Source: Oscillospiraceae bacterium (GTDB lineage: Bacteria > Bacillota > Clostridia > Oscillospirales > Oscillospiraceae). From it: a stretch of 38,718 nucleotides of DNA. The position numbers and the translations under genes were made by a program. A model generated the notes under the pieces. It was not told the origin of the DNA, ran no database searches, and was given only the letters and a program-made list of their open reading frames with translations. How positions within the stretch are numbered: position 1 is the stretch's first letter; each line of letters opens with the position of its first letter. Of this stretch, positions 1 through 38,718 are shown one piece after another. The stretch lies in the NCBI GenBank assembly GCA_017411225.1, contig JAFRDQ010000101.1, positions 1 through 38,718 on the forward strand, written 5' to 3'.

Positions 1-122
1 GCCCCGCTTGGTCGGCGCGAGAGGCTCGCGTCACGCGAGCCTGAGGGAGATTTTTCGCCGCATATGTCGCCGAAAAATCGGATTTCAATTTTATTCGCGC
101 ATTCGCGCGAACTCTGCGAGGC
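1..122 (+). repeat. Structured repeat family A, copy 1 (left end cut by window)
   Basis: Shares an ordered series of hairpins and conserved words with copies at 5821-5969 and 35542-35688. Seen here are GGTCGGCGCGAG, a hairpin AGGCTCGCG-tca-CGCGAGCCT, the quasi-palindrome at 50-78 centred on GCATATG, a hairpin TTCGCGC-attc-GCGCGAA, and the conserved tail AACTCTGCGAGGC. The arms differ from the other copies but still pair. The tail's GAGG (118-121) lies six bases before the NUDIX start codon, so the repeat appears to provide that gene's ribosome binding site. The reading frame of the NUDIX gene is open through the repeat back to position 8. Confidence 0.8.
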
Positions 123-127
123 TTTTT

Positions 128-514
128 ATGGTTGAAGTAGTTGCTGCATTGATTTGGGATGGGCCGCGGTTTCTGATCTGCCAGCGGCCGGCGCATAAGG
201 CGCGGGGTCTTTTGTGGGAGTTTGTCGGCGGCAAGGTGGAGCCGGGGGAGACGAAGGCGGAGGCGCTCCGGCGCGAATGCCGGGAGGAGCTCGATATCGA
301 TCTCGCGGTCGGGCCGGAGTTCATGGCCGTCCGGCATGTCTATCCCGATCTCACCGTCCATCTCACGCTCTTCGAGGCGACGATTGTCTCCGGCACGCCG
401 AAGCTCCTGGAGCACAACGCGATCCAATGGATCACCCCGGCGGAGATCCCAAACTACGAGTTCTGCCCCGCCGACGAGGAGATCCTGGAGCGCATTCAAC
501 AAAAATCGCGATGA
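128..514 (+). CDS. NUDIX hydrolase, MutT-like (probable 8-oxo-dGTP diphosphatase)
   Basis: A 128-residue protein with a complete NUDIX box at about residues 35-57: G, then E41, then the R49-E50-x-x-E53-E54 metal-binding cluster. Family members split nucleoside diphosphates linked to another group; the short single-domain form and the N-terminal VVAALI strand are typical of MutT-type enzymes that clear oxidised dGTP, though substrate cannot be read from sequence. The frame is open back to position 8, but that part is repeat A. ATG 128 is chosen because it begins the conserved fold and has GAGG six bases upstream. The last codons overlap the bidirectional terminator. The downstream gene is convergent. 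Confidence 0.85.
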   Translation: MVEVVAALIWDGPRFLICQRPAHKARGLLWEFVGGKVEPGETKAEALRRECREELDIDLAVGPEFMAVRHVYPDLTVHLTLFEATIVSGTPKLLEHNAIQWITPAEIPNYEFCPADEEILERIQQKSR

Positions 515-543
515 TTCGGAAATCCCGAATCATCGCGATTTTT
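501..543. terminator. Bidirectional intrinsic terminator
   Basis: A perfect 19-bp inverted repeat (501-519 with 525-543, loop AAATC) begins with AAAAA and ends with TTTTT. It overlaps the end of the NUDIX gene and precedes the stop of the convergent transporter gene, so it can terminate both transcripts. Confidence 0.9.
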
Positions 544-555
544 GATTTGCAGTTG

Positions 556-1929
556 TTATCCCTTTTTCCTTCTGTGCGCCTTCAGAATCAGCAGCACGAG
601 CAGCGCGCCGTAGATCGCCGCGAGCGCGAGTGTGACAAAGCACATCAGGTCGCTCTTCGGCGCGAGGCCGACGAGGATGAGCACCGGCGCGCCGAGGATG
701 ATGCCGAAGCTGCTGCCGGTGATGAGGTTGTTCGCCGCCGGCGTGGAGAGATCGGGGTCGATCTCGCGCAGGAGCAGCACGCCGGAGCTGATCGTGCCGG
801 TCAGCATGCCGAACATGGAGATGAGCCCCTCGTAGTAATAATCCGGGTAGACCTTGCGGCAGACAAAGCGCAGATGCACCCACGTCACCACGCCGCCGAG
901 GATCGCAAGCAGCAGAAACGGCACCCACAGCCCGCGAATGTCCTCGAGCTCAATGGACGCGATGCCCGCCACGATCATGATATCAAAGAAGAAGCCGGAG
1001 ATGCGGTTGAGCAGGTAATTGTTCTGATACTGCCGCCGGATCAGCCCAGACTTTTTGCCCTTTTCGAGCAGGACGCGCACGCCGATGGCGAGCGCCGAGC
1101 CGATGATGAAGTTAAAGCCCCAGATGAGCGTGTTCACCGTGCCGGCGAGTCCCGGCGCCGCGGCGGCAAGACCGCCCGTGATGCCCTTGGAGACGAGATA
1201 GGTCACGAGATAGATCAGCGCCACCATCGCAATCTGCACCGAGAGCTTGTCAATGGAATCCGAGACCGGGATCTCGTTCTTATCCTGGAAGAAATCGACC
1301 GTGGGCTCGGCGTCCGCGCCGTCCCGCCGCGAGGCGATCTTGCCGCGCCGCGTGAGAACGTTCAGGATGATGACGCCGACGATGCAGGCCACAAGATAGC
1401 CCGCCGCCGCGATCGAGAGGCCGAAGCTGCGCCCGCCGGCAAAGCCGAGCGCCTCATAGCTCGAGCCGATGTTGTTCGCCTGTCCGGGGCCCTGTCCGTA
1501 GCCCATCGGCAGGAGCAGACCCGCCGCCTTGAACAGGCGCGGCATGAAGGTGTAGCCGAGGAAGATCGTGATGATCAGACCCGTCACGCCCTGCACCAGA
1601 TAGGTGCTCACGATCACGGCGCCGCTCTTGAGCCCCGTGAGATCGCCGCTTTCGGTTTTTTCCGGCGGCACGCGCAGACTCATCGCGATGAAGCCGAGCG
1701 CGATGCCGTGGTAGACGAGCATTTCCATCATCGTGTTGTCGATGTGGACGAGCCCGGTGTATTTCAGAATCAGCAGCAGGAAGCCCGCCAGCACCGCCAC
1801 GGGCATCAGGCTCCGGCGCACGAAGCCGAGCTTCTGCCGCAGCAGCTGCGCGAGCAGAATCACGCCCGCGATCAGGCCGAGCTGAATGATGATGTTCCAG
1901 AGCGCGAGATTTTCAGCGGAATAGTTCAT
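556..1929 (-). CDS. Sodium/glutamate symporter-like (GltS/ESS family) membrane protein
   Basis: A 457-residue polytopic membrane protein with about a dozen hydrophobic segments in two halves. A glycine-rich stretch at about residues 143-155 (GYGQGPGQANNIG) falls where GltS carriers have a glycine-rich re-entrant motif, and length and layout suit that family. The substrate is unknown: it may be glutamate or another anion moved with sodium. The ATG overlaps the stop of the acyltransferase gene upstream by 4 nt (ATGA), so the two are probably translated together. Family assignment is moderately sure; substrate is not. Confidence 0.65.
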   Translation of the reverse strand: MNYSAENLALWNIIIQLGLIAGVILLAQLLRQKLGFVRRSLMPVAVLAGFLLLILKYTGLVHIDNTMMEMLVYHGIALGFIAMSLRVPPEKTESGDLTGLKSGAVIVSTYLVQGVTGLIITIFLGYTFMPRLFKAAGLLLPMGYGQGPGQANNIGSSYEALGFAGGRSFGLSIAAAGYLVACIVGVIILNVLTRRGKIASRRDGADAEPTVDFFQDKNEIPVSDSIDKLSVQIAMVALIYLVTYLVSKGITGGLAAAAPGLAGTVNTLIWGFNFIIGSALAIGVRVLLEKGKKSGLIRRQYQNNYLLNRISGFFFDIMIVAGIASIELEDIRGLWVPFLLLAILGGVVTWVHLRFVCRKVYPDYYYEGLISMFGMLTGTISSGVLLLREIDPDLSTPAANNLITGSSFGIILGAPVLILVGLAPKSDLMCFVTLALAAIYGALLVLLILKAHRRKKG

Positions 1930-3077
1930 TTTTTGCCCTCCCTGCTGTGGCGCCAGAGCGCCAGATATTTGCGCAGATTCACGTCATGCTGCGCGCGGAT
2001 CTGCCAGTATTCGCCGCCCACGTTCAAAAGCAGCAGATGGCTGAGCACCATCGCCATGTTGTCAATGTCCTTCAGCGGGAACGTGCGCAGCCCGCAGACG
2101 ATCCGGTCGGGATACTGCGTCAGCTTCCCGCCGCCCATCGGGCGGTCGGTGTGATCGGGCAGCACCCGCGTGAGCACAAAATCGTCGTCGGAGAAAAGCT
2201 CCTCGCCGTTTGCGTGAATGAAATCGTCCTCGCACAGCGTCACGCGCTGCCAGTCCTCCCAGTCCGCGATCGTCTGAAACGGCGTCGGCGGGTCGAAGGC
2301 GCCGTATTCGGTGTAGCGCCAGCGCTTGCCGCAGGAGCAGGAGAGCGTGTCGCCCTTCGAGGAGAGCCCGCTCGTCCGCCGGCAGGCGGGGCAGAGGTAA
2401 ACTGCCCGCTCCAGACCCTCGGCGATGTTCTTGCCGCGGTAGCGCACCGGGTGCAGGCGCTGCCGCACCCACGCGTCCTCGGAGATGTCCCGCTCGATCG
2501 CGGCGGTGACCTCCTTCGCCGTCATGGTCTTGAGCTGCTCGGGGGAGTAGACGTTCACGACGCCGCCGCGCACCGCGCCGCGCCGGATGCCGTGACCCCA
2601 GCGGGGGAGACTCAGGTAAGCGCCCTCGAGCCGGTAGGTGATGAGCGACGCACCGGAATTTTTCGCGAGCTTTCCCGTCGCCGGGAAGATCGGCGCGGTG
2701 CGCCCGTCCCAGCTCTGCTCGCCCTCGGCGAAGAGCCCGACGGACTGCCCGTCCTTGAGCCGGCGCAGGCAGACCTTCACCGTCTCAAACCCGGAGGACG
2801 CCTTGCGCCGCGGGATCGGCGCGACGAGATATTCCAGCGCCTTCGACACCAGCCCCATGCGGAACAGATGCTCGCTCGCCACATAATAGAGCTGCTTGTG
2901 CTTCAGGCTCATCGCCACGAGCAGGGGATCCCACGCGCTCACGTGGTTCGAGACCAGCAGACACGGCCCGTCCACGCGCACCTCGTCGTGCGTGATGTTG
3001 AACTTGTGATTCACCAGCAGGTGGATCGGCCCATACAGCAGCCGCCAGACCAGCTCATGCCGCTTCTGCTCTGTCAT
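1926..3077 (-). CDS. 1-acylglycerol-3-phosphate acyltransferase-like (PlsC family) with C-terminal zinc ribbon
   Basis: A 383-residue protein. The N-terminal half is a PlsC acyltransferase domain: NH-x4-D catalytic motif at residues 44-50 (H45, D50) and FAEGEQSWDG near 116-125 at the place of the acceptor-binding motif. Such enzymes transfer an acyl chain to lysophosphatidic acid or related lipids at the membrane. Unlike the minimal enzyme of about 240 residues, it continues into a CPAC...CSC zinc ribbon (C229, C232, C247, C249) and a further domain of about 130 residues that I do not recognise. GGGAGGTGA lies just upstream of the ATG. It is first in a two-gene operon with the transporter. 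Confidence 0.8.
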   Translation of the reverse strand: MTEQKRHELVWRLLYGPIHLLVNHKFNITHDEVRVDGPCLLVSNHVSAWDPLLVAMSLKHKQLYYVASEHLFRMGLVSKALEYLVAPIPRRKASSGFETVKVCLRRLKDGQSVGLFAEGEQSWDGRTAPIFPATGKLAKNSGASLITYRLEGAYLSLPRWGHGIRRGAVRGGVVNVYSPEQLKTMTAKEVTAAIERDISEDAWVRQRLHPVRYRGKNIAEGLERAVYLCPACRRTSGLSSKGDTLSCSCGKRWRYTEYGAFDPPTPFQTIADWEDWQRVTLCEDDFIHANGEELFSDDDFVLTRVLPDHTDRPMGGGKLTQYPDRIVCGLRTFPLKDIDNMAMVLSHLLLLNVGGEYWQIRAQHDVNLRKYLALWRHSREGKK

Positions 3078-3098
3078 CCGGCGTCACCTCCCGAAAGA

Positions 3099-3140
3099 TT
3101 AAGATATCTTAACTATATCATGCGCACGCTTTGGACGCAA
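3099..3140 (-). promoter_or_regulatory. Promoter of the plsC-like operon with overlapping palindromic operator candidate
   Basis: On the minus strand TTGCGT (3135-3140) and TATAGT (3112-3117) are separated by 17 bp. A perfect 14-bp palindrome TTAAGATATCTTAA (3099-3112) abuts the -10 element and would cover the transcription start, a position typical of a repressor site. The palindrome resembles MarR-type operators, but no regulator is identified. Confidence 0.6.
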
Positions 3141-3183
3141 GGGAGGAGTTTTTGCCGATCTGCATTGCACGTAAAAAGACGCC

Positions 3184-3260
3184 GTAGGGCGGGTTGCGTC
3201 AGCGCCCGCCTGTGAGATTCTGCTGGTGGTAACAGGCGGGCGCTTCGCAACCCGCCCTAC
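3184..3260. repeat. Palindromic repeat family C, copy 1
   Basis: A 77-bp inverted repeat with arms of about 29 bp, starting GTAGGGCGGGTTGCG and ending CGCAACCCGCCCTAC. A second copy with the same arms and a different central loop lies at 15339-15416. It sits between the plsC-like promoter and the 3' end of recQ, which makes it a REP/MITE-like dispersed element. Confidence 0.85.
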
Positions 3261-3289
3261 GCATTCTCTTTGAGATGATTAGATTGTTG

Positions 3290-4801
3290 TTATCCGCACT
3301 CCCGGATGCACGCCAGAAACGCCTCGCCGTACCGCTTCGCCTTCGTCTCGCCGACGCCGGAGACGGCGAGAAATTCGCCCATCGTTGTCGGGCGAACCTC
3401 GCACATGCTGCGCAGCGTCGCGTCGGAAAAGACCATGAACGGCTTGAGATTCTGCTCTCTCGCGATCGAGAGCCTCAGCTGGCGCAGCGCCTCGAAGAGC
3501 GCGGGGTCTTCCACATCCTCGTTTCGCTTCGCGCGCAGTTCTTTTTTCGCGAGCTTAATCGTTCCCTCATCGTCCTCGCGGGGCAACCCAAGACAATTGG
3601 AGCAGTGCCCGCATCGATCATATCGCTTCTCGCCGAAGTAACGCAGCAGGTGGCTTCTGAGACAGCCGTGATCCAATGCGTAATTGCGCATCTGGTTCAG
3701 GCGCTGTTCGTCCATCTGCCGCACCTGCTCCTGCTCGTCCTCGGTCAGATTCGGGTTCGGCTCGGAGTGCTCGATCAGATAGCGCTGCGTCATCACATCG
3801 CCGGGGGAGTAGAGCAGCACGCAGTCGGCTGCCTCGCCGTCGCGCCCTGCGCGGCCGGCCTCCTGATAATAGGCCTCCACGCTCGCGGGCATGTTGTAGT
3901 GGATCACGAACGAGACGTTCGATTTGTCGATCCCCATGCCGAAGGCGTTCGTCGCCGCCATGATCTGCACGCGGTCGTGCAGAAAGTCCTCCTGCGCCTG
4001 CGTCCGCGCTTCCTTCTCCATCCCGGCGTGGTACATGCCGGCGGCATAGCCCTCGGAGCGCAGCAGCTCGCACACGGCCTCAACCTTCTTTCGCGTCGCG
4101 CAGTAGACGATACCGGACTGATTCGGGTGCTTTTCGATCTCCTGCAGCAGCGCGCGGTTCTTGCTCTTCGGCTTGCGCACGGCGAAAAAGAGGTTCGGGC
4201 GGTCAAAGCCCGTCGCCGCCATTACGGGATCGCGCAGATCCAGCGCCGCGATGATGTCGCCCTTCACCTGCGCCGTGGCGGTGGCGGTGTAAGCCCCCAG
4301 CACCGGTCTCGTCGGCAGCGCCGCGAGAAACGCCGGAATGCGCAGATAGTCCGGGCGGAAATCCTGCCCCCACTGGGAGATGCAGTGCGCCTCGTCCACG
4401 GCCACGAACGTGATCGGGAGCTTTGCGCACAATTCCTGAAACCCCGGCAGCGCCAGACGCTCCGGGGCGACGTATACGAGCTTGTAGCGCCCGGCCTCCA
4501 GGCGGCGCAGCGCCTCGCGAAACTGGGCGGGGGAGAGCGAGCTGTTGAGATAGGCCGCCGGCACGCCCGCCTGCACCAGCGCCGTCACCTGATCCTGCAT
4601 CAGGGAGATGAGCGGCGAGATGACGAGCGTGATGCCGGTGAGCATCAGCGCGGGGATCTGGTAGCACAGGCTCTTGCCCGCGCCCGTCGGCATCACGCCG
4701 AGGGCGTCCCGCCCTGCGAGCACGGCGTCGATCAGCGCCTCCTGCCCGGGTCGAAACGCGTCATAGCCGAAATAGCGGGATAATACTTTCTGTTTCTCCA
4801 T
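3290..4801 (-). CDS. recQ: ATP-dependent DNA helicase RecQ (short form)
   Basis: A 503-residue superfamily 2 helicase that unwinds DNA 3'-5' in recombination and repair. Walker A PTGAGKS is at 38-44, DEAHC at 136-140, the arginine-finger motif GRAGRDG at 316-322, the four zinc-binding cysteines at 380, 397, 400 and 403, and an HRDC domain fills about 433-503. RecQ of E. coli is about 610 residues. Only about 30 residues separate the zinc module from HRDC here, so the winged-helix domain seems to be missing. The start ATG lies 9 bp after the lexA stop, with GAGGAT overlapping that stop, so recQ is probably in the SOS-controlled lexA operon. Confidence 0.9.
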   Translation of the reverse strand: MEKQKVLSRYFGYDAFRPGQEALIDAVLAGRDALGVMPTGAGKSLCYQIPALMLTGITLVISPLISLMQDQVTALVQAGVPAAYLNSSLSPAQFREALRRLEAGRYKLVYVAPERLALPGFQELCAKLPITFVAVDEAHCISQWGQDFRPDYLRIPAFLAALPTRPVLGAYTATATAQVKGDIIAALDLRDPVMAATGFDRPNLFFAVRKPKSKNRALLQEIEKHPNQSGIVYCATRKKVEAVCELLRSEGYAAGMYHAGMEKEARTQAQEDFLHDRVQIMAATNAFGMGIDKSNVSFVIHYNMPASVEAYYQEAGRAGRDGEAADCVLLYSPGDVMTQRYLIEHSEPNPNLTEDEQEQVRQMDEQRLNQMRNYALDHGCLRSHLLRYFGEKRYDRCGHCSNCLGLPREDDEGTIKLAKKELRAKRNEDVEDPALFEALRQLRLSIAREQNLKPFMVFSDATLRSMCEVRPTTMGEFLAVSGVGETKAKRYGEAFLACIRECG

Positions 4802-4810
4802 CGCTGATCC

Positions 4811-5419
4811 TCAGTGCTTCAAGTCGCGCAGCATCAGCTCCGCCACGCCCTGCACGCGCAGCTCCGAGGGGTAAATGTCCTCGAAGGCGGGGTTCTCCGG
4901 GTGGAGATAATAGCGCTCGCCGTCGTGCTTCAGGCGCTTGAGTGTCGTCTGTCCCTCGTCGTCCACGGCGACAATGATCTGCCCCACCGAGGCCGTCGGC
5001 GTCTTGCGGATGACGACGAGATCGCCGTCATAGATCCCCGCGCGGATCATGGATTCGCCGTAGACGCGCAGGGCGAAATATTCGCTGCTGCCGAGCATGC
5101 TCAGCGGCACCTCCACGAAGCCCTCGCGCACCTCCTCCGCCGCCGTGAGTGTGCCCGCGGCGACGTGACCGATGATCGGCAGCGTGACGAGCTGCGCCGC
5201 CGTCCGGGAGCGGATGTGCTCCGTCACGATGCCGCCGCGCCCGTCGTACTGCAGTCTGCCCTGCGCGTCCATCTCGCGCAGATAGCTCGAGGCCGTCTGC
5301 CGGGAAAGGCCGGTGCCGGTCTCGATCTCGCGCATCGACGGCGTGCGCAGATGCTGATCGAAAAAATCGTCCACAAAGCGGATGATCCGCTCCATGGTCT
5401 CCGGATTTTTGGTTCTCAT
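4811..5419 (-). CDS. lexA: LexA repressor (S24 family)
   Basis: A 202-residue SOS repressor. An N-terminal winged HTH (about residues 1-65) is joined to a C-terminal self-cleaving domain: cleavage site A88-G89, catalytic serine in ESM (S123) and lysine in TLKRL (K161). RecA-stimulated self-cleavage would lift repression. A GTG ten codons upstream (5449) is in frame, but ATG 5419 is chosen because AAAGGAGGG lies 6-7 nt before it and the upstream GTG would fall about at the transcription start. The HTH region differs from that of Bacillus LexA, matching the unusual palindromes in its promoter. recQ follows after 9 bp. Confidence 0.92.
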   Translation of the reverse strand: MRTKNPETMERIIRFVDDFFDQHLRTPSMREIETGTGLSRQTASSYLREMDAQGRLQYDGRGGIVTEHIRSRTAAQLVTLPIIGHVAAGTLTAAEEVREGFVEVPLSMLGSSEYFALRVYGESMIRAGIYDGDLVVIRKTPTASVGQIIVAVDDEGQTTLKRLKHDGERYYLHPENPAFEDIYPSELRVQGVAELMLRDLKH

Positions 5420-5442
5420 AAGCGCCCTCCTTTGGTCTAACG

Positions 5443-5489
5443 ATGACACTTGTCATCATAATGATAGCGGAAACGCTGACGAATGTCAA
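5443..5489 (-). promoter_or_regulatory. lexA promoter with two TGAC-N4-GTCA palindromes (candidate LexA boxes)
   Basis: Minus-strand TTGACA (5484-5489) and TATCAT (5461-5466) are 17 bp apart. A palindrome TGAC-N4-GTCA, extended to ATGACA-ct-TGTCAT, covers the expected start site (5443-5456). A second TGAC-N4-GTCA (5477-5488) overlaps the -35. The geometry equals the Gram-positive SOS box GAAC-N4-GTTC, but the half-site is changed. Autorepression is the likely role. Confidence 0.7.
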
Positions 5490-5503
5490 TAGAAAACACG
5501 CTC

Positions 5504-5532
5504 TTTTCAGCGGTCGGAAGTTGTGATATAAT
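5504..5532 (+). promoter_or_regulatory. Promoter of the small zinc-ribbon gene
   Basis: TATAAT at 5527-5532 with TTTTCA at 5504-5509, spacer 17 bp. It is divergent from the lexA promoter; the distal TGAC-N4-GTCA palindrome lies 15 bp upstream of this -35, so shared regulation is possible. Confidence 0.65.
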
Positions 5533-5574
5533 CAATCCGTACAGACGAATTCACAGGAAAGGAGGACCACTCTG

Positions 5575-5766
5575 ATGATGACTGTTGACGAAATCCGCGC
5601 TCTGGGTCTGAGCGAGGAGGCCATCGCCGAGCTCACCGGCGGCGCCGAGAAGATCGAGCTCGTGCGCGACGGTATGCCCTGCCCCCTCTGCGGCCTGACC
5701 GAGACGATCTGGTTCGCCCCCGCCACGGGCAAGCACGTCTGCATGGACTGCCACTATGTATTTTAA
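5575..5766 (+). CDS. Small zinc-ribbon protein of unknown function
   Basis: A 63-residue protein. The N-terminal half looks helical (MTVDEIRALGLSEEAIAEL) and the C-terminal half carries CPLC (residues 36-39) and CMDC (56-59), a four-cysteine knuckle expected to bind one zinc. The strong AAAGGAGG at 5558-5565, its own promoter and the following terminator argue that it is a real, independently transcribed gene. I know no function for it. It is divergent from lexA and may share its control region. Ribbons of this kind can bind nucleic acid or protein; neither can be settled from sequence. Confidence 0.75.
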   Translation: MMTVDEIRALGLSEEAIAELTGGAEKIELVRDGMPCPLCGLTETIWFAPATGKHVCMDCHYVF

Positions 5767-5781
5767 GGCGCATCCGCGCCC

Positions 5782-5820
5782 AAAATGAGAGCCCGCCACA
5801 ACGTGGCGGGCTCTCATTTT
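5782..5820 (+). terminator. Intrinsic terminator of the zinc-ribbon gene
   Basis: A perfect 17-18 bp stem (5782-5799 with 5803-5820), starting AAAATGAGAGCCCGCC and ending in TTTT. Repeat A copy 2 starts directly after its 3' arm. Confidence 0.85.
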
Positions 5821-5969
5821 GATACTCGCGCTCCATCGCCCTCGCTTCGCTCGGTTGGTCGGCGCGAGAGGCGTGCGTCGCGCACGCCCGAAGGAGTTTT
5901 TCCGCCGCACATGTCGCCGGAAAAACGGATCCGATTTGATTCGCGGCAAAGCCGCGAACTCTGCGAGGC
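5821..5969 (+). repeat. Structured repeat family A, copy 2
   Basis: Complete copy of about 149 bp. In order: outer pair CTCGCGC/GCGCGAG; hairpin GGCGTGCG-tcg-CGCACGCC; quasi-palindrome TTTTTCCGCCG...GCCGGAAAAA (5897-5925) around CACATG; hairpin TTCGCGGC-aaa-GCCGCGAA; tail AACTCTGCGAGGC. Compared with copies 1 and 3, several stem bases differ on both arms so that pairing is kept. It follows a terminator and is followed by another hairpin. Confidence 0.85.
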
Positions 5970-5990
5970 GCGTCGCGCAAGTTCCATATC

Positions 5991-6112
5991 TCTTACTTTC
6001 CCGCTCGCGGGAAAGTAAGACCGGAGAAGTGGATGTGAAGCCGTCGAGCTTGCCTCGGCTGCGGAACGGAGCGCGTCCGGTCTGACGATGCGGCGTGGAG
6101 CAAGCCCGAGGC
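5991..6112. repeat. Further inverted repeats in the gene-free stretch 5767-6219
   Basis: A perfect 13-bp hairpin TCTTACTTTCCCG/CGGGAAAGTAAGA (5991-6020) is followed by nested partners GACCGGA (6019-6025) with TCCGGTC (6076-6082) and GCCTCGG (6052-6058) with CCGAGGC (6106-6112). No open frame with a ribosome binding site is present. It may be part of the same composite repeat or a degenerate terminator; no function is assigned. Confidence 0.5.
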
Positions 6113-6128
6113 AAAAACGAGAGAACTA

Positions 6129-6157
6129 TTGTCAATCGATCAAAAGGATGATAATAT
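6129..6157 (+). promoter_or_regulatory. Promoter of the AT-rich membrane-protein gene
   Basis: TTGTCA (6129-6134) and TAATAT (6152-6157) with a 17-bp spacer, about 60 bp before the start codon. Confidence 0.6.
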
Positions 6158-6219
6158 AGAACTATAATTGGCAAATACAAACTGAGACAAATGAAGTGCC
6201 AATCAGGAGGGAACCAACG

Positions 6220-6783
6220 ATGAGCAATACAACACATGATAATAACACAGTAAGCTATTGCGCGTATGATTCTTATAAAAAGAGCTTTATCCAGGCCATC
6301 GTTTTTATTTTGATCGCATTTCCGCTGATGTGCATTCTTGCAAAACAAGGGCCGTTCAGTAAACGCCTGCTTCCGTTCACGATCCTCGTCATCTTCTTTT
6401 TGGTCTTCTTTATCGCTATGTTTTCCCGTGCCAAAAAGATGTTTGAAACCATCTATATCTCAGACAAACAGATAAAAATCTGCCTGCCAGGAAAAGAAAC
6501 GATTGAAATACCGTGGTCAGAGGCAATCAGCGTAGGCGCTTTTTCTGGGGTCGGAAGCATGGCAAGGACGCTTCAAGCACCGGGAAAGAATTGGTTTGAG
6601 TTGGTTCTTTCAAGCGAGAAGCCTTCATCGGTGTTTCAGGTGGAGTCGATTTTACGATTCTCTCCTGAAAAGTATCGTGAGACCGGAAGCTGGCGCGTCT
6701 CGCTTGGCAGAGGTAATCGGAAATGGTGTGAAAAGCAAATTGAGATCATCGAAAACATGAAGCAAAAAGCCTTGTCAAACTAA
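6220..6783 (+). CDS. Two-helix membrane protein with a possible bacterial PH-like domain, unknown function
   Basis: A 187-residue protein with hydrophobic helices at about 23-42 and 50-69, followed by a soluble part of about 115 residues. That part (ISDKQIKICLPGKETIEIPW onward) has the strand-rich look of PH-like domains found behind membrane hairpins; this is a fold guess. A GTG at 6196 is in frame but contains the AGGAGGG that serves ATG 6220, so 6220 is the start. Codon and base use are clearly more AT-rich than all neighbours, and it lies between two repeats with its own promoter and terminator, which suggests recent acquisition. Confidence 0.7.
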   Translation: MSNTTHDNNTVSYCAYDSYKKSFIQAIVFILIAFPLMCILAKQGPFSKRLLPFTILVIFFLVFFIAMFSRAKKMFETIYISDKQIKICLPGKETIEIPWSEAISVGAFSGVGSMARTLQAPGKNWFELVLSSEKPSSVFQVESILRFSPEKYRETGSWRVSLGRGNRKWCEKQIEIIENMKQKALSN

Positions 6784-6824
6784 CAGGACAGATTGATTCG
6801 CTGTGACAATATGAAATAATACCA

Positions 6825-6866
6825 AAACGGCCGCGCCGGAGGAGGTTTCCCACGGAGCGGTCGTTT
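6825..6866 (+). terminator. Hairpin after the membrane-protein gene
   Basis: AAACGGCCGCGCCG (6825-6838) pairs with CGGAGCGGTCGTTT (6853-6866) with one mismatch and one G-U pair. The T-run after it is short, so efficiency is uncertain. Confidence 0.55.
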
Positions 6867-6888
6867 CCCGTTTCTACCCGACCTTTTT

Positions 6889-6929
6889 GCCCGCGCGGCA
6901 TTGTGCGCCGCGGGCTTTTATGATATACT
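6889..6929 (+). promoter_or_regulatory. GC-rich hairpin overlapping the promoter of the metallopeptidase gene
   Basis: An imperfect hairpin GCCCGCGCGGCA/TGCGCCGCGGGC (6889-6915) followed by TTTT may end upstream transcription. Its 3' half contains the -35 TTGTGC (6901-6906), 17 bp from TATACT (6924-6929). Confidence 0.6.
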
Positions 6930-6968
6930 GAATTGATAAAAAAGAAACCAGAAAAGGGAGGGATTTTC

Positions 6969-8663
6969 ATGCGGCGTGTTCGGCTTTTGGCTTTGCTTCT
7001 GGCGGTGGTGATGCTGCTTTCCGGCTGCTCGCTTTTGAGTGTGAATCGGGACGGCTTTGTGGACATGGTGCCGTTTGACGAGATGCGGTATGAGCGCCCG
7101 GATCTCGATGCGATCCTTGCGGATGCGGACGAGCTGATCGCCTCCCTTGAGCGCGGCATGAAGCTGCGCGAGGCGACCGATGCGCTCGACGCGCTCTTTC
7201 TCGAATTTTACCACATACGCACGATGGAGACGCTTGCGACCATCCGCTCCGATTCGGACGTGACGGATGCGTATTACAGCGAGGAGCTCGCCTTCTGCTC
7301 CGACGCCGTGATCACCTTCCGCGGCAAGCTGGAGGAGGTCTTTGCGGCCTGCGCCGCGTCTGATTTGAAGGACGATCTGGCCGACTACTTCGGCGAGGGC
7401 TTCCTCGATGATTACGGCGAGGACTATGTCTATCCCGAGCGGCTCTTTGAGCTGCAGAAGCAGGAAAACGAGCTGGTCAACCGCTATTTCACCACGCTTG
7501 CGGCCCAGCGCCTCACGATCGGCGGCGTGGACTACACGCTCGATGAGATCCTCCTCGCCGACCGGGACGGGACGCTCCCGGGCGTCACGATCGAGCAGGC
7601 GATCGATCAGTATTACGACGCGGCGAACGCCGCCCTCGGCAGCATCTTCGTCGATCTCGTGAAGGTGCGCCATGCCCTCGCCCAGGAGGCCGGGTATGAC
7701 CGCTTCCTCGACATGGCCTACGATCAGAACTACCGCGACTTCACGCCCGACGCCTCGGCGCAGTTCTCCGAGGCGGTGCAGCGCGAGCTGGTGCCGCTCT
7801 ACCGCGAGGCGCAGGAGCGCGGGCTTGTGGACGAGGCGTTTTACGGCACGCCCGAGATGGACGCGCGCGATTCTCTCATGACCGTCATGGACATCGCAAG
7901 CTCCATGGGCGGCGATATCGGCGACACGGCGGATTTCATCATGGAATACGACCTCGTGAACGCTGAGGTCTCGGACAAAAAGGTCTCCGACAGCTATGAG
8001 ATCTACATCCCCGATTATGAATCACCCTACATCCTCGCGGGCACGATCGGCTATGCCGAGGACATCCTCACGATCGCGCACGAGCTCGGCCACGCGGTGG
8101 ACGACTTTGTGCACTACGAGGCCGCCGACAGCACCGACGTGAGCGAGACGCTCTCGCAGGCGATGGAATATCTCACGCTGTTCTATCTGCAGGATGACGA
8201 CGTGTATGATTCGCTCCTCGCCTACAAGCTCATGGACGTCCTGCGGCTCTATGCCGAGCAGGGGAGCTACAACGCCTTTGAGGAACGCGTCTACGCGCTC
8301 GAGGATGCGGACGTCACGCTCGAGCATCTCAACGCGATCGCGCTTGACTGCGCGCGCGATTTCTCGCTCGAGAGCGAGTGGGGCGAGGGCTATGACAGCC
8401 GCAGCTGGGTTGAGATCACGCATTTCTTCCAGCAGCCGCTGTATATCGTCAGCTACATCGCCTCCGACAGTCTCGCCATCCAGTTCTATCAGCAGGAGCT
8501 GGCCGAAGAAGGACAGGGCCTGAAGCTGTATGAAAAGGCAATGGACCTCGCCGGGGACACGGAGTTCATGGCGCTCGCCAGGGAGCTCGGCATGAGAGAC
8601 CCGCTCAGCGAGGAGCAGGTCAAGGCGACCGCGGACTTGATGCGGGACCAGCTGCTGAACTAA
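6969..8663 (+). CDS. Lipoprotein metallopeptidase of the M3/oligoendopeptidase type
   Basis: A 564-residue protein. An N-terminal signal with lipobox LLSGC (C20) indicates lipid anchoring outside the cell membrane. The zinc motif HELGH is at residues 371-375, and SETLSQAME begins about 17 residues later, where M3 peptidases place the third zinc ligand (about E393). The long helical N-terminal part fits the closed helical basin of oligoendopeptidases, so it should cut short peptides at the cell surface. Family members are usually cytoplasmic, so the lipobox is noteworthy. GGGAGGG lies before ATG 6969. The TAA stop lies at the very edge of repeat B1. Confidence 0.85.
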   Translation: MRRVRLLALLLAVVMLLSGCSLLSVNRDGFVDMVPFDEMRYERPDLDAILADADELIASLERGMKLREATDALDALFLEFYHIRTMETLATIRSDSDVTDAYYSEELAFCSDAVITFRGKLEEVFAACAASDLKDDLADYFGEGFLDDYGEDYVYPERLFELQKQENELVNRYFTTLAAQRLTIGGVDYTLDEILLADRDGTLPGVTIEQAIDQYYDAANAALGSIFVDLVKVRHALAQEAGYDRFLDMAYDQNYRDFTPDASAQFSEAVQRELVPLYREAQERGLVDEAFYGTPEMDARDSLMTVMDIASSMGGDIGDTADFIMEYDLVNAEVSDKKVSDSYEIYIPDYESPYILAGTIGYAEDILTIAHELGHAVDDFVHYEAADSTDVSETLSQAMEYLTLFYLQDDDVYDSLLAYKLMDVLRLYAEQGSYNAFEERVYALEDADVTLEHLNAIALDCARDFSLESEWGEGYDSRSWVEITHFFQQPLYIVSYIASDSLAIQFYQQELAEEGQGLKLYEKAMDLAGDTEFMALARELGMRDPLSEEQVKATADLMRDQLLN

Positions 8664-8744
8664 TTAGGAATGAGGAATGACCAAGCCGTTGCTGCGCAGG
8701 AACCATTCGGCAATTCCTAATTCCTAATTCCTAACTCCTAATTC
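8662..8744. repeat. Palindromic repeat family B, copy 1 (short form)
   Basis: Left end AATTAGGAATGAGGAATGACC, right end a tandem of AATTCCT/CTAATTC words in inverse orientation. The centre GTTGCTGCGCAGGAACCATT matches the right part of the long copy at 34124-34345, so this copy looks like an internal-deletion derivative. It fills the gap between the metallopeptidase and ruvX. Confidence 0.85.
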
Positions 8745-8760
8745 TTTCAAAGGAGGATTT

Positions 8761-9186
8761 ATGCGCATTTTAGCCATCGATTACGGAGACCAGCGCATCG
8801 GGCTGGCTCTTTCTGACGCGTCCGCCATGCTCTGCGGCAGAGCGTGGACGGTGCATGAATGGACTCTGGACCGCGCCGTGGAGGCGATCGCCGCCGCCGC
8901 GCGGGAAAACGAGGTCGGGCTTCTCGTGCTCGGCCTGCCGAAGAACATGGACGGCACCGAGGGCCCGCGCGCGGAAAAGAGCCGCGCCGTCGCGGCACTG
9001 CTCGAGGAGGCTGCCGGTCTGGAGGTCCGCCTTTGGGACGAGCGGCGCAGCTCCATCGAGGCGCACGCGATCCTCCATGCCAACGGAAAGAAGGAAAAGA
9101 AGCATCGTCAGACCGTCGACGCCGTGGCCGCGAGCCTGATCCTCGAGGGCTTTCTCGGCGCGCACGGTGCGGAGTATCGGAAATGA
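8761..9186 (+). CDS. ruvX: Putative pre-16S rRNA nuclease / Holliday junction resolvase-like YqgF
   Basis: A 141-residue RNase H-like fold protein. The first catalytic aspartate is in AIDYG (D7), followed by GLPKNMDGTEGP, WDERRSS and a final HRQTVDAVAAS segment with the last acidic residue, the usual YqgF order and length. In E. coli the family matures the 5' end of 16S rRNA; a recombination role has also been proposed. CAAAGGAGG precedes ATG 8761. It is the first of five genes that overlap by 4 nt each, an unusual placement for ruvX beside sugar enzymes. No clear promoter was seen; the preceding stretch is repeat B1. Confidence 0.9.
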   Translation: MRILAIDYGDQRIGLALSDASAMLCGRAWTVHEWTLDRAVEAIAAAARENEVGLLVLGLPKNMDGTEGPRAEKSRAVAALLEEAAGLEVRLWDERRSSIEAHAILHANGKKEKKHRQTVDAVAASLILEGFLGAHGAEYRK

Positions 9187-9560
9187 AACGAATCTTACTA
9201 TGCCTGCTCGCGGCGCTGCTGTGCCTCTCGCTCGCGGGCTGCGCCGCCAAGGGCGACACGTCCAGCGTCCGCATTGTCCGCGGGACGTCGGAGACGCTGG
9301 AGAAGGATGAGATCCGCGCGGCCATAGACGCCGCGATGGACGCCTTTCGCAGCACGCGCGAGGGCGAAACGCTCCTCGCCCTGCGGTATGACGAGGCGTA
9401 TTCCATCGCCTGGGTCACGGCAAACGACCCTGAGCCGGATGAAAATACGCTCGTCCTGCTCGCGACGTATCTTGACGCCGACGGCAGGCAGCACAGCGGC
9501 ATGCCGTGGGTGCTGACCCGCAATGAAAAAGGAAACTGGAACGTGGAGGACATGAAATGA
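9183..9560 (+). CDS. Small lipoprotein, possibly DUF4829-like
   Basis: A 125-residue protein with signal peptide and lipobox SLAGC near residue 20. The mature part of about 105 residues has alternating helix and strand with YDEAYSIAWV and a C-terminal WVLTRNEKGNWNVED, reminiscent of DUF4829/NTF2-like lipoproteins; this is a weak match by eye. ATG 9183 overlaps the ruvX stop (ATGA) and its own stop overlaps the HAD gene in the same way. Function unknown; it is expected on the outer face of the membrane. Confidence 0.75.
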   Translation: MKRILLCLLAALLCLSLAGCAAKGDTSSVRIVRGTSETLEKDEIRAAIDAAMDAFRSTREGETLLALRYDEAYSIAWVTANDPEPDENTLVLLATYLDADGRQHSGMPWVLTRNEKGNWNVEDMK

Positions 9561-10378
9561 TCAAACTGCTTGCCATCGATCTCGACCGGACGACCCTCGA
9601 CTCGACCGACACCGTCCCGGAAAGCGCTATGGACGCGCTAAAGGAAGCCATTGACGCGGGCGTCACCGTCGCGATTGCGACCGGGCGCAACGTGCTCGGC
9701 ATCCCGAAGGCGCTGCGCGAGCTGCCCGGGATTCGCTATGCCATCACCTCGAACGACGCTGCGATCTTCGATCTCGAGACGATGGAGCCCGTCTTTGAAA
9801 AGACCATCCCGCTCGAGCAGGCGGTCTCGCTGCTCGAGCGCGCGGGGGAGCTTGGCATCCCGCGCTCCGTCACGATCGGGCGCGACGTGATCGACACCAC
9901 GCCGGAGGTCTACCGCCTGCGGCACACCTTCTTCCACGACTATGCCGAGAGCCTCTTCGCCGAGGATCTCCCGGCCTATGTGCGCTCTCGCGGCGAGGAC
10001 GTGGCGAAGCTGCATTTTCTCTACATGCGCCAGCACGACAGCGGGCCTGTCTATGACATGCTGAACGCCGAGGAGAACATCGCCTTCACCGGCGATATTA
10101 CCGGCCACACCGAGGTCGTGGCGAGCTTTGTCGACAAGGGCTCGAGCCTTGCGCGCCTCGCGCGGATGCTGGATGTGAAGAAGGAGGAGGCCGCTGCGAT
10201 CGGCGACTCGGACAACGACGTGACCATGCTGCACTGGGCAGGGGCGTCCGTCGCCATGGGCGGCGCGCCGAACCACGTCCGGGCGGCTGCGAACTACCAG
10301 ACAGACGACTGTGACCACGACGGATTTTCCAGGGCCGTGCGCATGCTGCTCGCGGCGGACAAGGAGGAACAAGTATGA
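9557..10378 (+). CDS. HAD superfamily phosphatase, Cof type
   Basis: A 273-residue HAD hydrolase of the class IIB (Cof) type. The nucleophile motif is DLDRT (D8, D10) rather than the common DLDGT; the second acidic pair is in GDSDND (D217, D219), and a cap domain lies between. Such enzymes remove phosphate from sugar phosphates and other small metabolites. Here it is translationally coupled to a P-loop kinase and a GH13_18 phosphorylase, so it might act on a sugar phosphate in that route; this is inference from position only. Confidence 0.88.
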   Translation: MIKLLAIDLDRTTLDSTDTVPESAMDALKEAIDAGVTVAIATGRNVLGIPKALRELPGIRYAITSNDAAIFDLETMEPVFEKTIPLEQAVSLLERAGELGIPRSVTIGRDVIDTTPEVYRLRHTFFHDYAESLFAEDLPAYVRSRGEDVAKLHFLYMRQHDSGPVYDMLNAEENIAFTGDITGHTEVVASFVDKGSSLARLARMLDVKKEEAAAIGDSDNDVTMLHWAGASVAMGGAPNHVRAAANYQTDDCDHDGFSRAVRMLLAADKEEQV

Positions 10379-11310
10379 ACTGGATTGAAAAACTGCCCTT
10401 TGACTGGACGCCGCCGGCTCTCCCGGCGGACGGAGAGATCCCCCACGGCGACATGCCCGGCGACAGCGTACAGATCGGCGAAAAGCACATTCAGAAGGCG
10501 GGCGTCATCTTCCCCGAGCTGCTGCGCCTGATCCGCGAGAACCCTGCCGAGAAGATCGTCATCGCCGTCAGCGGCGGCTCCGGCGTCGGCAAGAGCGAGA
10601 CGGCCTCGCTCCTGTCCTATTACTTCAATCAGCTGGGCGTCGGCGCCTATACCCTCTCCGGCGACAATTACCCCCGCCGCATCCCCGCGCAGAACGACGC
10701 CGAGCGCGAGCGCATCTTCCGCGTCGGCGGCGTGACGGGCATGCTGGAAGCGGGCGTTTACACCGAGGCCGCGGGCAAGATCCTGCGCAATCTCTGGGTC
10801 TCCGGCGCGGACGCCGACCCGGCGCAGTGCGCAGAGCATCCGTGGCTCGCGACGTATCAGTCTGCGGGACGCGAGGCGCTCTCGGGCTACCTCGGCACGA
10901 AGATCGAGCAGAACTTCGAGGAGCTCAGCGCCATTCTCTCCCGCTTCAAGGCCGGAGAGGAGAAGATCTGGCTCAAGCGCATGGGCCGCACGCCCGACGC
11001 GCTCTGGTATGACGAGGTGGACTTTACCGATGTGCACGTGCTCCTGGTGGAGTGGACGCACGGCAACAGCACGCACCTCATCGGCGTGGATCTGCCGATC
11101 CTGCTCAACAGCACGCCCGAGGAGACGCGCGCCCACCGCCGCAGCCGCGCGCGCGACGGCAAGGTCGACAGCCCCTTCACCACCATGGTGCTCGAGATCG
11201 AGCAGGGCATCCTGCACCGCCGAGCCGGGCACGCGAAGATCATCGTCTCCAAGAGCGGCGAGCTCCTGTCGTTCGAGGAGTACAGCAAGAGAATGGAGGG
11301 GATCCTGTGA
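10375..11310 (+). CDS. P-loop sugar kinase candidate, sucrose-kinase-like
   Basis: A 311-residue protein with Walker A GGSGVGKS at residues 67-74 and SGDNYPRRIPAQND at the position where uridine-kinase-like or adenylylsulfate-kinase-like enzymes bind substrate. It overlaps the HAD gene before it (ATGA) and the GH13_18 phosphorylase after it (GTGA). The bifunctional AgaSK of Ruminococcus gnavus joins a GH36 alpha-galactosidase to a P-loop sucrose kinase, and a sucrose 6F-phosphate phosphorylase is known from the same species. A free-standing kinase next to a phosphorylase fits that pathway. I see the P-loop directly; the substrate is inferred from neighbours. Automated annotation might call it adenylylsulfate kinase, which this context does not support. 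Confidence 0.6.
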   Translation: MNWIEKLPFDWTPPALPADGEIPHGDMPGDSVQIGEKHIQKAGVIFPELLRLIRENPAEKIVIAVSGGSGVGKSETASLLSYYFNQLGVGAYTLSGDNYPRRIPAQNDAERERIFRVGGVTGMLEAGVYTEAAGKILRNLWVSGADADPAQCAEHPWLATYQSAGREALSGYLGTKIEQNFEELSAILSRFKAGEEKIWLKRMGRTPDALWYDEVDFTDVHVLLVEWTHGNSTHLIGVDLPILLNSTPEETRAHRRSRARDGKVDSPFTTMVLEIEQGILHRRAGHAKIIVSKSGELLSFEEYSKRMEGIL

Positions 11311-12809
11311 CGCCGAAGGCCAACATTCGCCCGATGCTGAACGTCTATCCGGACAGCCTCGGCGGCACGCTGCATGACGTGGCCGCCCTGCTCGGTACGG
11401 ACGCCGTGCGCGGCGCGTTCTCCTCGCTCTATGTCCTGCCGAGCCTGTTTCACTCCGATCTCGACCGCGGGTTCAGTGTGATCGACTTTGAGCTGGAGCA
11501 GTCTCTCGCCACGGAGGACGATCTCGCCGCCCTGCGGGAGCTGGGCGTCGATCTCAAGCTTGATTTTGTCCTGAACCATCTCTCCGTCCAGTCTCCGCAG
11601 TTTCAGGATCTGGTTCAGAACGGAGAAAAATCCGAATACCGCGATTTCTTCATCGACTGGAACGAATTCTGGGCCGGCCACGGCGAGATGACGCCGGAGG
11701 GCTTCATCCAGCCCGACCCGGCGCTGATCCGTGACATGTTCTTCCGCAAGCCCGGCCTGCCGATCCTGATGGTCGGCTTTCCGGACGGGCGCGAGGTGCC
11801 GTACTGGAACACGTTCTATCAGTCCGTCACCACGGACGAGGAAGGACGTCGGCGCTATCTCGGTCAGATGGACTTGAATATTCGCTCCGAGCGCGTGCAG
11901 GCGTTTTATCATGACACGCTCCGCCGCCTCGCCGCCTACGGCGCGGGTATCGTCCGGCTGGACGCCTTTGCCTATGCGGCCAAGGCCGTCGGCGCGCGCA
12001 ACTTCTTCAACGAGCCCGAGACGTGGGAGCTGCTGCAGTCCCTGCGCGAGACGGCGGACAGCGAACACCTCGAGCTCCTGCCCGAGATCCACGCGAGCTA
12101 CCGCGAGGCGCGCCATGAGCAGATCGCCTCGCGCGGGTACATGACCTATGACTTCTTCCTGCCCGGCCTCGTCATCGACGCGCTCGAGAGCGGCGACGGG
12201 GCCCGCCTCGCTGCGTGGGCGACCGAGCTGCAGGAAAAGGGCATCCGCACCGTGAACATGCTCGGCTGTCACGACGGCATTCCGCTGCTCGACCTCGTCG
12301 GCATCCTGCCGGAGAAGCGCATCCAGGCGCTCATTGACCTCATCGTCTCCCGCGGCGGCTTCGTGAAGAATCTGCACGGGCAGAAGAACGTCTATTATCA
12401 GGTGAACGCCACGTTCTACAGCGCGCTCGGCGAGGACGATCAGAAGATGCTGCTCGCCCGCGCGATCCAGCTCTTCATGCCCGGCAAGCCGCAGGTCTGG
12501 TATCTCGACCTCTTCGCCGGCAGGAACGATCACGCCGCCGTCGCGCGCGCAGGGGAGGGCGGGCACAAGGAGATCAACCGCACGAATCTCACCGCCGCCG
12601 ACATCGAGGCCGGTCTGCAGAAGGACGTCGTGAAGGAGCAATTAAAGCTCCTCCAGCTCCGAAACAGCTGCCCCGCCTTCGACTGGAACGCCAAAATCAC
12701 CGCCGAGGCGGAGGGCGAAACCCTCACGATCCGCTGGACGCACGAGGGAAGCGATGCCGTGCTGAAGGCGAATCTGAAAACGTTCGACTTTACCGTGGAG
12801 ACCCATTAA
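11307..12809 (+). CDS. GH13_18 phosphorylase (sucrose or sucrose 6F-phosphate phosphorylase)
   Basis: A 500-residue enzyme. NVYPDSLGG near the N-terminus is the hallmark of sucrose phosphorylases. Catalytic residues are visible: nucleophile D219 in RLDAFAY, acid/base E260 in LPEIHA, and D323 in GCHDG. YQVNATFYSALG, GKPQVWY and AGRNDH follow in the family order. The reaction releases glucose 1-phosphate and fructose or fructose 6-phosphate. Subfamily members also include glucosylglycerol and glucosylglycerate phosphorylases, so the acceptor is open; the coupled kinase favours a phosphorylated sucrose. Start GTG 11307 is chosen because GGAGGGG lies just before it and it overlaps the kinase stop. 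Last gene of the five-gene operon. Confidence 0.85.
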   Translation: MTPKANIRPMLNVYPDSLGGTLHDVAALLGTDAVRGAFSSLYVLPSLFHSDLDRGFSVIDFELEQSLATEDDLAALRELGVDLKLDFVLNHLSVQSPQFQDLVQNGEKSEYRDFFIDWNEFWAGHGEMTPEGFIQPDPALIRDMFFRKPGLPILMVGFPDGREVPYWNTFYQSVTTDEEGRRRYLGQMDLNIRSERVQAFYHDTLRRLAAYGAGIVRLDAFAYAAKAVGARNFFNEPETWELLQSLRETADSEHLELLPEIHASYREARHEQIASRGYMTYDFFLPGLVIDALESGDGARLAAWATELQEKGIRTVNMLGCHDGIPLLDLVGILPEKRIQALIDLIVSRGGFVKNLHGQKNVYYQVNATFYSALGEDDQKMLLARAIQLFMPGKPQVWYLDLFAGRNDHAAVARAGEGGHKEINRTNLTAADIEAGLQKDVVKEQLKLLQLRNSCPAFDWNAKITAEAEGETLTIRWTHEGSDAVLKANLKTFDFTVETH

Positions 12810-12832
12810 GAAACGTAGGGGAGAAGGGAACG

Positions 12833-13618
12833 TTACTCCAAAATGCACTCCAGCCCCTTCGGCAGATGCGCGTTCCAGAACGTCCAGTTGTGCTTGCCCG
12901 GGCCGGCCTCGAAGGTGTGCTCCACGTCTTCTTTGGTGAGGAAGGCGTCGAACTCGCGGTTGGCGTCGATCAGGCCGTCCTCCGTGCCGCAGGCGAGATA
13001 GAGCTTCGGGAGCGGCTTGCCCGCGGCCTTCAGCTGCTGTACCTGCACCTCGGGGTTTTTGTCCGAGGTCTCGAGCGTTTCCAGATCGCCGAACACGTTC
13101 TTCAGCATCGCCGTTGGCATGATGCCGTCGTTGTGGCCGGCTGCAAAGTGGTGAATCCGCAGGGCGGAGGAGAGCGCGATGCAGCCGGAGAAGGTCTCCG
13201 GGAAGGCGAAGGCCGTGTGCAGCGCGCCGTAGCCGCCCATGGAGAGCCCGCCGATGAGCGTGTCCTCGCGCGTCATCGCATGGCCGAAGACCTTGCGGAT
13301 GTAGGCGGGGAGTTCCTCGCCCACGTAGCTGCCCCAGTTTCCGCCGCGGTAGCCCCGGTCGAGGTAGAAGTTGTTGCCCGCCGTCGGCATGAAGACGGCG
13401 AGATTATACTGCACGGCCATCTCCTGCGCCACGCCGCCGAAGAGCCAGTCCGTGTCCGTGCCGGTCAGGCCGTGCAGGAGGATCAGCGTCTTGGTCGGGC
13501 GGTCATAGTGGCGCGGGTTGAAAACCTCCTCCATCTCCACATCGTTCGGCAGCACAAAGGAAAAGTTCGCGTGCTGCATGATCGTATCGGCGTGAAATTC
13601 CATTCTTCCGCTTGCCAT
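12833..13618 (-). CDS. Carbohydrate-esterase-like alpha/beta hydrolase (tributyrin esterase / CE1-like)
   Basis: A 261-residue protein with no signal peptide. The nucleophile elbow GLSMGG places S126; aspartate in GTEDGLID (D214 or D218) and H243 in GKHNW complete the triad. The sequence resembles the EstA/S-formylglutathione hydrolase group, which removes acetyl or other short acyl groups, so it may deacetylate imported sugars. The ATG lies 3 bp after the malL stop with AAAGGAGAC spanning that stop, so both belong to one operon. Convergent with the phosphorylase gene; only 23 bp separate them and no terminator hairpin is visible. Confidence 0.82.
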   Translation of the reverse strand: MASGRMEFHADTIMQHANFSFVLPNDVEMEEVFNPRHYDRPTKTLILLHGLTGTDTDWLFGGVAQEMAVQYNLAVFMPTAGNNFYLDRGYRGGNWGSYVGEELPAYIRKVFGHAMTREDTLIGGLSMGGYGALHTAFAFPETFSGCIALSSALRIHHFAAGHNDGIMPTAMLKNVFGDLETLETSDKNPEVQVQQLKAAGKPLPKLYLACGTEDGLIDANREFDAFLTKEDVEHTFEAGPGKHNWTFWNAHLPKGLECILE

Positions 13619-13621
13619 CGT

Positions 13622-15229
13622 TCAGTCTCCTTTCCGATAAAGGCGCGCCTCGTAGGGGCGCAGGGTCTCGCTCTGATCGTCTCCATAGGTGCCGAGCAGG
13701 AGCGTCATGCCCTCGGCCGGGACCGGGTTTTCGATCTCTTTGCTAGTGAAATTGCAGACCACGAGGAGGGCTTCCGCCTCCGTCTCGCGCTTGTAGGCGA
13801 AGAGCGCGTCGTTTTCCGGCTCGAGCAGCGTGAACGCGCCTTCCTCGAACACCGGGTAAGTCTTTCGCAGCGCAATCAGCTTCCGGTAGCACTCGAATAC
13901 CGAGTCCCCGCGCCCGATCTGCTCGGCGGCGTTAATCTCTTTGTAATTATCATTCACGGGCAGCCACGGCGTTCCGGTCGTGAAGCCCGCGTTTTCGCTC
14001 GCGTCCCACTGCATTGGCGTGCGCGCGTTGTCGCGGCTGCGTCCGTAGGCCGAGCGGAGGATTTCTGCGTCGGAATAGCCCTTCGCGCGGCGCGTGCGGA
14101 TCATGTCGAGCGTCTCCACGTCCTGATAGTCGTCCAGCGCGAAGCGCCGGTTCGTCATGCCGAGCTCCTGCCCCTCGTAGAGATAGGGCGTGCCCTCCAT
14201 GCCGAAGAGCAGCACGGCGAGCATCTTGGCCGACGCCTCACGGAATTCCCCCTCATCGCCCCAGCGGGAGACGATGCGCGGCAGGTCGTGGTTCTCCCAG
14301 AAGAGACTGTTCCAGCCGCAGCCGTGCAGAAGCGTCTGCCAGCGCGCGAACACCTGCTTGAGCTTGTTTACCGGCAGCGGCGCAAGATCCCATTTCTCTC
14401 CGCCCTCGGCCTTGTCGAGCAGCAGGTGCTCGAATTGAAACACCATTGAAAGCTCGCTCCCGTCGGGGTTGGCGTAGCGCTTTGCGCGCTCGATCGTGGC
14501 ACTCCACGCCTCACCCACGGTCACGAGCGGGGCGGGGAAGGCGGCGGCGCTCATCTCGCGCACGAATTCGTGCAGATGCGGCCCGTTGATCGTGTATCCC
14601 GCGAAGGGATCCTTCCCCAGATGATCCACCACGTCCAGCCGATAGCCGCCGACGCCGCGAGAAGTCCACCAGCGGATCATGTCATAGAGCTCCTGGCGCA
14701 CCTTGGGGTTGGCCCAGTTTAAGTCCGGCTGCCGGTGGGAGAACTGATAGTAATACGATTGTCTGATCTCTGGCACGTACTGCCAGGCCCCGGCGCCGAA
14801 GTCGGCGGCCTGGCCGTCGGCCTCGTCGGGCGCGGCGTCGCGCCAGATGTAATAGTCATGGTAAGGGCTCTCGCGGCTCTGTTTGGCAGATAAGAACCAC
14901 GGGTGCTCGTCGGAGGTGTGGTTCAGCACAAGGTCGAGGATGATGCGGATGCCCCGCGTTTTTGCCTCCGCGATGAGCCGGTCGAGATCCGCGAGCGTGC
15001 CGAAGAGGGGATCCACGTCGCGGTAGTCCGAAATGTCATACCCGTTGTCATACTGCGGCGAGCGGTACACCGGCGAGAGCCAGATCGCGTCGATCCCCAG
15101 CGTTTTCAGATAATCCAGCTTCGAGATCACGCCCGGCAGATCGCCGATCCCGTCACCGTTTGAATCGGCGAAAGACCGCGGATAGACCTGATAGATCACC
15201 GCGCGCTTCCACCAGTTGTTGTTTTCCAT
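13622..15229 (-). CDS. malL: Oligo-1,6-glucosidase (GH13_31)
   Basis: A 535-residue cytoplasmic alpha-glucosidase. Catalytic residues D199 (YRLDVVD), E240 (VGEAW) and D315 (ENHDLP) are all present, and QVYPRSFADSNGDGIGDL is the family's N-terminal signature. The residue after the nucleophile is valine (V200); in this subfamily valine there goes with preference for alpha-1,6 bonds, while alanine or threonine goes with maltase activity. It should release glucose from isomaltose-type oligosaccharides and may also act on sucrose isomers. First gene of the malL-esterase operon. Confidence 0.9.
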   Translation of the reverse strand: MENNNWWKRAVIYQVYPRSFADSNGDGIGDLPGVISKLDYLKTLGIDAIWLSPVYRSPQYDNGYDISDYRDVDPLFGTLADLDRLIAEAKTRGIRIILDLVLNHTSDEHPWFLSAKQSRESPYHDYYIWRDAAPDEADGQAADFGAGAWQYVPEIRQSYYYQFSHRQPDLNWANPKVRQELYDMIRWWTSRGVGGYRLDVVDHLGKDPFAGYTINGPHLHEFVREMSAAAFPAPLVTVGEAWSATIERAKRYANPDGSELSMVFQFEHLLLDKAEGGEKWDLAPLPVNKLKQVFARWQTLLHGCGWNSLFWENHDLPRIVSRWGDEGEFREASAKMLAVLLFGMEGTPYLYEGQELGMTNRRFALDDYQDVETLDMIRTRRAKGYSDAEILRSAYGRSRDNARTPMQWDASENAGFTTGTPWLPVNDNYKEINAAEQIGRGDSVFECYRKLIALRKTYPVFEEGAFTLLEPENDALFAYKRETEAEALLVVCNFTSKEIENPVPAEGMTLLLGTYGDDQSETLRPYEARLYRKGD

Positions 15230-15256
15230 GTTTTCAACTCCCCAAAGAGAACGTAG

Positions 15257-15416
15257 GGGCGGATATCATCCGCCCGCGCGGGACACGGTGAAATAATCCA
15301 CCGTTCTCCGGCGCATTCGCAATTGGTAACCGTTTGCTGTAGGGCGGGTTGCGGCAGCGCCCGCCTGCTGGATTGAGGCTGTTGGCAAGAGGCGGGCGCT
15401 TCGCAACCCGCCCTAC
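15257..15416. repeat. Palindromic repeats upstream of malL, including family C copy 2
   Basis: The 283-bp gap 15230-15512 holds a small hairpin GGGCGGAT-atc-ATCCGCCC (15257-15275) and the second copy of family C (15339-15416), whose arms match 3184-3260 almost base for base while the central loop differs. Between them GTAACCGTTTGC (15326-15337) resembles a MalR/LacI-type operator half-match upstream of malL; this is weak. Confidence 0.8.
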
Positions 15417-15473
15417 GACGCATCTTTCAGCGCGGCAGAGAATCGTACAGGAGATTGAAACCTGCCGATTGAA

Positions 15474-15499
15474 AAAGGCGGCTCAATCGAGCCGCCTTT
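15474..15499 (-). terminator. Terminator of the sugar ABC operon
   Basis: AAAGGCGGCTC (15474-15484) pairs perfectly with GAGCCGCCTTT (15489-15499), loop of four. On the minus strand the stem is followed by TTTTTC, directly after the MsmK/UgpC-type gene. Confidence 0.9.
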
Positions 15500-15512
15500 G
15501 GTTTTGGTGCGA

Positions 15513-16667
15513 TTAGAAATCGTAGTTCATGCACTCGGGAGCATTCGCTTCCGCAGAGGCGGGATCGTACCAGATGAGGTTGTTGCCGGTCTCCTTGTCG
15601 AAGAGCTGGAGCAGCTCGGGCTGGGTGGAGAACTTCACCACGCGGCCCATGGAGACGTCCTCGCCCAGACCGACGGTCGGGATGACCATGACGACCTCGT
15701 CGTCACCGCTGCGGGCGTGGATGTTGTACTCGCTGCCGAGCATCTCGGAGACCTCGATCTTCGCGGAGAGCTCGCCCTTGCCGACGGAGATGTGCTGCGG
15801 GCGGATGCCGACGACGATGTCGCAGGGCTTGGCGCCCTTCTGCTGCAGGGCCTTCTGCTGGAAGTCGGAGAGCTCGAACTTCACGCCGCGGACCTCGGCA
15901 AAGTACTTGCCGTTCTCGCACAGCAGCTTGCAGCCGTCGAAGAAGTTCATCACGGGCATGCCGATGAAGCCGGCGACGAAGAGGTTCACGGGCTTGTTGA
16001 ACAGCTCCTGCGGGGTGCCGATCTGGTTGACAAAGCCGTCCTTCATGATGACGATGCGGTCGGCCAGCGTCATGGCCTCGGTCTGGTCATGCGTGACGTA
16101 CATGAAGGTGGTGTTGATGCGCTGGCGCAGCTTGATGATCTCGGCGCGCATCTGGTTGCGGAGCTTGGCGTCCAGGTTGCTCAGCGGCTCGTCCATCAGG
16201 AACACCTTGGGGTCACGCACCATGGCGCGGCCGATAGCGACACGCTGACGCTGACCGCCGGAGAGCGCCTTCGGCTTGCGGTCGAGATACTGGGTGATGT
16301 CGAGGATCTCAGCGACCTCTTCGACCTTTTTCTTGATCTCGGCGGGGTCGACCTTCTTCAGCTTCAGGGCGAAGCCGAGGTTGTCGCGCACCGTCATGTG
16401 GGGGTAGAGGGCATAGGACTGGAAGACCATCGCGATATCGCGATCCTTCGGGGCGACGTCGTTGACGAGCTTGCCGTCAATGTACAGCTCGCCGCCGGAG
16501 ATCTCCTCGAGACCTGCGACCATGCGCAGCGTCGTGGACTTGCCGCAGCCGGACGGGCCGACCAGGACGATGAATTCCTTGTCCTTGATGTTGATGTTGA
16601 CATCGTGGACAGCGGTCACCTTGTTGTCGTAGACCTTTTTGATGCCTTTCAGAATGACTTCGGACAT
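15513..16667 (-). CDS. Sugar ABC transporter ATPase, MsmK/UgpC type
   Basis: A 384-residue ATPase that powers CUT1-type sugar importers. Walker A GPSGCGKS at 37-44, LSGGQ at 135-139, Walker B VFLMDEP at 155-161, and a C-terminal OB-fold regulatory region from about 240 to 384 with GIRPQHI. The gene set binding protein plus two permeases upstream lacks its own ATPase, so this is the probable partner; shared ATPases of this type often serve several importers. The frame is open to GTG 16754, but ATG 16667 begins the conserved MSEVILKGIKKVY and has AAGG upstream. A 203-bp leader separates it from scrK, so it may also have its own promoter. Confidence 0.93.
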   Translation of the reverse strand: MSEVILKGIKKVYDNKVTAVHDVNINIKDKEFIVLVGPSGCGKSTTLRMVAGLEEISGGELYIDGKLVNDVAPKDRDIAMVFQSYALYPHMTVRDNLGFALKLKKVDPAEIKKKVEEVAEILDITQYLDRKPKALSGGQRQRVAIGRAMVRDPKVFLMDEPLSNLDAKLRNQMRAEIIKLRQRINTTFMYVTHDQTEAMTLADRIVIMKDGFVNQIGTPQELFNKPVNLFVAGFIGMPVMNFFDGCKLLCENGKYFAEVRGVKFELSDFQQKALQQKGAKPCDIVVGIRPQHISVGKGELSAKIEVSEMLGSEYNIHARSGDDEVVMVIPTVGLGEDVSMGRVVKFSTQPELLQLFDKETGNNLIWYDPASAEANAPECMNYDF

Positions 16668-16735
16668 ATGCCTTGCTCTAGCAGCCAGGACTCCTCCAAA
16701 ACCGCCTCGCGACCGCCCGCTCGGGACGCGCCGCA

Positions 16736-16771
16736 TTACGACAGGTCTCCACACTGCCGCACCGTGAGCAA
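16736..16771 (-). other. Possible leader mini-ORF in the 5' region of the ATPase gene
   Basis: In the 203-bp leader a strong AAAAGGAGG (16781-16789) stands 9 nt before TTG 16771, which opens a frame of 11 codons ending at TAA 16738. No other start fits that ribosome binding site. It could be a leader peptide or a relic. A short CCGG-tattg-CCGG hairpin sits just after the scrK stop. Confidence 0.3.
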
Positions 16772-16870
16772 ACGGATTTTCCTCCTTTTCTTATGTACGG
16801 ACAGCCATTGTTGTGGAGTGACTGACCGCCAATAGAATAATATTTCGTTCCGGCAATACCGGTTAACGAC

Positions 16871-17839
16871 TTAATGATTGGTCAGAATGACCTCGACGTC
16901 CTCCGGCTCCGGCATGGAGCGGATCGCGCCTTTTTTCGTTGTGACGAGATAGGCCGCCGCGTTGGCATAGCGGAGCATCTCGCGCATCTGGGCTTCGGTG
17001 AGACCCTCCGCGCCGTTTTGCAGCACATAGTGCAGCACGCACGCGCAGAACGTGTCGCCCGCGCCGGTGGTCTCGATCGTGCCGCCGAGGCGGAAGGAAT
17101 CGACGAAGACGGTCCTGCCTTCGTGGAAGCTGTAGCTCCCGTCCGCACCCGCGGTGACGTTCAGCACCTTGATGTTCGGGTACTCCCGCCGCAGGATCGC
17201 GGCGCCGGCTTCAAAATCGGTCTCGCCCGTCATGAACTGCAGCTCGTTGTCCGCGATCTTCAATACGTCGCACTGGCTGAGGCCCCACGCAATCTGCGCC
17301 TTGGCCTCTTCCAGACTCGCCCAGAGCGGAGGCCGGAGGTTCGGGTCGAAGGAGATGAGCGCGCCGGACTCTTTTGCAATCGCGACGGCCTTCTTCGTCG
17401 CCGCGCGGACGCCCTCGTGCGTCATGCTGAGTGTGCCGAAGTGGAAGATCCTTGCGCTGCGAATGAGCTCCTCCGGAATTTCATCCTCGCGCAGGAGCAT
17501 GTCCGCGCCGGGGTCGCGGTAGAAGGAGAAGTCGCGGTCGCCGTTTTCCGCCGTGTGGACGAAGGCGAGCGTCGTGTGCGCAGCGGGGTCTAAGATCAGC
17601 GCGCGCGTGTCGATGCCGACGTCCTCGGCCGTGCCGCGCAGCATCCTGCCGAACATATCGTCGCCCAGCTTGCCGATGAAGGCGCAGGTGTGGCCGAGCT
17701 TTTGGAGCATCGAGAGCACGTTGCACGGCGCGCCGCCGGGGTTGGCCTCAAAGAGAGGGTTTCCCTGCGCGCTCTTTCCGTTTTCGGTAAAGTCGATCAG
17801 CAGCTCGCCGAGGGCGACAACGTCAAATTGCGTTCCCAT
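16871..17839 (-). CDS. scrK: Fructokinase (PfkB/ribokinase family)
   Basis: A 322-residue carbohydrate kinase. N-terminal VVALGELLIDF and NPGGAPCNV are the substrate-side PfkB signature; the second signature TTGAGDTF carries the catalytic base D262. Beside GH32 and GH13_4 it most likely phosphorylates the fructose freed from sucrose. Two starts are possible, ATG 17845 and ATG 17839 (ATG ACC ATG); 17839 gives the usual N-terminus. GGAG stands 4 or 10 nt upstream respectively. Either way it overlaps the end of the GH32 gene by about 17-23 nt, so the pair is translationally coupled. Confidence 0.9.
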   Translation of the reverse strand: MGTQFDVVALGELLIDFTENGKSAQGNPLFEANPGGAPCNVLSMLQKLGHTCAFIGKLGDDMFGRMLRGTAEDVGIDTRALILDPAAHTTLAFVHTAENGDRDFSFYRDPGADMLLREDEIPEELIRSARIFHFGTLSMTHEGVRAATKKAVAIAKESGALISFDPNLRPPLWASLEEAKAQIAWGLSQCDVLKIADNELQFMTGETDFEAGAAILRREYPNIKVLNVTAGADGSYSFHEGRTVFVDSFRLGGTIETTGAGDTFCACVLHYVLQNGAEGLTEAQMREMLRYANAAAYLVTTKKGAIRSMPEPEDVEVILTNH

Positions 17840-19331
17840 GGTCATCAAACTCCAATGTATATTGTTCCAGATCGAGGCGCAGCGCCCCGTCGGAGGCGAA
17901 GGAAATGCCGTCGGCGTCCTGCGGTGCATAGAGCACGAAGGTCGCGGCATCCTCGCCGTCGTTTACAAAAATCTCAAGGCTGTACCGGTCGAGCAGGATG
18001 CGCAGCTTGAGGACGCCGCCGCGGTCGCGCACGGCAAACTCCCTGCGGTTTAAGATCTGCTCGGCCAGTCCGCTCCGGCTCCGGTCGACGCAGAGGGTGT
18101 GCGCGCCGGGGGTGTAGCGGATTGTGGTCTCGTAGCCTCCGCCCTTGGCGAGGGAGATCGTGAAGTCCCGGCAGAGCCCGCGCTCCGCGTCCGGGCGGAT
18201 CGTCACCGTGAGGTCGAGACACCGGCCTTCAATCCCGTCGAGCACCGCCTCGCCGTCGAGGGCGAAGTCTGCATAGCGCACGGCCTTGCCGCGGTAGGCC
18301 TCCAGCTCGCGCACGGGGTTCTGAATCAGTCGCCCGTCGCGGAAGTGCAGCTCGCGCGGCGTCGTCATCTGGCCGAAGAAGGGCAGATTTTCGGGCGGAC
18401 GGTAGTCCACGCTGTTCCAGTACTGCATCCACGCGATCATCACGCGCCGCCCATCGGCGGTCAGCGTGGTCTGCGGGGCGTAGAAATCGAGACCGTAGTC
18501 GATCGTCTGCTCGTGCTGCCGCAGCAGGCGGCGGCGGGCTTTGTCATACTGTCCGATGAGGCAGAGCGTCGTGTTGCCGTCGATGAACTCCAGCCCCTCG
18601 GATCGCATCTCCTGCGGGCTCGTGAGGAGCACGTGCGTCCCGTCGAGCTCGAAGAAGTCAGGGCATTCCCACATGCGGCCGTAGCGGTTGGAGGATTCGG
18701 CGAGCGTTCCGGCGTAGTGCCAGTGGAGCGCGTCCTCGCTCTCGTAGAGCAGGATCGCTCCGCTCCCGTCCGGGCAGCGGTCGCCGGCCACGAGATAGAA
18801 TTTCCCGTCCTCGCGCCAGATCTTCGGGTCGCGGAAATCCCGCGCGCTGCCGCCCTCGGGCAGATCCGCGCCGGTGATCACGGGGTTGCCGGCGTATTTC
18901 TCATAATCCACGCCGTCGCCGATCGCGACGCACTGGGTCTGAAATTCCCGCTCCGTGCCGTCGGGGGCCTGCTCCTTGTGCACGCCGGTGTAGACCAGCA
19001 GATGCCGCCCGTCATCCAGCTCGATGCCGCTGCCGGAAAAGCAGCCGGATTCGTCGTAAGGCGCGTCCGGCGCGAGCGCCGCGGGCAGGCGTTCCCAGCG
19101 GATGAAGTCGCGGGTCTTGACGTGGCCCCAGTGCATCGTATCCCACACGGTGTCATAGGGGTTGTATTGGAAAAACAGGTGATATTCACCCTTGTAGAGG
19201 CTGAAGCCGTTCGGATCGTTGATCCAGCCGACGCCGCCGGTCACGTGCCAGTGCGGCAGCGCGGCGGGGGAGACGGCCGCCAGATGTGCTTTTTCATGCT
19301 CGCGCGCGCGGCGCAGCAGGTCAGTGGTCAT
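17823..19331 (-). CDS. Sucrose(-6-phosphate) hydrolase, GH32
   Basis: A 502-residue cytoplasmic beta-fructofuranosidase. Nucleophile D39 in WINDPNG, D168 in RDPK and acid/base E222 in WECPD are all in place, followed by the C-terminal beta-sandwich (about 350-502). It releases fructose from sucrose or sucrose 6-phosphate. No PTS is present in the window, so free sucrose from the ABC importer is the simplest substrate; a sucrose kinase encoded at 10.4 kb could provide the phosphorylated form. ATG 19331 overlaps the GH13_4 stop (ATGA), and the following scrK start lies inside its 3' end. Confidence 0.92.
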   Translation of the reverse strand: MTTDLLRRAREHEKAHLAAVSPAALPHWHVTGGVGWINDPNGFSLYKGEYHLFFQYNPYDTVWDTMHWGHVKTRDFIRWERLPAALAPDAPYDESGCFSGSGIELDDGRHLLVYTGVHKEQAPDGTEREFQTQCVAIGDGVDYEKYAGNPVITGADLPEGGSARDFRDPKIWREDGKFYLVAGDRCPDGSGAILLYESEDALHWHYAGTLAESSNRYGRMWECPDFFELDGTHVLLTSPQEMRSEGLEFIDGNTTLCLIGQYDKARRRLLRQHEQTIDYGLDFYAPQTTLTADGRRVMIAWMQYWNSVDYRPPENLPFFGQMTTPRELHFRDGRLIQNPVRELEAYRGKAVRYADFALDGEAVLDGIEGRCLDLTVTIRPDAERGLCRDFTISLAKGGGYETTIRYTPGAHTLCVDRSRSGLAEQILNRREFAVRDRGGVLKLRILLDRYSLEIFVNDGEDAATFVLYAPQDADGISFASDGALRLDLEQYTLEFDDHGNAI

Positions 19332-21154
19332 GCTATTTCTCCTTCGAGCCACACAAAGCCGTAGCCCTGCAGCTCAATCCATTCGTCCGCCCAGACCGCA
19401 CCGGTCACGAGCTCCCTGCCGCCGCGGGCGGGATTGAAGATCCAGCGCCCCTCCTCGCAGAAGTTGAAGAGCGCGGTCAGCGTTTTGCCGTTGAAGCGTC
19501 TCCGGACGCCCAGCACCTGCTGGGAACCGGTGTCGAACGCGTTCACCTCGGCGTCGGCGCAGAAGACGTCGTTCTCCGCGCGAAGCAAAATCAGTTTCCG
19601 CAGCGGCACAAAGAGTCTGCCGGGGATCGTGTTCGGGTCGTCCTTTTGTGCCGCGCGGTCCCACGGGAAGCGTCCGCGGTGGAGATACCGGCTGTCGGCC
19701 CACTTTCGCGGCTCGCTGTGGTAGGTGTAATCGTTCAGCTGCGCGATCTCGTCGCCGCTGTAGAGCACCGGCAGACCGCTCTGCGTGAGCATCCACGCGT
19801 GGAGCATCAGATCGCAGTCGAGCGCGCGCTGCACCTCAGCGGGCGTCACGGCGCTCTCCAGTCCGCAGAGGGAGGCGGTTGTGCCGCAGAGTCTGGCGTC
19901 GGACAGACGCTCGTCGTTGTTGTAAAGCTCGCCGCGCGACCAGCTTCCGGGCTGAATGCCCGTGAACCAGTGGTTCAGGTACCGCTTGTGCGGCGCCTCG
20001 CCCTGCCCGAGATTTGCCCAGAGCCACGCAAAGTCGAGACCCCAGCCGATATCGTCATGGCAGCGGAGATAGTTGAGGAAGGTGTAAACGCGGGGCAGAC
20101 CGCTCAGTGCCTCCATCTGGCGGCGGAGCAGGCGCACATCGCGCGTGGCCACGGTGTGCCAGGTGGTGCACATCGTCGTGGCGTTGTAGAGCATGTGGCA
20201 CTCGGGCTTGTCGGTGGGTCCAAAGTAGGGCGCGAGCTTTTCCGGCTCCATGATCACCTCACCCAGCAGCAGCAGGCCGGGGCAGACAATCTCGCACGCG
20301 AGGTGCAGCATGCGCACCAGCGTGTGCACCTGCGGGCGGTTGCGGCAGTCGGTGCCGAGCTCCTTCCAGATATACGGAACCGCGTCCAGACGAATCACGT
20401 CCACGCCCTGATTGGCGAGGAAGAGCAGGTTTTCCGCCATGTCGTTGAACACGATGGGGTTGCGGTAGTTGAGATCCCACTGATAGGGATAGAAGAAGGT
20501 CATCACGATCTGGCGGCAGTCGTCGAGCCAGGTGAAGTTGCCCGGCGCCGTCGCGGGGAAGACCTGCGGCACCGTGCGCTCATACTCGAACGGGATGTCC
20601 CAGTTGTCGAAGAAGAAGTAGCGGCTTCTCGCCACCGGGTCGCCCGCTCTCGCGGCGCGGGCCCAGGGATGATCCTCACTCGTGTGGTTCATCACGAAGT
20701 CGAGGCAGACGCACATGTCCTTCTCGTGGCAGAGCTCGGTGAGGTCGTCCAGCTCCTCCATTTTGCCGAGCTCGGGCTGCACCTCGCGGAAATCCGCCAC
20801 GGCGTAGCCGCCGTCGCTCCGCTCCGGCACGGTCTTGAGAAGCGGCATCAGGTGCAGGTAGTTCACGCCGCAGTCCTGAATGTAATCGAGCTTTTTCATG
20901 ACCCCGTTTAAGTCGCCGGCAAAGTTGTCGACATAGAGCATCATGCCGAGCAGCTTGTTCGAGCGGTACCAGTCGGGATCGGCCTGCCGCTTTTCGTCGA
21001 GCGCGCGGAGGGACTCGCGGCGCTGCGCCCAGCTGCGGCGGAGCATGTCGCAGAAGTAGTCAAACGCGGCCTCATCGTTTTGATAAAGCTCGCAGTAGAG
21101 CCATTTGAGTTCATCATAGCGCTCCTTGAAGCGCTGTTCCATCTTGTCTTCCAT
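19328..21154 (-). CDS. Amylosucrase-like GH13 (subfamily 4) enzyme
   Basis: A 608-residue protein with an N-terminal helical domain (about 1-80), then a GH13 barrel: D257 in RLDAVPY, E299 in LLGEV, D367 in CHDD, and a C-terminal beta domain with PARGGRELV. The helical N-domain, the extended loop after strand 3 and the RCHDDIGW form are typical of GH13_4, which includes amylosucrase (glucan synthesis from sucrose), sucrose hydrolase and sucrose isomer-related enzymes. Either activity would use the imported sucrose; which one cannot be told by eye. The start has only a weak ribosome binding site (AGAGAAAG), 14 bp after the YesL-like gene. Confidence 0.85.
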   Translation of the reverse strand: MEDKMEQRFKERYDELKWLYCELYQNDEAAFDYFCDMLRRSWAQRRESLRALDEKRQADPDWYRSNKLLGMMLYVDNFAGDLNGVMKKLDYIQDCGVNYLHLMPLLKTVPERSDGGYAVADFREVQPELGKMEELDDLTELCHEKDMCVCLDFVMNHTSEDHPWARAARAGDPVARSRYFFFDNWDIPFEYERTVPQVFPATAPGNFTWLDDCRQIVMTFFYPYQWDLNYRNPIVFNDMAENLLFLANQGVDVIRLDAVPYIWKELGTDCRNRPQVHTLVRMLHLACEIVCPGLLLLGEVIMEPEKLAPYFGPTDKPECHMLYNATTMCTTWHTVATRDVRLLRRQMEALSGLPRVYTFLNYLRCHDDIGWGLDFAWLWANLGQGEAPHKRYLNHWFTGIQPGSWSRGELYNNDERLSDARLCGTTASLCGLESAVTPAEVQRALDCDLMLHAWMLTQSGLPVLYSGDEIAQLNDYTYHSEPRKWADSRYLHRGRFPWDRAAQKDDPNTIPGRLFVPLRKLILLRAENDVFCADAEVNAFDTGSQQVLGVRRRFNGKTLTALFNFCEEGRWIFNPARGGRELVTGAVWADEWIELQGYGFVWLEGEIA

Positions 21155-21168
21155 GTTCTTTCTTTCTC

Positions 21169-21777
21169 TCAGGTTGGATTCTCCAGCGTCTCAAACACGC
21201 CGCGCAGCAGCAGCGCGCTCACATAGCACGGCAGCGACAGCCCAAACAGCATCAGCACCGGAATGCCGAAGCGGTAAAAGCGGATTGCAAGCAGCCAGAA
21301 GGCGAGCGTGAAGACCACGATGCCGAGCGTGCGCGGGAAATAGGCGATGGCGAGCGACACGGCGTTTTTCAGCGTGCCGCCGATGGTGTTTTCATATCGC
21401 GCCTGCAGCGCGAAGACATAGAACGCGAGGGCGAGCAGCAGGATGCCGATCGCCGCGATCGGATATCGAAGAAGCGGGGCGTAAACCGCCGCCGCGTGAT
21501 AGTCAAAGTAAAGGATCGCCGCCGCGGCCAGAAAGATCAGCCAGAGCAGCGTGCTCTGCTTCCAGTTGTCCCGGAACGAGCGGATAAAGGGCTTGATGAC
21601 GTAGGCCTCCTCCTGGCGGGCCAGGTGGATGGTGAGGTCGTTCATGGCCGTGAGTCCGGCCCCTGCCGTGATCACCGGCAGGCAGCACAGCAGCGCGAGG
21701 ATGTTCATGGCCAGAAGGTCGGCGGCAACGGACAGCGCCTGCATGAAGGGGTTGTCCATATCGAAGATCTTTTTCAC
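21169..21777 (-). CDS. YesL-like membrane protein (DUF624)
   Basis: A 202-residue protein with about five hydrophobic segments and the N-terminal pattern FDMDNPFMQALSVAADLL followed by LLCCLPVITAGA, characteristic of the DUF624/YesL family. These proteins are nearly always encoded in ABC sugar operons of Firmicutes; their function is not established. The start is GTG 21777 with AAAGGAG nine bases upstream; the frame continues upstream through non-coding repeat DNA, which is not included. Confidence 0.85.
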   Translation of the reverse strand: MKKIFDMDNPFMQALSVAADLLAMNILALLCCLPVITAGAGLTAMNDLTIHLARQEEAYVIKPFIRSFRDNWKQSTLLWLIFLAAAAILYFDYHAAAVYAPLLRYPIAAIGILLLALAFYVFALQARYENTIGGTLKNAVSLAIAYFPRTLGIVVFTLAFWLLAIRFYRFGIPVLMLFGLSLPCYVSALLLRGVFETLENPT

Positions 21778-21813
21778 GCCGGGGATCTCCTTTCGGGTCG
21801 AATCGCGTCCGCA

Positions 21814-21896
21814 GCTCCTCTCCCCCAAACGGAGGAGAGGAGCGCAGATGGAAGGCTCTGCAAAAAGCCTCGCAGAGTTTTGCGCTCGCAAGCGCA
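21814..21896 (-). repeat. Hairpin plus partial copy of repeat family A between msmG-like and yesL-like genes
   Basis: A hairpin GCTCCTCTCC/GGAGAGGAGC (21814-21843) is followed by a minus-strand fragment of repeat A (21862-21896): TTGCGC-ttgcga-GCGCAA, then AACTCTGCGAGGCTTTTT, the same tail as in copy 1. The stem is TTGCGC/GCGCAA where other copies have TTCGCGC/GCGCGAA, so pairing is kept. Confidence 0.7.
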
Positions 21897-21904
21897 ATGT
21901 GTGC

Positions 21905-22768
21905 TTAGCCCTTGACGGCACCTGCAGTGACGCCCTGCACGATATAACGCTGCAGGAACACGTACAGAATGAGGATCGGCAGCATCGCCAGCAGCAGGGC
22001 CGCCATGACGAGGCCAATATCCGTGGAGTAGGTGCCGTAGAAGGCCTGGGTCGCGATGGGGATGGTGTAGAGCTCCTTCTTCGTCAGCACGAGGCTGGGC
22101 AGGAGGTAGTCGTTCCAGTAGGCCATCGCGTTGATGATGGCGACCGTGGCGATCGTGGGCTTGAGAAGCGGGAAGACGATCTTCCAGTACGTCTGCCACT
22201 TGCTGCAGCCGTCGATCGTGGCGGCCTCCTCCAGCTCGAGCGGAATGTTGGTCTTGATCGCGCCGTGGAACATGAACATCGCCATCGACACCGAGAAACC
22301 GACGTGCATCAGAATCAGGGTGATGCGGTGGTTCAGCACGCCCAGCGTGCCGCCGTAGACGGAGACCAGGGGAACCATCAGGACCTGGAAGGGGATGACC
22401 ATCGAGGCGATCATCAGCGAGAAGATCAGCGTGCAGAGCTTCCAGCGGCTGTTGCGCACAATGACGTAGGCCTGCATGGAGGACACGACGATCGTCAGAA
22501 CCGTCGCGCAGACGGTGATGATCAGGGAGTTTCCGAACACGCGCCAGAAGTTCATCTTCTGCATGGCTTCGGGGAAGTTCTTGAAGGTGAAGCCGTGCGC
22601 GCCGATCAGCGCGAGGGGGTTGGAGGTGATGTCCGCCTTCGTCTTGAAGACGTTGATGATCACGAGGATGAACGGTGCGATAAAGCAGATGAAGAGGACC
22701 AGAAGCACAATCCACATGATCGCGTGGGAGATCTTTTTCTGCCGTGCGGCTCTTTCGTTCTCGGTCAT
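21905..22768 (-). CDS. Sugar ABC transporter permease, MsmG-like
   Basis: A 287-residue inner-membrane permease with six predicted helices and the EAA loop LELEEAATIDGCSKW around residues 174-188 that contacts the ATPase. It ends in the typical C-terminal GVTAGAVKG. It forms a heterodimer with the preceding permease; ATG overlaps that gene's stop by one base (TAATG). Confidence 0.93.
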   Translation of the reverse strand: MTENERAARQKKISHAIMWIVLLVLFICFIAPFILVIINVFKTKADITSNPLALIGAHGFTFKNFPEAMQKMNFWRVFGNSLIITVCATVLTIVVSSMQAYVIVRNSRWKLCTLIFSLMIASMVIPFQVLMVPLVSVYGGTLGVLNHRITLILMHVGFSVSMAMFMFHGAIKTNIPLELEEAATIDGCSKWQTYWKIVFPLLKPTIATVAIINAMAYWNDYLLPSLVLTKKELYTIPIATQAFYGTYSTDIGLVMAALLLAMLPILILYVFLQRYIVQGVTAGAVKG

Positions 22769-23628
22769 TATGCTTCCACCTCCCCTTTCTTACCGATCAT
22801 AACCTGCGTGACGCCGACGATGGCGCACACCAGGAAGAGGATGAGAGCCTCGGCCTGGCCGAGACCGTAGTTCTTATAGGTAAAGGCCTGATTGTACACG
22901 TGCATGGCGGCGAGTACGGAGGAACCGAACGGCTCGCCCTTGGTGAGGGAGAGGTTCACGTCGTACACGACGAAGCAGCGCGTGATGCTCAGGAAGATGC
23001 ACTGCACGAAGGAGGAGCGCATCAGCGGAATGGTCACGTTGCGCATGGCCTGCGCAGGGGTGCAGCCGTCGATCATGGCGGCTTCCTTCACGTCGGGGGA
23101 GACGCTCATGAAGCCGGCTACGTAAATGAGCATCATGTAGCCTGCATATTGCCAGACCGATACGAAGATCAGGCAGAAGAGCGCGCCGTTCGGCGTGGAG
23201 AGCAGAGACGTGGAGTTGAAAATCGCGACGAATGCGCGGTTGAACACGAACTTCCAAACGTAGCCGAGGACGATGCCGCCGATGAGGTTCGGGACAAAGA
23301 AGCCGGCGCGGAAGAAGTTCTGGCCCTTGATGCCGCTGGTCACGAGATAGGCCAGCACAAAGGCGACGACGTTGATGAGGATGACGGCGAACGCTGAGTA
23401 GATCACAGTGCGTCCCATGGCCTGCCAGTAGGTCGTATCCTTGAACGCCGCGGCGAAGTTTGCAAAGCCGACGAAGGGCTTCGACGCGCTCACGCCGTCC
23501 CAGCTGGTCAGCGTGAGATAGAGACCGTAAATAAACGGTACTGCCACAACGCACAAAAACAGAGCCGTTCCAACGCCGCCAAACATCAGATACTGTTTGA
23601 TTTTGTTAGACAGGGTGTTTTGCTTCAT
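22768..23628 (-). CDS. Sugar ABC transporter permease, MsmF-like
   Basis: A 286-residue permease with six predicted helices and EAA loop DVKEAAMIDGCTPAQAM near its C-terminal third. ATG 23628 is chosen: GGAAGG stands 7 nt before it, while the in-frame TTG at 23643 would lie within that site. It is separated from the binding-protein gene by about 200 bp carrying a strong hairpin, so the permeases are probably made at lower level than the receptor. Confidence 0.93.
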   Translation of the reverse strand: MKQNTLSNKIKQYLMFGGVGTALFLCVVAVPFIYGLYLTLTSWDGVSASKPFVGFANFAAAFKDTTYWQAMGRTVIYSAFAVILINVVAFVLAYLVTSGIKGQNFFRAGFFVPNLIGGIVLGYVWKFVFNRAFVAIFNSTSLLSTPNGALFCLIFVSVWQYAGYMMLIYVAGFMSVSPDVKEAAMIDGCTPAQAMRNVTIPLMRSSFVQCIFLSITRCFVVYDVNLSLTKGEPFGSSVLAAMHVYNQAFTYKNYGLGQAEALILFLVCAIVGVTQVMIGKKGEVEA

Positions 23629-23710
23629 CAGATTACCTTCCAATCTGCCGCTTGGTTTCTCCTCTTAAGGGGCATTCTGCGCCGCGCAAACGGCATCGCG
23701 GAACAAAATA

Positions 23711-23740
23711 CCCGGGTATGCGGGTATCCGCATACCCGGG
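23711..23740 (-). terminator. Intra-operon terminator after the binding-protein gene
   Basis: Perfect 13-bp stem CCCGGGTATGCGG/CCGCATACCCGGG with loop GTAT. On the minus strand it is followed by TATTTTG, so it should end a share of transcripts between receptor and permeases. Confidence 0.8.
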
Positions 23741-23830
23741 CTCAATTTGCGGGGATGAAGAATGGTTTGCTGAAGGGGGAGCGCTGAATGAATCGAAGTG
23801 CGGCGATTTGTTCAGCGTTTCCCAAAAGAC

Positions 23831-25114
23831 TTAGTGGGCGCCGACTTCGGCGGTGGCCCAGTAAGCGGTGATCTCGTCGGCGAGACCGGCGCGGTCAATC
23901 TGGCCGGCCAGATACTTCTGGAAGGAAGCGCCGTTCTTGGCATAGTGATCGTCGGGCGCGTAGCGGTAGTCAGCGATCAGGTTGCCGGCGTCGGCGAAGC
24001 TCTTGACGGAAGCGCCGAGCGGATCGCTCACGGGCAGGGTGATGTTGGAGAACGCGGGAACGAGCGCGCACTCGTTGACGAGGAAGTCCTGACCCTCTTC
24101 GTCATAGACGAGCCAGTTCAGGAAGTCCTTGGCCATCTGCTGCTGCTCCTCGGAGACGCTGTTGTCCACGAAGAAGTACTTGGAGCCGCCGCCGACGAGC
24201 ATGGTGTTGTAGTCGCTGAGATCAGAGGGAACGGGCATCATGCCGAGGTTCTCGGTGTAGTCGGTGTCGACCATGTCGGACCAGTCCCAGTTGCCGCCGA
24301 ACTTGAAGCACAGATCGCCTTCAGCCAGCATCATCTCCATGACCTCACGCTCCGCGGAGATCGGAGCGTCCTTCGCGTAGTTGTACTCCTTGAGGAGATC
24401 GAAGGTGTCCATCAGAGCGTTGAAGACGGGATCGTCCGCGAGCTTGATGGAGCCGTCCTTGATGCCCGCGATGAAGGCATCGGGATCCTGCTGCATCTCA
24501 TAGACCTGCTGCAGGAAGTGAGCGCCGAGGGACCAGTCTTCCTTCTGCACGCCAACAGGCAGCTCCATGCCGCCGGCAGCGATGTCCTCGAGCAGGGCCT
24601 TGAAATCAGCGGTGGTCTTGATGGTGGAAGGATCGAAGTCCTTGCCGGTGGCTTCCTTGATGGCGTCGCCGTTGTACAGGATGCCGCGGGCCTCAACGCA
24701 AACGGGGAAGCCGAGAACCTTGCCGTCAACAGAGATGGCCTGCGTGGTGTCGCCAACCCACTGCTCGCCGCTCAGATCAACAGCATGCTCGGGGCCGAGG
24801 GAGTAGATGTCCTTCGCATCGACCATGGCGAGGGCGTAGGGCTCGTTGGAGGCATAACGGGTGGACATGTGCGCGGCCACCGTGTCGCTGGAGTAGTAAA
24901 CTTCAACGGGGATGCCCTTCTCTTCGGAGTAACGGGCTGCCATTTCTTCCATCTGGCTCTGGATCTCCATCTTGGAGTTGAAGATGGTGAGACCGTCGCC
25001 GCTGGGGGCGGCTGCGTCGCCGCCGGCGCTTCCGCTGGCGTTGTCCTTGCTGCCGCAGGCGGCGAGCGCGAAGACCATCACGAGAGCGAGAAGCAATGCG
25101 AGTGTTCTTTTCAT
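23831..25114 (-). CDS. Extracellular sugar-binding lipoprotein of a CUT1-type ABC importer
   Basis: A 427-residue family 1 solute-binding protein. Signal peptide with lipobox ALAAC (C20), a Gly/Ser/Ala-rich linker (about 21-40), then the two-lobed binding domain; WNWLVYDEEG-like C-terminal helices and aromatic residues (W125-type region, GGNWDWSDM) fit sugar binding. It is the first gene of the operon. Given the enzymes encoded with it, sucrose or raffinose-family sugars are the likely ligands; this is inferred. AAAGGAAG precedes the ATG. Confidence 0.92.
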   Translation of the reverse strand: MKRTLALLLALVMVFALAACGSKDNASGSAGGDAAAPSGDGLTIFNSKMEIQSQMEEMAARYSEEKGIPVEVYYSSDTVAAHMSTRYASNEPYALAMVDAKDIYSLGPEHAVDLSGEQWVGDTTQAISVDGKVLGFPVCVEARGILYNGDAIKEATGKDFDPSTIKTTADFKALLEDIAAGGMELPVGVQKEDWSLGAHFLQQVYEMQQDPDAFIAGIKDGSIKLADDPVFNALMDTFDLLKEYNYAKDAPISAEREVMEMMLAEGDLCFKFGGNWDWSDMVDTDYTENLGMMPVPSDLSDYNTMLVGGGSKYFFVDNSVSEEQQQMAKDFLNWLVYDEEGQDFLVNECALVPAFSNITLPVSDPLGASVKSFADAGNLIADYRYAPDDHYAKNGASFQKYLAGQIDRAGLADEITAYWATAEVGAH

Positions 25115-25207
25115 GGATTACTTCCTTTCTGTCATTCACAGATTCCTGTTTTTCGGCGTTGGCTTTCCACGGCTCTGCGCCTCGGCTGGCGACTGCCTCG
25201 GCGTGTC

Positions 25208-25264
25208 GTGAATCGTTTCACACCTCGTACCACTAAAATTAACATATTGGCACCGAAGTGTCAA
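25208..25264 (-). promoter_or_regulatory. Promoter and LacI-type operator of the sugar operon
   Basis: Minus-strand TTGACA (25259-25264) and TAATTT (25236-25241), spacer 17 bp. The CG-centred palindrome GTGAATCGTTTCAC (25208-25221) lies just downstream of the expected start, suited to road-block repression. The LacI-family regulator encoded divergently at 25465 is the natural candidate. Spacing of TG and CA from the central CG is one base short of a canonical CcpA cre site. Confidence 0.7.
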
Positions 25265-25395
25265 CACCATGCCTGTTTTTGCTGCGCCAATTTCTTAACT
25301 TTTGTGAATTCTGCACATTTTACTTGCAGTTTTTTATACATTGAGATTCATCACAGCCCGCGCCGAATGCGCAAAAAACTGCGCGAGGAACCCCA

Positions 25396-25424
25396 TTTAC
25401 ATTCCCGGCTTTTTTGAGTATAAT
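25396..25424 (+). promoter_or_regulatory. Promoter of the lacI-family gene
   Basis: TTTACA (25396-25401) and TATAAT (25419-25424) with a 17-bp spacer. The gap 25115-25464 holds only the two divergent promoters and the operator; no further gene is seen. Confidence 0.8.
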
Positions 25425-25464
25425 TTTCGCAGGAAAAACCCGATTGGAAAAGGAGGGAGCTGCC

Positions 25465-26454
25465 ATGCGCCGATCCGACGCGCCGCCCACCATGAAGGAC
25501 GTCGCCCGTGAGGCCGGGGTCTCGCTCGGCACGGTCTCCAAGGTCATCAACGGCATCCCCGTCGGCGAGAGCTACCGCCGCCGCGTGGAGGAGGCCATCC
25601 GCGATCTCGGCTACCGCGTGAACACCTATGCCCGCGGTCTCAAGACGAACAAGACCAACTGCGTCGCGCTCGTCATGCCCTCGCTGCACCATCCCTTCTT
25701 TGCCCACCTGACGGATGAGCTCACTGCCTGTCTCATGCGCCGGGGCTACCGCAGCCTTCTGATGATCACGGACTTCGACCCCGAGGCGGAGCAGAAGTGC
25801 TTCGACATGGTGCGCCAGAACAAGGCCGACGGCGTCATCGCCCTGACCTACAGCCCCGATCTCGAGGCGGACGATTCCCTCCCAATCGTCACGATCGACC
25901 GCCATTTGAATTACAGCGTGCCCTGCGTCTCGTCCGATAACTATGCCGGCGGCGAGCTCGCGGCGGAAAAGCTCCTCTCCCTCGGCTGCCAAAAGCTCCT
26001 CTTCGTGCGCATCGGCCCGGAGATCCGGGGCGAGGCGGATCGCCGCGGCGAGGGCTTTGAGCACAAGTGCCGCGCGCTCGGCGCGGACTATACGCGCCTG
26101 ATCCTCCGCGACTGGGAGACCGAGGCGCCGATCTACCGCTTTCTCGATCAGCACCTGCGAGACGGCGTGCTCGCGTTCGACGGCATTTTCTGCAACACGG
26201 ACGATCTCGCCGCCCGCGTGATCTCGTTTCTCCGCACCCGCGGCGTGGACATTCCCGGCCAGGTGCAGGTCATCGGCTATGACGGCATCGCCGATTACGC
26301 CACCGGGCGCTATGCCTGCTCCACGATCGAGCAGCCCATCGCCCAGATGGCCGAGGCGGCGGTGGAGATCCTGCTCGATCCCGACCGCGTCTTCTCCGGC
26401 GAGCGCTGCGCTCTGCCCATCCGCTATATCCCCGCCGAAACCACGCGGGATTGA
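25465..26454 (+). CDS. LacI-family transcriptional regulator
   Basis: A 329-residue repressor. The HTH and hinge begin with TMKDVAREAGVSLGTVSKVING (about residues 9-30), followed by a sugar-binding-protein-like effector domain. AAGGAGGGAG stands before ATG 25465; the frame is open further upstream, past the promoter's -10, so the later start is right. It is divergent from the sugar ABC operon, whose promoter has a CG-centred palindrome, and is followed by alpha-galactosidase, galK and galT. It probably senses sucrose, raffinose or a breakdown product. Confidence 0.92.
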   Translation: MRRSDAPPTMKDVAREAGVSLGTVSKVINGIPVGESYRRRVEEAIRDLGYRVNTYARGLKTNKTNCVALVMPSLHHPFFAHLTDELTACLMRRGYRSLLMITDFDPEAEQKCFDMVRQNKADGVIALTYSPDLEADDSLPIVTIDRHLNYSVPCVSSDNYAGGELAAEKLLSLGCQKLLFVRIGPEIRGEADRRGEGFEHKCRALGADYTRLILRDWETEAPIYRFLDQHLRDGVLAFDGIFCNTDDLAARVISFLRTRGVDIPGQVQVIGYDGIADYATGRYACSTIEQPIAQMAEAAVEILLDPDRVFSGERCALPIRYIPAETTRD

Positions 26455-26464
26455 CCGATAAAAG

Positions 26465-26503
26465 CCTTCCCCCTCGGGGGAAGGGGGACCGCGCCTGCGC
26501 GGT
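26465..26503. repeat. Short palindromic repeats between lacI and alpha-galactosidase genes
   Basis: Two adjacent perfect hairpins, CCTTCCCC-ctcg-GGGGAAGG (26465-26484) and ACCGCGC-ct-GCGCGGT (26488-26503), then GGATGAGGGG. They lack a T-run, so read-through from lacI into the GH36 gene remains likely. Confidence 0.7.
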
Positions 26504-26559
26504 GGATGAGGGGCAGATCACCGCCGCATTTCGAAATATCATAAGGAGTACCTCCACCC

Positions 26560-28761
26560 ATGAGCATTCATTTCGATGCCTCCGCCCGTGTGCTGACCCT
26601 GCGCACGGCGTCATCCTCCTATCAGATGCAGATCGACGAGCTCGGTTTTCTGCGCCATCTCTATTACGGGCGCGATACCGGCACGGCAGATCTCCGCCAT
26701 CTCCACCGGTTTTATGACCTCGGCTTCTCCGGCAACCACTATGAGCACCGCCTCGAGCGCGCGCCGAGTCCGGACACGATCCCTCAGGAATACGCCTCCT
26801 CCGGCGCGGGGGACTACCGCGTGCCCGCCGTTGTCGCCCTCACGCCGAGCGGCCACCGCGGCACGGACTGGCGCTATGTCTCGCACGAGATCACAGCGGG
26901 GAAGTACGCCCTCGCGGGTCTGCCCTCCGCCTATGACAACGGCGGCGAGTGCGAAACGCTCACCGTCACTTTGCGCGACGCCGCGAGCGGCCTCACGCTC
27001 CGGCTGCACTACGGCGTGTTTGAGGCGCTGGACATCATCACCCGCGCCGCCGAGCTGCAAAATGACGCTTCTGTGCCCGTCACGCTCGAAAAGGCGGCCT
27101 CCGTCTGTCTCGATCTCCCGTTCGGCAGCTGGGATCTGATGCACTTTCACGGCCGGCACTGCCTTGAGCGCCAGCCTGAGCGGCTGAAGCTGCCGCACGG
27201 CGTCGTGTCCGTCGGCTCTGAGCGCGGCATGTCCAGCCATCAGCACAACCCCTTCGTCATCCTCTGCGACCACGCGGCCACTGAGGACGCGGGCGACTGC
27301 ATCGGCCTCATGCTGGTCTACTCCGGCAGCTTCCGCTGTGAGATCGAGCGCAGCCAGACCGACTCCGTCCGAGCAGTTCTGGGCGTGAGCCCGCTGGATT
27401 TCTCGTGGACGCTGCAGCCGGGCGAGACCTTCACCGCCCCGGAGGTGCTGCTGTCCTGCGCCGAGGGGCTGACCAGGCTCAGCCAGCAGTATCACCGCTT
27501 CCTGCGGCGAAACATCTGCCGCGGCAGGCACCATCTCGCGCGCCGCCCCGTGCTTGTCAACAGCTGGGAGGCGGCCTACTTTGATATCAGTGCCGACCGT
27601 CTGCTCGCGCTCGCGCGGGAGGCAAAGGACGTCGGCGCGGAGCTTTTTGTGCTCGACGACGGCTGGTTCCGCGGCAGAAAAGACGACAACGCCGGCCTCG
27701 GCGACTGGTTTGAGAACAAAGAGAAACTCCCGCACGGCCTCGGCGATCTGGTCTCACGCATCACCGCGCTCGGTCTGCAGTTCGGCATCTGGATCGAGCC
27801 CGAGATGGTGAACGAAAATTCCGATCTCTACCGCGCGCACCCGGACTGGGCGCTCACCGTCCCCGGCCGGACGCCAATCATGGCGCGAAACCAGCTCGTG
27901 CTGGACATGTCCCGCGCCGACGTGCGCGATTATCTGTTCGATACGCTCTCCGCGCTCCTGCGCGAGCATGACATTTCCTACGTCAAGTGGGACATGAACC
28001 GCTCGCTCTCGGACGTGTTTTCTAAAGCTCTTCCCGCCGCGCGGCAGGGCGAGGTGCTCCACCGCTATGTTCTCGGCGTCTACGACCTCCTCGAGCGGCT
28101 GACCTCCGCCTTCCCGGACGTGCTCTTCGAGGGCTGCGCTGGCGGCGGCGGACGGTTCGACGCCGGCATGCTCTGCTATGTCCCGCAGATCTGGCTCTCG
28201 GACGATACCGATCCGATCGAGCGGCTGAAGATTCAGCGCGGCACCTCCTTCGGCTATCCGATGAGCGCCATGGGCGCGCACGTCTCCGCCTCGCCGAATC
28301 ACCAGACCGGGCGCACCACGCCGATGGAAACCCGCGCCGTCGTCGCCATGGCGGGCGCATTCGGCTATGAGCTCGATCTCACGAAGCTCTCTCCGGAGGA
28401 GAAGGACGCCATCCGCGCGCAGATCCGCCGCTTCCGCGCGGATGAGGATGTGGTGCAAAATGGCCTCTACTACCGCCTCACGGACGAGACGAACACCTGG
28501 TTCACCGCCTGGCAGACCGTGAGCGAGGATCAGAGCCGCAGCATCGTGAGCCTAGTCGTGCAGAACGTGGAGCCCTATAAGTCCGCGCCGCACCTGCGCC
28601 TCAAGGGTCTCGATCCCGACGCGGTGTATGAAATTGAGGAAGATAATATTGCCGTCTCCGGCGCGGCGCTGATGTATGCCGGCTATACCATGGCGCGCAT
28701 GCTCGGCGACTATCCCGCAGCGCAGCTGCATTTGAAGAAGAAAGAAGGGGAGAGCCAATGA
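26560..28761 (+). CDS. Alpha-galactosidase, GH36
   Basis: A 733-residue cytoplasmic enzyme with the usual GH36 layout: N-terminal beta-sandwich (about 1-330), barrel, C-terminal beta domain. Nucleophile D478 in YVKWDMNR and acid/base D548 in WLSDDTDP have the same numbers as in AgaA of Geobacillus. It removes alpha-1,6-galactose from melibiose, raffinose and stachyose. Bifunctional AgaSK carries an extra kinase domain of about 200 residues; this protein stops at the GH36 end, and the candidate kinase is encoded 16 kb away. AAGGAG precedes the ATG. The stop overlaps the galK start (ATGA). Confidence 0.93.
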   Translation: MSIHFDASARVLTLRTASSSYQMQIDELGFLRHLYYGRDTGTADLRHLHRFYDLGFSGNHYEHRLERAPSPDTIPQEYASSGAGDYRVPAVVALTPSGHRGTDWRYVSHEITAGKYALAGLPSAYDNGGECETLTVTLRDAASGLTLRLHYGVFEALDIITRAAELQNDASVPVTLEKAASVCLDLPFGSWDLMHFHGRHCLERQPERLKLPHGVVSVGSERGMSSHQHNPFVILCDHAATEDAGDCIGLMLVYSGSFRCEIERSQTDSVRAVLGVSPLDFSWTLQPGETFTAPEVLLSCAEGLTRLSQQYHRFLRRNICRGRHHLARRPVLVNSWEAAYFDISADRLLALAREAKDVGAELFVLDDGWFRGRKDDNAGLGDWFENKEKLPHGLGDLVSRITALGLQFGIWIEPEMVNENSDLYRAHPDWALTVPGRTPIMARNQLVLDMSRADVRDYLFDTLSALLREHDISYVKWDMNRSLSDVFSKALPAARQGEVLHRYVLGVYDLLERLTSAFPDVLFEGCAGGGGRFDAGMLCYVPQIWLSDDTDPIERLKIQRGTSFGYPMSAMGAHVSASPNHQTGRTTPMETRAVVAMAGAFGYELDLTKLSPEEKDAIRAQIRRFRADEDVVQNGLYYRLTDETNTWFTAWQTVSEDQSRSIVSLVVQNVEPYKSAPHLRLKGLDPDAVYEIEEDNIAVSGAALMYAGYTMARMLGDYPAAQLHLKKKEGESQ

Positions 28762-30017
28762 AGCTCCTGGATACCATCGCCTCCGGCGCGCTGGATGAAA
28801 GCCTGCGCACGCTCTACGGCTCGGCGGATCACGCTCGTGCCGAGCGCATCGCCGCGGCCTTTGCCGAGCGCTTCCCGGCGCATGTGGACGAAGCCGCCCT
28901 CTTTTCCGCCCCCGGGCGCACGGAGATCGGCGGCAACCACACCGACCATCATCACGGCCGCGTCCTCTGCGGCAGCGTCGATCTCGACATGCTCGCCTGC
29001 GCCGCACCGAACGGAACCAATGAAATCCGCGTCTTCTCCGAGGGCTACGGCGAGACCTGCGTCTCGCTGGAGGACTTAAAGCCCGTCGCCGCGGAGCGCG
29101 ACTCCACCGCCGCTCTCGTGCGCGGCGTCGCCGCGGGCGTGGCCGCGCTCGGCCATGCCATCGCGGGCTTTGACGCCTATGTTCACTCCACCGTCCTCGC
29201 GGGCTCGGGGCTCTCGTCCTCGGCGGCCTTCGAGGTGCTGATCGGCGTGATTCTGAATCGCTTTTTCTGCCGCGACGCCCTCGACGCGATCACGATCGCG
29301 AAGCTCTCGCAGATGGCCGAGCGCGATTATTACGGCAAGCCCTGCGGCCTGATGGATCAGATGGGCTCCGCCGTCGGCGGCGCGGTCGCAATCGATTTCT
29401 GCGACCCCGCAAACCCCGTTGTTTCGCGCCCGGGCTATGACTTTGACGCCTCCGGTCATGCCCTCTGCATCATCGACACCGGCTCGTCCCACGATGATCT
29501 CACGGACGATTATGCCGCCGTCGCCGAGGAGATGCGCGCCGTTGCGGCCTGCTTCGGCAAAACGGTGCTGCGCGAGGTGCCGGAGGAGCTCTTCCGCGCA
29601 AACATCGCCTCCGTACGCGAGAAATGCGGCGACCGCGCCGTCCTGCGCGCCCGGCATTTTTACAGCGATGACCGCCGCGCTGCTCTGGAGGCGGAGGCGC
29701 TGCGCGAGGGCGATTTTGCGCGCTTTCTCGCGCTCGTGAACGAGTCCGGCCGCTCCTCGGTCTGCGATCTGCAGAACATCTGGTCGCCGAAGCACCCCAA
29801 CCGCCAGAGCGTGTCGCTCGCGCTCAGCCTCGGCCGAGAGCTCCTCGGCGGGCGCGGCGCCATCCGCGTCCACGGCGGCGGCTTTGCCGGCACGGTGCAG
29901 GCCTTCGTGCCCGAAGATCTGCTCGCCGGTTTCCGCGACGGGATCGAGGCCGTCTTCGGCGAAGGCAAGTGCCGCATCCTGCGCATCCGCCCCGTCGGCG
30001 GCTGTCAGATTGATTGA
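28758..30017 (+). CDS. galK: Galactokinase
   Basis: A 419-residue GHMP kinase. The galactokinase signature GRTEIGGNHTDHHHG is at 53-67, the ATP-binding GSGLSSSAA at 149-157, and GLMDQMGS then RVHGGGFAGT follow. It phosphorylates galactose released by the alpha-galactosidase, the first Leloir step. It is translationally coupled to GH36 by a 4-nt overlap and followed by galT after 18 bp. Confidence 0.95.
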   Translation: MKLLDTIASGALDESLRTLYGSADHARAERIAAAFAERFPAHVDEAALFSAPGRTEIGGNHTDHHHGRVLCGSVDLDMLACAAPNGTNEIRVFSEGYGETCVSLEDLKPVAAERDSTAALVRGVAAGVAALGHAIAGFDAYVHSTVLAGSGLSSSAAFEVLIGVILNRFFCRDALDAITIAKLSQMAERDYYGKPCGLMDQMGSAVGGAVAIDFCDPANPVVSRPGYDFDASGHALCIIDTGSSHDDLTDDYAAVAEEMRAVAACFGKTVLREVPEELFRANIASVREKCGDRAVLRARHFYSDDRRAALEAEALREGDFARFLALVNESGRSSVCDLQNIWSPKHPNRQSVSLALSLGRELLGGRGAIRVHGGGFAGTVQAFVPEDLLAGFRDGIEAVFGEGKCRILRIRPVGGCQID

Positions 30018-30035
30018 TGAGGGAGAAGATAGAAC

Positions 30036-31517
30036 ATGAACGCTGTCATTGCTCTGAAAGACTACGCCCTGCGCACCGGGCTGATTGAGGCCTCGGAGGA
30101 GCGCTGGGCGGTCAATACCATTCTCGACGCGCTCCGCTGCGACGCCCTGCCGGAGATCGATGTCGCGCCTGACGCGCCGCTGCACGTGATTCTCGCAGCG
30201 CTGATGGACGACGCCCACGCGCGCGGCGTCCTTGCGGAGGACTCCGTCGTCTACCGGGATCTGTTCGACACCGAGCTGATGGGCCGGCTCACGCCGCGCC
30301 CCGCGCAGGTGATCGCGCAGTTCGAGGCGCTCCGCGCGCAGGATCCCAGAGCCGCCACGGACTGGTACTATGATTTCAGCCAGAACACGAACTACATCCG
30401 CCGCGACCGGATCGCGAACGACATTCAGTGGAAGGCGCCCACGGAGTATGGCGACCTGGATATCACGATCAACCTCTCCAAGCCGGAGAAGGACCCCAAG
30501 GCCATTGCCGCCGCGCGCAATCTCCCGGCCTCCAGCTATCCGCGCTGCCTCCTCTGCGCCGAAAACGAGGGCTACGCCGGGCGCGTCAACCATCCCGCGC
30601 GGCAGAACCACCGCGTCGTGCCGATCACGATCAATTCCAGCGCGTGGTATCTGCAGTATTCGCCCTATGTTTATTACAATGAGCACTGCATCTGCTTCAA
30701 CGGCGAGCATGTGCCGATGAAGATCGACCGCGCGTGCTTTCTGAAGCTCCTCGACTTCGTCGGCCAGTTCCCGCACTATTTCGTCGGCTCCAACGCCGAT
30801 CTGCCGATCGTCGGCGGGTCGATCCTCGCGCACGATCATTTCCAGGGCGGACACTATACCTTTGCCATGGAAAAAGCTCCGGTGGAGACAGTATTTTCCT
30901 TCCCGGGCTTTGAGGATGTGCGCGCCGGCATTGTCAAGTGGCCCATGTCCGTCATCCGGCTCGACAGCGAGAACCCCGAGCGGCTTGTGGCGCTGGCGGA
31001 TAAAATCCTCACCGCCTGGCGCGGCTACACGGACGAGAGCGCCGTCATCCTCGCCGAGACGGACGGAGAGGCGCACAACACCATCACGCCCATCGCCCGC
31101 CGCCGCGGCGCGGACTTCGAGCTCGATCTCGTGCTGCGCAATAACCTCACCACCGAGGAATACCCCCTCGGGCTCTATCACCCGCACCCGGAGCTGCACC
31201 ATATTAAAAAAGAGAACATCGGCCTCATTGAGGTCATGGGTCTCGCCGTGCTGCCCGCGCGCCTGAGAGAAGAGCTCGCCGCCGTCGCGGAGCATCTCGC
31301 CTCCGGCGCGGATCTGCGCGCGGATGAGCGCACCGAAAAGCACGCCGACTGGGCCGAGGCCTTCGCGCCGAATTACGAGATTACGAGCGAAAACGCCCTC
31401 GAGATCGTCCGCGCCGAGACCGGAAAGGTCTTCGCCAAGGTCCTCGAGCACGCCGGCGTGTATGCCAGAACTGCGGAGGGGAAGGCGGCGTTCCTGCGGT
31501 TTTTGAAGAGCGTGTAA
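30036..31517 (+). CDS. galT: UDP-glucose-hexose-1-phosphate uridylyltransferase (Firmicutes type)
   Basis: A 493-residue transferase of the family 2 form found in lactobacilli and bacilli. The nucleotidyl-transfer histidine motif HDHFQGG is at residues 266-272; NHPARQNHR and the C-terminal YHPHPELHHIKKENIGLIEVMGLA are characteristic. It swaps UMP between UDP-glucose and galactose 1-phosphate. No galE is in the window, so the epimerase must be elsewhere. The stop is followed at once by repeat B2. Confidence 0.95.
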   Translation: MNAVIALKDYALRTGLIEASEERWAVNTILDALRCDALPEIDVAPDAPLHVILAALMDDAHARGVLAEDSVVYRDLFDTELMGRLTPRPAQVIAQFEALRAQDPRAATDWYYDFSQNTNYIRRDRIANDIQWKAPTEYGDLDITINLSKPEKDPKAIAAARNLPASSYPRCLLCAENEGYAGRVNHPARQNHRVVPITINSSAWYLQYSPYVYYNEHCICFNGEHVPMKIDRACFLKLLDFVGQFPHYFVGSNADLPIVGGSILAHDHFQGGHYTFAMEKAPVETVFSFPGFEDVRAGIVKWPMSVIRLDSENPERLVALADKILTAWRGYTDESAVILAETDGEAHNTITPIARRRGADFELDLVLRNNLTTEEYPLGLYHPHPELHHIKKENIGLIEVMGLAVLPARLREELAAVAEHLASGADLRADERTEKHADWAEAFAPNYEITSENALEIVRAETGKVFAKVLEHAGVYARTAEGKAAFLRFLKSV

Positions 31518-31519
31518 GC

Positions 31520-31592
31520 GAATTAGGAATTAGGAATGAGGAATTAGGAGTGATTGTTTCGGAAATTCCTAACTCCTAATTCCTAATTCCTC
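31520..31592. repeat. Palindromic repeat family B, copy 2 (short form)
   Basis: Tandem AATTAGGAATTAGGAATGAGG at the left and the inverse AATTCCTAACTCCTAATTCC at the right, with a short centre. It closely matches the ends of the long copy at 34124-34345. Confidence 0.85.
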
Positions 31593-31613
31593 ATTTTTTT
31601 GAAAGGATCTCCT

Positions 31614-33533
31614 ATGTCTGAACTTTACTATTCCGAAGCCCTCAAGCTTGGCCAGAAGGCCGCGCGGGGGAAGGATGTCGGTTTGCCGGTGCTCGATGAG
31701 CTTCTGCCGCCGGACAAGCAGCTCTCCACCGTCGATCTCGGCATCGTGGCCGTCCCGGCGGAATTCATCGTCGGCACGAAGTCGCGCGGGCGCACCGAGG
31801 CGTTTGCGCCGAACTTCATGCCGCTCCTGCCGCTCAAGACCGAGTTTGCCGGCAAGTGGGCCTCGCTCTGCAGCGCGCACCTTGCCGAGGGCATCCGCGA
31901 GCCGGTGAAGGTCTATGAATACTTCAACCGCTTCTATGTTGCCGAAGGCAACAAGCGCGTCAGCGTCCTGAAATTTTTCGACGCGCCCATGATCCCGGCG
32001 CACGTGATCCGCGTTCTCCCGGAGCGCAATGGAGATGCGCGCACCGAGCTCTATTATGAATTTGTCGCCTTCTGGCGTCTCAGCCGCGTCGGCTTCGTGG
32101 AGCTGACAAAGTCCGGCGGCTATGCGCATCTGCAGCGCCTCGTCGGCAAGGACCCAAGCGAGACGTGGACGGAGGACGAGCGCCGCCGCTTCACGGCGGT
32201 GTATTACCGCTTCCGCAAGGCCTATGCCTCTGCCGGCGGCGGCAAAATGCGCGCCACGGAGGGCGACGCCCTGCTCGCCTATCTCAAGGTCTACGGCTAT
32301 CCCGCCCTGCGCACGGCGGACGACAGCACGATTAAAAAGAACCTCTCCGACATGTGGGAGGAGGTCGCCCTTCAGCAGGAGGACACGACCCTGGAGATCA
32401 AGACCGACCCCGCCGCCGAAAAGAAGGGCAGCATCCTCACCAGGGTGCTCCCGACGGGGCAGAATGTGCGCCGCGTCGCCTTTCTCTATGACAAAACGCC
32501 CGAGACCTCCGGCTGGACGCTGGGGCACGAGCAGGGCAGACGCCACATCGAGCGCGTGTTCGACGGGCAGATCGAGGCAATCCCCTATGAGAACATCATG
32601 GAGGGCGAGGGACCGGAGGCCGCCATGGGGCGCGCCATTGCAGACGGCTGCAGGCTCCTCTTTGCCACGTCCCCGCGCATGCTCCCGGCGAGTCTGCACG
32701 TCGCCGTCGCGCATCCCGAGACCGTTGTCATGAACTGCACGACGAACCTGAACCACCGCTATGTCCGCTCGTACTACGGACGCATGTATGAGGCAAAATT
32801 CATTCTCGGTGCCATCGCCGCGACGATGAACGATTCGCACGAGCTCGGCTATGTCGGCGATTACCCGATCTTCGGCCAGATCGCGGGCATCAACGCCTTT
32901 GCCCTCGGCGCGCAGATGGTCGATCCCAAGGCGCGCGTGCTGCTCGTCTGGTCGTCGAAGAAGGACGGGGACGACGCGGAGGAATCCCTCCGGCAGCGCG
33001 GCGTGCGCCTCGTCTCCGCGCTTGACACCGCCGGGCGTCAGGGCGGCTTCGGCCTCTGCCACGTGGCGGAAACCGGCGAGCGCACGCTCCTCGCCGCGCC
33101 CCGCTGGCGCTGGGACGTGTATTATGAAACGATTCTCCGACGCCTGCGCGACAACACCGTCAAGGAGGAGTATGAGCGCTCGAGCCGCGCGCTCAACTAT
33201 TACTGGGGCATGTCCGCCGGCGTCATTGAGCTCGCGTGGAGCGATATGCTCCCGCGCGGCACGCGCCGGCTCGCGGAGTATCTGCGCGACAGCATCGCCC
33301 GCGGCGTCTGCAATCCGTTTCTCGCCCCGCTCCATGCGCAGGATGGCCGCCTCATCGGCGAGCACCAGTGGAGCCTCAGCATCGAGCAGATCATCGGCAT
33401 GGATTATCTCGTGGACAACGTCGAGGGCAGCATCCCAGTGTATGACGAGCTCTCGCCCCTTGCCCAGTCCACGGTGGACGCGGCGGGCGTGGGACCCTCC
33501 ACGCGCGGCGTCGCGGAGGCGGATGTCACATGA
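31614..33533 (+). CDS. Cytoplasmic BMP-family (PnrA-like) binding-domain protein with ParB-like N-terminal region
   Basis: A 639-residue protein with no signal peptide or membrane helix. Residues 100-136 (YFNRFYVAEGNKRVSVL then IPAHVIRVLP) resemble the ParB/sulfiredoxin fold, where an EGNxR loop binds nucleotide. From about 278 on it looks like a basic membrane protein (BMP/PnrA) domain, which in ABC importers binds purine nucleosides: FLYDKTPETSGWTLGHEQGR, then GYVGDYPIFGQIAGINAFALG. Such domains are normally secreted lipoproteins, so a cytoplasmic version fused to a ParB-like module is likely a sensor or enzyme. AAAGGA precedes ATG 31614. The stop overlaps the phosphoesterase gene (ATGA). 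Confidence 0.7.
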   Translation: MSELYYSEALKLGQKAARGKDVGLPVLDELLPPDKQLSTVDLGIVAVPAEFIVGTKSRGRTEAFAPNFMPLLPLKTEFAGKWASLCSAHLAEGIREPVKVYEYFNRFYVAEGNKRVSVLKFFDAPMIPAHVIRVLPERNGDARTELYYEFVAFWRLSRVGFVELTKSGGYAHLQRLVGKDPSETWTEDERRRFTAVYYRFRKAYASAGGGKMRATEGDALLAYLKVYGYPALRTADDSTIKKNLSDMWEEVALQQEDTTLEIKTDPAAEKKGSILTRVLPTGQNVRRVAFLYDKTPETSGWTLGHEQGRRHIERVFDGQIEAIPYENIMEGEGPEAAMGRAIADGCRLLFATSPRMLPASLHVAVAHPETVVMNCTTNLNHRYVRSYYGRMYEAKFILGAIAATMNDSHELGYVGDYPIFGQIAGINAFALGAQMVDPKARVLLVWSSKKDGDDAEESLRQRGVRLVSALDTAGRQGGFGLCHVAETGERTLLAAPRWRWDVYYETILRRLRDNTVKEEYERSSRALNYYWGMSAGVIELAWSDMLPRGTRRLAEYLRDSIARGVCNPFLAPLHAQDGRLIGEHQWSLSIEQIIGMDYLVDNVEGSIPVYDELSPLAQSTVDAAGVGPSTRGVAEADVT

Positions 33534-34120
33534 AGATTCTCGTCGTCGCGGACATCAAAAGCCCGTTTTTTTTCGACTGCTATACCCCCGGCAAGCTCAA
33601 GGAATTTGACCTGATCCTATCCTGCGGCGATCTGTCGAAGGAGTATCTTGAGTTTCTCGTCACGATGGCGCGCTGCCCGCTCTATTACGTCCCCGGCAAC
33701 CACGACGAATCATTCGATCTCCACCCGCCGGAGGGCTGTGAGAGCGTCGACGGCAGACTCATCGAATATCAGGGCGTGCGTATCCTCGGCCTCGGCGGAT
33801 CGTATCAATACCGCCCCGGCTCGCAGCAGTATACCGAGCGGCAGATGGCGTCCCGCATCCGCCGTCTCAATTGGACGATCCGGCGGCACATGGGCTTTGA
33901 CATTCTCCTCACGCACGCCCCGGCAAGGGGAATCAATGATCTCGACACCCCCGCCCATCGGGGCTTCGAGTGCTTCAACGATCTCATCGACCGCTGGCAG
34001 CCGAAATACCTTCTCCACGGCCACGTGCACCTCAATTACGGCATGAACCTGCCGAGGAAGGCGGAGAGAGGGCAGACAAAGATTGTGAATGCGTATGAAT
34101 ATAGCGTGATTGAGATTTGA
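33530..34120 (+). CDS. Calcineurin-like metallophosphoesterase with altered first motif
   Basis: A 196-residue single-domain phosphoesterase. Motifs seen: D8 in ADIKSP, GD (33-34), GNHDE (56-60), LTHAP (H129) and HGHVH (163-167). The family's first motif is D-x-H; here the histidine is lysine (K10), so one ligand of the first metal is missing while the rest of the site is intact. It may use one metal or bind a different substrate; YfcE-like and nucleotide phosphodiesterases share the fold. It is coupled by a 4-nt overlap to the BMP-domain gene, suggesting the two work together, perhaps on a nucleoside-related molecule (inference). Confidence 0.82.
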   Translation: MKILVVADIKSPFFFDCYTPGKLKEFDLILSCGDLSKEYLEFLVTMARCPLYYVPGNHDESFDLHPPEGCESVDGRLIEYQGVRILGLGGSYQYRPGSQQYTERQMASRIRRLNWTIRRHMGFDILLTHAPARGINDLDTPAHRGFECFNDLIDRWQPKYLLHGHVHLNYGMNLPRKAERGQTKIVNAYEYSVIEI

Positions 34121-34123
34121 AAT

Positions 34124-34345
34124 GAATTAGGAATTAGGAATGAGGAATTAGGAATGACCAAACTTGTCATTCTGAGCGGAGCACGGAGTGCGAAGTCGAA
34201 GAATCTTGGCAGAGAGGTAAGACAGAGGCCGGCTGTTCTCTTTTACTGCTCTGCCAAGATCCCTCGACAAGCTCGGGATGACAAATGTTTGCTGCGCATG
34301 AACCATTTGTCAATTCCTAATTCCTAATTCCTCATTCCTAATTAG
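34124..34345. repeat. Palindromic repeat family B, copy 3 (long form)
   Basis: About 222 bp. TTAGGAAT-type heptamer arrays at both ends in inverse orientation, inside them TGTCATTCTGAGCGGAGC with inverse CTCGGGATGACAAATG, and AATCTTGGCAGAG with inverse CTCTGCCAAGAT. The structure is that of a nested-inverted-repeat MITE with no coding capacity. Together with the promoter it accounts for the gene-free stretch 34121-34519. Confidence 0.88.
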
Positions 34346-34419
34346 TTCCAAGCTCTGCTCATCCGCAGTAGTGCGATAAAGTATTTGCAAACTTGACCCT
34401 GAAAAAATGCATAATACAC

Positions 34420-34448
34420 TTGAAAAAGCCTCATTTTTCGGGTATAAT
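34420..34448 (+). promoter_or_regulatory. Promoter of the TAXI/TRAP operon
   Basis: TTGAAA (34420-34425) and TATAAT (34443-34448), spacer 17 bp; about 65 nt of untranslated leader precedes the start. Confidence 0.82.
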
Positions 34449-34519
34449 CATTCATGGACGCAGTTTTTGAGTTCCAAAGCTTCAAAATTGTGTCCAATTC
34501 TGTTAAAGGAGAGACAAAC

Positions 34520-35800
34520 ATGAAAAAGTATCTGGCTCTGTTGCTGGCGCTTGTGATGGTGTTCGCCCTGTGCGCATGCGGCAGCAAGAACGACCCCCCC
34601 GCCGCGGGCTCCGCTGATGCTGAGGCTCCTGCCGCCGGCAGCGAGCTGACCTTCGTCACCGGCGGTGAGTCCGGCACCTACTATGCCTTCGGCACCGTCC
34701 TCGCGCAGCACGTCAACGGCCTGACCGATACCAAGATCAACGCGGTCGCCGGCAACGGCTCTCAGGCCAACGTGGAAGACCTCGCCGCCGGTCAGGCGCA
34801 GCTGGCCTTCTGCCAGTCCGACGTGGCTTCCTATGCTTACAACGGCACCAACCTCTTTGAGGAATCCGGCGCTGTGACCGACTTCTCCGTCGTCGCGGCT
34901 CTTTACATGGAGCAGGTGCAGATCGTCACCCTCGATCCGGAGATCAAGTCCGTCGCTGACCTCAAGGGCAAGAACGTCTCCATCGGCGCTGCCGGCTCCG
35001 GCGTGTACTTCAACGCCCTCGATATCCTCGGCGCCTATGATCTGACCGAGGACGACATCAGCCCCGTCTACCAGAGCTTCGCCGATTCCGCCGACTCCCT
35101 AAAGGACGGCAAGATTGACGCGGCCTTCATCGTCGCCGGCGCTCCCACGACCGCCATCACCGACCTCGCCACCGGCAAGAGCGTCTACCTCGTCAGCCTC
35201 GATGACGAGCACATCGACAAGCTCATGGCGGCCAGCCCCTTCTATTCCAAGGTCGTCATCACCGCCGAGACCTACGGCATGCCTGAGGACGTCACCACCG
35301 TCGCCGTCGGCGCGCTCGTGCTCGCCCGCAACGACGTTCCCGACGCCGATGTTTACAACTTCGTCTCCTCCATCTTCGACAATCTGCCCGACGTCATCGC
35401 CGCGCACGCCAAGGGCGCCGAGCTGAGCGTGGAGTTCGCCTCCAGCGTCGAGGGCATCCCCTATCACCCGGGTGCTGCTCGGTACTACGCCGAGCAGGGA
35501 GAAAGGCCTCAAATCAGCGCCTGTAAGACAGGCACTGATTTGAATACTCGCGCTTATCGCGCGGGGCTTTGGCCCCGCTTGGTCGGCGCGAGGGCTCGCG
35601 TAACGCTTCGCCTCAGGGAGTTTTTCCGCCGCACATGTCGCCGGAAAAACGATTTGAATCATTTCGCGCTTTGCGCGAACTCTGCTGAGAGCTACTTGTA
35701 CTACAGGCGCTGTATCGGCGCCTGTAGTACTCCGTCTTTTTCTGCCGTTTTTATTGCTTACCAGAGTGCAGCGCTTTTGCTGCATTTTGGTAAACAATAA
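34520..35800 (+). CDS. TAXI-type TRAP transporter solute receptor with repeat-derived C-terminal tail
   Basis: A 426-residue lipoprotein: signal with lipobox ALCAC (C20), linker, then a TAXI domain with VTGGESGTYY, QSDVA, GAAGSG and the usual end YHPGAARYYAEQG at about residue 327. Family members stop within a few residues of that point. Here the frame runs on for 99 residues through a hairpin, repeat A copy 3 and a second hairpin before TAA 35798-35800; this tail is Arg/Cys-rich and unlike the domain. AAAGGAG precedes ATG 34520, and the in-frame ATG 34454 is too close to the -10. It delivers an unknown acid-type substrate to the fused permease next door. Confidence 0.88.
   Translation: MKKYLALLLALVMVFALCACGSKNDPPAAGSADAEAPAAGSELTFVTGGESGTYYAFGTVLAQHVNGLTDTKINAVAGNGSQANVEDLAAGQAQLAFCQSDVASYAYNGTNLFEESGAVTDFSVVAALYMEQVQIVTLDPEIKSVADLKGKNVSIGAAGSGVYFNALDILGAYDLTEDDISPVYQSFADSADSLKDGKIDAAFIVAGAPTTAITDLATGKSVYLVSLDDEHIDKLMAASPFYSKVVITAETYGMPEDVTTVAVGALVLARNDVPDADVYNFVSSIFDNLPDVIAAHAKGAELSVEFASSVEGIPYHPGAARYYAEQGERPQISACKTGTDLNTRAYRAGLWPRLVGARARVTLRLREFFRRTCRRKNDLNHFALCANSAESYLYYRRCIGACSTPSFSAVFIAYQSAALLLHFGKQ
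35511..35541 (+). terminator. Hairpin at the junction of TAXI domain and tail
   Basis: AAATCAGCGCCTG (35511-35523) pairs with CAGGCACTGATTT (35529-35541) with one mismatch, loop TAAGA. It resembles the terminator before repeat A copy 2, but here it lies inside the open frame. Confidence 0.5.
35542..35688 (+). repeat. Structured repeat family A, copy 3, inside the TAXI receptor gene
   Basis: About 147 bp: outer CTCGCGC/GCGCGAG, inner hairpin CGGGGC-ttt-GGCCCCG, weaker GGCTCGCG/CGCTTCGCC pair, TTTTTCCGCCG...GCCGGAAAAA (35621-35649), TTCGCGC-ttt-GCGCGAA, tail AACTCTGC. A direct repeat ATC(A/G)GCGCCTGTA flanks it at 35513-35525 and 35714-35726; the offset of 201 bp is a multiple of three. Confidence 0.85.
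35698..35736 (+). terminator. Hairpin with T-run between receptor core and permease
   Basis: GTACTACAGGCGC (35698-35710) pairs perfectly with GCGCCTGTAGTAC (35718-35730), followed by TCCGTCTTTTT. It probably lowers transcription into the permease gene; it lies within the receptor's extended frame. Confidence 0.65.
35758..35793 (+). other. Intercistronic RNA hairpin before the TRAP permease
   Basis: TTACCAGAGTGCAGC (35758-35772) pairs with GCTGCATTTTGGTAA (35779-35793), 15 bp with two G-U pairs, six-base loop. It ends just before the permease ribosome binding site and could stabilise or separate the two messages. Confidence 0.6.
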
Positions 35801-35816
35801 AGAGAGGGGTATCCGC

Positions 35817-37847
35817 ATGTCCAAGAAGTCTAACCTGGACCCGGCGCCGCAGGTTGACGCCGTGAAGGCGGAGAGCGAGATCGTCAGCGAAGCTGAGCTG
35901 AACGACGTGATGAAGAAGTATGACCGCGAGTCGAACACCCGCATCTGGGAGGGCGTCCCGCACACCATCGTCACGACGGTCATGATCCTCTTTTCGCTCT
36001 ACTGCATCTGGTCCACGCTGTTTAACAAATCCGCGCTGGAGATTCGCCTCACGGCGTTTCTCGGCGGCATCGTCATCATGGGATTTCTCTATTATCCCGC
36101 GAGCAAAAAGCATGTCCGCCCAAATTACATGCCGTGGTATGACTGGATCATCATGATCGCGGGCGCCGCCTGCTTTTTCTACTGGTGCTTCAGCTATTCC
36201 TCGCTCGCGCGTGTGCTGACGAGCGCCACCAAGCTCTCCACGATGCAGGTGCTCATCGGCGTCGTCGGCCTGCTCACGATCTTTGAGCTCTGCCGCCGCT
36301 GCGTGGGCGTCCCGATCCTGTGCGTGCTCGGCGCGCTGCTCATTTACACGTTTGCCACCGGCCTGCCGCTCAAGCGCCTGATTTACACGCTGTTTTATTC
36401 CACCGGCGGCGTCATCGGCACGCCGGCGCAGGTCTGCGCGAAGTTCATCGTCGTGTTCATCGTCTTCGGCGCGTTCCTCGAGCGAACAGGCATCTCGAAG
36501 TTCTTCATAGACCTCGCCAACAAGATCGCCGGCTGGTCCTCCGGCGGCCCTGCGAAGGTCGCCGTCATCTCCTCCGCGCTCTGCGGCATGGTGTCCGGCT
36601 CCTCCGTGGGCAACACCGTCACCACCGGCTCGGTTACGATCCCGATGATGAAGAAAACCGGCTACAAGCCGGAGTTTGCCGGCGCGGTCGAGGCTGCCGC
36701 CTCCACCGGCGGTCAGATCATGCCGCCCATCATGGGCGCCGCCGCCTTCCTCATGGCGGAGTACATGGGCATCCCCTATGGTCAGGTCGCGCTCAAGGCG
36801 ATCCTGCCCGCCGTGCTCTATTTTGCCGGCATCTTCATCTCCGTCCATCTCGAGGCCAAGAAGCTCGGCCTCAAGGGCATCGACAAGCGCGAGCTCATGC
36901 CCGCGAAGGATCTGCTCGTCAAGGTGTATCTGCTCGCGCCGCTTATCGTGCTCGTCTGGCTCGTGAGCACCAACGCGCGCACGATGGCCTTCGCCGCCGC
37001 CGTGAGCATCCTCGTCGCCATTGCCGTCGGCATCCCGCAGACGATCGTCGACAGCGTCGTCTGGCGCCGCGAGCAGGGGAGCGGCTCTGTTGCCGCCCGC
37101 GCCGTGAAGGAGACAATCAAGACCATCGGCGCCTCGCTCGAGGCGGGCGGCAAGGGCACGATCACCGTCGCCGTCGCCTGCGCCGTCGCCGGCTGCATCG
37201 CCGGCTGCATCACGGCCACGGGTCTGGCCTCCAAGCTCATCACCGGCATCGTCGCCGTCAGCCAGAACAGCGTCTTCTTCGCCCTCTTCCTCACGATGCT
37301 CTGCTGCATCGTGCTCGGCATGGGCGTTCCGACTACCGCGAACTACTGCATCATGGCCGCTACGACCGCGCCGATCCTCATCAAGATGGGTCTGCCCGCC
37401 GTGAGCGCGCACTTCTTCGTGTTCTACTTCGGCATCGTCGCGGACATCACGCCGCCGGTCGCGCTCGCGGCCTACGCCGGCTCCGCCATCGCGAAGTCCA
37501 ACCCGATGAAAACCGGCGTCAACGCCACGAAGCTCGCCATCGCGGCCTTCATCGTGCCGTATGTCTTCGCCTTCAGCCCCGCGCTGCTGTTTGAAAACAT
37601 CAGCGGCGTGCTCGAGGTCGTGCAGATCGTCCTCACCGCCATCATCGGCATCTTCGGCGTCAGCGCCGGTCTCGAGGGCTATGTCTTCGCGAAAGCGCCG
37701 ATCTGGCAGCGCGTGCTGCTCATCGCCGGCGGCCTGAGCCTGATCTATCCGGGACTCCTGACCGACGTCATCGGCATCGGCGTCATCGCCCTCATGCTCG
37801 TCGTGCAGATGCTGCTGCGCAACCGCCAGAGAGCCGCAGTCGCATAA
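35817..37847 (+). CDS. TRAP transporter fused permease (small and large subunits joined)
   Basis: A 676-residue membrane protein. The N-terminal third has four or more helices (small-subunit part), followed by the large-subunit domain with GGPAKVAVISSALCGMVSGSS, TGGQIMPPIMGAAAFLMAEY and GMGVPTTANY, hallmarks of the DctM-type fused permeases paired with TAXI receptors. It imports a substrate by sodium or proton symport. ATG 35817 follows GAGGGG; the frame is open upstream within the receptor's tail region but has no ribosome binding site there. A terminator follows. Confidence 0.93.
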   Translation: MSKKSNLDPAPQVDAVKAESEIVSEAELNDVMKKYDRESNTRIWEGVPHTIVTTVMILFSLYCIWSTLFNKSALEIRLTAFLGGIVIMGFLYYPASKKHVRPNYMPWYDWIIMIAGAACFFYWCFSYSSLARVLTSATKLSTMQVLIGVVGLLTIFELCRRCVGVPILCVLGALLIYTFATGLPLKRLIYTLFYSTGGVIGTPAQVCAKFIVVFIVFGAFLERTGISKFFIDLANKIAGWSSGGPAKVAVISSALCGMVSGSSVGNTVTTGSVTIPMMKKTGYKPEFAGAVEAAASTGGQIMPPIMGAAAFLMAEYMGIPYGQVALKAILPAVLYFAGIFISVHLEAKKLGLKGIDKRELMPAKDLLVKVYLLAPLIVLVWLVSTNARTMAFAAAVSILVAIAVGIPQTIVDSVVWRREQGSGSVAARAVKETIKTIGASLEAGGKGTITVAVACAVAGCIAGCITATGLASKLITGIVAVSQNSVFFALFLTMLCCIVLGMGVPTTANYCIMAATTAPILIKMGLPAVSAHFFVFYFGIVADITPPVALAAYAGSAIAKSNPMKTGVNATKLAIAAFIVPYVFAFSPALLFENISGVLEVVQIVLTAIIGIFGVSAGLEGYVFAKAPIWQRVLLIAGGLSLIYPGLLTDVIGIGVIALMLVVQMLLRNRQRAAVA

Positions 37848-37860
37848 AGCAAACGATCCG

Positions 37861-37890
37861 CCGCCGCGTCCTCCGGACGCGGCGGTTTTC
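37861..37890 (+). terminator. Terminator of the TAXI/TRAP operon
   Basis: CCGCCGCGTCC (37861-37871) pairs perfectly with GGACGCGGCGG (37875-37885), loop TCC, followed by TTTTCT. Confidence 0.9.
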
Positions 37891-37915
37891 TATGCATTTA
37901 TTCACAAATAATCCC

Positions 37916-37944
37916 TTGCTTTTACTATCAATCAGGTGTAGATT
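37916..37944 (+). promoter_or_regulatory. Promoter of pckA
   Basis: TTGCTT (37916-37921) and TAGATT (37939-37944) with a 17-bp spacer; AAGGAGG at 37972-37978 then precedes the start codon. Confidence 0.6.
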
Positions 37945-37986
37945 AGGAATGATGGGTAAAACCCAAAAACTAAGGAGGTCACTTGC

Positions 37987-38718
37987 ATGGCAAAGATTGA
38001 TTTGACCAAATACGGTATTACCGACACCACTGAAATTATCTACAATCCCTCTTATGAGCTGCTCTTCGAGGAAGAGATGAAGCCCGAGCTGGAGGGCTTT
38101 GACAAGGGCCAGGTCAGCGAGCTTGGCGCCGTCAACGTCATGACCGGCATCTACACCGGCCGTTCCCCCAAGGACAAGTTCATCGTCATGGACGAGAACT
38201 CGAAGGACACCGTCTGGTGGACGAGCGACGAATATAAGAACGACAACCACCCCGCCAGCGAGGAGACCTGGGCCGCCGTCAAGGCGATCGCGCAGAAGGC
38301 TCTCTCCGGCAAGAAGCTCTACGTCGTCGACGCATTCTGCGGCGCGAACAAGGACACCCGCATGGCCGTCCGCTTCATCATGGAGGTCGCCTGGCAGGCG
38401 CACTTTGTCCGCAACATGTTCATCAAGCCCACCCCCGAGGAGGAGGCGAGCTTCGAGCCGAACTTCGTGGTCTATACCGCGTCCAAGGCCAAGGTCGAGA
38501 ACTATAAGGAGCTGGGTCTGAACAGCGAGACCGCCGTCGTCTTCAACATCACCAGCCGCGAGCAGGTCATTCTGAACACCTGGTACGGCGGCGAGATGAA
38601 GAAAGGCCTGTTCTCGATGATGAACTACTATCTTCCGCTTCAGGGTATCGCTTCGATGCACTGCTCCGCAAATACGGATATGAACGGCGAAAATACAGCT
38701 ATCTTCTTCGGTCTTTCA
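37987..38718 (+). CDS. pckA: Phosphoenolpyruvate carboxykinase (ATP), 5' part
   Basis: The first 244 codons are in the window; the frame is open to the last base. The translation has [12 protein letters not shown] near residue 58, a hallmark of ATP-type PEP carboxykinase, then [17 protein letters not shown], and [16 protein letters not shown], ending at FFGLS just before the P-loop. The whole enzyme is about 530 residues. It interconverts oxaloacetate and PEP; in gut anaerobes it often runs toward oxaloacetate to save energy during sugar fermentation. AAGGAGG lies eight bases before ATG 37987. Confidence 0.95.

What the first reader, a model, noticed from the sequence alone, without database searches (positions are those of the whole stretch)
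35489..35800. Structured repeat inserted in frame at the 3' end of a TAXI receptor gene
The receptor domain ends as expected near residue 327, but the frame continues for 99 residues through repeat A copy 3. A 13-nt direct repeat with one mismatch, ATC(A/G)GCGCCTGTA, flanks the element with an offset of 201 bp, exactly 67 codons. All three copies of repeat A are open in the same frame and would encode a similar basic peptide (core FFRRTCRRKN in copies 2 and 3, IFRRICRRKI in copy 1). This recalls Rickettsia palindromic elements, which insert in frame into genes; no such element is known to me in Oscillospiraceae.
Basis: partly seen in the sequence, partly recalled or inferred. Interest (0 to 1): 0.75.

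Follow-up and report, generated by a model that had tools for sequence, protein, structure and literature searches.

The report
Hairpin element parked at gene ends
The extra protein tail is most likely a side effect of a short, non-coding, hairpin-rich repeat that is scattered by the dozen through this bacterial genome just behind gene ends, and that in some places lies between two copies of a transcription stop signal.

Summary
The sequence facts hold. The TAXI receptor frame (34520-35497) runs on for 100 codons, through repeat A copy 3, to a stop at 35798. All 80 orthologous loci examined end 4-11 residues past that point.

The Rickettsia-palindrome reading does not hold. Of 54 full-length copies in this MAG only this one overlaps a called gene. 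The "FFRR" frame is open in 20 of 53 copies, fewer than either other sense frame. Lengths show no multiple-of-three bias, and the tail has non-coding codon usage.

The repeat is a ~145-bp, four-hairpin interspersed element. It usually starts a few bases after a terminator-like hairpin behind a gene, on that gene's strand (42 of 47). A close relative lacks it at 9 of 12 readable sites. In 7 of 50 copies here (all class B), and 6 of 22 places in other genomes, it lies between two copies of an inverted repeat, mostly terminator-like. This recalls IS1630, but no IS30 transposase passed the cut-off. Models find the family in 59 of 150 family genomes and in 1 of 388 other genomes of the class.

At the TAXI gene the last ~6 codons and the stop are missing, so the frame reads through by accident. 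The mobiliser is unknown.

The parts
34520..35497 (+). TAXI-type TRAP receptor coding part (326 codons), lacking the usual last ~6 codons (as in G-I-x-V-P-T-K) and stop
35498..35800 (+). 100-codon extension and stop TAA (35798-35800)
   Evidence: codon score -0.26 per codon
35509..35543 (+). Hairpin H0 TCAAATCAGCGCCTGTAAGACAGGCACTGATTTGA; a hairpin stands in this place in 52 of 54 copies
35546..35690 (+). Element core, repeat A copy 3 (145.8 bits)
35546..35592 (+). Hairpin H1 (CTCGCGC/GCGCGAG; CTCGCTT/AAGCGAG in other copies)
35593..35612 (+). Hairpin H2
35620..35650 (+). Hairpin H3 (loop region CACATGTCGC), the source of the FFRRTCRRKN peptide
35662..35679 (+). Hairpin H4, followed by CTCTGC; the 3' end here reads TGAGAGC instead of the usual GAGGC
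35698..35730 (+). Hairpin with T-run; stands where relatives have their first intergenic hairpin, but downstream of the element
35756..35794 (+). Second intergenic hairpin; relatives have a TTTACCAAA..GGTAAA hairpin in the same place
35818..37847 (+). TRAP transporter permease gene downstream
5782..5821 (+). H0 of copy 2, after a small gene whose stop is 5764-5766
5824..5969 (+). Repeat A copy 2, intergenic (142.5 bits)
2..122 (+). Repeat A copy 1, cut by the contig start (98.9 bits)

Best explanation
Copy 3 belongs to a multi-copy, non-coding, mobile short interspersed element of the bacterial family to which this genome belongs. SHOWN: a ~136-151 bp core of four hairpins with compensatory changes; a fifth hairpin (H0, often terminator-like) directly before it; a position directly downstream of genes, mostly on the gene's strand; absence at the same site in a close relative in most cases compared; and, for half of the class B copies tested (those with hairpin H0B, GACTGTCAAAGAAC..GTTCTTTGACAGTC, and in most the right end TTTTTTGACAAGCTG or similar), a place between two copies of a terminator-like inverted repeat. 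INFERRED: a transposase supplied in trans recognises the terminator palindrome, cuts the two strands at opposite ends of it, inserts the element and so duplicates the hairpin. The upstream copy keeps ending the host transcript, so insertions are nearly neutral and accumulate behind genes; one hairpin copy may be lost later. At the TAXI gene the H0-element unit stands between the truncated coding sequence and the displaced operon hairpins. The last ~6 codons, the stop and the spacer are gone, and the frame reads by accident through the element to the next stop.
For: Copy number and structure. Gene context: 1 of 54 full-length copies overlaps a called gene; upstream neighbour on the same strand in 42 of 47, p 2.5e-8, and so within 100 nt in 39 of 47 (leaves out the window copy and 6 copies at contig ends). 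In 30 of those 39, H0 starts within 10 nt of the stop codon. H0 scores above the best of one shuffle per copy in 52 of 54; both exceptions lie within 30 nt of a contig start. Duplicated terminator-like hairpins, score at least 14, in 7 of 50 testable copies (7 of 14 class B) against 1 of 2450 mispaired flanks; and in 6 of 22 places in other genomes, three of them in the same genus, including an exact 34-nt and an exact 19-nt duplication. G009 lacks the element at 9 of 12 readable orthologous sites, 8 of them with one other terminator-like hairpin; empty sites for two duplicated-terminator copies, C88 (99% aa) and C111 (98% aa). Same context elsewhere: 34 of 34 intergenic, 27 of 33 same strand (24 of the 34 are from the same genus). 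TAXI: 80 of 80 orthologous loci have normal C-termini.
Against: No mobiliser was found: IS30 transposase over the cut-off in 0 of 10 genus genomes. 43 of 50 copies, including 24 of 24 class A and 12 of 12 unclassed, show no terminator duplication; the TAXI copy is one of these. In one search, 8 of 462 mispaired flanks also reached 14; one is a locus overlapping itself and seven involve L240 or L242, which carry a second element behind the first. At the C4 site G009 has a similar hairpin without the element, at C29 its left arm only, and at C114 a hairpin with the same inner stem, so H0A may in part be a host terminator and not part of the moving unit. At C3 the element lies before the terminator without a second copy. 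Absence in G009 alone does not tell gain from loss. A palindromic target does not explain the strand bias. The genome is a draft MAG (82.6% complete) and the TAXI junction was not verified from reads.
Confidence: 0.74

Rival explanations
1. RPE-like selfish coding element: the repeat spreads inside genes in frame and adds a basic peptide to host proteins.
For: Copy 3 is in frame with TAXI, and ORFs across the three window copies share the FFRR/IFRR peptide. At C147:3870 the host stop codon lies inside H0.
Against: Only 1 of 54 copies overlaps a called gene. The frame is open in 20 of 53 copies against 37 and 24 for the other sense frames, and lengths are not multiples of three. The tail has non-coding codon usage. 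34 of 34 copies examined in other genomes are intergenic.
Confidence: 0.03
2. Host-beneficial 3' UTR or terminator module: the H0-element unit is kept by selection as a strong terminator, mRNA stabiliser or small RNA, and its spread is secondary.
For: Location within a few bases of stop codons, sense-strand bias, terminator-like H0A, compensatory changes. At C78, C107 and C114 it stands where G009 has another terminator-like hairpin.
Against: Mismatches in H0, H2, H3 and H4 show no excess of G-T over A-C (8/6, 1/2, 1/3, 1/2), which selection on a sense RNA should give. Often not shared with a close relative (9 of 12 sites absent in G009). No Rfam family above its gathering score over the copies in ten loci.
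Confidence: 0.15
3. REP/REPIN-like element moved by an IS200/Y1 (RAYT-type) transposase acting on single-stranded hairpins.
For: Hairpins flanked by GGAG/AGAG-like bases and near-perfect Watson-Crick stems suggest action at the DNA level (the tetranucleotide comparison is recalled). Y1 matches at two places in G000.
Against: G005 has 54 matches to the element model and no Y1 match at 97% completeness. Flanking duplications of 20-40 nt are not expected of this mechanism (established knowledge, recalled).
Confidence: 0.08
4. Assembly or sequencing artefact at the TAXI junction: the true genome keeps the stop codon and the element lies after it.
For: Draft MAG, with several copies at contig ends. 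In 30 of 30 other copies selected for a long same-strand upstream gene, the gene has its stop codon before or within H0.
Against: Both flanks are syntenic with relatives, H0 here differs from the H0 of the other copies, and the repeat is only 145 nt.
Confidence: 0.1

Closest known systems
IS1630 (IS30 family, Mycoplasma fermentans)
   [quoted passage not shown] passages there give 16-, 23-, 25- and 26-bp duplicated junctions for four of seven copies). Here inverted repeats of about 19-40 nt lie on both sides of some copies.
   Different: IS1630 is a complete IS with a transposase and 27-bp inverted repeats (same passages). This element is ~145-210 bp and has short imperfect ends; no IS30 transposase passed the cut-off in the genus.
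BOX / RUP / SPRITE repeats of pneumococcus
   Same: Short interspersed hairpin elements, overrepresented between convergent genes; BOX supplies the stop codon at the 3' end of 36 annotated genes; SPRITE is terminator-like and close to gene 3' ends (PMC3049150, passages).
   Different: No sequence relation was tested. Here a GC-rich four-hairpin core, and a terminator duplicated on both sides in some copies, which the passages seen do not mention.
Rickettsia palindromic elements (RPE)
   Same: About 150 bp, dispersed (PMC10969869 passage); palindromic by name.
   [quoted passage not shown] Here 1 of 54 overlaps a called gene and there is no frame bias.
REP/REPIN-type elements
   Same: Hairpins, extragenic, many copies (features of REPs recalled).
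   Different: Larger, with H0 and terminator duplication in some copies; no Y1 transposase in the element-rich G005.

Membership tests
Rickettsia palindromic elements | Dispersed ~150-bp hairpin-rich element | tested here: met
   Core of 136-151 bp with four hairpins in the copies measured
Rickettsia palindromic elements | Carries a conserved peptide frame and inserts in genes in frame | tested here: not met
   1 of 54 copies overlaps a called gene; FFRR frame open in 20 of 53
IS1630-like terminator-duplicating elements | Targets and duplicates inverted repeats | tested here: met
   For class B only: 7 of 14 tested class B copies in G000, 0 of 36 others; 6 of 22 places elsewhere; empty sites at C88 and C111
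IS1630-like terminator-duplicating elements | IS30-family transposase | tested here: not met
   NF033563 over cut-off in 0 of 10 genus genomes; one short match below it in G005; own genome none, but it is 82.6% complete
MITE (non-autonomous DNA transposon) | Short, without transposase, with terminal inverted repeats | tested here: inconclusive
   Class B ends read GACTGTCAAAGAA and, reversed, CAGCTTGTCAAAAAA by eye; no formal test of the ends
MITE (non-autonomous DNA transposon) | Target-site duplication | tested here: inconclusive
   Seen in half of the class B copies tested; not seen in class A copies or in the window copy
MITE (non-autonomous DNA transposon) | Related autonomous element sharing the ends | tested here: inconclusive
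   The exact H0B pattern lies beside an element copy at 12 of 12 places, in 3 of 10 genus genomes; the ~330 nt printed around 8 other right-end hits was read by eye only
REP/RAYT system | Cognate Y1 (RAYT) transposase in element-rich genomes | tested here: not met
   Y1 matches in 6 of 10 genus genomes, none in G005 with 54 element matches; RAYT type was not distinguished from other Y1
BOX elements | boxA-boxB-boxC modules | not tested
   No BOX sequence was compared
Known Rfam RNA family | Match above gathering score | tested here: not met
   Ten loci: only a tRNA and a cobalamin riboswitch in L008 reach gathering scores, both outside its element copy; the rest are below threshold and to unrelated families

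The most novel reading that the evidence does not exclude
A superfamily of non-autonomous elements in this bacterial family targets intrinsic terminators by their palindrome, inserts in the sense of the gene, duplicates the whole terminator of about 20-40 bp, and is moved by an unidentified transposase. Its own hairpins are kept as near-perfect Watson-Crick palindromes because the mobile form is read as DNA hairpins.
Probability: 0.5. Interest if true: 0.75.

Novelty: new variant of a known kind. Interest (0 to 1): 0.58.

Why it matters
An element that leaves a spare copy of the terminator it lands on would explain how dozens of insertions can accumulate behind genes without cutting or over-extending transcripts. 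Such behaviour is on record for IS1630; I saw no report of it for a repeat family in this bacterial group in the seven library searches made. Dozens of copies in one genome and a patchy distribution among relatives offer a natural series for finding the mobiliser and for testing target choice. It also warns annotators: tails made by such insertions can be taken for protein domains.

Tried and rejected
RPE-like coding element: rejected by gene context and frame counts.

Known RNA family: none above gathering score over the copies in the ten loci searched.

The 13-nt direct repeat as a target-site duplication: score 10.5 is below the 99th percentile of mispaired flanks. It could be a worn remnant of a terminator duplication, but this is not shown.

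IS30 transposase and Y1 transposase as mobiliser: no support. Patterns of H0B and of the right end were used to look for an autonomous partner. The 12 H0B places all lie beside element copies. Of 15 right-end hits the surroundings of 8 were printed: they lay inside ordinary coding sequence, beside element fragments, or at an unrelated hairpin (C140); I saw no transposase there but did not search for one.

Sense-RNA selection: no wobble asymmetry in H0, H2, H3 and H4. H1 has 91 G-T against 1 A-C, at invariant positions of an internal loop; it was not counted as evidence either way.

Hairpin control: the 100 nt searched behind genes with an element can include part of the element, so the score count (35 of 37 against 23 of 56) is generous; the start-position count is the safer one, and repeats it on H0 alone (30 of 39).

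A description in print: seven searches of the held library. I saw no such repeat named in the listings; most subscription papers are not held. PMC94219 (IS1630) is not held.

Full report
What was checked. The window is contig C69 of a draft MAG (2,105,043 bases, 150 contigs, 82.6% complete). The reported features are there: an ORF open to TAA 35798-35800, the 13-nt direct repeat at 35513 and 35714, and three copies of repeat A. The TAXI receptor part is 34520-35497, and 100 codons follow it.

Orthologues. All 80 of the TAXI loci kept by the genome-contig scan (479 relatives found, 80 kept) stop 4-11 residues after the residue aligned to Q326. In the same genus, the four full-length matches in G008, G004, G005 and G002 (73-82% identity) end normally and are followed by an intergenic region with hairpins and then the TRAP permease. 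One search also printed two weaker matches, L180 and L181, whose alignment ends at query residue 252-255 and which end differently; they were not counted. In the window two hairpins (35698-35730, 35756-35794) stand where the relatives have theirs, but downstream of the element. The last ~6 codons, the stop and the spacer are missing. One of the 80, L069, has an element of the same kind in this same intergenic region, in the opposite direction, and keeps its normal stop.

The element. A DNA search gave 44 matching pieces in the own genome. Forty copies were aligned and a covariance model R1 built. It finds 77 places at E <= 0.01, of which 57 reach 93 bits and 54 reach 124 bits; these 54 are called full-length here. 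The consensus has 36 pairs, ten of them with changes on both sides in at least one copy: for example CTCGCGC/GCGCGAG becomes CTCGCTT/AAGCGAG. Among the top 57 copies (those that fitted the script's patterns), G-T and A-C mismatches occur about equally in H0, H2, H3 and H4 (8/6, 1/2, 1/3, 1/2), so nothing there points to selection on one RNA strand. H3 has 62 other mismatches (596 Watson-Crick pairs), and H1 has 91 G-T and 79 other mismatches against 634 Watson-Crick pairs, the G-T at positions that hardly vary.

Gene context. For the top 60 of the 77 places a simple codon-usage gene caller was used. Of the 54 full-length copies one overlaps a called gene: the TAXI copy. Leaving out that copy and six copies at contig ends, the upstream neighbour is on the element's strand in 42 of 47, and then within 100 nt in 39 of 47. 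The downstream neighbour, where there is one, is convergent in 28 and co-directional in 21 of 49. A hairpin, H0, scores above the best of one shuffle per copy in 52 of 54 and ends 0-13 nt before the element; the other two copies lie within 30 nt of a contig start. In 30 of the 39 copies behind a same-strand gene, H0 starts within 10 nt of its stop. As a control, in held stretches (227,430 bases) the best hairpin is strong and starts within 10 nt of the stop for 24 of 37 genes followed by an element and 7 of 56 genes without one, and it carries a GAGAG-type arm in 12 of 37 against 1 of 56. By a simple motif rule 24 H0s are class A, 15 class B and 15 other.

Frame test. The FFRR frame is open in 20 of 53 copies, the other two sense frames in 37 and 24 (one of the 54 could not be anchored); lengths of the 54 modulo three are 24, 18 and 12 for remainders 2, 1 and 0. 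The tail has a codon score of -0.26 per codon against +0.36 for the receptor, scored with a model that did not include the receptor. There is no sign of a protein-coding element. At one other site, C147:3870, the host stop codon lies inside H0.

Terminator duplication. In 50 of the 54 copies (four have too little flank) the upstream and downstream flanks were compared, with all mispaired flanks as control. Seven copies score 14 or more (C20:11085, C38, C111, C42:3051, C4:19069, C104, C88), against 1 of 2450 mispairs. In each the shared stretch covers all or part of a terminator-like hairpin. All seven are class B: 7 of 14 class B tested, 0 of 24 class A, 0 of 12 other. The shared stretch begins 14-18 nt after the GAGGC end in five of the seven. 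The nearest called upstream gene of C38 is on the other strand. In other genomes, 22 places with the end motif were found in 45 loci listed; one (L359) appears to lie in a coding sequence and is no element. Six score 14 or more: L240 and L242 (G005) and L155 (G001) in the same genus, L361 (G075), L281 (G077) and L278 (G157) outside it. L240 is an exact 34-nt duplication; L278 is an exact 19-nt one that holds only a short palindrome. There 8 of 462 mispairs also reach 14: one is a locus overlapping itself, and seven involve L240 or L242, which carry a second element behind the first. The other 43 copies in G000, the TAXI copy among them, show no such duplication.

Sites in relatives. Pieces of upstream genes were searched in four relatives and the 150-185 nt behind them compared by eye. 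G009, the closest, has 13 orthologous pieces at 90% identity or more among the loci fetched; one (C30) ends at a contig end, so 12 sites are readable. A 69% match (C34) and a hit whose locus was not fetched (C2:5901) were left out. The element is present but truncated at one site (C24). H0-like sequence without the element is seen at two (C4, and C29 with the left arm only). The element is absent at nine (C55, C78, C107, C88, C111, C147:8609, C147:3870, C114, C3), eight of them with one terminator-like hairpin. C88 and C111 are empty sites for copies with duplicated terminators. At C114 the G009 hairpin shares its inner stem with our H0. At C3 the G009 terminator corresponds to the hairpin downstream of our element, without a second copy upstream. 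G008 has an element of its own behind the C88 gene, after its own terminator.

Distribution. R1 matches 10 of 10 genus genomes at E <= 0.001; two of them, G004 and G006, have a single weak match (E 9e-6 and 4e-5). It matches 59 of 150 family genomes at E <= 1e-6, in 51 of 106 genera (short calibration, rough E-values). A second model of the conserved 3' half (R2, 23 sequences) was run on 391 genomes of the class: own, G075 and G029, the only same-family genomes in the part of the list shown, match with 11 places each, and of the other 388 one does, G342 of the same order, weakly. The locus of one of its four matches (L359) gave only an end-motif hit that looks like coding sequence, so even that genome is doubtful. 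Of 34 places looked at in other genomes (24 in the same genus, 10 in other genera), 34 are intergenic and the upstream neighbour is on the same strand in 27 of 33.

What it most likely is. A non-autonomous mobile element that lands on the terminator behind a gene; the TAXI tail is a by-product. The nearest behaviour I know of is that of IS1630, known to me from the title and passages in PMC3317919 and from recall; the original paper is not held. The pneumococcal BOX repeats, which supply the stop codon of 36 annotated genes (PMC3049150, passages), are the nearest case of repeats at gene ends. The mobiliser, the cause of the strand bias and the origin of H0A remain open.

Noticed in passing
window 3184-3274 and 15253-15430: Another intergenic repeat family, (C)GTAGGGCGGGTTGCG..CGCCCGCC, in inverted pairs; related GTAGGGG..CGGC stretches follow several copies of the element.
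   Followed up: no
window 8712, 31578, 34117-34351: AATTCCTAATTCCT / AGGAATTAGGAAT repeats between genes, in part forming a long imperfect inverted repeat (34117-34177 and 34291-34351).
   Followed up: no
L240 (G005 C32), about 1690-2110: Two elements in a row: a class B-like element between two exact 34-nt copies of a terminator-like hairpin, the second copy followed directly by a second element of the A kind.
   Followed up: partly
G000 C20:11226, C94:304, C2:6050 and others: The right end TTTTTTGACAAGCTG contains an outward-facing TTGACA, the consensus -35 hexamer (recalled); whether it forms promoters was not tested.
   Followed up: no
G009 C51:7770-7902, G009 C45:6817-6980: Variant elements with a different 5' half joined to the conserved H3-H4 3' half, suggesting modular exchange.
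   Followed up: no
L069 4960-5420: A related element in the TAXI-TRAP intergenic region of another organism, inserted in the opposite direction, with the receptor's stop intact.
   Followed up: yes
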